DNA of 64,000 bases from Acaryochloris sp. IP29b_bin.148 (lineage in GTDB: Bacteria > Cyanobacteriota > Cyanobacteriia > Thermosynechococcales > Thermosynechococcaceae). Shown piece by piece: positions 1 to 64,000 of this stretch (positions within the stretch are counted from its first letter, which is position 1; each line of letters starts with the position of its first letter). The notes under the pieces were generated by a model. That model saw only the letters and a list, made by a program, of their open reading frames with translations, ran no database searches and had not been told where the DNA came from. The position numbers and the translations under genes are program-made. The stretch lies in NCBI RefSeq assembly GCF_028285565.1, contig NZ_JANQOY010000046.1:1-64000 (forward strand). The letters run 5' to 3'.

Positions 1-198
1 GTTTATCGATGGTATACACATCGAGGAGGACTCTAATTCAATAGATCGCGAGAAGGTCGCCTGATGCTCTCTCATACACCACATTTGACTATATCTCCAC
101 TCCAGATGTTCTGAAGCTACTTGAATGCCCCAGTCTTTGGCTAGAATAAGATAATTATCGTTAGTTCAATCTTCAGGGTAAAGAGGTAATGGGCAAAG

Positions 199-423
199 AT
201 GCCCAAAAAGATCAAAGATTTGAAGCGGCTATTGCAAAAGGCAGGGTTTGTGTTGCTGCCCAAGCGGGGTAAAGGAAGCCACTCTTACTGGATTCATGAA
301 CTCTTGCCTAAGCCAGTTGTTTTGTCTGGCAAGGATGGTGGAGATGCAAAGCCCTATCAAGAGAAGCGAGTAGCCGAAGCCTTAGAGACTATAGATCAGC
401 TTCACAGGGAAGATGATAAATGA
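199..423 (+). CDS. hicA: HicA-type mRNA interferase toxin
   Basis: This 74-residue basic protein has the HicA layout: an N-terminal KDLKRLLQKAGF helix, a glycine/lysine-rich strand, and the GSHSYW motif whose histidine is the expected catalytic residue of the double-stranded RNA-binding-like fold. HicA toxins cleave mRNA and are neutralised by HicB. The stop overlaps the start of the next gene as ATGA (420-423), so toxin and antitoxin are translationally coupled in the usual hicA-hicB order. An AGAGG at 182-186 lies 12 bases before the ATG. The assignment is by motif and neighbour; activity is inferred. Confidence 0.85.
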   Translation: MPKKIKDLKRLLQKAGFVLLPKRGKGSHSYWIHELLPKPVVLSGKDGGDAKPYQEKRVAEALETIDQLHREDDK

Positions 424-626
424 AGTACAGCATTCTTATTCAGTGGTCTGACCCTGATCAGTCTTATATTGCAAGCTTGCCAGAGTGGGGAAGATTTGCA
501 TCAACTCACGGCGATACCTATGAAGAGGCGTTAGAAAATGCCAGGGAGGTTTTAGAGGATCTCATCTACGCCTATGAGAAGACGGGGAAACCATTACCGT
601 TACCGAAAGTTCTACGGGCTGCGTAA
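420..626 (+). CDS. hicB: HicB-family antitoxin, short form
   Basis: The 68-residue product opens with a beta strand (YSILIQWSDPDQSYIASLPE), followed by the TYEEALENAREVLEDLI helix, which is the partial RNase H-like fold of HicB. It ends soon after a KPLPLPK segment, so there is no room for the C-terminal helix-turn-helix or ribbon-helix-helix found in longer HicB proteins. This short form is common in cyanobacteria. It may neutralise HicA without binding DNA strongly itself. It overlaps hicA by four bases. The family call is firm; the lack of operator binding is inferred from length. Confidence 0.85.
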   Translation: MKYSILIQWSDPDQSYIASLPEWGRFASTHGDTYEEALENAREVLEDLIYAYEKTGKPLPLPKVLRAA

Positions 627-770
627 TAGAAATGTGATTTTATATTTTGGCTGCACGAAAGATGCAAAGCCTAATATATTGCTGCGTAGTTTTTTGATCG
701 TATTTATATTTATGATTAGATAATTATTTTTTTGATTTTTTAGTCATGTTATTTCATGCTTTCTTGATTT

Positions 771-798
771 TTGACTCATTCTTGACAAAGGATATACT
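771..798 (+). promoter_or_regulatory. Candidate sigma-70 promoter for the KAP-like NTPase gene
   Basis: TTGACT (771-776) and TATACT (793-798) are separated by 16 bases and lie about 40 bases before the ATG at 838. The surrounding 627-837 stretch is strongly AT-rich, and no Shine-Dalgarno sequence is visible before the ATG. The match is by eye only. Confidence 0.45.
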
Positions 799-837
799 GT
801 TTCTTGCTATAAAACCCAAAAAAATACACCAAAAACC

Positions 838-2535
838 ATGGAATTCAACTTTAAAGAATATAAATATGGGATGAGTAGGAAAGAGGCAGAAATAGCTTTA
901 GGAGAATTTTTAAAGTTGGACAATCCTGCCAAAATATTTGCAGTAAAAGGAGATTGGGGGGTTGGGAAAACACACTTGGTAAGAGATTTTCTATCACACG
1001 TTCAGAAAAGCTACTACTATGGTTCGGTTTTCGGAGTTTCAACTGTTGAAGATTTAAAGATGCAACTATGGAGCAATTTCAACTCAAATAGTGCAGTTAA
1101 TCATCAGAATAAAAAGTGGAGTCTTAGAGATATACTTCCAAGGGCTAATAAGAACTCCAAGGATTTAGGGCAGCTAGTGGAAGCATTTCCTAAAATGGAA
1201 GATTATGGAATTGGTTTTACGCCAGCATTAATTACACTATTTAGTAATTTTATAATCAACAGTTCGCTCCAAGATAAATTAATATGTATTGATGATATAG
1301 AGAGAAGAGAGCAAAGTCTTTCACTGAAAAATATTCTAGGATTTGTTGAGAATTTAGCAAAACATAAAAACTGTAAGATTATTATTATTTATAATGAAAA
1401 TAAAACAAACGAAGATCCAGAATCAAAAACAGTCTTGTCAGAATATAAAGAAAAAGTGATTGATTTTGAAATAAAATTAGATCCTAGCTTTGATGAAAAC
1501 TTTTTTATAGGTTTTGGTGAAGGTGATCCTGACAAAGATTTAGTATTAGATTATTTCTCTAAAACAAGCACTAAAATTAATAACATTAGAGTACTTAATA
1601 AAATAAAGCTGAACATAGACAAGCTTAGACCAAGCATCAAAGATTTCTTGCCAGAAGTTCGAAAAAAAATTATCGATGAAGTTATCTTTATGACGCTGGC
1701 AAAATTTGACATTAGATTTCAAGTAGACCTTGATGCTTTAATGTCAATTGGTAGTTTTCAAAATACCTTCAATCAAGGTAGAGAGCCTGAAAGAGAACTG
1801 TACCTAAATGCTATTAATTTGGGGTACACTGGGACGATTGTCAGCGATGAAATATTTCGATTAATAGAAACATATATTTGTAATTATAAGACGATTAATA
1901 TAGAGGGTAAAAAGCTTAATGATATAGAAGAAAATCATAAAATCGATCAAAAGTTAACTGAGGCTTATGCACCATATTCAGAATCTTTTGAGGCTTGTGA
2001 AAAAGATCTTCACAAGAGCTTAAATGCTTTTCTTGAAGAAAATAATAAATTCTTGAGCTTTCAAAAGATTGTAGGCCTTAAAGATATTTCTTGTGCTGTG
2101 AATCTAGACATTGAACACTACTGGAATAAATGGTTTGAATATCATATTAATCAAGCAAAAGATCTGGAGGAATTATATGATCTTCAGTCAATTCTTGAAG
2201 CAGGTGAATTTATCATAAATAGTAGTCTCCATGCCGATCTTTATCATAAAATTTCTCGCTTTTCGAAAGAGATAAGTATTGATTCAGTTTTGATTAAAAT
2301 TGTAGAAGAACGAGGATGGTCTCAACGAGATGCTCACTATTTAGATAGTCAGACCTTGGATCAGTGGAAAGAATGGCTTCTAGTTAGGGATCCTGATAAA
2401 GTCTATATGATTCGCAAAGGTTTAGAGATGCCAGGTAAATCTTCTCAAACTTTAAAGCAGGCTATCATTGAACTAGCTCAAGATAGTGATTTAAATAAAA
2501 TGAGAGCTGAGAAACTATATAAAATTTCTCTATAG
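838..2535 (+). CDS. KAP-like P-loop NTPase, AT-rich accessory gene
   Basis: This 565-residue protein has a clear Walker A motif (GDWGVGKT, residues 38-45) and a hydrophobic Walker B ending in acidic residues (LICIDDIE, 148-155). A following strand, KIIIIYNENK, fits a sensor-1 position. The DDIER pattern is typical of KAP and related STAND-like P-loop ATPases found in phage-defence and membrane-associated systems. The C-terminal 350 residues are helical and show no motif I recognise; there is no obvious transmembrane segment. Base composition is far more AT-rich than the genes from 23 kb onward, suggesting acquisition. It sits next to hicAB. A defence role is inference from class and context. 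Confidence 0.65.
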   Translation: MEFNFKEYKYGMSRKEAEIALGEFLKLDNPAKIFAVKGDWGVGKTHLVRDFLSHVQKSYYYGSVFGVSTVEDLKMQLWSNFNSNSAVNHQNKKWSLRDILPRANKNSKDLGQLVEAFPKMEDYGIGFTPALITLFSNFIINSSLQDKLICIDDIERREQSLSLKNILGFVENLAKHKNCKIIIIYNENKTNEDPESKTVLSEYKEKVIDFEIKLDPSFDENFFIGFGEGDPDKDLVLDYFSKTSTKINNIRVLNKIKLNIDKLRPSIKDFLPEVRKKIIDEVIFMTLAKFDIRFQVDLDALMSIGSFQNTFNQGREPERELYLNAINLGYTGTIVSDEIFRLIETYICNYKTINIEGKKLNDIEENHKIDQKLTEAYAPYSESFEACEKDLHKSLNAFLEENNKFLSFQKIVGLKDISCAVNLDIEHYWNKWFEYHINQAKDLEELYDLQSILEAGEFIINSSLHADLYHKISRFSKEISIDSVLIKIVEERGWSQRDAHYLDSQTLDQWKEWLLVRDPDKVYMIRKGLEMPGKSSQTLKQAIIELAQDSDLNKMRAEKLYKISL

Positions 2536-2713
2536 AGAAACTTAATTGCGCCACCTTAAGAAACTGATATATCAATTGATTTTGAAACAGTCTCAATCTT
2601 AGAGGAGTAAATCAAAATCTATAGGCTTGAACAGTAAATCTCAACGAAGCCTTATCTCTGTAAGAGCTAGTACCGATGCGGGAAGCCTGAGGTTATGTCA
2701 GCTAACAAAAGTT

Positions 2714-4096
2714 ATGTTTGAGCAATCCCATCGCCAGGCCGGAGATTTAATCGCTGAACGATACCGCCTTCTTTCTGTACTCGGTAAAGGAGGGGCTGGC
2801 ATTACCTATGCTGCAGAAGATATTTATACCCAACAGGAGTTTGCCCTCAAAGAACTATCTCTAAAGGGCATGGGAGACTGGAAACAGCTAGAACTGTTTG
2901 AGCGCGAAGCCAAGGTTTTGTCTCAGCTCGATCATCCAGCCATTCCCAACTATATCGACTACTTTCAAACCGATACAGAAGAAGATCGGTGGTTCTATAT
3001 CGTTCAGGAATTAGCCCCCGGTCAATCCTTAGCAGACTTGGTGAAAGAAGGATGGCGGGCGAGTCAAGCTGAAGTGCGTCAGTTAGCCTTACAGATTCTG
3101 GATATTCTGAAATACTTACATGAGCTAACCCCACCGATTATTCATCGGGATATTAAACCGCAAAATATTATTCGCAGTGAAGACGGTCAGATTTACTTGG
3201 TGGACTTCGGTGCCGTTCAAAATGTCTACCACAATACGATGGTAGGGAGTACGGTGGTAGGCACCTATGGCTATATGGCCCCTGAGCATTTCCGGGGGAA
3301 AGCCGTTCCCGCTACTGATTTGTACTCTCTCGGGGCAACGCTGCTGTTTCTGTTGACCCACTGCTCCCCTGCTGACTTGCCGCAAAAGCGGCTCAAGATC
3401 GATTTTCGCCAAGCCGTGCAGCTTAAGCCAGACTTCGCAGATTGGCTCGATCATCTGCTGGAACCTGCTGTGGAGGATCGGCTGGCCTCGGCCCAAGAAG
3501 CGATTGATTGGCTGAAAGCTCCTCCGCACCGTTCGCCCCACTCAGCCATTGCCCCACCCAAAGCCAAAGCCCTGCGGCGACAACCGATGGGCAGTAAGGT
3601 TAAGCTACAACGCACAAGGACCCATCTAAACGTTGACATTCCCCCTATTGGTTTACGGGGAGAAACCTTGGGAATTGGCTGTTTCGCTGTGTTTTGGAAT
3701 GGGTTTATTTTTGTATGGACTGCAGGTGCCCTTGCGGCTGGCGCTCCTTTTATATTTCCCTTATTTTCCATTCCGTTTTGGATTGTCGGTCTCGGCATGG
3801 CAGGGGCAACCATCTTTGGGATGGCTGGACGCACCCAATTAGTTATTAATCCACAAACCTTTGAGTTAGTTTGGCAAGTCAAGTCTTTAGGGCTTCGATA
3901 TCGGCGCAGTGGCCGCACAGAAGATATCGAAGGTATTAGGCTGACCACGGCTTATACCAGTAATGATCGCCCTGTTAAAGGCTGCACTCTACTGGAAGGC
4001 GTTAACTCCCATAAATTTGGCACTATGCTTAGTCCTAGTGAAAAAGCCTGGCTAGTGGAAGAAATTGGTGATTTTTTGATGTCTCAACAGGGCTGA
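2714..4096 (+). CDS. Membrane-anchored Ser/Thr protein kinase
   Basis: The N-terminal ~280 residues form a complete Hanks-type kinase: glycine loop GKGGAG (24-29), catalytic Lys46 in FALKEL, catalytic loop HRDIKPQN (144-151), DFG (164-166) and the GTYGYMAPE activation-segment end (183-191). After a basic, Pro-rich linker, a C-terminal region carries one or two hydrophobic segments (roughly residues 328-380) and a short cytosolic tail. This cyanobacterial architecture places the kinase on a membrane. I chose the ATG at 2714, which gives 460 residues and starts just before the kinase fold. An upstream in-frame TTG at 2627 would add 29 residues without kinase similarity. A truncated copy of the same N-terminus follows at 4193. 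Confidence 0.88.
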   Translation: MFEQSHRQAGDLIAERYRLLSVLGKGGAGITYAAEDIYTQQEFALKELSLKGMGDWKQLELFEREAKVLSQLDHPAIPNYIDYFQTDTEEDRWFYIVQELAPGQSLADLVKEGWRASQAEVRQLALQILDILKYLHELTPPIIHRDIKPQNIIRSEDGQIYLVDFGAVQNVYHNTMVGSTVVGTYGYMAPEHFRGKAVPATDLYSLGATLLFLLTHCSPADLPQKRLKIDFRQAVQLKPDFADWLDHLLEPAVEDRLASAQEAIDWLKAPPHRSPHSAIAPPKAKALRRQPMGSKVKLQRTRTHLNVDIPPIGLRGETLGIGCFAVFWNGFIFVWTAGALAAGAPFIFPLFSIPFWIVGLGMAGATIFGMAGRTQLVINPQTFELVWQVKSLGLRYRRSGRTEDIEGIRLTTAYTSNDRPVKGCTLLEGVNSHKFGTMLSPSEKAWLVEEIGDFLMSQQG

Positions 4097-4192
4097 ATGA
4101 TTAACTGGAAAACGGCTGATTGCTCTAGCGCACTCATCTATATATTGCGCTCAAGACACAATGGAAGCATTGCGTTGTTAACTTAGCGCTTT

Positions 4193-4306
4193 ATGATTAC
4201 GCAAATTTCACACCAGATTGGCGACCTTATCGCTGGACGGCATCGTGTTCAATCTATTTTGGAACAGGGTAGCACTGGCATCCCCTTCGATCGAGAGGTG
4301 GAATAG
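4193..4306 (+). pseudogene. N-terminal remnant of a second Ser/Thr kinase
   Basis: An ATG at 4193 opens 37 codons that resemble the start of the upstream kinase. IGDLIAGRHRVQSILEQGSTGI aligns with AGDLIAERYRLLSVLGKGGAGI, including the position of the glycine loop. The frame then meets TAG at 4304-4306, and no kinase motifs follow in any frame up to 4811. The likely origin is a tandem duplication (or an independent paralogue) that lost everything after the P-loop. It is non-functional as a kinase. Whether the stub is transcribed is unknown. Confidence 0.6.
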
Positions 4307-4811
4307 AGATTCATAATCTCGAACTCCAACACTCGTGTTTAGAAACACATTCAGACGCTAGTTTTGAGTTTTATATTTAATAAATCTCCTGCATTTATCT
4401 AGAAAGAATATAAAAAGTGAAAACGATAACTAAAGAAAGTGAAGATCTCGAGAGCTTCTAGAATAAAACATTGACGAATTCAGTCATTTCATTGGCTTAA
4501 AACATTAGCTTCAAGCCATACCAAAACACCTCTGTAATTGCAACACAGAGAATGCCAGAGCCATAATATCAAGCAAGAAAGCGAGCATTATTTTTTTCTT
4601 GCTTCATTCACTCAATTCCTAAGGCCGAAAATATTTTTCAGATATAAATAAAAATATATTACGCTTCCCTTTTTATTTAGATAGCCTGCGTAGTAATTTG
4701 CACTTGTGCTGCAAGGAAAAATGAGTCTTTTTAAGCAGTACTTGAATTTTATTTCGAAATACACAAGATCTAATTTTTCTAGTGTTCACTCCGTAAAATG
4801 AAGGAGCATTC
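4307..4811. other. Gene-free AT-rich spacer with one hairpin
   Basis: No reading frame with recognisable content is present. A perfect 10-base inverted repeat, AAGCAAGAAA (4571-4580) and TTTCTTGCTT (4595-4604), has a T run inside the right arm and could end transcripts from the kinase side. AAGGAG (4802-4807) just before the ATG at 4812 is a good ribosome binding site for the next gene. Confidence 0.5.
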
Positions 4812-5861
4812 ATGAGTATTTTTACTGTCAGCAATACCAACGACAATGGTTCGGGTTCCCTCAGACAAGCTATCGAAGAAGCAAATGCTACGCCAGGGGC
4901 GGATCAAATTGAATTTGATCCGCTGTTAAAGGGACAAGAAATTACTCTTACAAGTGGTGAGCTAGACATTAGCGATGACCTAGATATTAGTGGTGGTAAA
5001 AACATCACCATTAACGGCAATCATTCTGCTCGTATTTTCACAATTGATGATTTTGATCCAACCACTCAAATCGAAGTCAGCATCGATCGATTAAAGCTAA
5101 CAGGGGGAAGCTCTAGTGAAGGAGGGGGGGCTATCAACAATGCTGAAAACTTAAAGATCTCTCGTAGTAAAATTATTGACAATGAAAACACGAGTTTAGA
5201 ACCCACGGATGGCGGCGGTGCGATTCGAAACGCCGATACGGGTCGCTTAGAAATAGACCAAAGTTTAATTGCCAAAAATCAGTCCAGTGCCTTTGGGGGT
5301 GGCATCACTAATTTTGGTGAATTGGAGGTCAGTGACAGCATTATTTTTGGTAATGAAGTAACTGGCGGTGGCGGTGGGGGCATTGATAATCGCGGTAGCT
5401 TAGCTCATATCTCAGGTACGATCATCGCTAAAAACGTTAATACCGTTAATCCTGCCGGTGGTTTTGGGAATGGAACGCCTGACAGTACAACGATAGTCGA
5501 AGACTCATTAATTACAGGGAATCAGGCCACTGACGGTGCCGGATTTTTTGTGAATGCAGGGAAGGTCGAACTCATCGACAGCTTAGTTGTCAAAAACCAA
5601 GCTCAGAATAATGGTGGCGGTGCAGCACTCGCTGAGGGGGCGATTCTAGAAATAGATAGCAGTTTGATTGCGTTTAATCGTGCTGAACTCAATGGGGGGG
5701 GGCTTGCCAACCTAGGGGGAAATGTCACCCTTGTCAGTAGTAAAGTTTTTGGCAATGAAGCTCTGACTGGAGACGGAGGCGGCATCTTTAATGACGGTGG
5801 TTCCCTAGATTTGAATTCGAGCTTTATTGTGGCCAACACCCCCAATAACGGAATTGGGTAG
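4812..5861 (+). CDS. Right-handed beta-helix repeat protein with poly-G tracts
   Basis: The 349-residue product begins with FTVSNTNDNGSGSLRQAIEEAN, the hallmark start of cyanobacterial adhesin/parallel beta-helix proteins. It continues with about ten repeats of a GGG-x-I-x-N/SSLI-x-x-N type (for example GGAIRNADTGRLEIDQSLIAKN). There is no N-terminal signal peptide and no autotransporter or anchoring domain, so export, if any, must use another route. The end is abrupt (ANTPNNGIG). AAGGAG five bases before the ATG supports the start. Two in-frame homopolymers, G7 at 5124-5130 and G9 at 5694-5702, could permit slippage. The fold assignment is sound; function is unknown. Confidence 0.7.
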   Translation: MSIFTVSNTNDNGSGSLRQAIEEANATPGADQIEFDPLLKGQEITLTSGELDISDDLDISGGKNITINGNHSARIFTIDDFDPTTQIEVSIDRLKLTGGSSSEGGGAINNAENLKISRSKIIDNENTSLEPTDGGGAIRNADTGRLEIDQSLIAKNQSSAFGGGITNFGELEVSDSIIFGNEVTGGGGGGIDNRGSLAHISGTIIAKNVNTVNPAGGFGNGTPDSTTIVEDSLITGNQATDGAGFFVNAGKVELIDSLVVKNQAQNNGGGAALAEGAILEIDSSLIAFNRAELNGGGLANLGGNVTLVSSKVFGNEALTGDGGGIFNDGGSLDLNSSFIVANTPNNGIG

Positions 5862-5993
5862 TTTAGTTGGATAGTTTAGTGAGATGATCTCAGTCCCCTA
5901 TATTTGGGAAACTCAATAAATTGGGGGACTGAAGATATTCATACGGATGTACCTTATCGTTCAGTTAAAAGTTGGAAGGCTTTGGAAAGCGAA

Positions 5994-6030
5994 GAAAAAA
6001 AGACACCCTCTTCTGCCTCAAGAGAGTGTC
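5994..6030 (-). terminator. Intrinsic terminator of the psbE-psbFY operon
   Basis: Read on the minus strand, GACACTCTCTT (6030-6020) pairs with AAGAGGGTGTC (6012-6002) through one G-T wobble, with a short loop, followed by a T-rich run (6001-5994). It lies 24 bases beyond the psbFY stop codon, so the operon ends here and contains no psbL or psbJ. Confidence 0.8.
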
Positions 6031-6053
6031 AAGCTAGCGTCGTTTTGCCAAAC

Positions 6054-6356
6054 TTAGTCCCGTTGTAAGACTTCTTGAATCTCTTGAAGAGTAGGACCGC
6101 CAAAGAAAATAACATTCCAAAGGATCGAGAATAAAATCGGTGCCAACACTAGGACAAGCCGGAGGTCTAGTCCAGCAATCACCTGGGGAGCGACTGCCTC
6201 ATAGATGTCACTACGGTTGATAAACTGCATGGATGCGATCGCACCGATAAACCACACCAATGGCACTCCCAAGGTGTGAACGGCCAACCACCGAACCGTA
6301 TAAATGGGATATTTCTGTTGCTTCTGAGGACGCTGAAGCTGGGTTCTAGCTGTCAT
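6054..6356 (-). CDS. psbF: Cytochrome b559 beta subunit fused to a PsbY-like helix
   Basis: Residues 15-48 match Psb[18 protein letters not shown] and [12 protein letters not shown], with His27 as the expected heme ligand. Normal PsbF is about 44 residues, but this product is 100. After a ~14-residue linker, residues 63-98 ([19 protein letters not shown], then a [12 protein letters not shown] tail) look like PsbY, a single-helix PSII subunit that packs beside cytochrome b559. PsbF runs stroma to lumen and PsbY lumen to stroma, so the fusion is topologically sensible. Translation is led by an AGGAG that overlaps the psbE stop. The PsbF part is certain; the PsbY part is a motif-level judgement. 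Confidence 0.85.
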
Positions 6357-6368
6357 ATCTAATTTCTC

Positions 6369-6641
6369 CTAGTTATTAGCGTCAGGATTGAGTTTGAACT
6401 GGCGAAAATCATTGATTTGCTGTTTGCCAGCATACCGATCCGTCACAATTTGAATCTGAGACTCAGATTGAGAGAAATATTCATTAGGGCGAGGTGTCCC
6501 AAATACATCGTAAGCAAGCCCAGTACTGACAAAGAACCAACCCGAGATAAAAATAGCTGGAATATTAATAACATGGAGCTTCCAGAAGGATAAATCGGTG
6601 ATTATCTCGCCAAATGGACGTTCACCAGTTCTACCTGACAT
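6369..6641 (-). CDS. psbE: Cytochrome b559 alpha subunit, divergent copy
   Basis: This 90-residue protein keeps the PsbE framework: [12 protein letters not shown], the heme-ligand helix [15 protein letters not shown] with His23, then [20 protein letters not shown] and a lumenal tail. It is slightly longer than the usual 81-84 residues and differs from the canonical sequence in the N-terminal helix ([10 protein letters not shown] for the usual RYWVIHSIT). It is first in a two-gene operon with psbFY and has an AGGAG ribosome site six bases before the ATG. The expected psbL and psbJ do not follow. It may be a specialised paralogue; whether a standard psbEFLJ operon exists elsewhere cannot be seen here. 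Confidence 0.9.
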
Positions 6642-6660
6642 AACCGTCTCCTAACTTAAT

Positions 6661-6675
6661 TGAGAATAATTCTTA
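6661..6675. promoter_or_regulatory. Candidate Fur/PerR-type 7-1-7 operator
   Basis: TGAGAATAATTCTTA is a 7-1-7 inverted repeat: TGAGAAT, one base, ATTCTTA, with six of seven pairs symmetric. It agrees with the Fur-family pattern TGATAAT-N-ATTATCA at 11 of 14 positions. It covers the start point expected from the promoter next to it and lies 20 bases before the psbE ATG, a typical repressor position. A Fur-family gene lies 400 bases away. Binding is inferred. Confidence 0.5.
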
Positions 6676-6678
6676 CTC

Positions 6679-6707
6679 AGAATACTACTATTGATATTAA
6701 TTTTCAA
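6679..6707 (-). promoter_or_regulatory. Candidate promoter of psbE-psbFY
   Basis: On the minus strand, TTGAAA (6707-6702) and TATTCT (6684-6679) are 17 bases apart, with the predicted start near 6672, inside the Fur-like box. A second inverted repeat, TATTGA...TCAATA (6689-6709), overlaps the -35 region. Confidence 0.5.
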
Positions 6708-6709
6708 TA

Positions 6710-7082
6710 AAGAAAAGGATAGAATTTCTGTTATATCTAAGAAGTCAGATAAGTAAAAGCTATAAATGGCAGTACTCTAAACTGATTGGCTCATAAGCTC
6801 ATCCTCACTTTTAGCCATTAGATAACCAATTAATCGGTAACGATTATTATTTCTATTGAGAATTGTTGTAAATTTGGAAACATACTGAACCAACCTATAG
6901 CTCAGTGAAGCCGTGCAGTCATGATTGGCGTCTAAAGCTGGATATGACATTGATACTCCCTGTTTGAATTATCAAGTCGAGGACTTCTAATTCATAGATA
7001 GGTCTCGCAAAACATTGATCCCCGCTTAGCGAATCAGCGATTACCCCAAGTCCTCAGGCAAATTACCCCATTAGAATGGTGC
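6710..7082. other. Spacer between the divergent psbE and fur genes
   Basis: No coding content is visible. The stretch must hold the fur promoter, but I could not fix a convincing -10/-35 pair. An AT-rich run at 6841-6875 (CGATTATTATTTC and neighbours) loosely resembles Fur hexamers but is not symmetric enough to call. Confidence 0.4.
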
Positions 7083-7532
7083 ATGTATACTACTAGTTCA
7101 CTCAAAGCAGAATTAAATGAGAAAGGCTGGCGACTCACCCCACAACGGGAAATTATCTTGACGGCCTTTCAAGACTTACCAAAAGGTCAACATCTCAGCG
7201 CAGAAGACCTCTATGAGCTGTTACTGAAAAAAGGAACACCCATCAGTCTCTCGACGATATATCGCAATACCAAGCTGATGTCCCATATGGGGATTTTACG
7301 GGAATTGGAATTTGCGGAAGGGCACAAGCACTATGAATTGAATCAACCCTACCCCAACCACCACCATCACCTTATTTGCGTGAAATGCAATCAAACCATT
7401 GAATTTAGGAGCGATTCGATCCTGAAAGTGGGTAAAACCAAGGCAAAGCAAGCAGGTTTCCACCTACTAGATTGCCAGTTGACCATTCATGCCATTTGTC
7501 CCCCCTGTCAAACCCCCACTTACTCTGAATAA
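7083..7532 (+). CDS. Fur-family metal/peroxide-responsive repressor
   Basis: The 149-residue protein is a full Fur-family regulator. A winged helix comes first (GWRLTPQREIIL and SLSTIYRNTKLM, recognition helix about residues 55-68). The dimerisation domain follows with the HHHH metal motif (93-96) and two CxxC pairs (C99-C102, C139-C142) for structural zinc. The closing LLDCQLTIHAICPPC segment resembles the cyanobacterial PerR/FurC branch as I remember it, but Fur proper cannot be excluded. Its placement between a psbE paralogue with a Fur-like box and a ferritin-like gene suggests it controls both neighbours. It may sense iron or peroxide. Confidence 0.9.
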   Translation: MYTTSSLKAELNEKGWRLTPQREIILTAFQDLPKGQHLSAEDLYELLLKKGTPISLSTIYRNTKLMSHMGILRELEFAEGHKHYELNQPYPNHHHHLICVKCNQTIEFRSDSILKVGKTKAKQAGFHLLDCQLTIHAICPPCQTPTYSE

Positions 7533-7561
7533 CAATATCCTTGCTGTTCTGGGAGCATTAA

Positions 7562-7592
7562 CGTTACGCTCATTAATAATGAAGATGTAACG
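7562..7592. promoter_or_regulatory. Nested inverted repeat before the ferritin-like gene
   Basis: A perfect 6-1-6 repeat, TCATTAATAATGA (7570-7582), sits inside an outer pair CGTTAC (7562-7567) and GTAACG (7587-7592). It ends eight bases before the ATG at 7600, and no Shine-Dalgarno is visible between. It could be an operator for the adjacent Fur-family regulator or a leader hairpin that limits translation. Confidence 0.45.
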
Positions 7593-7599
7593 ACTATTT

Positions 7600-8034
7600 A
7601 TGAAAGAGCTAGATACTCAAACAACCATCAAGTTATTGAATCAGATTATGGAGTTTGAGTTAGCAGGGGTAGTCCGGTATACCCACTACAGTCTGATGGT
7701 CACTGGGCCAAACCGATTACCGATTGTTGAGTTCTTTCAGGCACAAGCGAGTGAATCGCTGCTCCATGCCCAAGAGGCTGGAGAGATTCTCACGGGTTTA
7801 GAAGGGCATCCCAGCCAGCGCATTGCGCCCATCGAAGAGACCAACCAGCACGCAGTGCAAAATTTATTAGAAGAAAGCCTTTACCATGAACAAACGGCAT
7901 TATCCCTCTATAAGCAGCTGTTGGATGTGGTTCAAGATGCAACGGTCTATTTAGAAGAGTTTGCTCGTACCAAAATTGGTCAAGAAGAACTTCATACTTT
8001 AGAAATTAGGAAAATGCTACGAGATTTCAGCTAG
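7600..8034 (+). CDS. Ferritin-like (bacterioferritin-type) iron protein
   Basis: The 144-residue sequence predicts a four-helix bundle of the bacterioferritin/Dps superfamily. Candidate diiron ligands are in helix 1 (IMEFELAG, E18/E20), helix 2 (SESLLHAQEAGE with His56 aligned to the bacterioferritin helix-2 histidine), helix 3 (EESLYHEQ) and helix 4 (GQEELHTLE, E129-x2-H132). HAQEAGEILTGLEG aligns well with the HADRYIERILFLEG stretch of bacterioferritin, although the acidic residue three positions before His56 is Ser. No heme-ligating Met is evident. It follows the Fur-family gene by 67 bases in the same direction. Iron storage or peroxide detoxification is the likely role. Confidence 0.8.
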   Translation: MKELDTQTTIKLLNQIMEFELAGVVRYTHYSLMVTGPNRLPIVEFFQAQASESLLHAQEAGEILTGLEGHPSQRIAPIEETNQHAVQNLLEESLYHEQTALSLYKQLLDVVQDATVYLEEFARTKIGQEELHTLEIRKMLRDFS

Positions 8035-8079
8035 CCTAACGGGCAATCGCTGCAACCGTATTGCCATCTGCCACCTGAC

Positions 8080-8529
8080 TTAAATTTCTAGGGCTTTTGA
8101 CCCTCCTTCCTCTAGGGTTTTTAAGAGCTTTTTAAGCTGAAACCACACCAATAATCCACTAGACACCACCACCACTGTGGACATGGCAAAGCCAATCGCC
8201 CAAGTCACCGCAAATGTCGTTAAGGCCGAGCCCACAAAAACCCAGCTACAAACGCAGATACCCAAATAGGGGACAAACAATCGGACCTCGTAAACCTTGC
8301 TCAGGGGCTGGGAAGATCGTCCTTCTGACCATTCCTTGGTTTTTCGCTTGATAGAAACCTCAAACGCTTTGCCACAAGCCAGGCCACAAACTGCGGCAAT
8401 CCCAATTAAGAAATAAGGCGGATCAGGAATTTCAAAAAGTACGTGCAAGGATAACACCCTGTGTAGAGAACAATGTAACGGAACATTCCATACTTCATCT
8501 GAGCCTCCCTTATTATAAATAATTCTCAT
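8080..8529 (-). CDS. Uncharacterised cyanobacterial membrane protein
   Basis: I do not recognise this 149-residue protein. It shows about three hydrophobic stretches: near residues 38-56 (PYFLIGIAAVCGLACGKAF), 86-105 (FVPYLGICVCSWVFVGSALT) and 107-128 (FAVTWAIGFAMSTVVVVSSG). A basic loop (KRKTKEWSEGR) lies between, and a charged C-terminal helix ends it. That pattern suggests a small inner-membrane protein. The first ~30 residues are less convincing, so the true start may be internal. It is convergent with the ferritin-like gene. Length and composition support a real gene; function is unknown. Confidence 0.55.
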   Translation of the reverse strand: MRIIYNKGGSDEVWNVPLHCSLHRVLSLHVLFEIPDPPYFLIGIAAVCGLACGKAFEVSIKRKTKEWSEGRSSQPLSKVYEVRLFVPYLGICVCSWVFVGSALTTFAVTWAIGFAMSTVVVVSSGLLVWFQLKKLLKTLEEGGSKALEI

Positions 8530-8886
8530 TTAGCTCAGGAAGCAATACATCAGGATATGTTTTAGGGATCCCTCAAGAAGGAGAGAGTCAGGCAACGTCA
8601 AGCAAGCCAATGATGGTGAGGCTAAAACGAACGAACAAGAATAGAAATCTCTTTGAAATTCTAGAGGATTGACCTCGATCACTTACTTAATCGGGGCACT
8701 CGATTATCCTTTTCAATTCAGCAGAATTCTTCAAGTATTTCCTCTGAAGGAAAGACAAAAAGGCAGATCTAAAAAGACTTGGCAAAAATAAATATTCATA
8801 GAAATTTTGCATAAATCTCTGAGTTTACTCTGACAGCTTATTTAGAAGTTTAGGAAGTAACTTAGCAGACACTAAGGGGAAGTTTT
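8530..8886. other. Spacer upstream of the haloperoxidase gene
   Basis: No reading frame or RNA gene is visible. The last 60 bases before the ATG at 8887 are AT-rich, with AAGGGGAAG (8875-8883) as a usable ribosome site. I could not fix a promoter. Confidence 0.4.
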
Positions 8887-10713
8887 ATGACGGATCGTCG
8901 ACAGGATTCTTATGCCGTCCGAGTTGAAGCAGCGGAACTGGCTAGAAGTCGGAATCACCCTAACCATCAAGCGAATGGCGATGAGCAACGATATGCGGGC
9001 GACCAATACTTCATGTCTTTTACAAAGGGATTACCTCACAATCCTGATACTGGATTGTTAGAAGATCCACAAGATTTTGTAGAATTTCGTCGTGCCATTG
9101 ATGACGGCTTTATTGACCCTTTTTCTGATAGAGTTCGCCACGGTGCTTTATTTGTTGTGGGTGCTGGTGGAGTAATGCCTGACCCAGCCCCAACTAATGA
9201 TTTTCGACAGTGGGAAGCACCCACAGCAGGGGTCGTTTTCGAGTTAGAGGGACCGGATGCCCAGGCGGTAACCATGCCCCCCGCGCCTCCCTTAGTGGAT
9301 GCCAGTGGCAATGTGAATCCAGAGCTAGTTTTTGAAATGGCAGAAGTTTATGAACTCGCCATTCTGCGAGATCAGCCCTTCAATGACTTTGAGACTGGAA
9401 CAGCCAATGCTGACATTACCAACTCAATTGCCCGCCTAAATGCGCTTAGTTATATAACCAATGGTCAACCTGGACGCCCTCGGAAAGTCGATAGTGCAGG
9501 CGAACTTGATCCACAAACGGTATTCCGAGGATCTTCTCCAGGGGTAGAGGTTGGTCCTTATCTGTCTCAGTTTTTACTGATCGGTAATACTGACCGTAAT
9601 GGCAACGGTAGCGTCGATCAAGGTTTGATTACGTATGGTGTGTTGCACATCGATCAAAAAGTTCCCCTTGCCCAACCTGGGGAAGACTATATGCGGGAAA
9701 TGGATGACTATGTCCTTGTTCAGCGCGGCATTAGGCCAGGTCCAGAAAATTATGTCCCAGATGGCGGGGCCTCTTCTCGCCCATTACGCCGCTTTATCTC
9801 AACGCCCCGAGATCTAGCCACCTACGTGCATTATGATGCGCTGTACGAAGCCTATCTCAATGCTTGTATTATTCTGTTGGAGATGGGAACCCCGTTCGAT
9901 CCTAGCTTTGATCACTTGTCTGGTGTAGGGGCAGCCGCTAGTAGTGCGTCTACTCGACGGAATGCAGGTGGTTTTGCCCTGTATGGTGGCCCACATATTC
10001 TCAATCTGGTAACCGAAGTGGCAACACGTGCCCTAAAGGCCGTGCGTTTTCAGAAGTTCAATAACCATATTCGCCTACGGCCAGAAGCATTGGCCGCTCG
10101 CCTTGAACTCGTTCGACTCGGCTTACCTGCTCCTCCAGCGTTGATATCTAGTATGGGAACGTTTAGGGGAATATTAGAGAACAATAGTGGGGGGACATTA
10201 AATGCGATCGCAGCCCTTCCAGGTGTGGGGGCAGGCAGTTATTTCTTACCGATGGCATTCCCTGAAGGCTCACCGATGCACCCTGCCTATGGTGCTGGCC
10301 ACGCTACAGTGGCCGGAGCCTGTGTCACGATACTCAAGGCATTTTTCGATACCAGTGCAGTACTGGCCGAATCAGGTGGAACGGTGACCTTTAAGCGATT
10401 GAGTAGCGGTGATACTCCAATTGCCTTTCGTGCCCCTGCTATATCTAACCCGCCTGGAGGGACGCTTGATGCCTCTACTCCAGATGAGTTTCTGACCTTA
10501 GAAGGTGAGCTGAATAAGCTTGCAGCCAATATTTCTATTGGTCGGGACATGGCAGGAGTTCATTACTTTACTGACTACTACGATAGTTTGCGCATGGGTG
10601 AGGAAATTGCGATCGGTATTCTAGAAGAGCAGGCCTTAACCTATTCAACGGATCCCTTTGTATTATCTTTGCCCACTTTTGATGGCGACGTTAGGAGGAT
10701 TGGCAGCCGATGA
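8887..10713 (+). CDS. Vanadium-dependent haloperoxidase (bromoperoxidase type)
   Basis: This 608-residue enzyme belongs to the algal-type vanadium haloperoxidases, which oxidise halides with hydrogen peroxide. The vanadate pocket is readable: Lys390 and Arg398 (FQKFNNHIRLRPE), HPAYGAGHA with His465 and acid-base His472, and GRDMAGVHY with Arg553 and axial His559. Spacings match the Corallina enzyme. The Ser found two residues before the acid-base His in Corallina is Ala470 here. No signal peptide is evident. The protein closely recalls the characterised Acaryochloris marina enzyme. Its stop overlaps the start of the next gene as ATGA, so the two are probably co-translated. Halide preference cannot be read directly. 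Confidence 0.95.
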   Translation: MTDRRQDSYAVRVEAAELARSRNHPNHQANGDEQRYAGDQYFMSFTKGLPHNPDTGLLEDPQDFVEFRRAIDDGFIDPFSDRVRHGALFVVGAGGVMPDPAPTNDFRQWEAPTAGVVFELEGPDAQAVTMPPAPPLVDASGNVNPELVFEMAEVYELAILRDQPFNDFETGTANADITNSIARLNALSYITNGQPGRPRKVDSAGELDPQTVFRGSSPGVEVGPYLSQFLLIGNTDRNGNGSVDQGLITYGVLHIDQKVPLAQPGEDYMREMDDYVLVQRGIRPGPENYVPDGGASSRPLRRFISTPRDLATYVHYDALYEAYLNACIILLEMGTPFDPSFDHLSGVGAAASSASTRRNAGGFALYGGPHILNLVTEVATRALKAVRFQKFNNHIRLRPEALAARLELVRLGLPAPPALISSMGTFRGILENNSGGTLNAIAALPGVGAGSYFLPMAFPEGSPMHPAYGAGHATVAGACVTILKAFFDTSAVLAESGGTVTFKRLSSGDTPIAFRAPAISNPPGGTLDASTPDEFLTLEGELNKLAANISIGRDMAGVHYFTDYYDSLRMGEEIAIGILEEQALTYSTDPFVLSLPTFDGDVRRIGSR

Positions 10714-11018
10714 TCAATCGTCCTACTCGTCGTCCCTCAAGAATACGACCGCCACTGCGAGGGCGATCGGCGGCTGTCCCACCGTTGGGAGCTGAAGGAT
10801 ATGTTAAGCCTGTTGTTCGCTTGCGGCCACCAAGGCCCGGTGGATTTGTGGGCAAGCCCCCTCGCCGGTCAGAGTGCGATCAGATTCATCCTAGTTTTAT
10901 CGCGTTTTACCACCAATGGTCCGGTCTTTTCAGGGTTTTGAATCGACCTTGGCAGTGGTTCGTTGGATTAATCCTGATTGTTATCCTAGCCGTGTATATC
11001 GGCACAGTAGTGGGTTAG
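10710..11018 (+). CDS. Small Arg/Pro-rich single-pass membrane protein coupled to the haloperoxidase
   Basis: The 102-residue product has a strongly basic, proline-rich N-terminal half (PTRRPSRIRPPLRG, RLRPPRPGGFVGKPPRR), then a short aromatic segment (FIAFYHQW) and a C-terminal hydrophobic helix (WFVGLILIVILAVYIGTVVG). I recognise no family. The start codon overlaps the haloperoxidase stop by four bases (10710-10713), which argues for translational coupling and a physical or functional partnership, such as a membrane tether. The basic tail would be expected on the cytosolic side. The coding call rests on the overlap and coherent topology. Confidence 0.6.
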   Translation: MINRPTRRPSRIRPPLRGRSAAVPPLGAEGYVKPVVRLRPPRPGGFVGKPPRRSECDQIHPSFIAFYHQWSGLFRVLNRPWQWFVGLILIVILAVYIGTVVG

Positions 11019-11660
11019 CTCTATTCCCTGTTTTGATGGAAGCAGACATTGTCAGGTGGGAATTACTTCTCGTTTATGAGGATGTTCTGGATGCGATCGC
11101 TCTCCCGTATCAGCTCAAGATTCTTGTAGCCCAGGTCACAAGCAATCCCCTTGTGGGGATAGGGCCATAGCCAATTATGGGTGGGCGATCGATTGGAATG
11201 ACCATCCACTTCCTTTCCCAAGCAAGGGATAGCAGGATGCGACACATATTCATCTATCGCAAGATTTTCTAGCTTGATGTGAAAAGGCCAAAAAAAGGAA
11301 GGTTATTGCAAAAAAGTGTAATTTTAAGGCTGAACAATCTAATTGTCAGTGTTTCAATTGCTAGCATCACTGTAGCTAATTAATTATGCGGTCTATTTGC
11401 TTTTTCTATAGAAATAAGCCAATTTTTTAGGGGTAGAACTCTTACAGAAAAGCATGCAAATTTGTTGGTATGGGAGCTTAGATTAGCTGAGATTATTCTC
11501 TGTGTAAAAGTACAAAAAAGTTGAGCTATATTCACATAGAAGAGTATGTCAGTATGTTGGAGTCGATTTAGTATAAAGAGAAGCTTAAGAAGAGCCTAAT
11601 TGAGATTGTAGTGACAATAATAGAAGCCACATTCAGATAATCTTTAGAGGATAAATCTTT
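11019..11660. other. Gene-free spacer
   Basis: I see no supported gene. One HIP1 site (GCGATCGC, 11093-11100) is present. The second half (11280-11660) is AT-rich and presumably contains the promoter of the DUF4282 gene; AGAGGA (11646-11651) is its likely ribosome site. Short frames on both strands here look like chance. Confidence 0.4.
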
Positions 11661-11960
11661 ATGGCATCACGAAGAGGCTTCTTTGCTAAACTTTTTGACT
11701 TGTCCTTCTCAGAATTTATAGCTGTCCAGATCGCAGGTGTTCTCTATGGAATAGGGATTGTATTGATTGGCCTTATTTGTATCGTTTTGACGTTTGGAGG
11801 CTTAAGCCAAGGGATAGGACCTGGCTTAGGTGCATTAATAGCAATGCCTATCATTTTTTTGCTGTATGTGATCTTTTTTCGAATTGCCTTGGAATCCTTT
11901 ATTGCTACAATTCGAACCGCTGAAAATACCAGTCGAATTGCAGGTTCAATCAACCGTTAG
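11661..11960 (+). CDS. DUF4282 family membrane protein
   Basis: The 99-residue protein begins FFAKLFDLSFSEFIAVQIAG and ends with a YVIFFRIALESFIATIRTAENT helix, the pattern of DUF4282. There are two transmembrane helices separated by a short Gly-rich turn (GGLSQGIGPGLG). The function of the family is unknown. It stands alone, with long spacers on both sides, so it is probably monocistronic. An AGAGGA sequence nine bases before the ATG supports the start. Confidence 0.75.
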   Translation: MASRRGFFAKLFDLSFSEFIAVQIAGVLYGIGIVLIGLICIVLTFGGLSQGIGPGLGALIAMPIIFLLYVIFFRIALESFIATIRTAENTSRIAGSINR

Positions 11961-12237
11961 CCATTTGTATATCAGCTATCTGTGCTAAGAACTCTAGCAA
12001 TTGTGGGGTAAAAAGCAATGCTCAGCTAGTCAATTCGTATGAATGGGCTGTTTGATATATTTTTAGACTTTCTATTGGAGTTGATACGGTATCCAGTCTT
12101 GAAATTGTCTAGCTGAGTTATGCTGAAGATTGTTTTATGGGCGTTGAGTAATGCTAGCGTGATTATCAAGAAGATATGTGTACTGCTGGGTAGACATTCT
12201 CATAGCAGACATCATTCAACACCATACAATCGCCTTT

Positions 12238-12975
12238 ATGCAGTACTCGTTTATCCTGGTTGAGCCAGAAGTTCCAGAAAACCTGGGGGCAGCAGCCCGA
12301 GCGTTGAATACGATGGGACATGCGGATTTGCGGTTAGTGCGTCCTCGATGCGATCGCAATGCAGAAAAAGCTCAAGTTCTCGCCCATGGCTCCCAACATA
12401 TTCTCAATGCAGCCCCCATTTATGAGCATCTCGCAGAGGCATTACACGATATCGAGCTAGCCTGTGCTACAACCGCTCGGCATCGTTATGAAAAATATCA
12501 CTATATCTCTGCTCGGGAGTTGCCTCAATACTTACAAGCGAAAGGGGGTAGCGTGCAGCGGCTGGCTATCATCTTTGGGGGAGAACGCTCAGGTCTCAAT
12601 CGGCAGGACATTAATTGCTGCGATCTGATCACAACCATTCCCCAGGAGATTGCTTATCCCTCTCTCAATTTGGCCCAGGCCGTAATGGTTTATAGTTATG
12701 TGCTGGCGGACGTACAAGCTGCGGTTCAGATCCAAGATCAGCGTCTTAATCGTCAACCCATGCCAGTCGAAGAATATGCTCATCTTAAGCAATCAACACT
12801 ACAGTTGATGGGGCGAATTGGTTTAGCAGAACGCTATCAACAGTATGTGACCCATAGCCTAGCCTTGTTGGGTTATGAAGATCTCTATTTACTCCACAAT
12901 ATTCGGGCTTGTATTGACCGTACGTTAGATCGTTTGGAAGTTAAGCACAGTGGTCCCGATCATGCCGAATCCTGA
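12238..12975 (+). CDS. trmJ: tRNA (cytidine/uridine-2'-O-)-methyltransferase, TrmJ type
   Basis: This SPOUT-class methyltransferase opens with FILVEPEVPENLGAAARALNTMG, continues with LRLVRPRCDR and carries the knot motifs IIFGGERSGLNRQDINCCD and IPQEIAYPSLNLAQAVMVYSYVL that bind S-adenosylmethionine. TrmJ methylates the 2'-hydroxyl of residue 32 in tRNA anticodon loops. The ATG at 12238 gives 245 residues beginning at the conserved core. An in-frame GTG at 12178 would add 20 residues with no family resemblance. The 3' end overlaps the next gene, trmO, so the two tRNA-modifying enzymes form one unit. Confidence 0.85.
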   Translation: MQYSFILVEPEVPENLGAAARALNTMGHADLRLVRPRCDRNAEKAQVLAHGSQHILNAAPIYEHLAEALHDIELACATTARHRYEKYHYISARELPQYLQAKGGSVQRLAIIFGGERSGLNRQDINCCDLITTIPQEIAYPSLNLAQAVMVYSYVLADVQAAVQIQDQRLNRQPMPVEEYAHLKQSTLQLMGRIGLAERYQQYVTHSLALLGYEDLYLLHNIRACIDRTLDRLEVKHSGPDHAES

Positions 12976-13750
12976 GCATAGTGCTGAGCCATCTCCAAAC
13001 GCAGCAACGGTAAGCTTCACGCCAATTGCCTATATTCGCTCTTGTTATCCCGAACGATTTGGTATTCCTAGACAAGCAGGACTCGTCACATCGGCCACCG
13101 CAACCATAGCTTTCCCCAATACGGATCTTCACTGGCATGCTTTAAGAGGAATTGAGAGTTTCTCCCATCTTTGGGTGATTTTCTGGCTTCATGGTCAAAA
13201 CTTTACTCGATTTCGCCCCTTAGTGCGGCCGCCTCGCTTGGGAGGGAACAAAACCATGGGCGTGTATGCCACCCGCAGCCCCAACCGCCCCAACCCTATT
13301 GGTCTCAGTGCAGTTCCCTTAGATGGTGTAGAGCAAACCCCTGAGGAAATTTTGCTGCATATCCACGGGGGAGATTTTTTGGACGGTACGCCAGTATTAG
13401 ATATCAAACCCTATGTGCCCTATGCAGATGCGATCTCATCCGCAACCAGTGCTTGGGCAGAAGATGTCGATCCCCTGTTGCCCGTTGAATGGAGTCTAAC
13501 GGCACTGGCTAGCCTGGAAACCAGTCAAGGGATTCAGGTAGAAGCAGTTAAACAGGTGATTACAGATGCGATCGCACAAGATCCTCGACCGGGTTATGAA
13601 CGAGGTAAAGATGGCAAACCCAATCAAGAATGGAATATGCGCCTAGCGGGGTTTGATATTTTTTGGAAAGTGGAAACTGGAGTCGCAGTCGTCACTCGGC
13701 TATATCAGATCCCCAATTACTCAGCTCCCCAATCACTTAGAACGCCGTAG
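12962..13750 (+). CDS. trmO: tRNA t6A37 N6-methyltransferase, TrmO/TsaA family
   Basis: The 262-residue protein has the TrmO/TsaA beta-barrel motifs in order: PIAYIRSCYPERFGIPRQAG, LRGIESFSHLWVIFWLHG, RPPRLGGNKTMGVYATRSPNRPNPIGLS and LDGTPVLDIKPYVPYAD. A C-terminal domain of about 90 residues (DPRPGYERGKDG, FDIFWKVE) matches the full-length bacterial form. TrmO methylates threonylcarbamoyladenosine at position 37 of some tRNAs. I chose the ATG at 12962; a GTG four codons upstream is possible. It overlaps the trmJ stop by 14 bases in another frame. Confidence 0.88.
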   Translation: MPNPEHSAEPSPNAATVSFTPIAYIRSCYPERFGIPRQAGLVTSATATIAFPNTDLHWHALRGIESFSHLWVIFWLHGQNFTRFRPLVRPPRLGGNKTMGVYATRSPNRPNPIGLSAVPLDGVEQTPEEILLHIHGGDFLDGTPVLDIKPYVPYADAISSATSAWAEDVDPLLPVEWSLTALASLETSQGIQVEAVKQVITDAIAQDPRPGYERGKDGKPNQEWNMRLAGFDIFWKVETGVAVVTRLYQIPNYSAPQSLRTP

Positions 13751-13816
13751 CTGGTTACGTTGCACCTGTTCAATCACAGTATTGGCATAAAACTTGCGTG
13801 CCAAAAATAATTCACC

Positions 13817-13855
13817 ATAAAAGAAACTCTCCTCCAAAGTAATTTTGGAGGAGAG
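13817..13855 (-). terminator. Terminator of the diiron-FMO fusion gene
   Basis: A perfect 12-base stem, CTCTCCTCCAAA (13827-13838) with TTTGGAGGAGAG (13844-13855), has a five-base loop. On the minus strand it is followed by TTTCTTTTAT. It lies 30 bases past the stop at 13885 and may also stop trmO transcripts in the other direction. Confidence 0.85.
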
Positions 13856-13884
13856 ACTATCATTCAAAAGAAAACAGAATACCC

Positions 13885-16557
13885 CTAATTTAGAATAGCG
13901 ACCTCAGGTTCTGTAGTGGTTTCAGCTACCGAGACGTACTTCATGATGTACTCCACTGTTTTAGGCGTAATCCAGCCATGACTTGCAAGGATTTCTCCCA
14001 AGCGTTGGTCTGAAGTTAACTGTTCCTGTAATGCCTGATCAACCTGGGTTTGGCTGACTAAGCCTGCCTCAACCAAATGCTCTCCAAGCTGAGCATACAC
14101 TTCAATATTTTGACCATTAGCCCAGTTGCTATTGACTCTATCAAGCACGAATTGAATGGTCCGCTCTTTTACCAACCCCTGACTCTGTAAGATTTCACCT
14201 AAACGAACTGAATCTGTCATTTCTTGTTCTGCTAAGGCTGCTTCAAGTTGTTCTGAAGTGAGGAGTCCAGCATCTAGAAGATGACGACCAATGGGTTGAG
14301 ATGGTGCTAACTGCTCAGTAAAGAATTTCAATAGTGGCTGTACATGAACATCTTCTTTCCATTCACTAGCAATATCCTCAATTACATGATGCTCTGAAAC
14401 TAAAATACCTTTACAATAGCGTCGAATGATTGGATGAATCCCTGAACTTAACTCAGCTCTCTTAAGATCATCCTTATGAATTCGCTCGACAGCGAAGGGA
14501 TCAGGGCTTGCATTGATAATATCTAGGCCAAATTCAAGAGTAATCGTATAGTAATGATCATTCTGATTTAAGTCGCTATCTTGAACATAATCAACAGGTA
14601 TATCTTGAAGGTATTGAGCAGAACCTCCATTATCAGGAATATTGATTACATCACAGAGATATCCAGTTTGTTGCCATAATCCAGAACTTCTATTCACCCG
14701 CTCAAGAATTATGTCTGTCATACTTGTAGGATTGATATCACACACTTTATAGGGAAGAGATTGATTATAATACTTCTTCTCTAAGATGTGATGAAGTGCT
14801 CGAATGTTATACCGGAAACCATGAATAAAACCAGATTGTTTCTTCTTAAAATCACGCATGTGCATCAAGACACCAGCAAAATAAAGCTCTGGGATATTGC
14901 TGGATTCCCATTCACAAGTTTGATTAGGAAATCTCTGATTTATAGTTAACTCAGGCTTGCATGAATCATCAAATATTGAGTCATCAAATTGGAAGCCAGC
15001 ACATACTATGACACGATCGTAGACAAGAGATTCTTTTTCCCCATCAGCATGAGTATAATCGAAGTCAACAACAAATTCGCCATTTGAGTAATCAATTCTC
15101 TCAATAAAAGCATCAAGCAATACATTTTGAGATTTTAATTGATATGTATCTAGCAGATTATTGTTAATTGCTCGTAGATGACCTACATACTTCGTTTTCC
15201 AAGCCATAGAAATAGGATTTGGGCTTGCGATATGGATTAGAGAGGCAGTCCCAACTAAGTTGTCAGCAGTTTCGAATCCTGAATTGCCTTTGCCAATAAT
15301 GAGAACACGTTGATTCGCAAAGTCATCAGGATCAACTGAAACATTGGCATAATTCTCTGTATATTCAATACCAGGAATATCTGGTATGTAGGGCTTTGAA
15401 GTTCCAGAAGCAACAATTAATCGTTTTGCTTTATATATATTACCTTGGCTATCTTTAACAATGAATCGTTTATTTTTCCTGATTTGTGTAACTTTACAGT
15501 TATATGTGATGTTTAAATTAAAGTATTCTGAAAAGTCTCCTAAGTATTTTACGAAATCACTAGTATTAGGGAAGTACTCTTTACTATAGTTCTTAAAAAG
15601 CATGTCTTTACTATCACTGAGTAAAGAGTTCCAATCCCATCTTAAATTAATTTCCGTATCATCATAACCTGTATATCTCTTATTTATTGAAATAAGCTTA
15701 TTATGACGTGGATATTCTTTAAAGAAAGTGCCAGCAGCATTTCCTGCTTCCAAAATTTTGTAATCTCTGCCAGTTTTCTCAAGGAAATATCCTAGTTGTA
15801 GCCCTGCAGGGCCAGCACCGATAATTAAATAGTCATGTTCATCTGGTGAATTCTCCACCATACGTTTATGGCTTTGTTCCCTGGCATACATGAGTAATTC
15901 ATTTGTAAATTCGGTAAAGACATCAAATACTTCATCAACCACTGCATAGGCTTGGGTAAGTTCTCTATCTGATAATTTAAGATTTTGAATAAAGAATTCA
16001 GATTCAGTTGAATCAGCAGCATGCCCTGATTCTGCCTCTAGATGCTGATCACCAAAATATCGATATGTTTTTTTAGTGGAAGATTCTAACTCCTTTGCAA
16101 CGGGTGCTATATGAGATGCTGAAATTTGGGCAGTTGCTTCAATTACTTCAATAACGATAAGTTTCTGAATAGGGGTTGCATTCGAAGCACATTCAACCAG
16201 CTTCCGACATAATCGTCTCGTTCTTTGAGTTTCTCGTCCCCAGACAAATCGGAGAACATCCGTAAACCGCATTGATTTGTCTAGTCCCAATTTACGGAGA
16301 TCTCCTAAGAACCATACCCAGTGGTGATCATCTTCATATGTATGCTTATTGATTAAGTGTTGTAGTTCATCATCAGTTGACTCATCTCTTAAAATGCATT
16401 TATTAAGTTCACCAAAACTCATAATAAAAGGAGCTGCACAGGGAGCAAACGAAAGTCTTAATTTAGGATCAATTGTCTTATCTTTAAGAAAATCAAAAAA
16501 AGGCAAGGTGGCAAACTGGTGTTTCTTTTCATCAATATATGCAAGGATATCTTTCAT
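13885..16557 (-). CDS. Three-part oxygenase: heme-oxygenase-like diiron domain, flavin monooxygenase, GspE/MshE-N-like tail
   Basis: The 890-residue protein has three parts. Residues 1-235 are helical with NKHTYEDDHHW (E75-x2-H78), a helix with E137/E140, and HLEAESGH (H172-x3-E176-x2-H179), a ligand pattern like heme-oxygenase-like diiron oxygenases. Residues 242-600 are a flavin-dependent monooxygenase with an FAD motif GAGPAG (247-252), a second Rossmann motif IGKGNSG (421-427) and a VASGTSKPYIPDIPG linker. Residues 755-875 hold two copies of an IGRHLLDAGLLTSEQLEAAL-type module known from the N-terminus of type II secretion/pilus ATPases. The gene is AT-rich, unlike its flanks, and faces away from the giant kinase. 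Domain calls are by motif; substrate and product are unknown. Confidence 0.75.
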   Translation of the reverse strand: MKDILAYIDEKKHQFATLPFFDFLKDKTIDPKLRLSFAPCAAPFIMSFGELNKCILRDESTDDELQHLINKHTYEDDHHWVWFLGDLRKLGLDKSMRFTDVLRFVWGRETQRTRRLCRKLVECASNATPIQKLIVIEVIEATAQISASHIAPVAKELESSTKKTYRYFGDQHLEAESGHAADSTESEFFIQNLKLSDRELTQAYAVVDEVFDVFTEFTNELLMYAREQSHKRMVENSPDEHDYLIIGAGPAGLQLGYFLEKTGRDYKILEAGNAAGTFFKEYPRHNKLISINKRYTGYDDTEINLRWDWNSLLSDSKDMLFKNYSKEYFPNTSDFVKYLGDFSEYFNLNITYNCKVTQIRKNKRFIVKDSQGNIYKAKRLIVASGTSKPYIPDIPGIEYTENYANVSVDPDDFANQRVLIIGKGNSGFETADNLVGTASLIHIASPNPISMAWKTKYVGHLRAINNNLLDTYQLKSQNVLLDAFIERIDYSNGEFVVDFDYTHADGEKESLVYDRVIVCAGFQFDDSIFDDSCKPELTINQRFPNQTCEWESSNIPELYFAGVLMHMRDFKKKQSGFIHGFRYNIRALHHILEKKYYNQSLPYKVCDINPTSMTDIILERVNRSSGLWQQTGYLCDVINIPDNGGSAQYLQDIPVDYVQDSDLNQNDHYYTITLEFGLDIINASPDPFAVERIHKDDLKRAELSSGIHPIIRRYCKGILVSEHHVIEDIASEWKEDVHVQPLLKFFTEQLAPSQPIGRHLLDAGLLTSEQLEAALAEQEMTDSVRLGEILQSQGLVKERTIQFVLDRVNSNWANGQNIEVYAQLGEHLVEAGLVSQTQVDQALQEQLTSDQRLGEILASHGWITPKTVEYIMKYVSVAETTTEPEVAILN

Positions 16558-17771
16558 TAATGCAGTTCTCCCGAATAACAGCGTGACAATATAAACTACA
16601 CAGAATTAACTTTAAAGAATGACTCTTTGCCTCAATAAAATTCAAGAAATAAGTTCAAGAATTAGAAAAATCTTAAGGACAAAAATCCTAAAAATTCTCA
16701 AATAGGATCATGATCTTTTAATCTATTTGAGAATTCATTAAAGATCAAAGATAATCATTCAATTATTAATTAAATGCCCCAATAAATAAAATATAAAATA
16801 TAATTTTTAGGGCATCAATATACTGAATTTATGTGATTTATATCTTAGAACCATCCGTATTAATACCGATAAATTATAGTTGGTTATTTTTTGACTCCGA
16901 AAAATTACGTATGGATATTTTGAGATTGTAACAAAATGTAAAAGCATGTTATCGCGTCATAAGAATAAAGCCATATCTTGTATAGTTCAAAACAAAATAA
17001 ACAAGACAAAAATCATATAGCGGAGTAAGATGCTTCAAAAGCATGTCAATGATAGTTCTTCCTAAATTTTATTAATGTTAGTGATTTTATTATGAAAGAA
17101 ATATAATTTTCTAGTAAAAACAAAAAAATATTATGCAACAAAATATGACTTTATATATTAAATAATAACCTGTTTTAAAATTCCATTTATTGCTTTTTTG
17201 AATTTAAAGCTTTAAAGTGACTTTATACACAGTAATTCTCATTTATATAGAAGATATCTATAATAGCTAAAAGCTCCAATTAGCAAAAATTCTATAATGT
17301 AGACTGACACTTGCTCATCTGCAATCTTCTATACTATTATTTCTTCATGATTTTGCAAAAGCATTTTGTATTAGCATAGTTATTTTAGTTTGCTTCAGTT
17401 AATCTTAAATATCTAATTTTATTTTCAAAAATAATTATTTTTCAGAGGCAAATAGTACTAGTTTTAATCATTTAAATAATCTTTTAAATACAATTTAAAA
17501 ACCTTTGTATTTCCTAGAATGAGAAATTTAAATCTCATTCTATTATTGATATTCAAAAACTTCATAGAATACACTTGAAGAGGAGTAAGATAAAAAATCT
17601 AAATTGAGATATTTATAGACAAATATCTATCTATTATTAGTCCAGCTAATAGATCATATAATTTAAATGCTCTTGAGATGGGGGATCTATATTATGCTGT
17701 AAGCATTAAATATAATATCCTCTAACAGGATATAAAAACATTAATTTTAAATAGTTTAGGTAGTTATTGTG
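16558..17771. other. 1.2 kb very AT-rich, gene-free divergent spacer
   Basis: No coding frame is recognisable between the divergent oxygenase and kinase genes. The region is extremely rich in A and T runs. It must carry both promoters, but near-consensus hexamers are so frequent in such sequence that no single pair can be chosen. A short inverted repeat, ATATCCT (17715-17721) and AGGATAT (17727-17733), lies 40 bases before the kinase start. Confidence 0.5.
16693..16735. repeat. Strong inverted repeat upstream of the oxygenase gene
   Basis: AATTCTCAAATAG (16693-16705) pairs perfectly with CTATTTGAGAATT (16723-16735). The 17-base loop contains most of a second palindrome, GATCATGATC (16706-16715). 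Read on the minus strand, the hairpin is followed by TTTTAGGATTTTTG, so it could be an attenuator in the leader of the oxygenase mRNA or an operator. Confidence 0.55.
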
Positions 17772-20700
17772 ATGCATGATTTTCCTGGATATTTACTTCA
17801 AAAAGAAATTTATTCTGGTGCTAAAACAGTTGTTTATCGGGCACTAAGGAAAATTGATCAAAACTCGATAATCCTCAAGACTATTCAATCAGAGTATCCT
17901 TCTATCACAGAAATTACTCAGTTAAGATATGAATATCAGGTGACTCAGAATCTTGATATTTCTGGGGTTGTTAAAGTGTATTCCCTAGAAATTAACAAAA
18001 GAAATATTGGAATAGTTAAAGAAGATTTCCATGCTTTAACGCTCAAGAGTTTCTTTAAAGAAGAAGATGTTTCTCTTTCTGATTTTTTAGAAATAGCAAT
18101 CCAGCTATCACAAACACTATGGGAAATTCATCAAAATAAAATTATACATAAGGATATAAATCCTTCAAATATTTTAATTAATCCCCAGACTAGACAAGTA
18201 AAAATTATTGACTTTAGTATTGCATCTTTCCTGCAAACAGAAAGCTATCAAAGAGGCAACTATTCTATTTTAGAGGGCACTCCAGCTTACATGTCTCCAG
18301 AGCAAACAGGGCGAGTAAATCGTGTACTAGACTATCGCTCAGATTTATACTCTCTAGGCATAACTTTCTATGAATTCTTAGTAGGTCATCTACCATTTCA
18401 AACCTCTGACCTGCTAGAGCTAATTCATTGTCATATCTCTCAATATCCAACACCTCCTGAACAGATTAACTCAGATGTCCAGACAGCAGTGTCTGACATC
18501 ATTATGAAGTTAATATCGAAAAATGCTGAAGACCGCTATCAAAGTGCTTTGGGATTGAAGGCAGACCTTGAATATTGTTTAAATCAGTACAGAAGTAGAG
18601 AATATATTCCACATTTTACTTTAGGCAAGCTAGATCGAAATAGTCAATTTCTAATTCCTCAAAAGCTGTATGGTCGCTCTGCTGAAGTTTATAAGCTACT
18701 TTCTGCATTTGATAGGGTTAGTAATGGTGTAACAGAATTAATATTAGTAAGTGGCTATTCTGGAATAGGGAAGACCTCAATAGTAAATGAAATTCATAAA
18801 CCTATTCTCAGTAAAAGAGGTTACTTTATTCGTGGAAAATTTGAACAGCTACAGCGTAATATCCCTTATTTTGCATTCATACAAGGCTTTAGATATTTTT
18901 TAAGACAATTACTTACAGAGTCTTCTGAAAAAGTATGCTATTGGCAAGATTGCCTTCTTTCATCTTTGGGTAAAAATGCTCAAATTATTATTGATAATAT
19001 TCCTGAACTAGAGTTAATTATCGGTTCTCAACCCCAAGTTCCAGAGCTCGGCCCTACTGAAGCACAAAATCGTTTTATACAAGTTTTTCAATCTTTTATT
19101 CGAGTATTTTCAAAATCAGAACACCCACTTGTGATTTTTGTGGATGACCTGCAATGGGTAGATTTAGCATCACTTAAATTGATAGAATTTTTGGTCACTA
19201 ATCCTGATAATCACCATCTGTTATTGATTGGGGCTTATCGAGATAATGAAGTGAATAACTTACATCCTTTAGCACAATCTATAGATAATTTAAGTAGCCA
19301 TAAAAGTATATTCAATCGTATTATCTTACAACCTTTAGATTTTTATGCTGTTCAAAATTTAGTTTGCGAAATTTTGAACATGAATTTTCAAAAAGCTAGA
19401 AATATCATAGAGATACTTTATAGTAAATCCGCAGGAAATCCTTTCTTCTTAAGTCAAATCCTACAAACTCTTTATGACGAAAATTGTATTTTCTTTGATT
19501 TCAAAAAAAGAGAATGGAGATGGAATTTAGAAAAAATTTACTCACTGAAGATTTCTGATGGAAATGTTATTGATTTAATTGTTAGAAATCTTGAAGCTTT
19601 ACCAGTAGCCACTCGAGATATTTTAAAGTTAGCAGCATGTATTGGAAATCAATTTAATCTTAAAACGCTATCTATTATTTCTCAGTTAACTGATCATGAA
19701 ACTGCTTCAAATCTTTGGCTTGCACTTCAAAAAGGATTGATTTTACCTTTAGGTGAGAACTATAAAATTCCATTAGTTATGGGGCAGAGTAATATTGATG
19801 ATGGAGATGATATTAAGTACCAGTTTTTGCATGATCGTGTTCAACAAGCAGTTTACTCTTTGATACCTTCTAAAGAGCGTGAGAGAGTGCATTTAAGTAT
19901 TGGAGAGCTGCTATTAGAGAACAAAGAAGAAAGTCTTAGGAATAGTAGCAAAGAATTATTCGATATTGTCAATCAAATGAATTTAGGAGTTAGTCTTTTA
20001 ATTGATCAAGATAAGAGAAGTCGGTTAGCAAAATTAAATTTTGCTGCAGGTCAAAAAGCTAAGTTTTCAGCTGCTTATGAAGCAGCAAAAAGATATTTTG
20101 ATCTAAGTCTTGAATTGCTTCCAGAATCGAGCTTAGAAGATGATTATAATTTCACTATGAATACATATCTTTCTGCTTTAGAGTTAGCATATATAAATAC
20201 TAACTTTGATCAAGCTAATAGACTTTTTAATAAGATATTAAATAATGCGAATAAGCAAGAAGATATTGTTAAGGCATTTGAATTTCAAATTCCTTATTAC
20301 TTTACACAGAATCAACCTTTAAAGGCTATTGAAATAGCTCTATATGCATTAAGACTCATAGGAATACATCTCCCCAGCAAGCCAAACAGTATTCATATAT
20401 TGGTAGGTATTATAAGAGTTAATTTATTCCAAAAGAATAAATCCATATTAGATTTATCTAAACTACAGATGATGGATAATGCTAGGCACCTCTTAGCTAT
20501 GAAGATTTTGATGGCAGTTGTCCCAGCAACCTTTGTTGCAAATCCTAAGCTTTTCCCAGTAGCAATATCAAAAATGGTAGAGCTTTCTCTCAGATATGGT
20601 AATTCACCATATTCTATATTTGCTTATAACAGTTATGGAACTCTTCAATGTGGACCATTACAAAATTTTGAAGCTGGGTATAACTATAGTCTCCTCGCTC

Positions 20701-22988
20701 TTGATTTACTGAAAAAATATAATGCTAATGAGTTCTCAGCTAAGGCATATATGGTTTTTAACGTTTTTAATAGACCATGGAAAGATCACATTAATAAAAC
20801 AGTTAAATCTCTGCCTATTGGCATAGAAATGGGAATTGAATATGGAGATATTGAATATGCATTGCACTGCGCTTCATTCTGCAGTATTTTTAATTTCCTG
20901 AGTGGGGCTAATTTGGATTTTGTTGCAGAAAAACAATATCAATATAGTGAGTTTTTACTAGCTAATAAGCAAGAGTTTCAGCTATACCATAGTAATATCT
21001 GGAGACAAGTTGTTAATAATCTTTTAGACAAAAATCATGCTAGAGGAAAATTAGTTGGTGAAAATTATGATATTGAAATAGACTTACCTTTTCTTCTAAA
21101 GTCTAAGAATGATTTATGTATCGTAGCAAGCTATTTAGCAAACTCAATTATTTCATATATATTTAATGATTATCAAGAGTCGTTAAACTCAGCAAAACAC
21201 AATAGAGATTTTATTGATAGTGTCCCAGGATTGATATATGTAGCAATTCATTATTTCTTCTTGTCATTGGCTTTTTTATCTCAATATAGAAGCTTGGATA
21301 TGAATACTCAAAAATCAGCTTTAAAAGAAGTAAGAAGATACAAAAAAAAGCTTAAGAACTGGGCTTACAGTTGCCCAGAAAATTTTCTCCATAAATATCA
21401 ACTAATAGAGGCTGAAGAAGCACGGATCCTTGGCAATGGGAACGATGCAATGGAGTTCTATGATCTAGCTATTAAGTCTTCTTCTAAATATGGCTATTTA
21501 CATGAAGAGGCTATTGCTAATGAGCGTGCATCCGAATTCTATTTTGAAAATGGACGAGAAAAAATTGCTCAAGTGTATTTAGTTGATGCTTATTATGGAT
21601 ATGCTAAGTGGGGTGCAATCAGTAAAGCAAATCAACTACAAGAAAGATACCCAGAAGTTTTTTCAAGATTACAAAGATCTTCGCAATCTACCTGCTCAAT
21701 TCAAACTACTGCGAGCTTTACAACAACAACTAGTTTACTCGACTTAGATTTAGCCTCTGTCCTTAAAGCATCTCAAGCTATATCAGAAGAAATTATCTTA
21801 GATCAGCTACTAGAGAAATTAATGAAAGTTTTGATGCAAAGTGCAGGGGCACAAGCTGGATTTTTGATCCTTCTTCGAGAAGAACACTTTATTATTGAAG
21901 CTTCGGCTACTGATCAAATTAATACTATTCGACAGTCAATTTCTGTCTCATCTAGTGGTCAAGTTCCGGTTTCTGTAATTAATTTTGTGGCTCGTACTTT
22001 AGATCCCATCATTTTGGGTAATGCTGTACTAGAATCAAGTTTTTCTAATGATTCCTATATTCAACATCATCAAACCAAGTCCTTATTATGTTTGCCTTTG
22101 CTTAACCAGGGGCACTTAATTGGCATGATCTACTTAGAAAATAATTTAGCTAGCGATGCTTTTCGAAGTGATCATTTAGAAACGTTGCGTTTATTATGTG
22201 CTCAAGCAGCTATTTCCCTTGAGAATGCCTATCTTTATGAGGATTTGCAGCAGTCACAAGCTCGAGAGCAAGCTGAACGAGAAATTAACGAATTAAAGTC
22301 CCGCTTTATATCAATGACGTCTCATGAGTTTCGGACGCCTTTGACAGCCATTCTAGGAACCACAGAATTGATCAAGCATTATGGTCAAAGTTGGGATTCT
22401 GAAAAACAGCATTCCTATCTTGACCGTATTCAAAAGAATGTTAAGCATATGACTGGACTTTTGGATGATGTCTTGGTTCTAAGTAAAGCGGATGCAGATA
22501 AAGTTGAGTTCAATCCAATAAAAATTAACTTAGATGGATTTTGCTGTAACTTAGTTGAAGAATTGCAGCTAAATACTAAGCCCAATCAAACTATTGAGCT
22601 TGCTATTCAAGGAGAGCATCTTAATCCCTATGCAGATGAAAAGATCTTGAGGCAAATCCTAAGTAACCTATTGTCAAATGCTATAAAATACTCGCCTGAA
22701 GATTCGATAATTGGGTTTGATGTGGTCCTATCGGATGATGAAGTCACTTTCTTCGTTCAAGATCAGGGAATTGGTATTCCAGAAGCCGATCAACAATATT
22801 TATTTGAGTCTTTTCACCGAGCAACTAATGTAGGGCAAATTCAAGGTACGGGTTTGGGCTTAACGATTGTCAAGAAATCTGTTGAGTTGCATAGAGGGAC
22901 GATCACATTTGAAAGTATTGTCGATCAGGGAACAACCTTTATTGTAAAGTTGCCCATTACGGCGAAAGCTTTAGGTCTATCAGATTAA
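17772..22988 (+). CDS. Giant Ser/Thr kinase - ATPase - GAF - histidine kinase (HstK-like)
   Basis: The 1738-residue protein reads as four sections. Residues 5-270 are a Hanks-type kinase (HKDINPSNIL catalytic loop; DFS where DFG is usual; GTPAYMSPEQ). Next is a STAND/AAA-like ATPase with Walker A GYSGIGKT (about 327) and VIFVDDLQW. A long helical, TPR-like region spans roughly 700-1300. The C-terminal end has a GAF domain (about 1330-1490), a HisKA helix with phospho-accepting His in MTSHEFRTPL (about 1517), and an HATPase with GIGIPEADQ and GTGLGLTIV. There is no transmembrane segment or receiver. This is the multi-signal kinase type common in filamentous and some unicellular cyanobacteria. 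I start at ATG 17772; GTG 17769 directly precedes it. Confidence 0.9.
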   Translation: MHDFPGYLLQKEIYSGAKTVVYRALRKIDQNSIILKTIQSEYPSITEITQLRYEYQVTQNLDISGVVKVYSLEINKRNIGIVKEDFHALTLKSFFKEEDVSLSDFLEIAIQLSQTLWEIHQNKIIHKDINPSNILINPQTRQVKIIDFSIASFLQTESYQRGNYSILEGTPAYMSPEQTGRVNRVLDYRSDLYSLGITFYEFLVGHLPFQTSDLLELIHCHISQYPTPPEQINSDVQTAVSDIIMKLISKNAEDRYQSALGLKADLEYCLNQYRSREYIPHFTLGKLDRNSQFLIPQKLYGRSAEVYKLLSAFDRVSNGVTELILVSGYSGIGKTSIVNEIHKPILSKRGYFIRGKFEQLQRNIPYFAFIQGFRYFLRQLLTESSEKVCYWQDCLLSSLGKNAQIIIDNIPELELIIGSQPQVPELGPTEAQNRFIQVFQSFIRVFSKSEHPLVIFVDDLQWVDLASLKLIEFLVTNPDNHHLLLIGAYRDNEVNNLHPLAQSIDNLSSHKSIFNRIILQPLDFYAVQNLVCEILNMNFQKARNIIEILYSKSAGNPFFLSQILQTLYDENCIFFDFKKREWRWNLEKIYSLKISDGNVIDLIVRNLEALPVATRDILKLAACIGNQFNLKTLSIISQLTDHETASNLWLALQKGLILPLGENYKIPLVMGQSNIDDGDDIKYQFLHDRVQQAVYSLIPSKERERVHLSIGELLLENKEESLRNSSKELFDIVNQMNLGVSLLIDQDKRSRLAKLNFAAGQKAKFSAAYEAAKRYFDLSLELLPESSLEDDYNFTMNTYLSALELAYINTNFDQANRLFNKILNNANKQEDIVKAFEFQIPYYFTQNQPLKAIEIALYALRLIGIHLPSKPNSIHILVGIIRVNLFQKNKSILDLSKLQMMDNARHLLAMKILMAVVPATFVANPKLFPVAISKMVELSLRYGNSPYSIFAYNSYGTLQCGPLQNFEAGYNYSLLALDLLKKYNANEFSAKAYMVFNVFNRPWKDHINKTVKSLPIGIEMGIEYGDIEYALHCASFCSIFNFLSGANLDFVAEKQYQYSEFLLANKQEFQLYHSNIWRQVVNNLLDKNHARGKLVGENYDIEIDLPFLLKSKNDLCIVASYLANSIISYIFNDYQESLNSAKHNRDFIDSVPGLIYVAIHYFFLSLAFLSQYRSLDMNTQKSALKEVRRYKKKLKNWAYSCPENFLHKYQLIEAEEARILGNGNDAMEFYDLAIKSSSKYGYLHEEAIANERASEFYFENGREKIAQVYLVDAYYGYAKWGAISKANQLQERYPEVFSRLQRSSQSTCSIQTTASFTTTTSLLDLDLASVLKASQAISEEIILDQLLEKLMKVLMQSAGAQAGFLILLREEHFIIEASATDQINTIRQSISVSSSGQVPVSVINFVARTLDPIILGNAVLESSFSNDSYIQHHQTKSLLCLPLLNQGHLIGMIYLENNLASDAFRSDHLETLRLLCAQAAISLENAYLYEDLQQSQAREQAEREINELKSRFISMTSHEFRTPLTAILGTTELIKHYGQSWDSEKQHSYLDRIQKNVKHMTGLLDDVLVLSKADADKVEFNPIKINLDGFCCNLVEELQLNTKPNQTIELAIQGEHLNPYADEKILRQILSNLLSNAIKYSPEDSIIGFDVVLSDDEVTFFVQDQGIGIPEADQQYLFESFHRATNVGQIQGTGLGLTIVKKSVELHRGTITFESIVDQGTTFIVKLPITAKALGLSD

Positions 22989-23635
22989 CCCTTGGCCGCT
23001 TGCTCGAAGGCTTGAGCTGCTTTTTGAGTGGCATCAACCTGGAAGAGCTGTTTGGCAATGGTGGGCGATAGGGTAAATGTATCGAGTCCTTGGGTTGCTA
23101 GTTGGGTAATATCATCGATGCTGCGGAGACTGGCCACCAGTAGCTTAGTTGAACTATTGATTCCCTTGAGTCCTTGCTGCATCAAGGCAATTTGCTGCCG
23201 TCCATTCTGACCTAGATCCGTCATCCGGCCTAAGTATGGAGCAGCAAAATCTGCATGGAGGGCTGCCGCAATCAGCGCTTGATGCACTGCATAGACTCCC
23301 GTTAGCGTCACACGAATGTTTTGGCGGAGCAATTGGGTCGCTGCCTCTGTTCCCACCAGTGTAATCGGGACTTTAACCACCACACGTGCATCGATGGCTG
23401 CGATCGCTTGTCCACGACGGACTAAATCTTGAACCTCAGTGCCCCAAGTTTGTAAGTGGATTTCTTGGGCTCCCAATTGAAATGCGCGCTGTGCCAACTC
23501 CTTCAACTGTTCTAGGGTGCAGGGGAGCTGGGCACGCTCTAGCAGAGTTGGGTTGGTGGTGACGCCATAAAAGAGTCCTTTGGTTAACCAATACTCCCAC
23601 TGAGCGGTTTCCGCAGTATCTAAGAAAAAGTTCAT
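22985..23635 (-). CDS. Transaldolase / fructose-6-phosphate aldolase family
   Basis: This 216-residue TIM-barrel protein has the small TalC/FSA form: FFLDTAETAQWEYW, GVTTNPTLLER, the Schiff-base lysine in VVVKVPIT, VTLTGVYAVHQAL and PYLGRMTDLGQNG. It catalyses dihydroxyacetone transfer or aldol cleavage in pentose-phosphate metabolism; these motifs alone do not separate transaldolase from fructose-6-phosphate aldolase. The ATG at 23635 puts MNFFLDTAE at the start as in the family; an ATG seven codons upstream (23656) is less likely. The 3' end overlaps the stop of the giant kinase gene tail to tail by four bases. Confidence 0.85.
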   Translation of the reverse strand: MNFFLDTAETAQWEYWLTKGLFYGVTTNPTLLERAQLPCTLEQLKELAQRAFQLGAQEIHLQTWGTEVQDLVRRGQAIAAIDARVVVKVPITLVGTEAATQLLRQNIRVTLTGVYAVHQALIAAALHADFAAPYLGRMTDLGQNGRQQIALMQQGLKGINSSTKLLVASLRSIDDITQLATQGLDTFTLSPTIAKQLFQVDATQKAAQAFEQAAKG

Positions 23636-23744
23636 ACCTATTAAGGGGATGCCCATGCAAAGCCTACAGATTCAGCATCATACCTGCTATTCGCTCTACA
23701 CCCGCAAATCACTCACGCATGGGTGGAACCGAAAGGGGAGAATA

Positions 23745-25469
23745 CTATGCGGGATAAATGCGGAGACGGCGATTTGGATCTTCGCCAAAACTCCGAGATT
23801 GCAGACGATAATGTTCGATGAGTTCATGCTGCATCTTGCGAATACTGGCAGAGCGCGGCAGGAGTTCGACGGGCTGTCGTTTGGGAATAACAATTTGTTC
23901 AACGGCCAGTCTGGCTTCTTCTAGGGCTTCGATTTCATCATCATCGCTACTACCTGCAAACAATTTCAGATCCACCAGCTCAGGCGTCCCTGGATCCTCC
24001 ATATTGACCAGTCGCCGGAGTCCTCTGGCAATTTGAGGGATGGTGCTGGACTTGACGGTATGGATCGGAACTTGGCGATTTTTCGCTAGATTGCGCAGTT
24101 TAGAGTGATGCTTAAGGTGCGATCGCAACGCAAAAATCACATCCGCATGATCAATATCCTTAGTCAGTACAATGGGCAGGTTTAAGGTGGTAATCACCTG
24201 ATCGAGTTGGGACCGACTCACAGCATATGGATATACGTGCAACGGCAGATCCTCGCCGTTGGGACCTGCCATATAGTTAAGGGTATTGCCATAGGGATCC
24301 TGTTGCTGCAGCGATGCATCGAGTAAGGTTTGAAATTCATTGAAATCAGTTTTCGCCGGAGCTGTGGGGGTTGGTACGGGCTTCATCCGTCCTGAAGACC
24401 TCCAGCCGCTGGGGGCCGATTCGATGGGGGTAGGGTCAGCCGTAGATAGCTCATGGGTAATGGTGACCTTGCCGCTGTCACTCACCGTGCGCACCTGAGG
24501 ATTGGGAAGACGCCCCCGCAGCAGACTGTCAATGGTGTTGGCCACCTCTTCATGCACAATCCAGCGCGTCCGTTCCAACATTTCCACCGCAATCTCGAAG
24601 GTGGGCGGCGCTTTGCGTTCCAGAACACTTTTTTGACTGCCTCGTCGCCGGGCTTCATCATCCCCCAGGGTAACTGACTGAATTCCTCCCACTAAATCCG
24701 ATAAGGTGGGATTTTTCATCAGGTTCTCGATCCGGTTGCCGTGGGCGGTACCAATCAGCTGTACCCCCCGTTCAGCAATGGTCCGGGCTGCTACTGCCTC
24801 TAATTCCGTACCAATTTCATCAATCACAATCACTTCGGGCATATGGTTCTCCACCGCTTCAATCATCACCTGATGCTGAAGTTCGGGACGGGCCACCTGC
24901 ATGCGTCGCGCCCGACCAATGGCGGGATGAGGAATATCGCCATCCCCGGCAATTTCGTTTGAGGTGTCAATAATCACGACCCGCTTGAGCAGATCGTCCG
25001 CCAAGACGCGGGCAATTTCCCGGAGTGCAGTGGTTTTACCGACCCCAGGTCTGCCTAACATCAAAATGGAACGGCCACTTTCCACCAGATCTCGAATAAT
25101 TTCGGTGGTGCCCAGTACGGCCCGACCCACTCGACAGGTGAGACCAATAATCTCCCCTTGGCGATTTCGCATGGCGCTGATCCGATGCAGGGTGCGCTCA
25201 ATCCCAGCCCGATTATCGCCACTAAAATGACTGACGCGCTCAATGCAGTAGTCTAAGTCGGCACGGCTAATGGATTCAGTGGATAAATATTCGGCCTGAT
25301 CCGGGAATCGAGCTTCGGGTTGGCGGCCCAGATCCATAACCACTTCGATCAATACAGGACGTTGGGGGTGGTTTTGGAGGTGTGATCGCAACGCTTCTGG
25401 CAAAATATCCAGGAGTTGATCGAGATTATCGGTAATGAGTTGGCGGTCTCCTAATACTTGTTCAACCAT
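23745..25469 (-). CDS. ycf45: Ycf45/SpoIIIAA-like ATPase with C-terminal R3H domain
   Basis: The 574-residue protein has a RecA/VirB11-like ATPase core with Walker A GRPGVGKTT (139-147), Walker B VIVIDEIG (213-220), and the typical IGRARRMQVARPELQHQVM and TAHGN segments. The far C-terminus (about 530-574) carries an R3H-like motif (RKMQHELIEHYRLQSRSFGEDP), which binds single-stranded nucleic acid. This arrangement is conserved across cyanobacteria and is encoded as ycf45 in some plastids, where the exact role remains unclear. It is transcribed in the same direction as ldpA and ndhN upstream. Confidence 0.88.
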   Translation of the reverse strand: MVEQVLGDRQLITDNLDQLLDILPEALRSHLQNHPQRPVLIEVVMDLGRQPEARFPDQAEYLSTESISRADLDYCIERVSHFSGDNRAGIERTLHRISAMRNRQGEIIGLTCRVGRAVLGTTEIIRDLVESGRSILMLGRPGVGKTTALREIARVLADDLLKRVVIIDTSNEIAGDGDIPHPAIGRARRMQVARPELQHQVMIEAVENHMPEVIVIDEIGTELEAVAARTIAERGVQLIGTAHGNRIENLMKNPTLSDLVGGIQSVTLGDDEARRRGSQKSVLERKAPPTFEIAVEMLERTRWIVHEEVANTIDSLLRGRLPNPQVRTVSDSGKVTITHELSTADPTPIESAPSGWRSSGRMKPVPTPTAPAKTDFNEFQTLLDASLQQQDPYGNTLNYMAGPNGEDLPLHVYPYAVSRSQLDQVITTLNLPIVLTKDIDHADVIFALRSHLKHHSKLRNLAKNRQVPIHTVKSSTIPQIARGLRRLVNMEDPGTPELVDLKLFAGSSDDDEIEALEEARLAVEQIVIPKRQPVELLPRSASIRKMQHELIEHYRLQSRSFGEDPNRRLRIYPA

Positions 25470-25530
25470 AGATAACGGTGGAGAATGCAGTAGTAATCAA
25501 TAACAGGCTAGATAAAGAATCTAACAAACC

Positions 25531-26679
25531 CTAGAGAATTCCCCTTGATTGTTCTAGGGTAGAAAACAGGGGTGAATCTCGGCCTCGTTCCCTGATAGTG
25601 GGTAGTTGGGATACCCGATGATCGGGTTTAAGTGGGCTGACTAGAGATAAGGCTAGGGCAACCGCGTCTTGTAGCAATTCAGGTTGTGCTTCCAACTTGT
25701 GAGCAGCCTGTCTTTCCAGCTTAGCTTGCACCGTGGCTAGCTGCTGGCGGGCAAAACTCCCGTAAGCAATCCCGGCAACATAGGGCGGTGCGATGTCCGC
25801 ACTCCTGGTAGCAGCATCTGCCCTTAAACGCGGATGCAGTAACCCTTTGGCTTTGAGTTTAGCAAGCGTATGTTGATTGGTGCCGCCGGCCAATTGGACA
25901 TAGCCTGGCAAGTGCGCTTGCAACACCTTTTCCGCCAGGAGCACCGTGGCTCGGGTGGCTCCGTCACCAATATCGCCACTCATGGGGCGGCCATCCGTTT
26001 GCCACACCAACACACAGGGCAACGGTGACATGATGCGGTAGAGCTGGGTGAGATAGGCTAAGAGTCCGTCACCATCGCCACAGCTGACGGCCAGAAGCTG
26101 TAAATGCGGAATAAAGGGTTGCAGCGTTTGCCACAACTGCTGAAACTCGTCTTGGCGGCCGACTTGGGTATGGATCTCTAAGGCTTGTACACGACCAGAC
26201 TGGATCCAGGGACCGATGGTTTCGGGGTGAGCCCGATGGGAGACCGTGGCAATCTGGTCAATGGGGCAAAGGGGTAAACAACGCCCACAGCCATAGCATC
26301 GATCATTGATCACGCCAGGACTGGGCAATGCGATCGCATCGGCCGGGCAAATGCTGACGCAGGGTTGCGGACAGTCTGACGGACAGCTCACCGGATTCAG
26401 GGTTGCTTTACGAAAATGGGGATCTTCCCCATCATTAAGGCTGACCATCAGCAGTGGTTGGGGCACCGTTGCATCGAGCTGTAGTGCGGTTGCGATCGCA
26501 GTCTGCGCCACCTGAATCACAGCTGGGTCCGCCGCCACATCAATACAGTCCGCACCGGCTAGCGTGTAAGCTAGAACCAAATTGTGGACAGCGGGTAGAT
26601 GTTGGTAGCTAGCCCCGCAAATTAGCTTAAACCAGTGGCCTTGTTGCAAGGACTGCAGGGGAGAAGCAAAATCAATCAC
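25531..26679 (-). CDS. ldpA: LdpA, iron-sulfur redox input protein of the circadian clock
   Basis: The 382-residue protein has an N-terminal LICGASYQHLPAVHNLVLAYTLAGADCIDVAADPAV segment followed by two 4Fe-4S binding clusters of cysteines (CPSDCPQPCVSICPAD and CYGCGRCLPLCP, about residues 99-140). That is the layout of LdpA, which in Synechococcus elongatus adjusts clock period to light through cellular redox state. The final ~60 residues are less conserved. It lies 53 bases downstream of ndhN in the same direction, an arrangement I remember as common in cyanobacteria. The family call is secure; a clock role here is inferred. Confidence 0.88.
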   Translation of the reverse strand: MIDFASPLQSLQQGHWFKLICGASYQHLPAVHNLVLAYTLAGADCIDVAADPAVIQVAQTAIATALQLDATVPQPLLMVSLNDGEDPHFRKATLNPVSCPSDCPQPCVSICPADAIALPSPGVINDRCYGCGRCLPLCPIDQIATVSHRAHPETIGPWIQSGRVQALEIHTQVGRQDEFQQLWQTLQPFIPHLQLLAVSCGDGDGLLAYLTQLYRIMSPLPCVLVWQTDGRPMSGDIGDGATRATVLLAEKVLQAHLPGYVQLAGGTNQHTLAKLKAKGLLHPRLRADAATRSADIAPPYVAGIAYGSFARQQLATVQAKLERQAAHKLEAQPELLQDAVALALSLVSPLKPDHRVSQLPTIRERGRDSPLFSTLEQSRGIL

Positions 26680-26732
26680 CCCTTTAGCCTAATCCGAAAT
26701 GATCAGAGGCAGGTGAACAATTTCAGGCAATT

Positions 26733-27188
26733 TTAAGCTGCAGCAACAATATCTGCCAAAGGCTGCCATTCAACAGAGCGAGCGCCCCCTAGCTCCACCA
26801 CCACTTTTAAGCGGGGTTCCGTCGCCGTAATGGCATCCAGATAAGCCAGCTCTTGTTGCGCCAGGCGCTTGCCATCATAGAGCCACAGGGCTAATCCCTT
26901 GGCTTGAGGGGGCAGATTCTCCAGTTGGTAGGTGACAAAGGGGGGCAAGAAATAGGTGCGGATCTGATTCTTCCCTAAGTGGGGAGGACGGACACCATGG
27001 ATATCCGTAAAGTAGGAGGCTAAATCTCCCATCCCTGGGGCTGATACAAATAAGGTCAGATAGCCCGCAGCCCGTAAACGCCGTTTGTAGCGCCCCTCAA
27101 ATCCCCCTTCAGAGGGAACATAAATTCCTACAGCACCCGACTTTTCTACCGTTCGAATGAATTTTTTACCAGTCAGCAGCAGGGGCAT
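26733..27188 (-). CDS. ndhN: NAD(P)H-quinone oxidoreductase subunit N
   Basis: The 151-residue sequence matches NdhN, a subunit of the cyanobacterial NDH-1 complex on the cytosolic face of the thylakoid membrane: MPLLLTGKKFIRTVEKSGAVG, VPSEGGFEGRYKRRLRAAGY, GDLASYFTDIHGVRPPHLGK and LPPFVTYQLENLP. There are no transmembrane helices, as expected for this peripheral subunit. Length is normal (about 150-160 residues). It is first in a row with ldpA. NDH-1 supports respiration, cyclic electron flow around photosystem I and CO2 uptake. Confidence 0.95.
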   Translation of the reverse strand: MPLLLTGKKFIRTVEKSGAVGIYVPSEGGFEGRYKRRLRAAGYLTLFVSAPGMGDLASYFTDIHGVRPPHLGKNQIRTYFLPPFVTYQLENLPPQAKGLALWLYDGKRLAQQELAYLDAITATEPRLKVVVELGGARSVEWQPLADIVAAA

Positions 27189-27423
27189 AAATCGAAAGTA
27201 TCCTAAGTTGGGATGGACAGGTGGGATGAACGCAAAAATACTTACCCTAACTTACACGAAATCCAGGGGCACCGATCATCCCAATTGCCTTTTTTCAGGC
27301 CAAAAATGGATTCGGAGGGGTCGCTGCTCGCCACCTCCATACATCCGGTTCCAATGCCCCCATCCGAATTCTGGGCATCAATCTGGGTAGACTAAGGCTG
27401 ATCCACCCCTTGTTTGCCGACCG

Positions 27424-29682
27424 ATGCACATCCCTTCTCTTCCTAAAACCTGGCGGCAACGGTTATTTCAGCAACGAATCGCGCCACCAACTCCCCCGGA
27501 AGATTCCCTGGCCCTACGGATAGGGGTTCAACTGCTGGTCTGTGTGGGCATTATGGCCACGGATACGGCGGCGTCCACCCTCCACAGTGGATGGGCCATT
27601 CCCTTGAGTTTGATCGGGGCGACTTGGAGTTGGCGACAACGACATCGCCGCAATACCGTTGCCAAGATCGGCATTGCCTTGGGGATGGTGACGGTTCTGG
27701 CGGTGTTTTTGACCCGCCTGGTGGGGCAGGCTGGAGATTCACGTATTTTGCTGGCTGAACTCTTGATTCAGGTCCAAATCCTCCACGCCTTTGATTTGCC
27801 ACGGCGAAAAGACTTAGGCTACTCAGCGGTAATCGGGGTCATTTTGGTAGGGGTGGCAGCAACGGTCAGTGAAACGATGCTGTTTGGAGGCTGGTTGTTG
27901 CTGTTTGTGGCCTTTGCTTTACCGGTCTTAATCCTCGATTATCGATCGCGGTTGGGGTTGACGGCATTGAAACGCCAATCTCTGAGTCTTCCACCTGCGC
28001 AGGTGGCCAAAGTTTTGCTCGCGGTCATCACCTTAGGATTGATTATTTTTGCGCTGCTGCCCCGCTTGCCGGGATACCAGTTAAGAACGCTACCTGTCAG
28101 TGCTGCGATTGATTTTGAAGGTAAGTTTGATGCGCGACAAATTGTCAATCCTGGCTATGGTCAAGGTGATGACGCTGCATGGGATGGAACGGGCCAAGAT
28201 GGAAAAGAAATACAAGGTGAGATTGCCTTTGACGATCAGTTCTACTACGGCTTTAACCCCACCATCAACCAAAATTTGCGCGGTATCTTAAAACCAGAGA
28301 TTGTGATGCGCGTGCGATCGCAAGCCCCCGGATTTTGGCGGGTCTTAGCCTTTGATCAATACACAGGCCAAGGTTGGCAGATGTCCCGCAACGATAAAGC
28401 CGAAACCTTGAAGCGCCCCTCTTGGTCCTATCGGTTTGCCATTCCCCAAGATCCACAGCAGGGTCGTACTAAAGAAGTGATCCAGACCTATTCCATTGTG
28501 GCCCCGTTCCCTAATCTGATTCCAGCGCTTAGCCAAGCTCGAGAGGTCTATTTCCCCACCCGTGAAATTGCCAGAGATCCAGAAGGGGGGCTGCGCTCAC
28601 CGGTGCAGTTACAGGATGGTTTGACCTATTCGGTGATTTCGGATGTACCATATCGCGATCGCAAGCAGCTTCGACGTGCCCCTCGCCAGTATCCTCGGCA
28701 AATTCGCCAGCACTACTTACAAGTCCCTGCTGAAATAGCTTCTCAAGTGCGGGAGCAAACAGAGACCCTCTTGGCCAAAGCCAACCACTCTCCAATCTCT
28801 GCCTATGAGAAAGCCCTCTATCTCGCGCAGGCGCTGAAGCAAACCTATTCCCTCCAGCCCAATTTGCCGAGCTTGGCCCCTCAAGAAGATTTAGTCAGTG
28901 CCTTTTTATTCAAGTATGAGGGCGGATATCCTGATCATTTTTCCACTGTGCTGACCTTAATGCTGCGCTCTATTGGGATTCCAGCCCGCCTCGTTACGGG
29001 ATTTGGTCCCGGGCAGTTTAATGCCTTTACAGGTTTGTATGAGGTCGAAAACGTTGATGCCTATGCGCTCACTGAGGTTTATATTCCTCAGTCTGGCTGG
29101 TTTACCTTTGATCCGATTCCAGGACACGATCTGGTTCCCCCCTCAGTCGATGACGACTATACCTTTTCCGTGCTGAAGTCTTTTTGGAACTGGGTTGCAG
29201 GCTGGTTGCCCTCGCCGATGATGAATGGACTAACCGCGATCACCGCTTGGATTGGCACCAGCTTGGCCCAAGCTTTAGGACTGTTGACCAGTAGTTGGCA
29301 AGGTTGGGCGGTCGGGCTACTGATGTTCAGCGGTTTGGCTGTTCTGATCTGGCTAACACCGCAAGGTTGGCGATGGTGGCGATACCGTCGGCGGTTAGCA
29401 AACTTACCCCCCATGGAACGACTCTACCAACAAATGCTTCACCTCTTAGCCCATGAAGGAATCCCAAAGCATTCCCATGAAACGCCATTTGAATATACCC
29501 ATCGTCTGCGGCGAACGGCGACTCAACCTGTGGCCACGCTAATTTCAGACATTTCGCAGGCCTATGTTGACTGGCGCTATGGGCAACAAATTCGTCCTAT
29601 AAGTCAGGTTCAACAGCAATTTCAGTCACTTAAGCAACAGGTACGATGGCCCAAGACCGATCAGCAGCCGTCGCAGCAGTAG
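27424..29682 (+). CDS. Transglutaminase-fold membrane protein lacking the catalytic Cys and His
   Basis: The 752-residue protein follows the TgpA layout: five to six N-terminal membrane helices (about 30-220), a periplasmic region, a transglutaminase-like core (about 440-580), another membrane helix (about 635-655) and a DUF4129-like cytosolic tail (RLYQQMLHLLAHEG... THRLRR). In the core, the usual GYCEHF reads GYPDHF, so the catalytic Cys is Pro, and the usual HAW position reads DAYALTEVY, so the His is Tyr. The third site, FDPIPG, is intact. It is therefore probably a non-enzymatic structural or binding version. My recollection is that several cyanobacteria share this variant. Confidence 0.82.
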   Translation: MHIPSLPKTWRQRLFQQRIAPPTPPEDSLALRIGVQLLVCVGIMATDTAASTLHSGWAIPLSLIGATWSWRQRHRRNTVAKIGIALGMVTVLAVFLTRLVGQAGDSRILLAELLIQVQILHAFDLPRRKDLGYSAVIGVILVGVAATVSETMLFGGWLLLFVAFALPVLILDYRSRLGLTALKRQSLSLPPAQVAKVLLAVITLGLIIFALLPRLPGYQLRTLPVSAAIDFEGKFDARQIVNPGYGQGDDAAWDGTGQDGKEIQGEIAFDDQFYYGFNPTINQNLRGILKPEIVMRVRSQAPGFWRVLAFDQYTGQGWQMSRNDKAETLKRPSWSYRFAIPQDPQQGRTKEVIQTYSIVAPFPNLIPALSQAREVYFPTREIARDPEGGLRSPVQLQDGLTYSVISDVPYRDRKQLRRAPRQYPRQIRQHYLQVPAEIASQVREQTETLLAKANHSPISAYEKALYLAQALKQTYSLQPNLPSLAPQEDLVSAFLFKYEGGYPDHFSTVLTLMLRSIGIPARLVTGFGPGQFNAFTGLYEVENVDAYALTEVYIPQSGWFTFDPIPGHDLVPPSVDDDYTFSVLKSFWNWVAGWLPSPMMNGLTAITAWIGTSLAQALGLLTSSWQGWAVGLLMFSGLAVLIWLTPQGWRWWRYRRRLANLPPMERLYQQMLHLLAHEGIPKHSHETPFEYTHRLRRTATQPVATLISDISQAYVDWRYGQQIRPISQVQQQFQSLKQQVRWPKTDQQPSQQ

Positions 29683-30004
29683 CAGGAATGATGTAGATAT
29701 AATCGATTTTTGATGACCGGTATATTGATAGTTATAGTCAATAACAAACGCAAATTTTGGGCAATGATATTGTTCATACTGGGGGTAAGCCTAAGGCTAG
29801 AACACCATCACTGAAGATTGAACCATCAACGCAGTAGCTAAAATTAAGTGATTTTACGCATATATTCTCGACTACAAACGGTCAATCCTAAGAATGAGGG
29901 CATGCACCTAAATAGAGTCGTTCTAGATCCAATCTGCCACTTGCCATCTTGCTGAGCGGGTAACTGCCAAAGCTCTGATTACCAACTACCAAATCAGTTT
30001 GTCT
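29683..30004. other. Spacer upstream of the PatA-type regulator
   Basis: I see no coding frame or RNA gene. A short repeat, TTGATAGTTATAGTCAA (29727-29743), is partly symmetric. No Shine-Dalgarno is evident before the ATG at 30005. Confidence 0.35.
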
Positions 30005-31153
30005 ATGACCTACACTCCAAGTCTCCCAACGCCTACACAGCAGGACAAGCCACAGATCTCGCCTGCAAAAGTGTTACAGAAAGTTATTTCTGAGCAACGT
30101 TCTGGTCGCATCACCATCACAGATGCTCGTGATCCATCCATTAGCTGGCGGGTGTATTTAGGTGGTGGTCAGATGCATTTTGCAGAAAGCACGATGGGCC
30201 ATGCAGAACGGCTACCCTATATTTTTAGAAAGCACCTTCCAGACTTTCAATTAGTCGAATCGTTGCCCCACAACACCTCAGAATACGCTCTCCTCTGTCA
30301 GTATTGGCAATCTCAAAATTTATCTCTGAATTTCTTCCGAAAACTGCTGGCTGTCCTCACCCAAGAAGCCTTAATGCAGTTTTTAGCCCTTCCCCAAGGC
30401 TATTTAGACTTTGAACCCAATGTGGGCTTGGATCCTCTCCTTTTATCTGCCCCTTTTAGACAACTGGTATTACCGGTTCGCGATCAGATCAATCAATGGT
30501 CTCAATTGCAGTCTGTGATTGCCTCTCCCTTTCAGAGACCTCGCTTGGAAGATCCGGATCAGTTTCTCAAATTGGCCTGGCAAGAAGGTAGTAGCGGTCG
30601 GCATCTACAAAATATGACCAATTTACTGGAGCAAAATCTCTGCTTTTATGAATTGGCGACTCAAGCTGATATGGATGTATTAGCGCTGGTGAGCGCTTTT
30701 GCACCCATCGTTCAATCCGGGGCTGTTAGTTTGCATCCTTATCAAATTATTGAAGAAACGGTGCGTCCCGTCGTGGCTTGCGTAGATGATAGCCAAACCA
30801 TTCAGCAATTTGTGAAATTATCTCTAGAGGCCGAAGGGTTTGATGTTCTACAGCTGATGGATCCTAAACAAGCATTAACGGTTTTGATTGAGCAGCGACC
30901 CAATCTGATCCTTATGGATATCGAAATGCCTAAGATGGATGGCTATGAGCTGTGTCGTATGGTTCGCCAAGTTGACATGTTGAAGGAAATTCCGGTGGTG
31001 ATGCTAACGGGGCGGGAAGGAATTATTGACCGCATGCGCGCTCGGATGTCAGGATGCACCGCTTACTTAACCAAGCCGTTTAATCCCCAAGAATTATTGG
31101 CACTGGTACAGAAACTCACTGCTGAAGGTGCTGCTGTTGCCCAGCAAGTCTAA
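30005..31153 (+). CDS. PatA-type response regulator (PATAN/DUF4388 plus receiver)
   Basis: The N-terminal ~240 residues are a PatA N-terminal (DUF4388/PATAN) region (PAKVLQKVISEQRSGRITI... YLGGGQMHFAES). The C-terminal ~120 residues are a complete CheY-like receiver: acidic pair in ACVDDSQT, phospho-acceptor in LILMDIEMPKMDGYE, Thr in VVMLTGREG, and Lys in YLTKPFNP. Such regulators act in cyanobacterial phototaxis, pili and heterocyst patterning, usually as outputs of large chemotaxis-like kinases, none of which is adjacent. I chose ATG 30005 over the TTG at 29999. There is no DNA-binding domain, so output is by protein contact. Confidence 0.88.
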   Translation: MTYTPSLPTPTQQDKPQISPAKVLQKVISEQRSGRITITDARDPSISWRVYLGGGQMHFAESTMGHAERLPYIFRKHLPDFQLVESLPHNTSEYALLCQYWQSQNLSLNFFRKLLAVLTQEALMQFLALPQGYLDFEPNVGLDPLLLSAPFRQLVLPVRDQINQWSQLQSVIASPFQRPRLEDPDQFLKLAWQEGSSGRHLQNMTNLLEQNLCFYELATQADMDVLALVSAFAPIVQSGAVSLHPYQIIEETVRPVVACVDDSQTIQQFVKLSLEAEGFDVLQLMDPKQALTVLIEQRPNLILMDIEMPKMDGYELCRMVRQVDMLKEIPVVMLTGREGIIDRMRARMSGCTAYLTKPFNPQELLALVQKLTAEGAAVAQQV

Positions 31154-31841
31154 AGCCACATGGGTTAGGCAAGCACCATTCGCACCAAAAGCTACAAGCG
31201 TTAAAAGCCTACCGTTGGTGGGCAATAGTACTCCAGGCTGTTAATGGGATATGGCTCCCAAGGTGCCGTTTGTACCTTTGACGCCCTCCTACGCTTGAAA
31301 GACGCAGGATTCAGCGCTACTGGCGTAGATTGCAGAGCTAAGCCCTGACTGATGTCTACTCGCACTCTAGACAACGCCCTGCCTAGTGGTTAAAACCAAC
31401 AATCAGAACTGGTTTTCTTCCTTTAGGTCTGACAGAAATGGAATCCCGGATTTTACCTCTGGCGATTCTGCTTCCCAGTTAAACTGCCAAGGCTAGCTGC
31501 TTACGGTACGTTTAGCCCTTTACCTAGAAAACTTCTCTCTAGAACCTGCAGAGGTCTAAGTCTGTCGAAGAATTTTTTTATTTTATCGCGCAATAGATTT
31601 AAGGTACTTAAAAGTACAGGCCCGTTTTTCATCCCACCCATCAATGTGGTGGGCTTTCAAACTTTAGGAGCTATGTAATTCGCGGTCACGTCTCAACAGG
31701 GTGGTGAATCGTCTTACGGGCTGGGCCAGTCTGGCATGTATCAGTCGAGCTGCGTTTTTGGGAGTAGAGATTGTCGTTAAAAATAGCAACTTTTTGAAGT
31801 GGCTAGCTGGGATAGTCCTGTATTGAAGAGGTTGGCATTTT
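31154..31841. other. Non-coding stretch with a degraded IS200/IS605-like right end
   Basis: On the minus strand, GAATCC-CGTCTTTCAAGCG-type sequence with a CCTGCG/CGTAGG stem (31288-31308) followed by GGCGTCAAA resembles the right-end hairpin of IS200/IS605 elements. The sequence before it has a few codons reading VRPKGRKPV with stops on both sides, like a decayed TnpB C-terminus. Other structure includes a T run at 31571-31586 after weak pairing, a GTACTTAAAAGTAC palindrome (31604-31617), and CCCACC/GGTGGG arms near 31636-31661. No intact gene is present. Confidence 0.3.
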
Positions 31842-31915
31842 TAAAGGTTGTTTACAAAGTACTACAACCCTTTATAATGTTTCCAAAGAAAAATTTCTCA
31901 CAAGACAACCCTTTA
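31842..31915 (+). promoter_or_regulatory. Promoter with three copies of an ACAACC(C)TTTA motif
   Basis: TTTACA (31851-31856) and a perfect TATAAT (31873-31878) are 16 bases apart. The motif occurs inverted as TAAAGGTTGT (31842-31851), direct as ACAACCCTTTA (31864-31874) and direct again (31905-31915). The copies flank the -35, overlap the -10 and fall in the leader, as expected for repressor sites. The gene start is at 31932. Confidence 0.6.
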
Positions 31916-31931
31916 CGGACTCTTTGGTTTA

Positions 31932-32750
31932 ATGGATAGCTATCTCAAAAAAACTCTCCTAGCTGTTGCTTTAACCGCTAGCGCCTTCGGTCTGGCAGCG
32001 CAGTCAGCCTCTGCCATTACGCTTTGGAATGAAAATGTAAACGGTGATCTTTCTGATGAGGGGCTTCACCCCACCTCAGTGGGTTCTCTTAATTTAGGAT
32101 CAAATTTATTAACGGCGAACTTCAATGCGGGGACAGACAATCCTGCCCCTGACTACTTCACCTTCACCGTGCCCCATGGTTTGGCACTCAACGGAATTGA
32201 GCTTAAGTCTTGGAATAGTAGCCCCGTTTTCGAAGATATTGCATTTATTGCAGTTCAACGAGGATCTATCTTCGACTATGAGGTGCCTGAGGATAGGGGT
32301 AGTGCTGCTGGATTATTAGGTTGGTCGCACTTGCGTAGTACTCAAGTCAATACCAATAAGATATTTCAAGAGATCTCGACCTCTAATCTGGATCACGTCA
32401 CCTCGGGGACAGCCGCTTTTTACGAGGAAGAAGCAGCGAGTAACCCCTATGATGGTCTAGCGCTAGCACCGGGTGATACCCCTGAGTTGCTAGAAGATAA
32501 TCTAAGAGGCTTAACCGAACAATGGGCACCCGGTGCTGAAGGGTTTAAAGCGCCCTTACCAGCGGGCGATTATACCTTTTGGCTACGCCAAGGATCAGAT
32601 GTAGATATTTCAGCCCAACTTGATTTCAATACAGTGGTATCCAGCAATGCTGACGAAGTACCTGAACCCTTGAGTATTTTTGGGACGGGACTCGCACTGG
32701 GGTTTGGATACGTCTTTCGTCGGAAAAAGCAGCAGCGCCAGGTGAGTTAA
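31932..32750 (+). CDS. Exported PEP-CTERM sorting-signal protein
   Basis: The 272-residue protein starts with a typical signal peptide (KKTLLAVALTASAFGLAAQSASA, cleavage near residue 28) and ends with a PEP-CTERM anchor: VPEPLSIFGTGLALGFGYVFRRKKQQ, that is, PEP motif, hydrophobic helix, basic tail. The body is a beta-rich domain of unknown function (LNLGSNLLTANF, DYFTFTVPHGLALNGIELKSW). PEP-CTERM proteins are processed by exosortase and usually associate with exopolysaccharide. No exosortase gene lies in this window. It has a strong promoter of its own. Confidence 0.85.
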   Translation: MDSYLKKTLLAVALTASAFGLAAQSASAITLWNENVNGDLSDEGLHPTSVGSLNLGSNLLTANFNAGTDNPAPDYFTFTVPHGLALNGIELKSWNSSPVFEDIAFIAVQRGSIFDYEVPEDRGSAAGLLGWSHLRSTQVNTNKIFQEISTSNLDHVTSGTAAFYEEEAASNPYDGLALAPGDTPELLEDNLRGLTEQWAPGAEGFKAPLPAGDYTFWLRQGSDVDISAQLDFNTVVSSNADEVPEPLSIFGTGLALGFGYVFRRKKQQRQVS

Positions 32751-32868
32751 TCTGTGGCTGATTGAAGAAGTCGTTGTTGGATGGGCTGCTGTTGGCGGTG
32801 ACAGCAACCCATCCACGTCGCTACTGAATCTGCTTTAGACTGGTACCACAGTTTCAGGCGATCATGCT

Positions 32869-33564
32869 ATGAGAAGCAAACTAGTTCAGTGCTTGCTAAT
32901 GGGGTGTTGTCTCACTGCCTGTCAACTGCAAGCGAGTCAAGTTTCTTCTTCCTCATCCCCTCCAGAACAGGGAAAAATCGAAGCCTTACAAGCAAAATTT
33001 GAGCAAGAAATGAAAGCTCAGCTTGCTCAAAAAGCTCTGGCTGACCATAGCATGAGTGAGATCTCTGATATTGCCTTAAAGGCCTCCCAAAAAGTATATG
33101 GGGCGCACCCGCAGCTGATGAAGCAGCAGGTCTTGTTTGATTTGCAGCAGTTGCCAACGCTAGACACCAAGACTTTATCGGACTATCAAGCGAAAGAATC
33201 CCTAGATCTCAGGGACATTCTCAAGGCAATGTCCAGCTCTTCTAACGTCCGACCTGAGGCCAACGATGAGGACTATCTGTCTTTGTTTTATGGCAGAAAG
33301 CCCGAATTCATTGCCCATGCTGTGAAGAATATCTTATGGACCAGGCACCTTGGTGCCAAGGCATTTGGACAGCGGGCAATTATCTCCCAGTTTTTGCCGG
33401 ATAAAGTCTATCGAATGGAGTCTAATGACGCCCCTCAACTGGTGGTCCAAACCTTTGAGGATGATTTATTTGTCATCACAGTCCAAGTGACTGAGTCTGG
33501 GCTGCTCAAACCTTTGAATGTGGAATGGATGCAGCCCGAAAACGCTCAGGATAAAACCACCTAG
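32869..33564 (+). CDS. Uncharacterised lipoprotein
   Basis: The 231-residue product begins with a short positively charged segment and a lipobox, CLTAC (cysteine at residue 18), predicting lipid attachment after signal peptidase II. A low-complexity Ser/Pro stretch follows, and then a helical domain (EALQAKFEQEMKAQLAQKAL) and a C-terminal beta-containing region. I recognise no family. It lies about 120 bases downstream of the PEP-CTERM gene in the same direction and could share its transcript. Function is unknown. Confidence 0.65.
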   Translation: MRSKLVQCLLMGCCLTACQLQASQVSSSSSPPEQGKIEALQAKFEQEMKAQLAQKALADHSMSEISDIALKASQKVYGAHPQLMKQQVLFDLQQLPTLDTKTLSDYQAKESLDLRDILKAMSSSSNVRPEANDEDYLSLFYGRKPEFIAHAVKNILWTRHLGAKAFGQRAIISQFLPDKVYRMESNDAPQLVVQTFEDDLFVITVQVTESGLLKPLNVEWMQPENAQDKTT

Positions 33565-33574
33565 CGATCTTCAG

Positions 33575-34129
33575 CTATTGCCATCCAGCTAAATTAGAGA
33601 TGAGCTGCTGATTGAGATGATCTGGGATTGAGTTCGGGGGGGGAGCTTCGGTTTCGCGGCTGACCAAAACTGAACAAGGGGCATGATGCATAACGTAGTT
33701 GCTAACACTCCCTAATAGCCATTCACTCAGGCCAGCGCGCCCTCTGCTTCCTAGTAAAATTAAATCCGCCTGCCATTCTTTGGCGACTTCACAGATGGTT
33801 TCACCTGGAGAACCTTGTTTCTGCGTGAACTCAACGGAGATCCCTGCTAGCTTGGCTTCGTCTGCTTGAGCTTGCAGAATATCTTGTGCTGTTTGGGTAT
33901 ATTTCTCCCACTGCTGTTGGTAGACCTTAATTGAGGTGGCCGATAACCCCGGATAGTAGTACATACTCGGGAATGGGGTAGGTGTGTCAGGCGCGTCTTG
34001 ATCATCGATGGATAACACATGCAACAGCATCAAGTTAGCTTGGGTCATGCCAGCTAAATCAAGGGCTTGGTCAAATACTGAAATGGCTGCTTCTGAATGA
34101 TCGAGAGCAACTACAATTCTATGAAACAT
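33575..34129 (-). CDS. Universal stress protein (UspA family, ATP-binding type)
   Basis: The 184-residue protein begins FHRIVVALDHSEAAISVFDQAL and ends with the ATP-binding signature GSRGRAGLSEWLLGSVSNYV, a G-x2-G-x9-G-S/T pattern, followed by APCSVLV. An inserted loop after the second strand contains a Pro- and Tyr-rich segment (TPFPSMYYYPG). Such proteins bind ATP and act in stress or dormancy responses. It lies 37 bases downstream of the PEP synthase gene, so the pair is likely co-transcribed, with the stress protein second. Confidence 0.9.
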   Translation of the reverse strand: MFHRIVVALDHSEAAISVFDQALDLAGMTQANLMLLHVLSIDDQDAPDTPTPFPSMYYYPGLSATSIKVYQQQWEKYTQTAQDILQAQADEAKLAGISVEFTQKQGSPGETICEVAKEWQADLILLGSRGRAGLSEWLLGSVSNYVMHHAPCSVLVSRETEAPPPNSIPDHLNQQLISNLAGWQ

Positions 34130-34166
34130 AACGGATACCTCCAGGGGCAGTGGGGAAATAAAAGAA

Positions 34167-36626
34167 TTAAGGAGACTGAGACGGATGGATGAGGGCTTCT
34201 GCTTGCGCGATTGCTAACAAGGTTTTGAGGACTGAATCTGGGTTGAGGCTGATGGAGTCAATGCCTTGCTCCACCAGGAAGTGCGCGAATTCGGGGTAAT
34301 CACTAGGGGCTTGGCCGCAAATACCTACTTTGCAGTGATTTTGCTGGGCTTGCTCAATCACTTGTTGAATCAAAGCCTGAACGCTGGCATGACGCTCATC
34401 AAACAGGTGAGCCACTAAGGCCGAATCTCGGTCGATCCCCAAGGCTAATTGGGTGAGGTCATTAGAGCCAATTGAAAAACCGTCAAAGACCTGACTGAAT
34501 TGATGGGCCAGGATGACATTGCTGGGAACTTCACACATCACATAAACTTGGAGGCCATTTTCTCCCTGCTCCAAACCATATTTCGCTAGTTCAGCGATGA
34601 CTTTACGCCCTTCTTCAGGTGTGCGGCAAAATGGAACCATCGGGATGACGTTGGTTAAGCCCATCTGATCTCGTACGATCTTTAAGGCTTTACATTCCAG
34701 GCCAAAGGCACCTTGAAAGATGTCGTCGTAGTAACGAGAGGCTCCTCGCCATCCCAACATGGGATTTTCTTCCTGGGGTTCAAACTGCTTGCCACCTAGT
34801 AAGTTGGCATATTCATTACTTTTGAAGTCTGAAAGCCTGACAATCACAGGCTTAGGATAAAATGCCGCTGCAATCATCCCCACCCCATGCGCGAGCTGAT
34901 CGACAAAGAAGTCAGGTTTGTAGGGGTAATGGCGTGTTAGATAAGCAATTTCTTGTTGAGCGAGGGGATCTTCAAGCTGATCGAAATGGAGCAAGGCCAA
35001 GGGGTGAGCTTTGATGTGGTTGGCAATGATGAATTCTGAGCGAGCCAGTCCGACCCCATCACAAGGGAGTGCTGCCAGTTTAAACGCTTGCTCTGGATTC
35101 CCCACATTTAGCAGAATCTGAGTGTGCGTTTTCGGGAGCTGTTCCAGGTGGGTTTCTTGAATCGTAAAAGAGAGTAACCCATCATAGACTCGACCTTCTT
35201 CCCCCTCACAGCAGGCAACGGTGACCAGGCGACCGTTGGGAATCTTGCCAGTGGCGTTCCCACAACCGACAATAGCAGGAATGCCGAGTTCTCGGGCAAT
35301 AATCGCAGCATGACAGGTGCGTCCGCCTTGGTTTGTCACAATGGCTGCCGCTTGCTTCATAATCGGCTCCCAATCGGGATCGGTTTTGGGGGTAACCAGG
35401 ACTTCTCCCGGTTGAAAGGCACTGATTTGACTCACATCCTGAATAATCCGAACGCGCCCCTGGCCAATCATTTCCCCCACGGCCCGACCAGAACTGAGAA
35501 CTAGCCCTGTTCCCTCTAAGTGATAGGTTTTGAGTAGGGTCTCAGATTTTTGCGACTGCACCGTTTCCGGTCGGGCTTGGACCACATAGAGTTCCCCGGT
35601 GAACCCATCTTGTGCCCATTCAATATCCATGGGGGTATAGGTACCCCGGATAGCAGAATAATGATCTTCAATGGTGCAGGCCCATTGAGCAAGGGTGAGA
35701 ATTTCGGTGTTGGTCAACGTAAATTTTTGGCGATCGCACTCTGGTACGGGCACATTTTGGGTGAGTTTACTGCCCTCCTGGTCGTAGACCATTTTGAGTT
35801 CTTTACTGCCGAGTCGTTTGGATAAAATCGGCTGATAACCCTGTTTAAGTGTGGGTTTGAACACCAGATACTCGTCAGGATTGACCGCCCCTTGGACCAC
35901 GTTTTCCCCGAGCCCATAGGCCGCCGTGATCAATACTGCTTGGTCAAATCCTGTCTCCGTATCAATCGAAAACATAACGCCAGAAGTGCCGGTGTCCGAT
36001 CGCACCATTTGCTGTACCCCGACCGCCAAGGCCACATTAAAGTGATCGAACCCTTTTAAAGTGCGATAGGAAATGGCGCGATCGGTAAATAGAGAGGCAA
36101 AGCACTTGTGACAGGCTTCTAATACGCCGCGAATTCCTTGCACATTGAGATAGGTTTCCTGTTGACCGGCAAAACTGGCATCAGGCAGATCTTCTGCCGT
36201 CGCGCTAGAGCGAACCGCCACATCTAGAGATGAATTCCCGCCACAGTGCTGGCACAGCCTGGTATAAGCTGAACTGATAGCCTGTTCTAGTGAGGGTGGG
36301 AAGGGGGTGTCAAGAATCAGTTCTCTAACCTGCTGCCCCCGAGAGCGGAGCTGAGCAATATCCTCAACATCCAGAGCCAACAGAAGCTGGCGAAGCTGCG
36401 GTTCGACTTGAGATTGCTGAATAAAGTGTCGATAGGCATGGGCTGTTGTCGCAAAACCCGTCGGAACCTTTACCCCCTGTGCCCCTAATTGCTGAATCAT
36501 CTCCCCTAAGGAAGCATTCTTGCCCCCTACCAAGGGGATATCGTTGATGCCGACCTCGTCAAACCACAGGACTAGAGGCTGTCGCTTGGCCTCGGCCTGT
36601 GGGTGAGTGGAGGAAGGATGGAGCAT
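34167..36626 (-). CDS. ppsA: Phosphoenolpyruvate synthase
   Basis: The 819-residue enzyme has all three parts of PEP synthase (pyruvate, water dikinase). An N-terminal ATP-grasp region carries VGGKNASLGEM and AVRSSATAEDLPDASFAGQQ. A central phosphohistidine domain has GGRTCHAAIIARELGIPAIVG. The C-terminal PEP/pyruvate TIM barrel includes PCDGVGLARSEFI, MLGWRGASRY and QVYVMCEVPSN, with catalytic Cys in VGICGQAPSD. It converts pyruvate and ATP to PEP, AMP and phosphate. Its length is normal. Upstream, 219 bases separate it from the divergent RnfD-like gene, and downstream it is followed by a universal stress protein gene. Confidence 0.95.
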   Translation of the reverse strand: MLHPSSTHPQAEAKRQPLVLWFDEVGINDIPLVGGKNASLGEMIQQLGAQGVKVPTGFATTAHAYRHFIQQSQVEPQLRQLLLALDVEDIAQLRSRGQQVRELILDTPFPPSLEQAISSAYTRLCQHCGGNSSLDVAVRSSATAEDLPDASFAGQQETYLNVQGIRGVLEACHKCFASLFTDRAISYRTLKGFDHFNVALAVGVQQMVRSDTGTSGVMFSIDTETGFDQAVLITAAYGLGENVVQGAVNPDEYLVFKPTLKQGYQPILSKRLGSKELKMVYDQEGSKLTQNVPVPECDRQKFTLTNTEILTLAQWACTIEDHYSAIRGTYTPMDIEWAQDGFTGELYVVQARPETVQSQKSETLLKTYHLEGTGLVLSSGRAVGEMIGQGRVRIIQDVSQISAFQPGEVLVTPKTDPDWEPIMKQAAAIVTNQGGRTCHAAIIARELGIPAIVGCGNATGKIPNGRLVTVACCEGEEGRVYDGLLSFTIQETHLEQLPKTHTQILLNVGNPEQAFKLAALPCDGVGLARSEFIIANHIKAHPLALLHFDQLEDPLAQQEIAYLTRHYPYKPDFFVDQLAHGVGMIAAAFYPKPVIVRLSDFKSNEYANLLGGKQFEPQEENPMLGWRGASRYYDDIFQGAFGLECKALKIVRDQMGLTNVIPMVPFCRTPEEGRKVIAELAKYGLEQGENGLQVYVMCEVPSNVILAHQFSQVFDGFSIGSNDLTQLALGIDRDSALVAHLFDERHASVQALIQQVIEQAQQNHCKVGICGQAPSDYPEFAHFLVEQGIDSISLNPDSVLKTLLAIAQAEALIHPSQSP

Positions 36627-36844
36627 TGCTGTTTCCTGCCATTTAGATTGGAGGACTTCACACCTCTCTTATAAAGAGATAATTTGAGAAACTTGTGAGG
36701 ATGGCCTGAAAAGTTATGGATCTTGAATATGGCCAGAGATTGAAGGGGTGGGGCTTGCCGAACCCAGTAACAATTCTGGTAACAGCGATCGGGAAGCTAA
36801 GACTTTTAAGATACATTGGGACCCATTGAGCCCGTTGAACACTG

Positions 36845-37708
36845 ATGTTCTTGAAAGATGCGAGAGATTACCAAATTTTATTCCTCAGCCTGTTTTTAGT
36901 TTTAGGGATTGGCACTAAGGATTGGACATTACGACCGGAGATGATTGGGGTTGCGATCGCAACCACTCTTCTGATCCAAAGCTTAGCCGCCTTGCTGATG
37001 CATTTGTACCTCAAGAGAACCCAAAACACAGATCGAGCCTTTAATCCATCACTGCGTAGCGCTTTGATCACAGGCTTAGGACTGAGTTTATTACTGCGGA
37101 CAGATCATTGGACCACCATGGCTTTGGCGGCAACGCTTGCGATCCTCAGTAAGTTTTTGTGCAAGTGGCAAGACAAGCATTTTTTCAATCCTGCCAACTT
37201 TGGCATTATTGCTGTCTTGGTCCTGACTCAAGATGCTTGGGTTTCGCCAGGGCAATGGGGTGAAGTGGGGTGGTATGGCCTTTTATTTGCGGGGACCGGC
37301 GGACTAGTCTTGCACCGTGTGGGGCGATGGGATACTTCCGTCATGTTTTTAGCGACTTATGCCACCTGTCTGTCGCTGCGGGATCTATGGTTGGGATGGA
37401 CTTGGGATGTTTGGTTCCATAGCTTGTCTAGTGGTTCTTTAATTCTGTTTGCCCTATTTATGCTTACCGATCCCCGCTCGATCCCCAATGCGCGTTCGGC
37501 CCGCTTACTGTGGTCAGGCAGTATCGCGGTTGTGACGTTTGTGCTGCAAACTCAATTTTTGCTGTCCACGGGAGTTTTCTGGGCACTGTTTTTTTTGGCC
37601 CCTTTGACGCTCTGGTTTGATCAGATTTGGGAGGCTCCTAGATTTACCTGGGATACTCCGGCAACGCTAGCGATATCCCCACACCCCTTAACTAGAAATG
37701 ATCCCTGA
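36845..37708 (+). CDS. Orphan RnfD/NqrB-type membrane protein
   Basis: The 287-residue protein has about eight hydrophobic helices and RnfD/NqrB-type motifs: FNPSLRSALITGLGLSLLLR, FNPANFGI and LILFALFMLTDPRSIP. In Rnf and Nqr complexes these subunits carry flavin and contribute to ion pumping, but no rnfA, B, C, E or G genes are nearby. I do not see the Ser/Thr-rich motif used for covalent FMN attachment in true RnfD. A stand-alone version occurs in other cyanobacteria, as far as I recall. The electron partner is unknown. Confidence 0.72.
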   Translation: MFLKDARDYQILFLSLFLVLGIGTKDWTLRPEMIGVAIATTLLIQSLAALLMHLYLKRTQNTDRAFNPSLRSALITGLGLSLLLRTDHWTTMALAATLAILSKFLCKWQDKHFFNPANFGIIAVLVLTQDAWVSPGQWGEVGWYGLLFAGTGGLVLHRVGRWDTSVMFLATYATCLSLRDLWLGWTWDVWFHSLSSGSLILFALFMLTDPRSIPNARSARLLWSGSIAVVTFVLQTQFLLSTGVFWALFFLAPLTLWFDQIWEAPRFTWDTPATLAISPHPLTRNDP

Positions 37709-37710
37709 CA

Positions 37711-37762
37711 GGAAGTGGCGACGGAGTATTCGCCCACGCCTTGATATTTAACCGCCACTTCC
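37711..37762 (+). repeat. Inverted repeat after the RnfD-like gene
   Basis: GGAAGTGGCG (37711-37720) pairs perfectly with CGCCACTTCC (37753-37762) around a 32-base loop, starting two bases after the stop codon. It lacks a clear T run, so it could be a weak terminator or an mRNA-stabilising structure. Confidence 0.45.
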
Positions 37763-37918
37763 CGTTCTTCAACCTTGTATTAACCTGAGAATGTTATGGA
37801 TGAGAGGGCCAGAATATTCTTGCTTTTTTTCGTGCCGATCCAAGCTACGGTCTGTCCTAAGCGGAATTCTGAGTGTTATGATTGCATCACAATAAATCCT
37901 TGAGGAAAATGATCCTGT

Positions 37919-39523
37919 ATGACGTCGACACCTGTTTCCCCGGTGGTGCTAGTCATATTAGATGGTTGGGGTTACCAAGAAAACACCGACGGCAACGCTA
38001 TTGCTGCTGCTAACACCCCAATTATTGACAGCCTCTGGACAGCTTATCCCAGTACGTTCATCCAAACCTCTGGTAAAGCCGTGGGCTTGCCAGTGGGGCA
38101 GATGGGTAACTCTGAAGTGGGGCACCTGAATTTAGGTGCAGGTCGGACCGTTCCCCAGGAACTGGTCCGCATTGCTGATGCCATTGAAGATGGTAGTCTA
38201 GCCACCAATCCCGCCTTAGTGAATGTCTTTGACCAAGTCTCTCAAAATCACAGCAAACTCCATCTGATTGGGTTGTGTTCTCAGGGCGGTGTCCATGCTC
38301 ACTCGGAGCATCTATTAGCCTTGCTCAAGGCAGCCAAAGAAAAGAATATTTCTCAGGTCTGTATTCACGCTATTTTAGATGGACGAGATACCCCTCCTAA
38401 AAGTGCCAAGGACGAAATTCACCGCCTCCAGCAACAGATTGCTCATATTGGTGTTGGGCAAATTGTGACCTTAAGCGGTCGTTATTTCGCCATGGATCGC
38501 GATCGCAGATGGGATCGGGTTCAGCAGGCCTATGAGGTGATGGTGAGTGATCAGATGACGGTCCCTCGGGACTGGTCTGCTCTAGATGCAATCACAGATG
38601 CCTACGATCACAAAACCACTGATGAGTTTCTGCCGCCCACCCGCATTGCCCCTGGCGCAATCGAGGCAGGCGATGGCGTTATTTTCTTTAACTTTCGTCC
38701 CGATCGAGCCCGCCAACTGACTCAAGCCCTAGTCGATCCCAATTTCAATGGATTTGAGCGAGCGCAAGTGGAGGGACTTCACTTTGTGACCTTTACACAA
38801 TACGATCCAGACCTACCGACGAATGTGGCTTTTAAGCCCCAAAATCTAGACAATATTTTAGGTGAGATTGTCGCCAACCATGGTCTCAAGCAGCTGCGAT
38901 TAGCTGAGACTGAAAAGTATGCCCATGTCACCTATTTTTTTAATGGTGGCATTGAAGATCCCTTGCCTGGAGAGGATCGGGTACTCGTCCCCAGCCCCAT
39001 GGTATCGACCTATGACCAGGATCCACCGATGTCGGCGAGTAAGGTCACCGCAGAAGCGATCGCAGCCTTAGAGAAGCGCGTCTATTCCTTGATGGTAATC
39101 AACTATGCCAATACCGATATGGTGGGGCATACGGGCATGATGGATGCCACGATCAAAGCCGTTGAAGCCGTGGATAAATGCATCGGTCAACTGCTGAACC
39201 AAGTGGTTAATGTCGGTGGCACGCTGCTAATTACGGCAGACCATGGCAATGCTGAACGGATGTGGGATGAACAGGGCAATCCCTGGACGGCCCATACGAC
39301 CAATCCTGTGCCTCTGATTTTGGTAGAGGGAGAAGGTCGAAAAATCCCTGGTCATGGTACGGAAGTTCAATTGCGGGCAGATGGCCGCTTGGCCGATATT
39401 GCCCCCACGATCTTAGATATTTTGCAGCTTCCCAAGCCAGACGAAATGACGGGAACAACCTTAATTCAAACGGCGGATTTCGAAATTCGCCAGAATAAGA
39501 GTCCTGTCCGGATTCATCGCTAA
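37919..39523 (+). CDS. gpmI: 2,3-bisphosphoglycerate-independent phosphoglycerate mutase
   Basis: The 534-residue enzyme interconverts 3- and 2-phosphoglycerate. Metal-site and nucleophile motifs are intact: LVILDGWGY (Asp15), QMGNSEVGHLNLGAGR with Ser65 as the phosphorylated serine, HILDGRDTPP-type loop (HAILDGRDTPPKSA), and the C-terminal cluster NYANTDMVGHTG and LITADHGNAE. Length matches the family. It starts a same-strand run with secG, a putative metalloprotease and pyrD. Confidence 0.96.
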   Translation: MTSTPVSPVVLVILDGWGYQENTDGNAIAAANTPIIDSLWTAYPSTFIQTSGKAVGLPVGQMGNSEVGHLNLGAGRTVPQELVRIADAIEDGSLATNPALVNVFDQVSQNHSKLHLIGLCSQGGVHAHSEHLLALLKAAKEKNISQVCIHAILDGRDTPPKSAKDEIHRLQQQIAHIGVGQIVTLSGRYFAMDRDRRWDRVQQAYEVMVSDQMTVPRDWSALDAITDAYDHKTTDEFLPPTRIAPGAIEAGDGVIFFNFRPDRARQLTQALVDPNFNGFERAQVEGLHFVTFTQYDPDLPTNVAFKPQNLDNILGEIVANHGLKQLRLAETEKYAHVTYFFNGGIEDPLPGEDRVLVPSPMVSTYDQDPPMSASKVTAEAIAALEKRVYSLMVINYANTDMVGHTGMMDATIKAVEAVDKCIGQLLNQVVNVGGTLLITADHGNAERMWDEQGNPWTAHTTNPVPLILVEGEGRKIPGHGTEVQLRADGRLADIAPTILDILQLPKPDEMTGTTLIQTADFEIRQNKSPVRIHR

Positions 39524-39627
39524 AGGTTATACTTTGTGAATATGTCTTGCCCATTGGATGGGCTGACCGTCGTGCGGCTATTGATTTGCCGTCAGTATTT
39601 TTTATCGTTTACTAGGGTTTCAGTTGG

Positions 39628-39855
39628 ATGCTGACTAACGTAATTCAAGGCGTATGGTTCTTCTCGGCCGTGGGGCTGATTGCCTTGGTACTGTTGCATA
39701 GTCCCAAAGGAGATGGGTTGGGCGGTATTGGTGGCCAAGCCCAACTGTTTACCAGTGCCAAAAGTGCAGAAAAGACCCTTAATCGGATCACTTGGACCCT
39801 CACCTTAATGTTTATGGGGTTAACGGTGGTTCTCAGCGCTGGCTGGCTCGGTTAA
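39628..39855 (+). CDS. secG: Preprotein translocase subunit SecG
   Basis: The 75-residue protein has two membrane helices (about 5-25 and 52-72) joined by the diagnostic loop LLHSPKGDGLGGIGGQAQLF. SecG assists SecYE in protein export across the plasma and thylakoid membranes. It lies about 100 bases after gpmI, a linkage also seen in other cyanobacteria as I remember. Length is normal. Confidence 0.93.
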   Translation: MLTNVIQGVWFFSAVGLIALVLLHSPKGDGLGGIGGQAQLFTSAKSAEKTLNRITWTLTLMFMGLTVVLSAGWLG

Positions 39856-39874
39856 CGGATTGGTTTGAGTCATC

Positions 39875-40606
39875 ATGCGATGGCCTAGCCTAAGGAAGTG
39901 GCCTGCGGTGATCGGCTTAGGGCTTCTGGGCCTGTTAGCCGCCATTGTCATCCATCTAGGATGGGCTGATTCGAGTCGTGCTGCTCTCCAAGCACCTGAT
40001 GCCCAAGTACATCTACTACCAGCGGCACTAGCGCAGTGGCAAGATCCCCAGCAACAAGGGGATTATTTTGATCAGATCAAAGTGACTCGGGTGGGGTATT
40101 TGATCTGGAGCCAATTCCCCGTCAAAGTTTATGCTCAGCCTGCCCCTGAGTCTTTGCCCTTAATCCAAGAGAAATGGCCCCAGGCAGTTGACCAGGCCAT
40201 TCAAGCTTGGCAAGCTTATTTTCCCCTGGAAGTGACGACTGATCCGAACCAGGCCAATATCAGTATCTCGGCGGTTGATCCCACCCAACGAAGCCAGGGC
40301 CGTATTCGCTCGGCAGAGACCCGCTTTAAGCTCTATGTGGATGACCAGCAGCGGTTGGCCCATCGCTTCACCATTCAAGTCCGGGCAAACCAAACGGAGA
40401 CCTATATTGCGGCGGCGGTTCGCCATGAGTTAGGCCATGCTTTGGGGATTTGGGGTCACAGCCAGTTAAAAACCGACGCCCTCTATTTTTCTCAAGTGCG
40501 CACCCCTCCTCCTATTTCTGCGCGGGATATGAATACCCTGAAGCGGGTCTATCAACAACCAACTAGGCTAGGCTGGCCCGTGCAATCATCGGATGCTGCA
40601 CCCTAG
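39875..40606 (+). CDS. Secreted or membrane-anchored matrixin-like zinc metalloprotease
   Basis: The 243-residue protein has an N-terminal hydrophobic signal/anchor (about 11-30) and a metzincin-type zinc motif, HELGHALGIWGHS (about residue 184), with three zinc histidines in the HExxHxxGxxH spacing. It is followed by a MNTLKRVY segment. The preceding region (QAVDQAIQAWQAYFPLEV... ANISISAVD) fits the N-terminal strands of peptidase M10-like domains. Activity outside the cytoplasm is likely. It is 19 bases after secG, with an apparently shared transcript. Confidence 0.8.
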   Translation: MRWPSLRKWPAVIGLGLLGLLAAIVIHLGWADSSRAALQAPDAQVHLLPAALAQWQDPQQQGDYFDQIKVTRVGYLIWSQFPVKVYAQPAPESLPLIQEKWPQAVDQAIQAWQAYFPLEVTTDPNQANISISAVDPTQRSQGRIRSAETRFKLYVDDQQRLAHRFTIQVRANQTETYIAAAVRHELGHALGIWGHSQLKTDALYFSQVRTPPPISARDMNTLKRVYQQPTRLGWPVQSSDAAP

Positions 40607-40645
40607 CGGGCTATACTCTCAGTGCGATGCTGATCTGAGAAAACC

Positions 40646-41767
40646 GTGGATTTATATCAACAAGGGTTACAACCTCTTTTGTTTTCGGCTTTGAACGCCG
40701 ATCCAGAAACAGTCCATCGTCAATTGATGCGGACCTGCGCCTGGCTGGATCGGAATGTGGATCAGGGGTTGACTCAAGGTCTGCAGCAGCGGTTAGCTTC
40801 CTCTTTACAGGTGGAAGACCCTCGACTCTCGCAGTCCTTATGGGGCCTTTCATTTAAGAACCCGATTGGATTGGCGGCGGGATTTGATAAAGATGGCGTG
40901 GCAACGAATATTTGGCCCCGTTTTGGCTTTGGATTTGCGGAAGTGGGAACCGTTACCTTCCATGCGCAACCGGGTAATCCTCGACCTCGCTTGTTTCGTT
41001 TACCGGCAGATCAGGCGGCGCTGAATCGAATGGGCTTTAATAATCAAGGGGCTGCCGCGATGGCGAAGGTGATTGCTGCATCGCAGGATCGCCAAGCTCG
41101 TTCTTATCCCCTAGGGATTAATTTGGGTAAGTCGAAGGTGACACCCCTAGAACAGGCGGTGGGCGACTATGTGGGGAGCTTTCGACTCCTGAAAACCTAT
41201 GGGGACTATTTTGTGGTGAATGTGAGTTCACCCAATACGCCAGGGTTGCGATCGCTCCAAGCCGTCGAACAATTGGCCCCCATTTTGGCAGGTCTGCAGG
41301 CCGAGAATACGGAAGCCAAACCTCTGCTGGTAAAAATCGCTCCAGATCTAGAGTGGGAAGACATTGCTGCGATTGTAGACTTGGCGCAAGCCCATCAGCT
41401 TGCCGGTATTATTGCCACCAACACAACGATACGGCGGGATCTGAAAACAGAGCAGATTGCCGCTACGGGAAATGCACCTAGGAATGAAGCAGGTGGGATA
41501 AGTGGTGCCCCGGTGCGATCGCGTTCCACAGAGGTAATTCGATTTATTCACCAGCAGACCCAAGGCCAACTACCGATTATCGGTGTGGGCGGCATCTTTA
41601 CCGCTGAGGATGCTTGGGAAAAACTTTGTGCTGGAGCTAGCTTATTGCAGGTTTATACAGGCTGGGTTTATGAAGGCCCCTGGATGGTGCGCCGGATTTT
41701 GGCAGGCTTGCTGGCAAAAATGCATGAGGAAGGTAACCCGCAACTATCTGAAATTGTGGGGCAATAG
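40646..41767 (+). CDS. pyrD: Dihydroorotate dehydrogenase (quinone), class 2
   Basis: The 373-residue FMN enzyme performs the fourth step of pyrimidine synthesis, passing electrons to membrane quinone. Class 2 features are visible: a membrane-binding N-terminal helix pair ([25 protein letters not shown]), [33 protein letters not shown], catalytic Ser in [12 protein letters not shown], and [10 protein letters not shown] with [12 protein letters not shown]. The GTG at 40646 places the N-terminal helix as expected. Forty bases separate it from the metalloprotease gene. Confidence 0.95.
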
Positions 41768-41936
41768 GATGACAAGAAAACGAGTGATATAGGGACTTCT
41801 TTCATAAGCTGTGTCCGTTCATAATCCAATAGAGTGCATGCTAGACAGCAAGATAAAGCTATCTAAAAAATTGCAATCATTATTCATTTGTGAAACGGAA
41901 TTATATTCTTTGTAAACAATTTTGCTCGGTGCTGTT

Positions 41937-44681
41937 ATGACTCATTCAAAGCAACGATATCGCAAGTTGTTAGTTGCCTTTGTCTGCACACTTTCAGCAA
42001 CTGCTAGTCTGGCCATTGTGTCTCAAGTCTGGCTCCAAAGAATGATGAGAGGGCAATCTCCTTCGGCCAGTGCGGTTAATATTGCGGGGCGACAGCGAAT
42101 GCTCTCTCAACGCATTAGTCTGTTAGCCAAATTCTATAGAGAAGGGAACTTAGCAACAAAACCCGAACTCTTAAAGCTGGTCTCCCAAATGGAATCCTCT
42201 CATGAGGCACTCCTTCAGGGTAATGCTGACCTGAACCTCAAGCACCAGCTTTCGCCAGCCTTACAGCAGCTCTATTTCGAAGATCCGCATCGTTTAGATC
42301 AGCGTACCCGTGCCTATCTAGAGGCTGTGAGAACCTTGCTCCATTCCAGTAGCGAGCGTGAACGCAATGCCGTCTATCGCCAGATCGAATATACAGCTCG
42401 TTCCAGCTTGCTCCCCCATTTGGATCGGGCAGTAGCGATGTTTGAGCATGAAGCCACTCAAAGTATCGACACCTTTACCCAAACACAACTACTCATCGAC
42501 GGCCTATTGTTATTGATTCTCATTCTTCAGGCTCTTTTTATCTTTCGACCGTTAGTCAGAACCGCGAAGCTTGAGCAACAGCTACAGAAAGCCAAGGCAG
42601 AACTGGAAACTCGCGTCCAAAGGCGAACTCAGCAACTCCAAACAGCCAACCAATCCTTACGGCATATTCAAGAACGACTAGAACTAGCTATAGAATCTTC
42701 AGACGCTGGCTGGTGGCACTGGCAGGTCCAAACAGGAGAGTTGGAATGGAGTCCTTCCTATATTCAGATGTTTGGTTTTGAAGAGGGAGAGTTACAAGCG
42801 AACTACGATACCTGGAAGAGCTTGGTTCATCCTGAAGATATGGTTTGGATCCAAGAGAAGCTCGATGCTCATCTCCAAGATAGCTCTGGTCCCTACGCCT
42901 TCGACTATCGAATGCAGACTAAGTCAGGAGAATGGAAATGGATTTCCAACTTAGGTAAAGTGGTCGAAAGGGATAAACAGGGCCAACCCCTGCGAATGGC
43001 GGGGATGCATATTGATGTGAGTGATCGCAAGCAGTCTGAGGTTAAGCTCCATCAAATCAATGCTGAATTGCAAGTTGCCAAAGAAGCCGCAGACACCGCC
43101 AGCCGAGCCAAAAGTGAATTCCTGGCCAATATGAGTCATGAACTGAGGACGCCCATGAATGCCGTCATCGGTATGACGGGTTTGCTTGCCCGAACCTCTC
43201 TCACTCCTCAGCAAAAAGACTTTGTAGATACCATTCGGGGGAGTGGCGATGCCCTGTTAAACCTGATCAACGATATTCTTGATTTCTCTAAAATTGAAGC
43301 TGGGAAGCTAGAGTTTGAAGAACAGCCCTTCAATCTGAAACTTTGTATTGAAAATGCCCTGAAGTTGTTTGCTCCCAAAGCCTTTGAGAAAAATCTAGAA
43401 CTGGCTTATTTAGTAGAGCCAGACTTGCCTTGTGGCATCATCGGCGATGTGACCCGGCTCCGCCAAGTACTGGTCAATCTCCTTAGTAATGCCGTCAAAT
43501 TTACCGAGACTGGAGAAGTGGTTGTCCAGGTCAAAGAGGTGACTGATGAGTCCGCGCTCAACTCAGATCTTTCTTCGTCTGCCCAAGCTGATCATCATCT
43601 CCTCCAGTTTTCAGTCAAAGATACGGGCATTGGCATTCCCCCAGATCGCATGCACCGATTGTTTCAGTCCTTTAGTCAGGTCGATACCTCCACCACCCGC
43701 AAATTTGGCGGCACGGGTTTAGGGCTGGCGATTAGCAAGCGGCTATGTGAACTGATGGGCGGACAAATCTGGGTAGAGAGTGACCTAGGGGTAGGAACGA
43801 CTTTCTCCTTCACAATTTCAGTGAAAGCTGCGACCACTATTGAGCATTTTCCTGATCTCGATCTACAGGAACTAGCAGGCAAGCGGCTTCTTATTGTGGA
43901 CGATAATTTGACCAACCGTAAAATCTTGACCTTACTAGCAGAGACCTGGCAAATGCGGTCTTATGCAGCGTCTGGAGGACCAGAAGCACTAGAGCTTTTG
44001 CAACAAGATTCTAACTTCGATCTGGCGGTGGTTGATATGCAAATGCCTGATATGGATGGTGTGACCTTGGCTAAACAGATTCACGAACTAGCACTAGAGC
44101 CAGATATTCCTTTGATTATGTTCAGCTCCTTGGGAGTGGAAGCCGTTTCAACGGCTACAGGCAAAAGCTATTTTTCTGCCCTTCTGAACAAACCTATTCA
44201 AGAAGCCCAATTAGGAGCTGCTATGGTCCGAGCAATAGCAGATCAGCCCCATAAAATCAATCCCACGGCAGAACCCAGCCCTGCCCTACCGAACCCCAAT
44301 CTTCAGTCTTTGCGCATCTTGCTAGCTGAGGATGTTGTGGTCAATCAAAAGGTGGCTTTATTGATTCTCAAACAGCTGGGGTATGAGGCAGACGTGGCGA
44401 ACAATGGCTTGGAAGTTTTAGCTGCGCTCCATCGTCAATCCTATGATGTGGTCTTGATGGATGTGCAGATGCCGGAGATGGATGGCCTGACAGCAGCGCG
44501 TCAGATTCAAGAGTCTGGGGCGTTGGAAACACGGCCCTATGTGATTGCACTGACGGCAAATGCAATGCAGGGGGACCGAGAAAAGTGCTTAGAGGCTGGG
44601 ATGCAAGATTATGTGAGTAAACCCATCCGCAGTGAAGAGCTAAAGCTGGCGTTGGAACGATATATAGCGAAGGGAAACTGA
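41937..44681 (+). CDS. Hybrid histidine kinase with PilJ-type sensor, PAS and two receivers
   Basis: The 914-residue protein has an N-terminal helix, a type IV pilus/PilJ-like sensor region (NIAGRQRMLSQRISLLAKFYREGN) and a second helix near residue 190-205. These are followed by a PAS domain (ESSDAGWWHWQVQTGELEWS), a HisKA helix with the acceptor His in MSHELRTPMNAVIG, and an HATPase (FSVKDTGIGIPPD, GGTGLGLAISKRL). Two receivers follow, RLLIVDDN / VVDMQMPDMDG and ILLAEDVVVN / LMDVQMPEMDG, each with its phospho-Asp. The extracytoplasmic sensor resembles nitrate/nitrite-type sensors. I chose ATG 41937 over TTG 41922. No partner gene is adjacent. Confidence 0.9.
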   Translation: MTHSKQRYRKLLVAFVCTLSATASLAIVSQVWLQRMMRGQSPSASAVNIAGRQRMLSQRISLLAKFYREGNLATKPELLKLVSQMESSHEALLQGNADLNLKHQLSPALQQLYFEDPHRLDQRTRAYLEAVRTLLHSSSERERNAVYRQIEYTARSSLLPHLDRAVAMFEHEATQSIDTFTQTQLLIDGLLLLILILQALFIFRPLVRTAKLEQQLQKAKAELETRVQRRTQQLQTANQSLRHIQERLELAIESSDAGWWHWQVQTGELEWSPSYIQMFGFEEGELQANYDTWKSLVHPEDMVWIQEKLDAHLQDSSGPYAFDYRMQTKSGEWKWISNLGKVVERDKQGQPLRMAGMHIDVSDRKQSEVKLHQINAELQVAKEAADTASRAKSEFLANMSHELRTPMNAVIGMTGLLARTSLTPQQKDFVDTIRGSGDALLNLINDILDFSKIEAGKLEFEEQPFNLKLCIENALKLFAPKAFEKNLELAYLVEPDLPCGIIGDVTRLRQVLVNLLSNAVKFTETGEVVVQVKEVTDESALNSDLSSSAQADHHLLQFSVKDTGIGIPPDRMHRLFQSFSQVDTSTTRKFGGTGLGLAISKRLCELMGGQIWVESDLGVGTTFSFTISVKAATTIEHFPDLDLQELAGKRLLIVDDNLTNRKILTLLAETWQMRSYAASGGPEALELLQQDSNFDLAVVDMQMPDMDGVTLAKQIHELALEPDIPLIMFSSLGVEAVSTATGKSYFSALLNKPIQEAQLGAAMVRAIADQPHKINPTAEPSPALPNPNLQSLRILLAEDVVVNQKVALLILKQLGYEADVANNGLEVLAALHRQSYDVVLMDVQMPEMDGLTAARQIQESGALETRPYVIALTANAMQGDREKCLEAGMQDYVSKPIRSEELKLALERYIAKGN

Positions 44682-44762
44682 GTCATATTAAGGTAGACAG
44701 AGTATGGCTTATGGTAAGAACTCAGCCTATTAGACTGGTGGCAGCTCTGCAATTTTGGCTAC

Positions 44763-45407
44763 TCAGGACTGACAGACTTGAAAAAGCTGCTCTACTTTTT
44801 GCAGATCTTTGTTTCCTGGAGCTTGCTCCACCCCACTGGATAGATCGATCCCTGGGGGGGTTAGAGTCGTTACTGCTTGATTCACATTATCTGGCGTCAA
44901 GCCTCCTGCAAGGAACCAAGGAAGCTGGGGAGCAAAGGTTTTGAGCAGTGTCCAATCCCAAGTATGTCCTGTTCCACCTAAGGCTTGAGGTGTATAAGCA
45001 TCGAGGAGCAGGGTATTCGCAATCGCTTCATAGGGCGTGATCTGAGCCAGGGTTTCAGCACTACGAACCCGAAACGCTTTGATCAACTCAACCTCGGGTA
45101 GTTTCGCTTTGACTTGCTGGCAAAATTCGGGTGACTCATCTCCGTGGAGTTGAACTCCGGTTAACTGGCCAATTTCTACGGTTTGTTGAATCAGGTCTAG
45201 AGCCGCATTGGCAAAAACACCAATCCGACTTAGGGGGTCTCCCTTTAGGGTTTGCTTGGGTAACGCTTGGGTAACTGCCTGAATCTGCTGGGGTGTGACG
45301 TAGCGGGGAGACTGGGAGACACAGATAAATCCGAGGGCATCGGCACCTAAGGTTGCGATCGCAACCCCTTGCTCTAGTTGAGTAATGCCACAAATTTTGA
45401 CTCGCAT
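44763..45407 (-). CDS. trpF: Phosphoribosylanthranilate isomerase
   Basis: The 214-residue TIM-barrel enzyme catalyses the third step of tryptophan synthesis. Its motifs are MRVKICGIT with the catalytic Cys7, [38 protein letters not shown] and [19 protein letters not shown] with the catalytic Asp. Its C-terminal phosphate-binding segments are [11 protein letters not shown] and [10 protein letters not shown] start at the ATG at 45407, which opens with the conserved MRVKICGI; an upstream in-frame start at 45455 adds 16 unrelated residues. It is divergent from psaK. Confidence 0.93.
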
Positions 45408-45584
45408 AAAATCCCCTGCATCCCATGTATTTCCTTCAGCATAAGGTGGGATCACTTTTATGGCGAAATGTTAACTCTTAAAACAAAACAAAATTTTGCG
45501 CCAGTTCAATTTTTATAATTCTGTCAGCGACGTTACAGATTTTGAGATTTAGTTCGTTTCGCTGTTTTTAGGAGAACAATTTTG

Positions 45585-45845
45585 ATGCATCCCATACTTT
45601 TGACGACCTTCGAAAGTCATCCCTGGACCGTTAACACAGGGATACTGATGCTGTTTCTTAACTTGCTCATGGTGTTCTTAGGGCGCTACACCATCAAGTA
45701 TGCAGGTCAGGGTCCAGCTTTGCCTTTTGCTGTACCGGAGTTTATGAAAGACTTTGGTCTTCCAGAAATGTTGGCGACAGGTGTGTGTGCCCATTGGATT
45801 GGGGCTGGCATGATCCTAGGCCTGCGGTCTGCCGGAGCCCTATAG
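45585..45845 (+). CDS. psaK: Photosystem I reaction centre subunit PsaK
   Basis: The 86-residue protein has two transmembrane helices and the PsaK landmarks: TVNTGILMLFLNLLMVFLGRYTIKY, AVPEFMKDFGLPEMLATGVCAHWIGAG and a closing LGLRSAGAL. PsaK lies at the edge of photosystem I and links it to peripheral antennae. AGGAG (45570-45574) sits about ten bases before ATG 45585, which I chose; an in-frame TTG directly precedes it. It is transcribed alone, divergent from trpF. Confidence 0.94.
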   Translation: MHPILLTTFESHPWTVNTGILMLFLNLLMVFLGRYTIKYAGQGPALPFAVPEFMKDFGLPEMLATGVCAHWIGAGMILGLRSAGAL

Positions 45846-46043
45846 GGTCTTACTTATTTTTTCTAACTATCATTGACACGACTTATCCCTGTTGTTTACC
45901 CTCGCCAAGGTTAGATTGCGGGGATTTTTGGTGGTTGGTTATTCCCATTGGTGAAATATAGTCGTTTCAACGACTGATCAAAATTGCCGTCTTAGCCTTA
46001 TTCACTTAACCTGTGGCTAAACTCTAGCCAGAGCCTACTGGAC

Positions 46044-47159
46044 ATGTCCCAAACCCTAGTGATCAAAATTGGTACATCAAGTCTAACCCAACCCGATACG
46101 GGACATTTGGCCTTAGCGACCATTGCTGCCTTAGTTGAAGTTCTCAGTCAACTTCGGGACGTCGGTCATCAGGTGATTTTAGTGTCTTCTGGGGCTGTCG
46201 GCATTGGTTGTGCAAGATTAGGGCTAGCAGAACGTCCCCAAGCCATTGCCCTCAAACAAGCCGTTGCAGCTGTGGGGCAAGGGCGGTTAATTCGCATCTA
46301 TGATGATTTCTTTACCAGTTTGCAACAGCCCATTGCTCAGGTTCTGCTGACTCGCGGCGACCTGGCTGATCGCAGTCGGTATATCAATGCCTCCAATACC
46401 TTGCAAGAACTGCTCAAACTGGGCGTGATTCCGATCGTCAACGAGAATGATACGGTGGCCGTGGATGAACTCCTTCGCTTTGGTGATAACGACACCCTAT
46501 CGGCCTTGGTTGCTGGCTTAGTGCAGGCGGATTGGCTGTTTTTGCTCACCGATGTTGATCGCCTATACTCTGCGGATCCGCGTACCCAGCCTGATGCCCA
46601 GCCCATTAGTCAGGTCAAGAATATCGAAGAGTTGGTCACGCTCAAGGTGAGTGCAGGCGATCGCGGATCTCAGTGGGGAACCGGAGGGATGGCAACGAAA
46701 ATTTCGGCGGCTGCGATCGCAACCAATGCGGGGGTGCGCACAGTGATTACTCAAGGCAAAACACCAGAAAACATCCCGAAAATTCTAGCCGGGGACAGTA
46801 TGGGAACCCAATTTCATCCCCATCCTCGCCCTCATAATGCGCGGAAACATTGGATCGCGCATGCTCTTGTCCCCACAGGCAAACTGATTTTGGACGATGG
46901 TGCAGCGAAGGCGATCACTCACTCAGGGAAGTCTTTACTCGCTGCGGGCATTACTGCCGTTGAAGGCAATTTTCAAAGTCAGGAAGCAGTGAGCTTCTAT
47001 AATTCTGCTGGAGAAGAAATTGCCAGAGGATTGGTCAACTATAGTAGTGATGAGTTGCAGCAGATTCAAGGGAGACAATCAGAAGACATTCCGCATGTGT
47101 TAGGGTATGCCGGGTCAGAAACCGTTGTTCATCGCGATAATCTGGTGATTACAGGATAA
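46044..47159 (+). CDS. proB: Glutamate 5-kinase with PUA domain
   Basis: The 371-residue enzyme phosphorylates glutamate in the first step of proline synthesis. The amino-acid kinase domain (about 1-260) shows [59 protein letters not shown] and [17 protein letters not shown]-terminal PUA domain (about 275-360: [25 protein letters not shown]) is typical of bacterial ProB and involved in feedback control. It is followed by a CPBP protease gene after 62 bases. No proA is present nearby. Confidence 0.95.
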
Positions 47160-47221
47160 TTAGTCTATTTTATGAAATCGACGCATCATTACACACGCGC
47201 AACTGTTCGCAGGAGTGTCCT

Positions 47222-48136
47222 GTGAGTTCCTGGCCCCGAAAGATTTTTATTAGTCGCCGTTCCCCTCGCTTAAGAGCGGGATGGCGAATTTTGAGCCAAA
47301 ACGTATTCGAGCTGGCGTTCTATGTGTTCCTCAGCTTTATTTTCTTCCGCAATATCTCAAGTACCAATCAACAAGCCGTAGTCTTCGATCAAGCCCTTGT
47401 CTTTGATCGACTTATTTTTCTAGCTGCAACCACACTCTCTATTTTTCTAGCCCGTCGTTACCTGGATCGACGGCCTTTTGATTCCTTAGGGCTTGAAATC
47501 AATCCTTGGATGCTGTGGGATTTATTGTTTGGCTTCGTGCTGGCAGGTCTGTTGATGGCCGGAATTTATGGCTTTGAATTTCAGGCAGGATGGCTGCAAT
47601 TTACTGGGTATCGTTGGCAACAAGACTCCATCGAAACGATTGTGTCAGAAACCTTTACAGGCTTTCTTGTTTTAGGCATCTGTCCGGCTTGGCACGAAGA
47701 ACTGACCTATCGGGGCTATTGGCTGCAAAATATAAAGGAAGGGTTGAATTTGGCCTGGGCAATCACCTTGACCTCCATGATTTTTGCGGTTCGTCATCTG
47801 AGTAATCCTGCTGCCAACGCCCTCTCCACACTGGTGGTCTGCCTGGTGGGATTATGGCTTGCTTATGCTTGGTTTATCACCCGTCAGCTTTGGTTGCCGC
47901 TGGGTATCCATGTTGGTTGGAATTTTTTTGAAGGCATTGTTTTCGGCTTTCCGGTGGGTGGGCAGAGTAGCTACCATTGGATTGAACAAACAGTCATAGG
48001 GCCTGCTTGGATCACGGGAGGGATCTTCGGTCCTGAAGCGGGTCTAGTGGGGGTTGTGGCGATTACTCTAGGGATCCTATTCGTGTTTGGTTGGAGCCGC
48101 TGGCGACTATTGTGGACGAAGCCGTCCCCCACTTAG
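47222..48136 (+). CDS. CPBP (Abi) family intramembrane metalloprotease
   Basis: The 304-residue multi-pass protein carries the three CPBP/Rce1-like motifs: HEELTYRGYWL (EExxxR), FAVRHLSN (conserved His) and HVGWNFFEG (HxxxN). Six or seven hydrophobic helices are apparent. Members cleave or bind substrates within the membrane, and in cyanobacteria many are uncharacterised. Translation starts at GTG 47222, supported by AGGAG at 47211-47215 with a six-base gap. It lies just downstream of proB and convergent with the VOC gene. Confidence 0.88.
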   Translation: MSSWPRKIFISRRSPRLRAGWRILSQNVFELAFYVFLSFIFFRNISSTNQQAVVFDQALVFDRLIFLAATTLSIFLARRYLDRRPFDSLGLEINPWMLWDLLFGFVLAGLLMAGIYGFEFQAGWLQFTGYRWQQDSIETIVSETFTGFLVLGICPAWHEELTYRGYWLQNIKEGLNLAWAITLTSMIFAVRHLSNPAANALSTLVVCLVGLWLAYAWFITRQLWLPLGIHVGWNFFEGIVFGFPVGGQSSYHWIEQTVIGPAWITGGIFGPEAGLVGVVAITLGILFVFGWSRWRLLWTKPSPT

Positions 48137-48140
48137 GGGC

Positions 48141-48596
48141 TTATCCCTTAAGATCCCCGATCTGATTGATGCCTTGGTAACCAAAAATTGCCTCGGAAGA
48201 ATGGTAATGCTTGAATTCCAACAAGTTGTGGAAGGGATCCGCTAAAAAAAAGGTGTAATGTTCCAGGGGCGAATCTGGAAACCGACGTCTCGGAGATTGA
48301 TAAAATTCAAGTTGATGGTGTTTGGCCCGGTCAACCAACGCTTGCCAAGCGTCAAGTTGAGAAAACACGAGGCCAAAATGTCGGGGATAGATCCCCTTTT
48401 GCAGCGGGACCGAATCACGTGTTACATGGGCGACTAATTGATGACCAAAGAGGCTCATGATCAAGGATTGAGGACTTTCTCTACCTAACTCACATCCCAA
48501 CCCCTGATGATAAAAGGTTTTCGTATCAGGGATATTCGTGACAGGAAAAGCGAGGTGGAATAGGATGAAGTCATCAGTAGACCGTTGTTTTTCCAT
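48141..48596 (-). CDS. VOC-superfamily (glyoxalase/dioxygenase-like) protein
   Basis: The 151-residue protein shows paired beta-alpha-beta-beta-beta modules: FHLAFPVTNIPDTKTFYHQGLGCELGR, then HFGLVFSQLDAWQALVDRAKHH, and LADPFHNLLEFKHY. Likely metal ligands are His in FHLAF, His in HFGLVF and Glu in LLEFKHY, matching the VOC 2-His-1-Glu arrangement. The substrate cannot be inferred. The ATG at 48596 is preferred to a TTG at 48614. It is divergent from the DUF92 gene with only a 20-base gap, so the two start regions are compressed together. Confidence 0.8.
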   Translation of the reverse strand: MEKQRSTDDFILFHLAFPVTNIPDTKTFYHQGLGCELGRESPQSLIMSLFGHQLVAHVTRDSVPLQKGIYPRHFGLVFSQLDAWQALVDRAKHHQLEFYQSPRRRFPDSPLEHYTFFLADPFHNLLEFKHYHSSEAIFGYQGINQIGDLKG

Positions 48597-48616
48597 AGGT
48601 TGAGTACGTCCCAAGA

Positions 48617-49384
48617 ATGATTTTGGATGAGATTGGGAGTTGGAATCCCTGGTTGATGGCCGTCTTGTTTAATACAGGACTGGGGCTGCTAGGTTGGCGA
48701 TTGGTCTCCAAACTCTTAACGCCTGCAGGATTAGGACATGCCTGGATCTTGGGGGTGGTTGTTTGGGGAACATTGGGTTGGCCAGGGTATAGTGTCGTTC
48801 TATTCTACTTTTTGGCTGGGTCGACCGTGACGAAAATCGGCATGGCAGAAAAAGAAGCCGCAGGTATCGCCGAAAAGCGTTCTGGTGCTAGAGGACCAGA
48901 GAATGTCTGGGGGTCTGCTGCTAGTTCTACCCTATGTGCCCTGGCCACGCTAGTCCTCCCGGTTCAATATCGACCTTTGCTGTGCTTGGGATATGTGAGT
49001 GGGTTCAGTACCAAACTGTCCGATACAACGGCTAGTGAAATTGGCAAAGCCTATGGTAATCGCACCTTTCTGATCACCACATTGCGGCCCGTGCCTCGAG
49101 GAACTGAAGGGGCTGTTAGTTTAGAAGGGACCTTAGCAGGACTGCTGGCATCAGTGGTGATTGCGGTCTTGGCCTGGGCAGTGGGTTTAATCGCACCCGT
49201 TGGTGTGGGATGGTGTGTGATAGCTGCTTTGATTGCCACCAATTTGGAAAGTGTAATTGGAGCCACCGTGCAGTCCCAGTTCACTTGGCTCACCAATGAA
49301 GTGGTGAATGGCATCAACACTCTGATTGGGGTCGTTACTGCGATGGGACTGTCCTTCGCCTGGGCAGAACTTATCGGAGGATAG
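48617..49384 (+). CDS. DUF92/TIGR00297 membrane protein, VTE6-like phytyl-phosphate kinase homologue
   Basis: The 255-residue integral membrane protein has about six helices and family motifs: KIGMAEKEAAGIAEKRSGARGPENVWGSA, LCLGYVSGFSTKLSDTTASEIGKAYG, RPVPRGTEGAVSLEGTLAG and ESVIGATVQSQFTWLTNEVVNGINTLIG. The plant member VTE6 phosphorylates phytyl phosphate, recycling chlorophyll-derived phytol into tocopherol and other prenyl-lipids. A salvage role is therefore inferred, though other DUF92 functions are possible. It is divergent from the VOC gene. Confidence 0.82.
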   Translation: MILDEIGSWNPWLMAVLFNTGLGLLGWRLVSKLLTPAGLGHAWILGVVVWGTLGWPGYSVVLFYFLAGSTVTKIGMAEKEAAGIAEKRSGARGPENVWGSAASSTLCALATLVLPVQYRPLLCLGYVSGFSTKLSDTTASEIGKAYGNRTFLITTLRPVPRGTEGAVSLEGTLAGLLASVVIAVLAWAVGLIAPVGVGWCVIAALIATNLESVIGATVQSQFTWLTNEVVNGINTLIGVVTAMGLSFAWAELIGG

Positions 49385-49432
49385 CGCTTCCATTCATCTG
49401 CAGATGTTTGGAGGCTGGAAATGCGATAGGAT

Positions 49433-50017
49433 ATGGCATCAATAGACGGGGGCCAAAAAAGGATGGCTTCGAAATCTGGGATTATACCGATGGTGCTGGC
49501 TGCGGTTGTGGGCGGATCCGGGGCACTATTGGTAACGCAACTTTACTTCAGTATTTGGATCGAACCCTCAGTCACGGCTGAGAAAGCGCCGCCTGTGTTA
49601 GAGGTCAAAACCCCTGTTGCCGATGCGACAGCTCAAGACCGACCGGAGGTCACCGCCCAAAAAACGCCGCCGCTGTCCATTGACCCGCGCACCGATGTCC
49701 TTCGCATTAGCAATCAAACCCAATTTCCGATTCGCGTGGTGCTGCGCAGTCATCTCAATCCCAACCATCCCAGCCCCCCCGAAACACCTCATTTCAAAGA
49801 GCCGGTTCACTGGGACTTTGCCCCCCAAGAAGGCAGTATTGGTGGCCTCAAGGTCTCCGTGCCTTCAGGTTCGCTCCAGCTCTATCAAGGCGATGTCTTG
49901 ATGGCCTTTGCTCTGGATGGCTCGCAAAAATATTGGGGGCCTTATGTGGTGGGAGACACCCCTCAACCGACCCTCAAGCAGACAGATGCCGAGTGGCATT
50001 TAGTGATTTCACCCTAA
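49433..50017 (+). CDS. Uncharacterised single-pass membrane protein
   Basis: I do not recognise this 194-residue protein. One N-terminal transmembrane helix (about 18-42, PMVLAAVVGGSGALLVTQLYF) is followed by a Pro/Thr/Ala-rich linker and a C-terminal beta-rich domain (about 90-194: VLRISNQTQFPIRVVLRSH, VSVPSGSLQLYQGD). The soluble part probably faces outside. A start at Met11 (49463) is also possible. Its 3' end overlaps the convergent rdgB gene by four bases. It follows the DUF92 gene by 48 bases. Confidence 0.62.
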   Translation: MASIDGGQKRMASKSGIIPMVLAAVVGGSGALLVTQLYFSIWIEPSVTAEKAPPVLEVKTPVADATAQDRPEVTAQKTPPLSIDPRTDVLRISNQTQFPIRVVLRSHLNPNHPSPPETPHFKEPVHWDFAPQEGSIGGLKVSVPSGSLQLYQGDVLMAFALDGSQKYWGPYVVGDTPQPTLKQTDAEWHLVISP

Positions 50018-50589
50018 GCCTGCAGGGCTAACAGTTGAGGCATCAGAGCCTTAAAGGCTTCCCCCCGATGGCTGATCTGGCGTTTGGCGGAGGCTGATAG
50101 TTCAGCAAAGGTTTGCTGCTGAGAGGGAACATAGAAAACGGGGTCATAGCCAAATCCGCCCTCTCCCTGAGGGGCCTGCAGAATTTCTCCCGGACAAATC
50201 CCTTTCGCTTGGCAAGCTACGCTGCCATCTGGTCGGGCCAACGCAATCACGCAAACAAATTGAGCACTGCGATCGGTCTTTCCCTGGAGTTCTGTCAGCA
50301 GACGTTGAATCCGATCCGTATCGGTTTTGCCATATCGAGCCGAGTAAATGCCGGGAGCACCATCTAAGGCCATGACTTCTAAGCCAGAATCATCAGCAAT
50401 GGCCCATTGCTCTAGCTGTTGGGCCACTTGAGTGGCTTTGAGAATGGCATTTTCGCTAAAGGTGGTGCCGATTTCTTCAATCTCTAGATCCGGGGGCATT
50501 AGCTGTAAATCCCAGGGTAAATCGGCGAGATGTTGCTGCATCTCTTTCAATTTGCCAGGGTTTTGGGTAGCCACAATTAAGGGGGGCAT
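50014..50589 (-). CDS. rdgB: Non-canonical purine NTP pyrophosphatase, RdgB/HAM1 family
   Basis: The 191-residue enzyme hydrolyses ITP, dITP and XTP to monophosphates, keeping damaged purines out of nucleic acid. Motifs are complete: IVATQNPGKLKEM, EEIGTTFSENAILKA, AIADDSGLEVMALDGAPGIYSARY, EGGFGYDPVFYVP and KRQISHRGEAF. I start at the ATG at 50589, giving MPPLIVATQN; a TTG three codons upstream exists. It is convergent with the preceding membrane protein gene and divergent from rnhA. Confidence 0.95.
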   Translation of the reverse strand: MPPLIVATQNPGKLKEMQQHLADLPWDLQLMPPDLEIEEIGTTFSENAILKATQVAQQLEQWAIADDSGLEVMALDGAPGIYSARYGKTDTDRIQRLLTELQGKTDRSAQFVCVIALARPDGSVACQAKGICPGEILQAPQGEGGFGYDPVFYVPSQQQTFAELSASAKRQISHRGEAFKALMPQLLALQA

Positions 50590-50682
50590 ATTGTCCAATT
50601 CCTCTATGAATAATCAATTCCGTTTTCGTTGCGACCAATCAGCATAGGATAGGAGCGACGATTGCTGTAATGATGACTGACC

Positions 50683-51456
50683 ATGCCTGCTTTTTCTGAC
50701 ATTGAGAGTATCTATACCGATGGCGCTTGTTCGGGGAATCCTGGGCCAGGTGGATGGGGGAGTATCATCTACTTCAAAGATGGATCCTGCCATGAAATAG
50801 GTGGGTTTGTTCCCCAAACGACCAATAACCGGATGGAATTGCAGGCTGCGATCGCAATCTTAGAATTGTTGCAAGACCAACCATTACCCAGGACCATTCC
50901 CCTCTATACTGACAGCGAGTACGTCAAAAATGGCATTACTAAGTGGTTGGCAGGATGGAAACGCAAAGGCTGGAAAACGGCTAAAGGTAAAGCGGTTCTC
51001 AATCAAGATTTATGGCAACAGCTCGATCAACTTAATGATGCAACCATAGACTGGCGTTATATCCGCGCTCATGCAGGCCATGAAGGCAATGAGCGTTGTG
51101 ATCAGATCGCCCGTGCTTTTTCCCAGCATCAAACGCCTAACCTTCACCAAATTACCCCCAGTGCCATGCCAGACGCTTCCGAATCGAATCAACATCCCCC
51201 CGATCATTCAGAACATCCTGCCAGTGAATCGCGGATCTCTCATCTACAGGATCTCGTCGAAACCTTGGAAATTGCCGATCATGTTGCCAAAGAAGGGTAT
51301 CTGATCACCAGTTCTGAACTTGCTGATCTGATGGCTGTTCACGCCAACGCCGTCACCAGTCGCGGCGATGAATGGGTGTGGCGGAATTGGCTGATCTCCC
51401 GAGTCAGGCGGGAAGGCAACCAAATTCTGTGGCAACTGGAACGTCTTAACTCTTAA
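50683..51456 (+). CDS. rnhA: Ribonuclease HI with cyanobacterial C-terminal extension
   Basis: Residues 1-148 are a complete RNase HI: YTDGACSGNPGPGGWG (Asp13), NNRMELQAAI (Glu52), LYTDSEYV (Asp77) and GNERCDQIA (Asp140), with the basic protrusion GWKRKGWKTAKGK. It degrades RNA in RNA-DNA hybrids. A Ser/His/Pro-rich linker then leads to a ~75-residue domain (DLVETLEIADHVAKEGYLI... RGDEWVWRNWLISRVR). I have seen this domain in other cyanobacterial proteins but cannot name a function for it. Total length is 257 residues against about 155 for the E. coli enzyme. Confidence 0.93.
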   Translation: MPAFSDIESIYTDGACSGNPGPGGWGSIIYFKDGSCHEIGGFVPQTTNNRMELQAAIAILELLQDQPLPRTIPLYTDSEYVKNGITKWLAGWKRKGWKTAKGKAVLNQDLWQQLDQLNDATIDWRYIRAHAGHEGNERCDQIARAFSQHQTPNLHQITPSAMPDASESNQHPPDHSEHPASESRISHLQDLVETLEIADHVAKEGYLITSSELADLMAVHANAVTSRGDEWVWRNWLISRVRREGNQILWQLERLNS

Positions 51457-51477
51457 GATCTCGGCCCCCAATATTGG

Positions 51478-51516
51478 CCCAAAAAATAAGTGAGGCTGCA
51501 AATGCAGCCTCACTTA
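51478..51516 (-). terminator. Terminator of the curT gene
   Basis: TAAGTGAGGCTGCA (51487-51500) and TGCAGCCTCACTTA (51503-51516) form a perfect 14-base stem. On the minus strand it is followed by TTTTTTGGG, and it ends 20 bases past the curT stop. On the plus strand it lies 30 bases past rnhA and may work both ways. Confidence 0.88.
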
Positions 51517-51535
51517 AAAACCGTGCAGATAGACG

Positions 51536-51955
51536 TTAGTCAGATCCACCCGTGATTTTGTCCTTGAGTTGCCGATAATCTGTGACCAACTTCTGGCGAG
51601 TTTCGGCATACCGTAGATAATGCCAAGCGAACCAAGCAGAGTATCCTAAACCAATCAGTTCTAGGAGCGGTGCAACCAAAGGAATGGCATTGAGGACGTC
51701 CAAAACCCCGTCAGCTACAGCCACAGAGACCAAGGCCGCTAGAATAATGGCACCCGTCGTTAAGGGCTTTTTGTAGATATCAAAGGTTTCCCCCACCTGT
51801 TTGGGAAAAACATCCACAAAATCGCGTAACTTTTCGCCAATCTCTTTAACGTCAATCGTAGTGGACTCGTCCGCAGAAAGACGTGACAAGCTTCCAGAGG
51901 TATCAGTGTTTACATCCAATTCGGCAGTCGTCTTTGTTTCCTGGTCAGCATCCAT
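51536..51955 (-). CDS. curT: CAAD-domain thylakoid membrane protein, CurT/CURT1 type
   Basis: The 139-residue protein has an acidic, Thr/Ser-rich N-terminus, an amphipathic stretch (IGEKLRDFVDVFPKQVGETF), two close transmembrane helices (about 68-110, GAIILAALVSVAVADGVLDVLNAIPLVAPLLELIGLGYSAWF read in parts) and a C-terminal amphipathic helix (LRYAETRQKLVTDYRQLKDKI). This is the stand-alone CAAD domain of CurT, which bends thylakoid membranes and helps to organise photosystem II assembly zones. A strong terminator follows. Length matches the family. Confidence 0.88.
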   Translation of the reverse strand: MDADQETKTTAELDVNTDTSGSLSRLSADESTTIDVKEIGEKLRDFVDVFPKQVGETFDIYKKPLTTGAIILAALVSVAVADGVLDVLNAIPLVAPLLELIGLGYSAWFAWHYLRYAETRQKLVTDYRQLKDKITGGSD

Positions 51956-52167
51956 GGTGTTTTTATTGGGAATAACAACTTCAAAAAAATTTATCGGTCA
52001 GAAATAAAACTATATCTCAAGATCATCTGCTTAATCAGGGTTAAGCCTAACATGGCCCTTCGCATCATAGATTGATTGCTTACGGCAGAGATGTGATTTA
52101 ACCATGTTACCCATTTTTTTACCCAGGGTATCTCTAGCTTGAAGGCGGATTTCACTACCCCTTGCGC

Positions 52168-53487
52168 CTATATTTCTAGAGTGCCTAGTTCATCTTTAGA
52201 TTCAGTCTGCTGCAGGCGCTGCTCCCGTAAAAGGGGGATCTGGTACAAATCATCTTCAATCGCCAGCGGATAAATAATCCAGGCCCGTCGAAACGGTTGA
52301 ATTAAGGCTTGTACCAGGACCGAAATGTCACTAATTTCAATCAGACCTTGCTCGGTTAGTAAATTGATACCTCGTTGGTATAGGGTATAGCCCCGAGTTA
52401 AGGCCACTTGTAGTCCCGTATAGTATTCGGGGCTCCAGCCTTGCGCTCGCACTAACGCCTGGCTATGAGATAAACACGCTTGTTGTTGATCGGTCGTTAG
52501 ATCGGTAATATCCATGGCCTTAAGCAACTCTCGATTGAGATGACGGCAGCATAAATCACTCAAAAGGGCATCGTCACTCTGCTGCCATTGGTGCAGATGG
52601 TAGGTGAAAACAATATCATCCGCCGCTAGATAATCTTGCAAAGATAAATTGCCATCGGTCTGGAATAACCAGGCTCGAACCGTTGAATCCGCACTAATCT
52701 TCCCCACTTTTAACAGTTCCTTGGCCCGCCGAAAGGCCTGGACTAAGCCCCAGGCAGAGGCCAGATTTTTGGGGTGATTGTAAATCTGGGCATACATAAA
52801 GTAGCGGACCACCAGATAATGCTCAATGGCCGCTTGGCCTTTCTGGGCAACCACTAATTGCTGGGTATGGGGGTCATAATCCAAGGCCATTAGAATCCGG
52901 TCTAAATCGAGCTGGCCATAGGACGCCCCCGTAAAGTAGCTATCTCGCAGCAGGTAATCGAGGCGATCGCAGTCAAGCTGACTCGATACCAATTGGCTGA
53001 CCAGGGGCGGCTCAAAGGTTTTCAAATAAACCTGCTCTAGCTGAGCGGCTAACTGAGGATCAAACTGATCGAGTAATGTCCGCACTCGGGGCGATTCCCT
53101 CAGAATCGTGCGAGTCCAAGTCTCGTGGTGGCTGTGAAAAATATCTTCCCCCGTATGACTAAAAGGACCATGGCCAATATCATGCAGCAAGGCCCCGCAC
53201 AGCACGAGGGCTCGATAGGGTTTGAGTTGGGGATACACTTGCATCAGCCGATCAAAGGCCAGCCGGGCCACATGCATCACACCTAAGGAATGGGTAAACC
53301 GAGACCCTTCGGCCCCATGAAAGGTCAGACTCGCGGTTCCCAATTGACGAATTCGACGGAGTCGTTGGAACTCGGGGGTATCCACCAACTGAATCAACAG
53401 AGATTCGATTGGATCGTCCGTTGATAAGGTAATACTCCCGTGCAAGGGATCGTGGTACGTCCGACTAGGTAGAGGTTGCACTGGCAA
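52168..53487 (-). CDS. HD-domain phosphohydrolase (dNTPase/SAMHD1-like)
   Basis: The 439-residue protein contains the HD-type metal site: TPEFQRLRRIRQLG, RFTHSLGVMHVARLAF (first His) and ALLHDIGHGPFSHTGE (HD pair), followed by RLDYLLRDSYFTGASYG, a pattern found in dGTPase/SAMHD1-like enzymes. The likely substrate is a nucleotide, but it cannot be fixed. The ATG at 53487 lies inside the end of ctpA: the two genes overlap by 23 bases in different frames, implying one transcript and possible coupling. Confidence 0.85.
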   Translation of the reverse strand: MPVQPLPSRTYHDPLHGSITLSTDDPIESLLIQLVDTPEFQRLRRIRQLGTASLTFHGAEGSRFTHSLGVMHVARLAFDRLMQVYPQLKPYRALVLCGALLHDIGHGPFSHTGEDIFHSHHETWTRTILRESPRVRTLLDQFDPQLAAQLEQVYLKTFEPPLVSQLVSSQLDCDRLDYLLRDSYFTGASYGQLDLDRILMALDYDPHTQQLVVAQKGQAAIEHYLVVRYFMYAQIYNHPKNLASAWGLVQAFRRAKELLKVGKISADSTVRAWLFQTDGNLSLQDYLAADDIVFTYHLHQWQQSDDALLSDLCCRHLNRELLKAMDITDLTTDQQQACLSHSQALVRAQGWSPEYYTGLQVALTRGYTLYQRGINLLTEQGLIEISDISVLVQALIQPFRRAWIIYPLAIEDDLYQIPLLREQRLQQTESKDELGTLEI

Positions 53488-54697
53488 TCACCGCTGGTTC
53501 TGCCAGAAGTTTGAGGGCCTGCTGATATTGAGTATCCGCATCCGTCCCCACTTGGTCACTCCGCAGGGTTTTGAGGGCAACGATTTTATCGGGTTTGATG
53601 CCCACCTTGTTGATATTGCGATGACTGGGGGTCTCATACTTAGCGATGGTAATGGCTAACCCTGAACCATCGGAGAGATTAAACAGGGACTGAATCGAGC
53701 CTTTACCAAAGGTTTGCTCTCCCACGAGTTTGGCTCGGCCATTGTCCTGTAAGGCCCCGGCTAAGATCTCACTGGCACTGGCGCTGCCTCGATTCACGAG
53801 CACCACGAGTGGTGCATCCGTGAGTGAACCAGCCCGGGCTTCAAAACTATTACGGATGCCCTGTCGATCAACGGTATAGACAATCGGACTGGGTTCCAGC
53901 CACATCTGAGCAATTTCAACCCCCGCTTGTAGTAAGCCGCCGGGATTGTTGCGCAGATCTAGAATATAGCCGTCAGCCCCTGCGGCTTCGAGACGATTAA
54001 TCGCCGCCTGCATCTCTTGCGTGGCGTTGGCATTGAATTGGCGCAAGCGAATAAAGCCAATCGCTTGACCATTGGATTGGGAGCGTAATTCAGCAAACAC
54101 TGGGTTAATGGCAATGCGATCGCGTTTAATCGGAAACAGCAATACACCCTGCTCAGGCCGCTGCACTTTCAACGTCACGGTTGATCCAATCGGACCTCGC
54201 ATCCGCTCAGCCGCTTCATCCAAAGACAGATCTGTGGTGATGGTATCGTCAATTTTGAGAATTTGATCTGCGGCCTGGAGACCTGCACTAGCAGCCGGCG
54301 ATCCTTCAATCGGAGCCAGTACTTCTAAATAGCCCGACTTTTCATTTTGAATGATTTGCAAGCCAACTCCCGTCAACTCACCAGATGTACTAGTCTTTAA
54401 GCTTTGGTATTGCTTCGGCTGCAAAAGGCGAGTAAATGGATCGTCCAGACTATCCAACATGTCGCGAATAGCCTTGTAAGTGGCCTCCCGATCGGGCAAT
54501 TGGCCCGCCAACGCCTTTTGACGCACCGATCGCCAATCTTGGTGATTGAAGGAGTCATCCACAAACGCTTGATCGACTAGGCGCCAGGCTTCGTTATAGA
54601 GCAACTGCTCCTCCGTCAAGGCTGTGGCAGGAGGCACAACCACTAGGGTGAGGGCAAATTGGAGAATAAATATATAGCTAACAATACGTTTAATCAT
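53465..54697 (-). CDS. ctpA: C-terminal processing peptidase (S41 family)
   Basis: The 410-residue protease has an N-terminal signal peptide (IVSYIFILQFALTLVVVPPATA), a PDZ domain (about 100-185: SGELTGVGLQIIQNEKSGYLEV, SPAASAGLQAADQILKID) and an S41 catalytic core with YILDLRNNPGGLL, VLVNRGSASASEI (nucleophile Ser) and GEQTFGKGSIQ (general-base Lys). CtpA removes the C-terminal extension of the photosystem II D1 precursor in the lumen; paralogues CtpB/C have other targets. Its position next to petBD is shared with some other cyanobacteria, supporting CtpA. Its end overlaps the HD gene. Confidence 0.88.
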   Translation of the reverse strand: MIKRIVSYIFILQFALTLVVVPPATALTEEQLLYNEAWRLVDQAFVDDSFNHQDWRSVRQKALAGQLPDREATYKAIRDMLDSLDDPFTRLLQPKQYQSLKTSTSGELTGVGLQIIQNEKSGYLEVLAPIEGSPAASAGLQAADQILKIDDTITTDLSLDEAAERMRGPIGSTVTLKVQRPEQGVLLFPIKRDRIAINPVFAELRSQSNGQAIGFIRLRQFNANATQEMQAAINRLEAAGADGYILDLRNNPGGLLQAGVEIAQMWLEPSPIVYTVDRQGIRNSFEARAGSLTDAPLVVLVNRGSASASEILAGALQDNGRAKLVGEQTFGKGSIQSLFNLSDGSGLAITIAKYETPSHRNINKVGIKPDKIVALKTLRSDQVGTDADTQYQQALKLLAEPAVIASATST

Positions 54698-54915
54698 TTG
54701 TAAATTCTAACGATATTCGGCTTTATCTTGCCCTCATCGCTCCTCTAAAGCCCTTTGTAACGTCGAATTTACGTTGAATTGTTCTCCAGTAATTCTCAAA
54801 AATGAGTTCAATTGAGGCGAGCTAGCAAAATACCTCTGTGATTTTCTGAAAGGGGTATAGGCACTGTGTTACATTTTTTATGAAGAGCGATACATTTTTT
54901 GGAACCCCTAGCTTT

Positions 54916-55563
54916 ATGAGCAAAGTGTACGACTGGTTTGAGGAACGCCTTGAGATTCAGGCGATTGCCGATGACGTCACCACCAAGTACGTGCCGCCTC
55001 ACGTCAATATTTTTTACTGTCTGGGTGGAGTCACCCTAACTTGCTTCATTATCCAGTTTGCCACTGGATTTGCCATGACCTTCTACTATCGGCCAACGGT
55101 CACTGAAGCCTTTAACTCCATTCAATACATCATGACTGAAGTCAACTTTGGCTGGTTGATTCGGTCCATCCACCGCTGGTCTGCCAGCATGATGGTCCTG
55201 ATGATGATCCTTCACGTCTTCCGTGTTTATCTAACCGGCGGATTCAAAAAGCCCCGCGAACTCACCTGGGTCACTGGCGTTATCCTAGCGGTGATTACCG
55301 TTACCTTTGGTGTGACAGGTTACTCTCTACCTTGGGACCAAGTCGGTTACTGGGCTGTCAAGATTGTTTCTGGTGTACCTGAAGCAATTCCTGTGGTTGG
55401 TTCTTCTATCGTTGAGCTGCTACGTGGTGGCACTAGCGTGGGTCAATCTACCCTTACTCGTTTTTACAGTTTGCATACCTTTGTCCTACCTTGGTTGATT
55501 GCAGTGTTTATGCTGCTTCACTTCCTGATGATTCGGAAGCAAGGTATTTCTGGTCCTTTGTAA
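54916..55563 (+). CDS. petB: Cytochrome b6
   Basis: The protein is near-identical in character to other cyanobacterial cytochrome b6 sequences: [66 protein letters not shown] and [19 protein letters not shown], with the heme-binding histidine pairs on helices B and D. Four transmembrane helices are present. I start at ATG 54916 ([10 protein letters not shown]), giving the usual 215 residues; an in-frame ATG at 54880 would add 12 without family support. It is followed by petD, forming the petBD operon of the b6f complex. Confidence 0.96.
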
Positions 55564-55681
55564 ACTCTTTTTTAGGCTCTGAATCGGGTTTTCTGTTTTC
55601 GGAGTCTCAGACTTTTGACGCAAGTCTTTGTGAGAACCCTCACCTGCTGACCCAAAAATAGAACGGAGAACACTCGCAACC

Positions 55682-56167
55682 ATGGGAAAAATACTCAAGC
55701 AACCTGATCTAAGCGATCCTAAGTTAAAGGAAAAACTGAAGAAAGGCATGGGCCATAATTATTATGGTGAGCCTGCCTGGCCAAACGACCTTCTCTATGT
55801 TTTCCCCATTGTTATTATGGGCACCATATCGTTGGTCATTGGTCTAGCAATTCTGGACCCAGCAATGATCGGCGAGCCTTCTAACCCCTTCGCGACGCCC
55901 TTAGAGATCTTGCCTGAATGGTATCTATACCCTGTCTTCCAAATTTTGCGGACAGTTCCCAGTAAGTTATTAGGTGTTCTAATTCAGACCACCATTCCTT
56001 TGGGATTAATGCTGATTCCCTTCATTGAGAATGTAAATAAGTTCCAGAATCCCTTCCGCCGACCCGTTGCAACTAGTGTTTTTCTATTCAGCGTGGTTGT
56101 GACCTTGTGGTTGGGCATTGGTGCCACATTCCCCATTGACAAATCATTGACATTGGGATTGTTTTAA
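55682..56167 (+). CDS. petD: Cytochrome b6f complex subunit IV
   Basis: The 161-residue protein matches Pet[54 protein letters not shown] (the PEWY quinol-oxidation motif), and [19 protein letters not shown]. Three transmembrane helices are present. It completes the cytochrome b-type core with PetB. The 118-base gap after petB has no other gene. A strong terminator follows, so petBD is a two-gene unit. Length is normal. Confidence 0.97.
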
Positions 56168-56212
56168 TCTTTTAGCCCTCAGCTTTGTAAGCCATAGGGG
56201 TATTTAACTTCT

Positions 56213-56250
56213 GAGCATCCATTTGCAATGTGCAAATGGATGCTCTTTCT
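56213..56250 (+). terminator. Terminator of petBD
   Basis: GAGCATCCATTTGCA (56213-56227) and TGCAAATGGATGCTC (56231-56245) form a perfect 15-base stem with a three-base loop, followed by TTTCT. It starts 46 bases after the petD stop. Confidence 0.85.
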
Positions 56251-56814
56251 ATTGGGGAATACAACGAAGCTACTCTCTTTGGCGCTATCTAGGGCAATGC
56301 TAACGCTCTAGGTATTAATTAATCTTATATCTCTACACTTCCTCAAATGGGGGATCCTTCAGTCTGAATATTCATTATTTTAATTTCAAGAGATTAAAAA
56401 TCTATTCCAATTCAATCCCTAGAAAAGTTTCTGGCAAACATTTCTAGGGATTATTAAAAATTGTTAATTTTACTCATAAATGGGACTGACAATTCCCAGA
56501 GGGCTGTGCTAACTTGGAATTCAAGGAATTAGAAAAACTGATATTCTCACTTTGCAAGCGTAATAAAGAGTATTTGCTGCTCTTTTTACTTGCTTAGCGG
56601 GCCTTCTGTCTCGAAACCATGTAACGTTTCTACGCAAGTTTTTCGTCTGCCTTGGGTGTTGGGAGTAATAAGTATAAGCTTGGCTACTTTGGTAGTTAGC
56701 TTATTGGTTTGTAATGAGAATTTTCATAATTCTCATGTCTTGAAAGAATAGCCTGCCCCAGGTTGCCGTACCACGGAAGAGAGGAGCTGATCCTGTCTAT
56801 CGTGGGTGCTTTGC
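56251..56814. other. Gene-free spacer with two perfect inverted repeats
   Basis: No supported gene is visible. One hairpin has arms AATCCCTAGAAA (56414-56425) and TTTCTAGGGATT (56441-56452). A second has arms ATGAGAATT (56714-56722) and AATTCTCAT (56728-56736) with a five-base loop; its TGAGAAT half-site equals that of the Fur-like box at 6661. AT content is high in between. A small RNA is possible but not demonstrable. Confidence 0.45.
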
Positions 56815-57018
56815 ATGTTTAATCAAGGGCTAGGTTTGCCTCATCTGTTGATCTCATTCATCCTGAGTCCACCTTTACCTTCCCTCTTACACTCCGACAC
56901 TGCCATGCTAACGATTCCTTTTCCCGTGTTAATCTTGACGATCGCATCTCTGTATCTCTTATCCATCCATTTTTTGCTGCGATTACTGCATAATCGCAAT
57001 CTATTTCGTAGACCTTGA
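56815..57018 (+). CDS. Possible small hydrophobic membrane protein
   Basis: A frame of 67 codons from ATG 56815 contains one strong hydrophobic helix (PFPVLILTIASLYLLSIHFLLRLL) and a basic end (HNRNLFRRP). An internal ATG at 56908 would give a compact 36-residue single-pass protein, the size class of photosynthetic small subunits, but it matches none that I know. A hairpin terminator-like sequence follows at 57084. Coding status is uncertain. Confidence 0.22.
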   Translation: MFNQGLGLPHLLISFILSPPLPSLLHSDTAMLTIPFPVLILTIASLYLLSIHFLLRLLHNRNLFRRP

Positions 57019-57083
57019 GTCAAAGACAATCGCAACAGCTAGAGACCAGAAGCCTGATTGAGCCTGACTTTGGTTAGGTAACG

Positions 57084-57121
57084 GCAGGGTGTGCTGTGCT
57101 AAGCGGCACACCCTGCTAATT
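57084..57121 (+). terminator. Terminator-like hairpin upstream of def
   Basis: GCAGGGTGTGC (57084-57094) pairs perfectly with GCACACCCTGC (57106-57116) around an 11-base loop, followed by TAATTTTATG. It marks the end of a plus-strand transcript, perhaps of the small frame upstream. Confidence 0.6.
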
Positions 57122-57245
57122 TTATGGGAACAAGAGGTAGGCGGGTCAAAGGTTGGGTTATTTGAGGGACCCAACCTGGATTGAGTACAATTGGAGATAT
57201 AGAGTCTCTCTATTCATTTTTTCAGTTCCACCTATACATTTGGTT

Positions 57246-57815
57246 ATGTCTTCTGAAGTTCAGGTTGAAAAGCGCAAACTTAAAAATCCTCCTCTAAATA
57301 TTCATGTCCTTGGCGATCGTGTGCTTAGACAATCCGCCAAGCGCATTTCCAAAGTGGATGATGAGATTCGGGAACTCGCTCGTCAAATGCTACAGACCAT
57401 GTATAGCGCGGATGGGATAGGTCTGGCTGCTCCACAAGTCGCTGTTGGTAAACAGCTGATTGTTGTGGATACCGATCCAGAAGAGCCTGCTAATCAGCCC
57501 ATTATTCTGATTAATCCTAAAATTCGTCGTCATAGCGCTGACGTAGCTTTAGGCCAAGAAGGTTGTCTCAGCATTCCTGGCGTATATCTAGATGTCCGTC
57601 GACCGGCCCAGATCGAAGTGGCCTATAAAGATGAGCAAGGCAGACCGCAAGTGATTGTTGCTGCCGATTTATTGGCGCGGGTGATTCAACATGAAATGGA
57701 TCATTTAACCGGCGTTATGTTTGTGGATCGGGTGGAGAATAGCTTGTTGTTGAACCAAGAATTGACCAAGCAAGGCTTTTCTAAGCAAGCGGTCAAGCCC
57801 GTTGAAGCAGCATAG
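57246..57815 (+). CDS. def: Peptide deformylase
   Basis: The 189-residue metalloenzyme removes formyl groups from nascent protein N-termini. All three motifs are present: GIGLAAPQ (57-64), EGCLS (105-109, Cys is a metal ligand) and QHEMDHL (148-154, HExxH). The N-terminal ~20 residues before the LGDRVLRQ segment form a basic extension seen in cyanobacterial type 1B enzymes. I chose ATG 57246; an upstream in-frame start at 57153 would add 31 unrelated residues. Confidence 0.95.
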   Translation: MSSEVQVEKRKLKNPPLNIHVLGDRVLRQSAKRISKVDDEIRELARQMLQTMYSADGIGLAAPQVAVGKQLIVVDTDPEEPANQPIILINPKIRRHSADVALGQEGCLSIPGVYLDVRRPAQIEVAYKDEQGRPQVIVAADLLARVIQHEMDHLTGVMFVDRVENSLLLNQELTKQGFSKQAVKPVEAA

Positions 57816-57944
57816 CAGCCTCAGGATGAGCATCTAAGATTTTCGCTGTGCTCTTGACTCTTACCACTTTCCAGCATCATCGATGTCGTTGTTTTAGATG
57901 CATCAACCAGATATTTTGCGCACATATCGGCAGTCTGTAAGAAC

Positions 57945-59075
57945 GTGGAAGAACGCCCTTATTGGTTAGCTTGGTCGCAAATACCCGGTATAGGTCCAGT
58001 GGTTCTCAAACGCTTACAGCAGCGCTTTGGTACTTTATCTGCAGCGTGGTCAGCAGATGCAGCTACGTTAGGAACGGTTACAGGGATTGGGGCTCAAACC
58101 CTGAGAACCATTCAAAAGTATCGTCAAGCCGGACATCCGACCGAACTTTTAAACCAGCATTTACAAAAGAATCCGAACTTTTGGTGCATGGCTGATTCGG
58201 AGTACCCGCGAATACTCACGGAAATCGCTGATTCTCCCCCTCTGCTTTACTATCGAGGACAAGTCCAGCTTTCTGAGAATCAAGGCAGTACCCCGATGGT
58301 GGGGATTGTGGGAACCCGAGATCCGTCTGAATATGCCAAACGATGGACTCGAAAGATTGCCTATGCCTTAGCAAAGCGCGGTATTACGGTTGTGTCTGGG
58401 ATGGCGGAAGGAATTGATACCCAGGCCCATTTAGGGTGTATCGAGGGCGGTGGCCGCACGATTGCGGTTCTAGGGACGGGAGTGGATATGATTTATCCAC
58501 CCCGAAATCAGGGACTGTATCAAACCATTGAGCAACAGGGCTTGCTCTTAAGTGAGTATCCCGCAGGCACACAACCCAGCCGAGCCCATTTTCCCCGTCG
58601 AAATCGGATTGTGGCGGGTTTATGCCGTGCCTTGCTGGTGATGGAAGCTCCGACAAAATCAGGGGCGTTAATTACGGCCTATCAGGCCAATGAGTATAAC
58701 CGCGATATCTATGTTCTACCGGGTTCGTTGGATAATCCTCGGGCAATGGGCTGTTTAGGATTGGTGCAACGAGGAGCTCAGTTAATTCTAGGGATTGGTC
58801 AGTTATTGGATCAGTTAGGAGCTATGCCGCCCTTATCACCAGCCCCTACTCCGAGCGCTCCTAAGATTCCTTCTACCCTTCCCTCTGCACAAGCAGCAAT
58901 CTTGAAAACGGTGAGTCAGCTTTGCCAGCAGTCAGGAGATGGGTCTGTTCCCTTCGATTTGATAGTTCAATCTGTTAATCTATCGGCGGGGGAAGTATCG
59001 GGTGAAATTTTGCAGTTAGAGCTACAAGGTTTCGTTAATCAACTCCCAGGGATGAGATATGCACCCAATGCCTAG
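57945..59075 (+). CDS. dprA: DNA-processing protein DprA
   Basis: The 376-residue protein loads RecA on incoming single-stranded DNA during natural transformation. It has an N-terminal SAM/HhH-like region (LAWSQIPGIGPVVLKRLQQRFG), the Rossmann-like DprA core (VGIVGTRDPSEYAKRW, VVSGMAEGIDTQAHLG, VLGTGVDMIYPPRN, FPRRNRIVAGL, YVLPGSLDNPRAMG) and a C-terminal winged-helix domain (about 310-375), all intact. Translation begins at GTG 57945. Its presence is compatible with natural competence, although no other com genes are in the window. Confidence 0.94.
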   Translation: MEERPYWLAWSQIPGIGPVVLKRLQQRFGTLSAAWSADAATLGTVTGIGAQTLRTIQKYRQAGHPTELLNQHLQKNPNFWCMADSEYPRILTEIADSPPLLYYRGQVQLSENQGSTPMVGIVGTRDPSEYAKRWTRKIAYALAKRGITVVSGMAEGIDTQAHLGCIEGGGRTIAVLGTGVDMIYPPRNQGLYQTIEQQGLLLSEYPAGTQPSRAHFPRRNRIVAGLCRALLVMEAPTKSGALITAYQANEYNRDIYVLPGSLDNPRAMGCLGLVQRGAQLILGIGQLLDQLGAMPPLSPAPTPSAPKIPSTLPSAQAAILKTVSQLCQQSGDGSVPFDLIVQSVNLSAGEVSGEILQLELQGFVNQLPGMRYAPNA

Positions 59076-59193
59076 AGTTTAGACGTGCGTCAGAAGCACT
59101 AAGGTAGCACAGAAAAAATTTTAAGTGCCAAAAAAGTTGAGGCGTTTTTAGCGCATTAAAACCAATGCTAATGATCTAGGGGGCAGACTCCAC

Positions 59194-60558
59194 CTAGCGA
59201 ACGGTAGTTGCTAAGGACGATAAGGGTTCTCCGGTTAGACTGAAAGATCTGACCTCAGTGACTTTTACCGATACGACTTGGCTCCGTAATTCCTCAATCT
59301 TGCCAGGGAAGAAAGTGAGACGATTACCCCGGGTTCGTCCCATCACTTGCGTGGGATCTTTGGGATTTTGGTCTTCGACGAGGACTTCTTCGATACGGTT
59401 GGCATAGCGTTGCGATCTCAACTCTGCACACACCCCCACTAAACGATTCAATCGCTGCAGCCGATCAGCTTTAACCGCTTCACTGAGTTGATTCTCCCAA
59501 AGGGCCGCAGGTGTCCCAGGGCGAGGAGAATAGGCGGCTGTATTCAGCAGATCGAATTCAATATCTTCGACTAACTGCATGGTGTTCATAAACTGCGCTT
59601 CAGTTTCTCCCGGAAAGCCCACAATTGCATCGGCACTGATAGAGGCATCCGGCATAATCGCGCGAATATTATCGATGATGCGACGGTATTTCTCGTGGGT
59701 ATAGCCTCGGGACATGGCCTTGAGAACATCGTTATCCCCTGATTGAAAGGGGATGTGGAAATGTTCGCAAACCTTGGGCAACTCATAGCAAGCCTGAATC
59801 AAACGCTCGGTAAAGTAGCGAGGATGGCTGGTGGCAAACCGAATTCTTTCAATACCCGGCACATCATGGACAAAGTAGAGGAGATCCGTCAGGGTATGTT
59901 GATGCCGACCTTCTGAGGTTGTGCCGGGTAGATCACGACCATAGGCATCGATATTTTGTCCTAGGAGAGTGACCTCTTTGAAGCCTTGTTCTCCGAGCTG
60001 CACCATTTCGTCCCGAATCGCCTCTGGCGTGCGGGATTGTTCTACTCCCCGTACATTAGGAACGACGCAATAGGTGCAGCGTTCATTGCATCCATAAATC
60101 ACGTTTACCCAAGCCGTGACAGCACTATCTCGACGGGGCTTCGTAATATCTTCAACGATGTGAATGGGCTCCGTTGCCAACACCTGCTGACCGTTGGCCA
60201 CCTGTTCTAATAAATCCTGCAGCCGGTTGGCATGTTGAGGTCCCATCACCAAATCGAGTTCGGGCACCCGGCGTAGTAGAGCATCTCCTTCTTGTTGGGC
60301 CACACAGCCCGCGACGACTAAGGTTAAATCCGGTTGCGCATGTTTGCGCTTCGCCTGCCGACCCAGATAAGAATAGACCTTATGCTCGGCATTGTCTCGA
60401 ATCGTGCAGGTATTGCAGAGAATCAAATTGGCATCATCTGGGTTCTCGGACCATTGGTAGCCCATGTTTTCTAAAACCCCAGCCATCCGCTCAGAGTCAG
60501 CTTTGTTCATCTGGCAGCCATAGGTGGTGATGTGGTATCGGCGCGAATCTAAGCTCAT
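59194..60558 (-). CDS. miaB: tRNA-2-methylthio-N6-isopentenyladenosine synthase MiaB
   Basis: The 454-residue radical-SAM enzyme adds a methylthio group to i6A37 in tRNA. It has the UPF0004 domain with the first cluster cysteines ([38 protein letters not shown]), the radical-SAM motif [15 protein letters not shown] (CxxxCxxC), [31 protein letters not shown] and [15 protein letters not shown], and a C-terminal TRAM domain (about 385-450). I start at ATG 60558 ([16 protein letters not shown]); a GTG at 60624 gives 22 extra residues without support. Confidence 0.94.
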
Positions 60559-60922
60559 AAAGTTATGTAACGAAGTAAGAGGCTGGATGGGGCTAAAAGG
60601 AAGACCGTTCCTATGGTAATTCACTCAGGAATAGGTTCGCTAAAGTCACTATCTATAAACGGGTTGCCGTCCTAGGAATCCCCTAACAAAAACACCGATT
60701 GATCCCCAAATCATGTTATAAAAACAGAGGTTTAGTTGTGTAAAGTGCTTTTGAGAAATATTGATTTGTCTTGCGATTAATTCAAGCCTCAAATGCCTTG
60801 CAATACGGCCGGATCATAAAGCCCCCATTAACCGTCCAGGTTGGAAGCATTACACCCTACTTGGTTCCCTGACATCGGGTGCTTGATCACGTATTTCAGC
60901 TCAGGAGATTCCTAATTCAGCT
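60559..60922. other. Divergent spacer between miaB and desA
   Basis: No gene is visible. AGGAG (60902-60906) lies 16 bases before the desA ATG, with a short TTCCT complement five bases away that could partly mask it. I could not fix a promoter. Confidence 0.35.
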
Positions 60923-61966
60923 ATGACTGCATCCCTTGTCAAGTCTGACCCTCAACTGCGGACACTCACCGATCCGGACATAACCCTTCAAGATGTTATC
61001 AAATCTCTGCCCAAGGAATGTTTTAAGCAGAATGCAGTAAAGGCTTGGACAGGAGCAATCATCAATGTATTGATGGTGGCCTTAGGTTATGTAGCGATTG
61101 TTAATTCTCCTTGGTATTTATTGCCTCTGGCCTGGATCTTCACGGGCACAGCCCTAACGGGTTTCTTTGTGATTGGTCATGATGCGGGCCATCGCTCCTT
61201 TGCCAAGAAACGCTGGGTGAACGATCTGGTGGGTCACTTATTTATGGCACCCCTGATCTATCCATTTCATTGCTGGCGCATTTTGCATAACTTCCATCAT
61301 GCTCATACCAATGAGCTGGATGTGGATAATGCCTGGCGACCCTTTGATGGGGCTGAGTATGAAAGCCTTGATCCGGTGATTCGCACCGTTTATGAGCTAA
61401 TTCGCGGTTATTTTTGGTGGGTGGGTTCCATTGTTCATTGGGCCAATCTCCACTTCAACTGGACCACCTTTGATGAGAAAGACAAAGGTGATGTCAAACT
61501 TTCCATCGGCGTTGTGGTATTGTTCGCTGCGATCGCATTCCCAACCCTGATCTACTTCACTGGCATTTGGGGGTTCGTCAAGTTTTGGTTGATTCCTTGG
61601 ATGGTTTACCACTTCTGGATGAGTACCTTCACCATCGTTCACCACACGGCTGCTGATATTCCCTTCCAACCCACCGATGTTTGGAACGCAGCAGAAGCCC
61701 AGCTTGTGGGTTCAGTTCATTGCGATTATCCTCGTTGGGTTGAGTTCCTTTGCCACGACATTAACGTCCATATCCCTCATCACGTTTCCACAGCGATTCC
61801 TTCCTATAATCTCCGCATGGCCCACCAAAGCCTGAAGGAAAATTGGGGACAGTATGTGTATGAGCGAAAGTTTAACTGGGCCTTGATGAAAGAAATTTCT
61901 GAAGAGTGCCACCTTTACGATCCTGAGAAAGCCTATCGGTCTTTCAAAGACCATGCTTCAGGTTAA
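60923..61966 (+). CDS. desA: Acyl-lipid delta-12-type fatty acid desaturase
   Basis: The 347-residue membrane diiron enzyme introduces a double bond into lipid-bound fatty acids. The three histidine boxes are HDAGH (about residue 86), HNFHH (about 122) and HIPHH (about 287), separated by hydrophobic segments as in cyanobacterial Des[16 protein letters not shown] near the N-terminus and [18 protein letters not shown] also match. Delta-12 specificity is inferred from overall similarity as I remember it. It is followed 17 bases later by aroK. Confidence 0.9.
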
Positions 61967-61983
61967 TCCTTCTGCCATTTGGA

Positions 61984-62541
61984 ATGATCAACCTTAAGGG
62001 CGTCAATCTCTACCTGATCGGCATGATGGGGTGTGGTAAATCGACAACGGGCCGGGCTTTAGCGAAACAGTTGGGCTACGGCTTTGTCGACACCGATGAC
62101 TTGATCACCCAACTGACGGGCAAAGCCATTACCGATATTTTTGCGGAATCGGGTGAAGCTCATTTTCGGCAAGTTGAATCCAAGGTTCTGTCAGAAGTCG
62201 CTGCTCATACCAAACTGGTCGTGGCGACAGGGGGTGGAATTGTCTTGGAGAAAAAAAATTGGAGTTTTTTGCAACATGGTCTGGTCATCTGGCTAGACGT
62301 CGAGTCTAAGCAGTTATGGCAACGCTTGCAGGCGGACCAGTCCCGTCCATTGCTGCAAAAACCCAATCCTCAACAAGTATTGGAAGACTTACTCACGCAA
62401 AGGCGACCGCTCTATCGGCAAGCGGATGTTCATATCTTGCTCAAACCAGATCAGTCTGTAGAATCGGTGGGGCAATCGGTGATCCAAGAGATCACCAAAG
62501 TACTGCGGCCTGAGGCTACCCCTGAGGTGCCTGAAGATTAA
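61984..62541 (+). CDS. aroK: Shikimate kinase
   Basis: The 185-residue nucleoside-kinase-fold enzyme phosphorylates shikimate in aromatic amino acid synthesis. Walker A is GMMGCGKST (13-21); shikimate-binding residues lie in FVDTDDLI (DTDD 36-39), the FRQVESKVL arginine and VVATGGGIVL; the lid arginine is in QSRPLLQ. Length is normal apart from a short acidic tail (PEATPEVPED). It closely follows desA and its 3' end overlaps the convergent Spy-like gene by 26 bases. Confidence 0.94.
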   Translation: MINLKGVNLYLIGMMGCGKSTTGRALAKQLGYGFVDTDDLITQLTGKAITDIFAESGEAHFRQVESKVLSEVAAHTKLVVATGGGIVLEKKNWSFLQHGLVIWLDVESKQLWQRLQADQSRPLLQKPNPQQVLEDLLTQRRPLYRQADVHILLKPDQSVESVGQSVIQEITKVLRPEATPEVPED

Positions 62542-62986
62542 ACCGTCGCTGTTGTCGTCGCTCTGCTAGTTTTTGTGCCAGCTGCTGACGTTGCTTGGGA
62601 GTCAGCACTTTGCGAATGGCCATCATATTCTCAAACCGTAGTTTTAGCGTTTCTTGAGTGAGCTGTTCTAAGGTTTGGAATTGAGCTCGAACGTCTGCCT
62701 CAGTCGCCTCACCGGCAATCATGGTCTTCAATTCTTGGCGTGTTTGCTGTAGTAGTTGTGCCTTTTTCCGCGTTTGAGAACCCTGTTTTTGGCGGATCGC
62801 TCGGATGGCTTGTCGCTGTTCCTGAGACAACTGTAAGTCTCGGAACAACCCTCTAACGCGTCGTCTTTGGGGACGTTCAGGAGCTTGAGCCACGCTGGGC
62901 TGCAAGGTATTTCCGACCCATTGACCGAGGGAACATATCCCAATCAGGGCCAAGCATAGAAGGATGCCTTTATTTATTCGTGACAT
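62516..62986 (-). CDS. Spy/CpxP-like periplasmic LTxxQ protein
   Basis: The 156-residue protein has a signal peptide (GILLCLALIGICSLGQWVG...SVAQA) and an all-helical, highly basic mature part with LSQEQRQAIRAI and LTPKQRQQLAQKL, the LTxxQ-type motifs of Spy/CpxP envelope-stress chaperones or sensors. I start at ATG 62986, preceded by AGAGG ten bases upstream; ATG 63002-63004 is six codons earlier. The start lies 13 bases inside the anti-sigma gene, so sigma, anti-sigma and this protein form one operon. Metal or unfolded-protein sensing is inferred from the family. Confidence 0.78.
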   Translation of the reverse strand: MSRINKGILLCLALIGICSLGQWVGNTLQPSVAQAPERPQRRRVRGLFRDLQLSQEQRQAIRAIRQKQGSQTRKKAQLLQQTRQELKTMIAGEATEADVRAQFQTLEQLTQETLKLRFENMMAIRKVLTPKQRQQLAQKLAERRQQRRFNLQAPQG

Positions 62987-63480
62987 GAACTGGACCTCTT
63001 GCATAGATTCGTATTGGCTTCAGCAAGGACGGATGACGATGGTGGTTGTCCCCACCACTCCCCTGGATCCGCCAATACATCGGTGTCCACATCATTAAAG
63101 GGGTCAAAGGCACTCATCCAACTATCCGCCACAAAGGCTTCTAAATCTCTCTCTGAGGGGATGGGCCGTTTTGCAGTCCGCCAAATCTGCGATCCGCCCC
63201 ATAAGAGGGTGATGGTGGCTGCGATCGCAGCCGGAATCCCCCATCTGGCCATTTTCCATCCCTTGTGCTCAGCCGACATCGGTGGTGGAGCAGCAGATTG
63301 AGACTGGGTGACTTCATCCAAAACAGCATTGAGGATGCGGTCTTCCAGATCAGGGGATGCTGCTGGCACTTCTGGCTGATATCGCTGCAGAAAGTTCACC
63401 AAGGCTGGATCGTCTGCAAACTTCTCCGGGTTGGGGTCAGAGCAATTTAAATTTGGATCAGGATCGGCAGGTGGGTTCAT
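62974..63480 (-). CDS. Single-pass anti-sigma factor, ECF-linked
   Basis: The 168-residue protein has an acidic, Pro-rich cytosolic N-terminus with a helical FADDPALVNFLQRYQPEVP and DLEDRILNAVLDEV segment, one transmembrane helix (about 80-97, WGIPAAIAATITLLWGG), and a periplasmic tail. No zinc-binding HxxxCxxC motif is present, so it is not a ZAS-type anti-sigma. Its ATG overlaps the sigma factor stop as ATGA (63477-63480), the usual coupling for a sigma/anti-sigma pair. The role is assigned from topology and position. Confidence 0.75.
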   Translation of the reverse strand: MNPPADPDPNLNCSDPNPEKFADDPALVNFLQRYQPEVPAASPDLEDRILNAVLDEVTQSQSAAPPPMSAEHKGWKMARWGIPAAIAATITLLWGGSQIWRTAKRPIPSERDLEAFVADSWMSAFDPFNDVDTDVLADPGEWWGQPPSSSVLAEANTNLCKRSSSCHE

Positions 63481-64000
63481 AGGGATATCTCTTCATGTTG
63501 CAAAAATTTTCGGAGGGCTGCTCTGGCATGGAAAAGACGAGATTTGACGGTCCCCAGCGGAATCTCAAACATCTCAGCAATCTCTTGTTGGGGAAGATCT
63601 TGTAAATCATGGAGCACAATTACACTGCGATGCTCAAAACTCAGCTGGGTCAGCCCCCGTTTAATCAAATCCTGATAGTGAAGATGTTGCCAATTGGGTT
63701 CAGTGGACTGATGGGGGAGCTGATGGGTCAGGGATTGCCAGCGCGATCGCGTTTGCGCTGCTGACCGCCGATAATCCGCTGCCACATTCCAGGTGATTCG
63801 ATAGAGCCAAGTCGTAAATTTGGCTCGACCTTCCAGCTTAGGTAGCCCTTTCCACACCCGGACAAACACGTCTTGAACCAGGTCATCTAAGACCTCTGGG
63901 TCGCACAAGGACATCAGTGTCGACCGCACCCGATGCTGATGCCGACGGTACAGAACCCGAAAACTTTGGGTACTCTCCTGTAAACACCCCTGAATTAAGG
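63477..64000 (-). CDS. ECF-type RNA polymerase sigma factor, 5' end beyond the window
   Basis: Region 2 (ALDDLVQDVFVRVWKGLPKLEG-like, FTTWLYRITWNVAADYRR) and region 4 (LSFEHRSVIVLHDLQDLPQQEIAEMFEIPLGTVKSRLFHARAAL, helix-turn-helix) of an ECF sigma factor are clear. The frame has a GTG at 63929, but it stays open to the window edge and reads CLQESTQSFRVLYRRHQHRV, which is conserved region 2.1. The true start therefore lies past 64000, and the gene is partial here. With the following anti-sigma and Spy-like genes it forms an envelope-stress operon. Confidence 0.9.
   Translation of the reverse strand, partial: LIQGCLQESTQSFRVLYRRHQHRVRSTLMSLCDPEVLDDLVQDVFVRVWKGLPKLEGRAKFTTWLYRITWNVAADYRRSAAQTRSRWQSLTHQLPHQSTEPNWQHLHYQDLIKRGLTQLSFEHRSVIVLHDLQDLPQQEIAEMFEIPLGTVKSRLFHARAALRKFLQHEEISL

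Follow-up and report, generated by a model that had tools for sequence, protein, structure and literature searches.

The cyanobacterium Acaryochloris sp. IP29b_bin.148 encodes, in the 64,000-nucleotide stretch of DNA analysed here (the window), a protein in which the cytochrome b559 beta subunit PsbF runs on into a second helix that is almost surely homologous to PsbY. The fused gene, psbFY, is virtually certain to be real, and together with a paralogous alpha-subunit gene immediately upstream, psbE2, it very likely forms a reserve cytochrome b559. Our full reading, to which we give a probability of about 0.5, is that this reserve cytochrome, with PsbY tethered to it and with an altered haem pocket, would be used under metal or oxidative stress. 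The relevant features of the window are listed below; genomes and loci are denoted by G and L numbers, the window genome being G000.

6054..6356, minus strand: psbFY, the PsbF-PsbY fusion (ATG at 6356, stop at 6054; 100 aa; 0 internal stops)
6213..6356, minus strand: PsbF half, residues 1-48, with axial His27 (TIGR01333)
6171..6212, minus strand: linker, residues 49-62, lumenal if the PsbF topology is normal
6057..6170, minus strand: PsbY-like half, residues 63-100 (PF06298, NF009711, hhalign)
6369..6641, minus strand: psbE2, paralogous cytochrome b559 alpha subunit, 90 aa, His23, Ser18 (TIGR01332)
6661..6706, minus strand: two near-palindromic boxes upstream of psbE2, TAAGAATTATTCTCA and TGAAAATTAATATCA, possible Fur-family operators
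7083..7532, plus strand: divergent Fur-family regulator (PF01475, E = 1.3e-39)
7600..8034, plus strand: ferritin-like protein (PF00210, E = 4.7e-17; cluster 14)

The product of psbFY is 100 aa long and has two predicted long helices, as opposed to the approximately 44 aa and single helix of PsbF. Residues 8-48 scored 67.3 bits against TIGR01333, the equivalog model for cytochrome b559 beta, which has a cut-off of 61.15, and the first-pass annotation, made from the sequence of the window, had been right to recognize a complete PsbF with its axial haem ligand at His27. An AF2 model placed long helices at residues 18-46 and 65-99 with low confidence (mean pLDDT, 64), and a Foldseek search with this weak model returned no match. 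If the normal membrane topology of PsbF is kept, the linker at residues 49-62 would be lumenal. The psbE2 gene lies 12 nt upstream of psbFY, and neither psbL nor psbJ is found behind the pair. A search for phage origin yielded no PHROGs match for the three proteins tried. The same joined frame recurs intact in 14 assemblies and is therefore not a local sequencing error, which had been named as a possible source of the fusion; these assemblies, together with the low ratios of nonsynonymous to synonymous (N/S) differences described below, also rule out a chance read-through.

Residues 63-96 of the window protein matched positions 1-34 of the 35 in the Pfam PsbY family PF06298 (19.0 bits; E = 0.0012), and the C-terminal segment alone scored 20.6 bits (E = 4e-4) against a cut-off of 24. 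The PsbY model NF009711 gave 20.8-23.4 bits (23.4 with E = 3e-5 for the segment alone; cut-off, 48). The window protein is thus below both curated cut-offs, and PsbY is the only family that Pfam or NCBIfam reports for the second-helix segment. Among the 14 fused proteins, six passed the Pfam cut-off, at 24.4 (G683, locus L057), 24.6 (G109), 25.1 (G199), 25.3 (L061), 28.2 (G105) and 29.9 bits (G674); eight, the window's included, fell below it, the lowest score, 15.9, belonging to G031, for which the copy scored was short at its N-terminus.

Alignment of the 14 intact fused halves with 20 standalone PsbY loci by hhalign gave a probability of 97.6 (E = 3.8e-12; score, 52.7 over 38 columns), and the maximum score in 100 column shuffles was 15.3. 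This comparison covered both strands and all rows and reproduced the outcome of a first run, for which 10 of the 14 halves had been chosen, along with 10 standalone PsbY that a script restricted to plus strands had found (score, 48.9; probability, 97.7). There, 200 shuffles scored 13.4 or less, and reversed columns, PsbF, PsbE, PsbJ and PsbL used as controls scored 3.4-9.5. A profile of seven fused halves, one of them a remnant in G005, retrieved, next after the fused genes, frames from 39 genomes with E values of 5.9e-8 to 8.5e-5; these read as PsbY in 18/18 loci inspected. The PsbY-like segment proposed by the first-pass annotation has thus stood up to profile searches. A resemblance by accident, with the second helix an unrelated membrane anchor, is very improbable and nearly refuted already: it would suit the low Pfam scores of the window protein and 7 of the 13 other fused proteins, but not the controlled hhalign result, the six proteins above the cut-off or the standalone PsbY frames that the fused-half profile reached next.

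Each half departs from its nearest known relatives. Like PsbF (TIGR01333, PF00283), psbFY keeps the haem histidine, Arg19, the helix and the MQF end, but it runs on into a second helix and belongs to a second gene pair. The fused halves share with PsbY (PF06298, NF009711) the D-x-R start (11/14), the Pro and Trp (14/14) and a similar length; they are, however, not free-standing and carry Ser where 10 aligned standalone PsbY carry Ala, and FG and T-x-x-E are constant in 10 aligned fused halves. The long form of PsbF (NF002717 and NF002720; 97-98 positions) likewise consists of PsbF and an extra stretch, but its PsbF part lies at the C-terminal end of the profiles, and psbFY scored below both cut-offs (53.7 versus 153 and 46.7 versus 127, respectively). 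In Synechococcus PCC 7335, psbF2 is also a second PsbF and was found in PSII, but it is a single-helix protein with 75% identity to PsbF1, and its operon also contains psbO1, an nblA paralogue and psbV, according to the available text of that report (PMC8689208). The plant psbY locus, as described in the accessible part of PMC4823308, also embeds PsbY in a longer product, but there PsbY-1 is joined to PsbY-2 and the product is processed into single helices.

Several other small membrane proteins were encountered during these searches. A picocyanobacterium with a 1.8-Mb genome (G054; L235:405-695, minus strand) has a second PsbF paralogue of 96 aa, with an extra N-terminal helix and with Asn instead of the haem His (TVRTLAVNALG). 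By eye, its N-terminal helix resembles single-helix mini-ORFs of 39-41 aa with a PsbY-like D-x-R start, which lie near the Ni-SOD (sodN) block of Acaryochloris (L002:1477-1596, plus strand; L006:2607-2732, minus strand). The L002 mini-ORF reached at best E = 0.28 against PsbY, and that in L006 had no significant match in Pfam or NCBIfam. At the picocyanobacterial psbY loci L148, L149 and L155-L157, PsbY ends open frames of 75-132 codons, where it is preceded by a hydrophobic stretch whose translation is putative.

The partner gene, psbE2, matched TIGR01332 at 122.4 bits (cut-off, 93.95) with the axial His23 kept, and the lumenal domain of its product is retained (PF00284, 70.3 bits). Position 18 sets it apart: Arg occupies this position in 69/69 standard PsbE, whereas the 13 fused-clade rows have Ser (6), Gln (5), Glu (1) or Leu (1), the standard pairs being drawn almost wholly from the pattern-picked best 80 of 528 matches and thus not a random sample. 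Acaryochloris PsbE2 has Ser18. The 13 rows comprise 12 intact loci and an IS-cut locus, L076, and leave out G109, which has Gln at position 18, and L061, which has no psbE2. Both axial histidines, Arg8 of PsbE and Arg19 of PsbF are conserved in 13/13 rows. Asn26 and Ser33 of PsbE and Tyr16 and Trp32 of PsbF are likewise constant in the fused clade and occur in none of the 69 standard pairs, in which both of these PsbF positions are Phe.

According to the accessible part of PMC4709441, the haem propionates are contacted by Arg8 and Arg18 of the alpha subunit and by Arg19 of the beta subunit, and exchange of Arg18 for Ser in T. elongatus (R18S-alpha) altered the redox forms and made the mutant sensitive to light, with a reduced PQ pool. 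In Arabidopsis without PsbY, the available text of PMC9214863 describes cytochrome b559 in the low-potential form only. The module would therefore carry both a change that should perturb the high-potential form and, tethered to it, the very subunit needed for that form, and its net redox potential is not predictable from sequence. An effect of the fusion on redox potential, as suggested in the first-pass annotation, is plausible, and more so given the loss of Arg18 from PsbE2.

We built a tree from an alignment of PsbE and the PsbF core (114 columns), with the PsbY half excluded. Eleven fused pairs were separated from 69 standard pairs with support of 100/99, values from a bootstrap that had not settled. 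The sole nominally standard row inside the fused clade was that of Leptolyngbya sp. Heron Island J (L076), which is itself an IS-cut fusion, its PsbY half being interrupted by an apparent transposase gene. With L076 labelled standard, the fused label changed twice on the tree, and a single clade was not rejected by the AU test (p = 0.258). The tree omits repeat loci (L055, L056, L058, L060 and L062), loci with no detectable psbE-psbF pair (L059, L061, L083, L086, L110, L132 and L170) and G674, which was found later. These sequences would be best explained by a single ancient fusion that was later transferred or lost. The frame had at first been taken for the genome's own psbF with a tail; it is instead one half of a paralogous pair, psbE2-psbFY, in a clade of its own.

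The fusion is rare and scattered among cyanobacteria. Intact copies were found in 14 assemblies of several families, and two further copies are broken. Eleven of 388 genomes sampled from the class had an intact fusion, with a remnant in G005 and an IS-cut copy in G181. Across the 63 genomes of the order of G199, the intact frame occurred only in G364, G199 and G105 and the cut frame in G181, all other matches being standard psbF. One of two genomes in the order of G031 and two of six in that of G099 carried an intact fusion. Searches that scored up to 13 candidates per genome found it in 2 of 388 genomes of the order of G201 (G674 and G683) and, among 386 genomes of the phylum, in the window genome only; the genome sets searched overlap. 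A contig scan, limited to the best 80 of 528 matches, added Pelatocladus (L061). Within Acaryochloris, five of the seven genus genomes examined have the intact fusion, in addition to the G005 remnant. Carriers outside the genus (G031, G364, G199, G105, G099, G109, G674, G683 and L061) are Cyanothece SIO2G6, Pseudanabaenales MAG.87, a MAG labelled Trichodesmium, Pelatocladus and five more.

Most carriers also have the standard genes. The search for a standard psbF set elsewhere in the window genome, as the first-pass annotation had advised, was successful: contig C75 holds the last part of psbF, at the contig edge, with psbL and psbJ. A standard psbF was also present in 13/14 carriers of the intact or IS-cut gene (truncated at a contig edge and scoring under the cut-off in G000 and G001) and was not found in G004, an assembly that is 87% complete. 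The accompanying search for a separate psbY was answered in part, with standalone copies in G001-G005 and G031 and none found in G006 or in the window genome, also 87% complete. We rejected replacement of a genome's only psbF or psbY by the fusion on the strength of these standard copies.

In A. marina, the psbE2-psbFY pair is presumably AM1_1130/AM1_1129, as judged from their adjacent tags and their names. AM1_1129 is annotated as PsbF, and in the available portion of the transcriptome table AM1_1130 (psbE) stood at 47, 21 and 33 RPKM and AM1_1129 (psbF) at 20, 20 and 20 RPKM under control, microoxic and hyperoxic conditions, respectively, compared with 34,459, 11,070 and 17,313 RPKM for the psbE gene AM1_2630; that portion lists no psbF besides AM1_1129 (PMC5295598). 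The presumed pair is thus almost silent at all three oxygen levels. In the A. marina-like G002, psbE and psbL flank an intact short psbF of 44 aa. Kiss et al. (2012) reportedly inferred an alpha-alpha homodimer of cytochrome b559, psbF being hardly expressed. Since the short psbF is unlisted in the available table portion, that argument may rest on the wrong psbF, with the proviso that G002 is A. marina-like and is not MBIC11017.

Chain F of PDB entries 7YMI and 7YMM is the A. marina fusion, a 99-aa sequence labelled "Photosystem II protein Y" that aligned with the window protein over its whole length at 185 bits, and chain E is a standard PsbE. Neither the short PsbF of G002 nor its standalone PsbY had a close counterpart among PDB chains. 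The 7YMI entry is the A. marina PSII-Pcb structure, credited to Shen et al. 2024 in the accessible parts of PMC12661325 and PMC12138183. Taken as deposited, these chains would imply that mature A. marina PSII normally uses PsbFY as its beta subunit, together with standard PsbE. We regard this as unlikely, given the 20 RPKM of AM1_1129 as opposed to 34,459 for AM1_2630 and the presence in G002 of a short psbF flanked by psbE and psbL. As that psbF is unlisted in the table portion, the correct sequence may not have been available to the depositors. Either chain F was misassigned or our pairing of psbE2 with psbFY is wrong, and we infer misassignment. The first-pass statement that no example had been described holds in part: a described PsbF-PsbY fusion was not found among the titles and abstract openings listed from the open-licence literature, nor any text treating the protein as one, but the chain F sequence and the AM1_1129 annotation already existed.

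Metal-related and SOD genes recur around psbE2-psbFY. A divergent Fur-family gene adjoins psbE2 in all five fused Acaryochloris, at the same place in G001-G004 as in the window, and also lies beside the G005 remnant. The two boxes upstream of psbE2 are largely conserved in these five genomes; their match to the Fur-box consensus is weak (for the 15-base form, shuffle fractions ranged from 0.005 to 0.085 among loci). The ferritin-like gene is close to two fused loci, those of the window and of G199, in the latter at about 3 kb from psbE2. The G199 locus also has a FecCD permease, the G364 and G674 loci have TonB receptors, and G674 has CbiM as well. A HupE-like gene and Ni-SOD accompany the loci in G001, G003 and G004 (the HupE call in G004 rests on Pfam and the Ni-SOD call in G001 on NCBIfam, all others on similarity); in the window genome, the Ni-SOD block is on a different contig. 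An Fe/Mn-type SOD occurs at the Pelatocladus locus, and a cation-efflux gene and an ArsR regulator occur at the G031 locus.

A metal or SOD gene was found within 6 kb of 10/15 fused loci and 0/71 standard psbF loci, in categories chosen after looking. With AraC, ABC ATPase, antenna and ArsR genes added, the counts were 11/15 and 2/71. A p-value for this contrast is no test, because the categories were picked from the fused loci and the standard loci share one conserved operon. Five of the 15 fused loci had no listed metal or SOD gene nearby: G099, G109, L057 and G181 had no such neighbour, and G105 had an AraC-type regulator only. In Pelatocladus (L061:966-1954), psbFY lies right behind the Fe/Mn-type SOD gene and is not accompanied by psbE2. 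Elsewhere in the window, a 608-aa ORF (8887-10713, plus strand) matched no Pfam family at E = 0.1; we take it to be reminiscent of vanadium haloperoxidases.

Two further recurrent neighbours, cl4 and cl5 (TPR), have signal-like N-termini by eye. The cl4 protein (about 200 aa; for example, L230:6672-7307 and L172:5469-6104, both plus strand) had no significant Pfam or NCBIfam match. It is encoded in 10 of the 388 class genomes, nine of which carry psbFY intact or broken; conversely, 9/13 genomes with an intact or broken psbFY have cl4, which is missing from G003, G364, G099 and G109. This co-occurrence has a Fisher p of 1.4e-14, or 2e-7 without Acaryochloris, uncorrected for shared ancestry. 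The one cl4 genome without psbFY, G311, has cl5-cl4 next to a haem oxygenase. In G000, G001, G002, G004 and G005, cl5 and cl4 adjoin a CP43/IsiA-type antenna gene (confirmed by PF00421 in G000 and G002), the end of which is about 4.6 kb from psbE2 in the A. marina-like G002. An extra PsbY-like mini-ORF follows psbFY at five loci (L061, L165, L168, L169 and L170), and both of those tested with Pfam exceeded the PsbY cut-off.

The SOD genes close by, of the Ni type in G001, G003 and G004 and of the Fe/Mn type in L061, and the co-occurrence of cl4 with psbFY would also suit a small membrane haem protein outside mature PSII that serves superoxide or metal homeostasis with cl4 and cl5 as partners. 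The parts that contact PSII, namely the PsbE2 lumenal domain and the PsbY half, are conserved, however, which makes this alternative as unlikely as that of a normal subunit. We consider that psbE2-psbFY probably works within PSII.

Selection has acted on the pair. Pooled over the five Acaryochloris, the N/S difference ratio was 0.074 for the PsbF half, 0.146 for the PsbY half and 0.159 for psbE2, several of the synonymous distances being saturated. The gene is broken in G005, by truncation, and in Leptolyngbya sp. Heron Island J (L076/G181), by the IS, and is therefore dispensable. In G005 (L011:1483-1659), psbE2 and the PsbF half are gone, and the PsbY half persists as an open 59-codon frame by the Fur gene. 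These two breaks and the silence of the presumed A. marina pair are what a degenerating duplicate without function would show, but the low ratios in both halves and the intact frames in 14 assemblies render decay improbable. Adaptation to far-red light or chlorophyll d has slightly poorer prospects still: the intact gene in five of the seven Acaryochloris genomes examined, with the G005 remnant, would agree with it, as would the rise of A. marina "psbE2" in far-red light in the accessible part of PMC5438491, where which of the two psbE genes is meant is unspecified, but the fusion occurs in other families too.

In the reserve cytochrome b559 that we favour, a single b haem would sit between a histidine of PsbE2 and one of the PsbF half of PsbFY, the arrangement of the standard cytochrome, and the PsbY helix would return through the membrane next to this haem. 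The covalent link suggests that the PsbY half lies next to cytochrome b559 in PSII. Because PsbY is built into the beta subunit, the reserve cytochrome would never be without the protein that Arabidopsis needs for the high-potential form, and the loss of Arg18, one of three arginines touching the propionates, would tune the haem pocket differently. The pair may stand in for PsbE, PsbF and PsbY in a fraction of PSII centres, or in forms of PSII that are being assembled or repaired. It would be called on under high oxidative stress or a shortage of metal, with iron the likeliest candidate; use under such stress is an even bet, and the outcome would be a cytochrome b559 with altered redox potential for photoprotection. 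More tentatively, and with the odds somewhat against it, PsbE2, PsbFY, the further PsbY-like peptide of some lineages, cl4 and cl5 might constitute an alternative cytochrome b559 module under Fur- or AraC-type regulators that converts a fraction of PSII to a form suited to metal stress or photoprotection.

The role of cytochrome b559 in PSII and the control of its redox form by PsbY are old open questions. The psbE2-psbFY pair is a natural paralogue in which PsbY is tied to the beta subunit and a propionate arginine has been removed, and it bears on the sequence assigned to chain F of 7YMI and 7YMM. Moved into laboratory cyanobacteria, it would allow a direct test of both questions.

Follow-up and report, generated by a model that had tools for sequence, protein, structure and literature searches.

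The window, by which is meant the whole 64,000-nucleotide stretch of the Acaryochloris contig that was analysed, contains a gene for a protein of 890 residues (Table 1); its coordinates, strand and length are as given in a preliminary description made from the DNA letters, and it reads as one frame from its ATG. Four parts follow one another along the chain, i.e. a heme-oxygenase-like diiron oxidase (HDO) of the type represented by AetD and SktA (residues 1-232), an FAD/NADPH flavoprotein (239-600), a C-terminal extension of the flavoprotein (601-748), and a tail of two helical MshE-N-type modules (755-875). The diiron, flavin and tail parts had been recognised in the preliminary description, which overlooked the conserved 601-748 region. 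Its statement that no characterised enzyme has this design holds for the papers searched, a partial library, in which no fusion of an HDO with a flavin monooxygenase (FMO) is described.

Table 1. The fusion gene, its parts and its divergent neighbour, with positions in the window
Feature	Length or residues	Position	Strand	Basis
Open reading frame of the fusion	890 aa	13885-16557	-	single open frame, ATG start
AetD/SktA-type heme-oxygenase-like diiron oxidase (HDO)	1-232	15862..16557	-	phmmer, predicted structure, family table
FAD/NADPH flavoprotein, Pyr_redox_3	239-600	14758..15843	-	Pfam, motifs, fold, family alignment
Flavoprotein C-terminal extension	601-748	14314..14757	-	conserved in family alignment; no match in Pfam/NCBIfam
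MshE-N-type module 1	755-808	14134..14295	-	NF053729 and motif scan
MshE-N-type module 2	823-875	13933..14091	-	NF053729 and motif scan
Ser/Thr kinase-AAA_16-GAF-HisKA-HATPase hybrid kinase, divergent neighbour	1739 aa	17769..22988	+	Pfam

Apart from the hybrid kinase, the neighbours of the fusion look to be housekeeping genes, and in the window it is adjoined by no gene of evident biosynthetic function, such as one for a tryptophan halogenase. The window does encode a 608-residue vanadium-dependent bromoperoxidase (8887-10713, plus strand; best PDB match 5lpc, E 1e-127), left unnamed by the Pfam and NCBIfam scans; as an obligate partner of the fusion it was rejected, because no homologue is present in the other loci compared.

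An assembly chimera as the origin of the fusion can also be rejected, being contradicted both by an orthologue in a second genome of Acaryochloris (L024; 71% identity, with equal length and order of parts) and by the signal of selection. Comparison of the two genes gives dN values of 0.12-0.29 and, where computable, dS values of 2.5-2.7, dS being saturated for the flavoprotein part; with dN far below the (saturated) dS, all parts of the protein look to be held by selection. Shorter forms include an 831-residue fusion with one MshE-N-type module (L080 in G111), a tailless HDO-flavoprotein fusion from a Silvanigrellales MAG (L009), and a fusion cut by a contig end (L084 in G017). In the HDO tree every fused form falls in one group with moderate support (80/66), which suggests, short of proof, a single gain of the tail. 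In Acaryochloris CRU_2_0 a copy of the fusion (L021, 9902-12677; G005:C95) is split by stops into three frames, and may reflect either decay or an assembly or sequencing error.

That the N-terminal part is a heme-oxygenase-like diiron domain, as originally proposed, is confirmed, and the domain proves far closer to a known enzyme than had been stated. A phmmer search of solved structures returned AetD, the nitrile synthase of Aetokthonos hydrillicola (8ji2-8ji7, 8twn/8twt/8tww), as the only match to the HDO (E 3.2e-51, ungapped over residues 1-227, 37-38% identity), and with the HDO family profile AetD (E 4e-76) again stands well ahead of all other solved structures. Structure prediction, which had been proposed as a check on the metal ligands, was run from a 43-row alignment (mean pLDDT 84, mostly above 90 in residues 1-170), and the HDO part of the model matches AetD (8ji3) with Z 30.9 and an rmsd of 1.3 Å over 224 aligned residues at 38% identity; on this match, the predicted fold is the seven-helix heme-oxygenase-like one.

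The conservation of the metal site is extensive. In AetD, Fe1 is bound by H79, H172 and E176, and Fe2 by D76, E140, E176 and H179 (PMC10654658); all six ligands are kept in the HDO, with identical numbering. H79, E140, H172 and H179 are invariant in the 26 members of the HDO family compared, position 76 being Asp in 25 of them and position 176 Glu or Asp in all. Within the ligand set first suggested, H172, E176 and H179 are thus correct, whereas E75 and H78 are to be replaced by the aligned AetD ligands D76, H79 and E140: E75 is Ala in the orthologue L024 and does not align with an AetD ligand, and position 78 is Arg, Thr, Cys, Ser, Asp or Phe in 10 of the 26 family members. Also shared by the window protein and AetD are the pocket residue F44 and Y167, the latter kept in 25/26 family members and contacting the substrate carboxylate in AetD. 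The position at which the 3H/4C N-oxygenases carry an extra Glu ligand is occupied by F48, as it is in AetD, which is substrate-triggered (PMC11611611). Together, the six ligands, F48 and Y167 fit an α-amino acid sitting on Fe1, and by each feature testable here the HDO belongs with the AetD-type (3H/3C) HDOs. By contrast with AetD itself, which is a lone protein of ~240 residues, the window protein carries three further parts.

The relationship with AetD and SktA, missing from the preliminary description, is the best clue to the substrate. As described in a 2026 review (PMC13108848), SktA converts 5-bromotryptophan to 5-bromoskatole and has T139, T142 and F214, compared with M139, A142 and S214 in AetD; the title of the primary study cited there (10.1021/jacs.4c14573) names skatole and cyanide. 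The window protein has I139, T142 and F214, and both T142 and F214 are found in 25 of the 26 family members, so that the second sphere of the HDO appears closer to that of SktA than to that of AetD; the predicted ligand set is shared with SktA. This comparison was made via the review's description, which mentions no fusion, and it includes a difference at position 139, where SktA has Thr. At position 146, where AetD has the second residue of its indole clamp (Ile), the window protein has Ser and the family varies, such that the substrate may be other than an indole. The substrate inferred here is an α-amino acid, with tryptophan, either unmodified or altered on its ring, as the likeliest candidate.

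The flavoprotein contains both GxGxx[GA] motifs of the class-B FMOs, i.e. GAGPAG for FAD (residues 247-252) and GKGNSG for NADPH (422-427), and its predicted fold is that of YpdA and the small bacterial FMOs (Z 24-26). YpdA/Bdr, SMFMO (4a9w) and 3d1c have the same two-domain Rossmann fold with GxGxxG twice, but share only ~20% identity with it and have neither the 601-748 extension nor the insertion that follows its NADPH motif. The class-B fingerprint FxGxxxHxxx[YFW] is absent between the two Rossmann motifs, the sole F.G...H match lying at 560, C-terminal to the second of them; of the 'complete flavin monooxygenase' proposed earlier, the cofactor motifs and the fold therefore stand, the fold being what suggests monooxygenase activity. 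The 601-748 extension, which has no family match in Pfam or NCBIfam, includes many invariant His, Glu, Trp and Arg residues and is strongly conserved across Cyanobacteria, Bacteroidota and Gemmatimonadota.

The distribution of the two catalytic parts differs. AetD-type HDOs were found in 50 of the 390 cyanobacterial genomes sampled (about one in eight), and strong flavoprotein matches in nine, in all of which the flavoprotein is fused to, or adjoins, an AetD-type HDO; two more distant flavoprotein relatives occur in cyanobacterial genomes that have no such HDO. Beyond the cyanobacteria, with Silvanigrellales as the exception, the flavoprotein occurs without an AetD-type HDO, its neighbours including NRPS genes (L014, L017), an AMP-ligase and a P450 in Nonomuraea (L111), and an FMN-dependent α-hydroxyacid dehydrogenase (FMN_dh) and a P450 in Aquimarina. 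These neighbours suggest an independent role for the flavoprotein in biosynthesis, and its presence in genomes without the HDO implies that it need not act on the HDO substrate. The adenylation enzyme adjacent to the Nonomuraea flavoprotein matches acyl-CoA ligases and gives no clue to a substrate. Searches of 345 genomes from the phylum of Aquimarina and 200 from that of the Gemmatimonadota MAG returned the known carriers and no further flavoprotein, indicating that it is rare.

The genomic partners of other AetD-type HDOs suggest how the two activities may be related. The HDOs of two genomes (G334 and G128) adjoin a PF04820 flavin halogenase and a class-B FMO. Of the 12 FMO-bearing genomes searched, 11 lack a PF04820 gene, and that of Calothrix carries one at a distance of 0.3 Mb. 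In the pathway to the AetD substrate, the substrate is made by AetF, an FMO-type tryptophan halogenase (PMC11611611). The PF04820 neighbours and the order of AetF and AetD point to a recurring scheme in which a flavoenzyme alters an aromatic amino acid that is then cleaved by an HDO, and by analogy the fusion would be a one-chain form of this arrangement. Compact clusters of an HDO, a PF04820 halogenase and a class-B FMO are present in two cyanobacteria (L086, 7900-11895; L089, 4847-9658), where they likely represent halogenated aromatic amino acid pathways.

The reading preferred here, to which we give a probability of about one half, is that the 890-residue protein is a bifunctional oxygenase modifying aromatic amino acids, in which the HDO would cleave the side chain and the flavoprotein would work on either the substrate or the product of this cleavage. 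The α-amino acid, likeliest tryptophan or a ring-modified form of it, would bind directly at the open site on Fe1, where the HDO would activate dioxygen and break the side chain, to give either a nitrile, as with AetD, or a methyl arene and cyanide, as with SktA, T142 and F214 favouring the SktA side. The NADPH/FAD flavoprotein, with its 601-748 extension, may oxygenate or halogenate this molecule, either ahead of side-chain cleavage or following it, and so would fill the role of the flavin halogenase found beside other HDO family members; the fusion would hold both catalysts together. The tail modules are more probably docking units than sensors of c-di-GMP, and the neighbouring hybrid kinase may control the pathway or respond to it. 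The earlier proposal that one chain combines a flavoprotein with an oxygenase of diiron fold, plausibly for one specialised pathway, is supported.

Considerably less likely is a different division of labour. A flavoprotein whose sequence is without the FMO fingerprint may be a reductase, in this case a dedicated NADPH-driven one that re-reduces the diiron site between dioxygen activations, leaving the substrate chemistry to the HDO only. Such a role would suit the proposal that AetD depends on ascorbate or Fe(II) to return its metal site to the diferrous state so that another peroxo species can form (PMC11611611), the presence of TrxR-like ferredoxin-NADP reductases among the fold neighbours of the flavoprotein, and its tight fusion or operon linkage with the HDO. 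It accords less well with the occurrence of the flavoprotein without an HDO beside NRPS, P450 and AMP-ligase genes, or with a best fold group that includes true FMOs (SMFMO, 3d1c); further, the flavoprotein has no CxxC, and the Pfam and NCBIfam scans recognised in the chain no FMN or Fe-S domain that could carry single electrons.

Held with similar reserve is the possibility that the flavoprotein is an AetF-like single-component flavin halogenase, in which case one chain would do the job of both AetF and AetD. The pairing of an FMO-type flavoprotein with an AetD-type HDO equals that of AetF and AetD, and the PF04820 halogenases that pair with HDO relatives are not found nearby in the FMO genomes. 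There are also invariant lysines, e.g. K475, in the insertion that follows the NADPH motif, and the catalytic lysine of AetF, K258, is in a similar insertion of its NADP domain; however, the insertion in the window protein is poorly modelled (pLDDT <50 at 451-473), which precludes a comparison of the lysine positions. AetF structures are absent from the best 60 sequence and profile matches of the flavoprotein to solved structures, and the fold matches listed by VIA-align are small FMOs and YpdA, AetF's absence from that list excluding nothing.

Improbable, by comparison with both of these, is a reading in which the HDO is an N-oxygenase like SznF or RohS and the flavoprotein completes oxidation of the same nitrogen, in line with the N-oxygenase-type chemistry mentioned in the preliminary description: some HDOs and FMOs do act on nitrogen, and an N-hydroxylation step has been proposed for AetD itself (PMC11611611), but with F48 where the 3H/4C enzymes have an additional carboxylate ligand, as in substrate-triggered AetD, and with AetD by far the closest solved structure, it finds no support.

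With regard to the tail, the assignment of two GspE/MshE-N-like modules is confirmed by a profile search, NF053729 matching two stretches at 94.9 bits against a cut-off of 38. The consensus for c-di-GMP binding consists of two RLGxx(LVI)(LVI)xxG(LVI)(LVI)xxxxLxxxLxxQ motifs ~5 residues apart. In module 1, motif I has the form P-I-G...Q and motif II RLG...V; in module 2 the forms are Q-L-G...Q and RLG...V. The Arg of motif I is consequently replaced by P755 and Q823, and the Gln of motif II by V808 and V875, such that both modules depart from the consensus; the motif-II Gln is absent in all such modules examined, from the family and from the same genome. The likeness to MshE and to the MshE-N/GSPII domains of PilB/PilF extends to the tandem 24-residue motifs and the NF053729 match, the difference being the replaced Arg and Gln of the window modules. 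In the GSPII-A domain of PilF, departures at such positions accompany lost c-di-GMP binding, and the motif-II Arg and both Gln residues had to be restored for binding (PMC12002112). The proposal that c-di-GMP, by binding the tail, acts as a switch of the oxygenase is thereby weakened and, judged from these motifs, is unlikely, in spite of a profile match far above the cut-off; docking is the likelier role. HDOs that lack the flavoprotein (L028, L029, L037, L038, L093) carry similar degenerate modules, which also recur in the genome of the window, in several further proteins (L002-L008).

The hybrid kinase had escaped notice in the preliminary description. A gene for such a kinase is within 6 kb of an HDO gene in 9 of the 18 HDO-bearing genomes tested, which have 1-17 such kinase genes each, compared with 0.46 expected under random placement; by genus, the linkage is seen in 6/14 against 0.40 expected (P 5e-7, a value that overstates certainty since bacterial gene order is non-random). 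The link recurs in distant genera, and in Calothrix and Rivularia. It is conceivable, although rather doubtful, that AetD-type HDOs, whether or not fused to the flavoprotein, produce a small signal derived from an amino acid (a nitrile, or skatole and cyanide), in whose production or sensing the adjacent kinase takes part; they would then constitute a chemical signalling module spread through the cyanobacteria, of which the fusion is a self-contained form.

In AetD, one enzyme suffices to turn the side chain of an amino acid into a nitrile, which was reported in 2024 as a new strategy. The presence of relatives in about one-eighth of the cyanobacterial genomes sampled, their ties to flavoenzymes and the kinase linkage make a general role, beyond toxin making, a testable one. 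The fused form offers one gene with which to study both predicted activities, their order and any channelling between them, and its flavoprotein belongs to a family, including the 601-748 region, without an assigned function to date.

Additional copies of the HDO were seen in several settings. A Rivularia MAG (G393) has two AetD-type HDO genes in tandem (L103/L107, G393:C1:225038-226729), as well as an HDO-flavoprotein pair and a fourth HDO copy elsewhere. AetD-type HDOs are also carried on plasmids in Calothrix PCC 7716 (L112), Aulosira NIES-50 (L114) and Streptomyces clavuligerus (L113, pSCL4), where they are annotated as hypothetical or have no listed gene.
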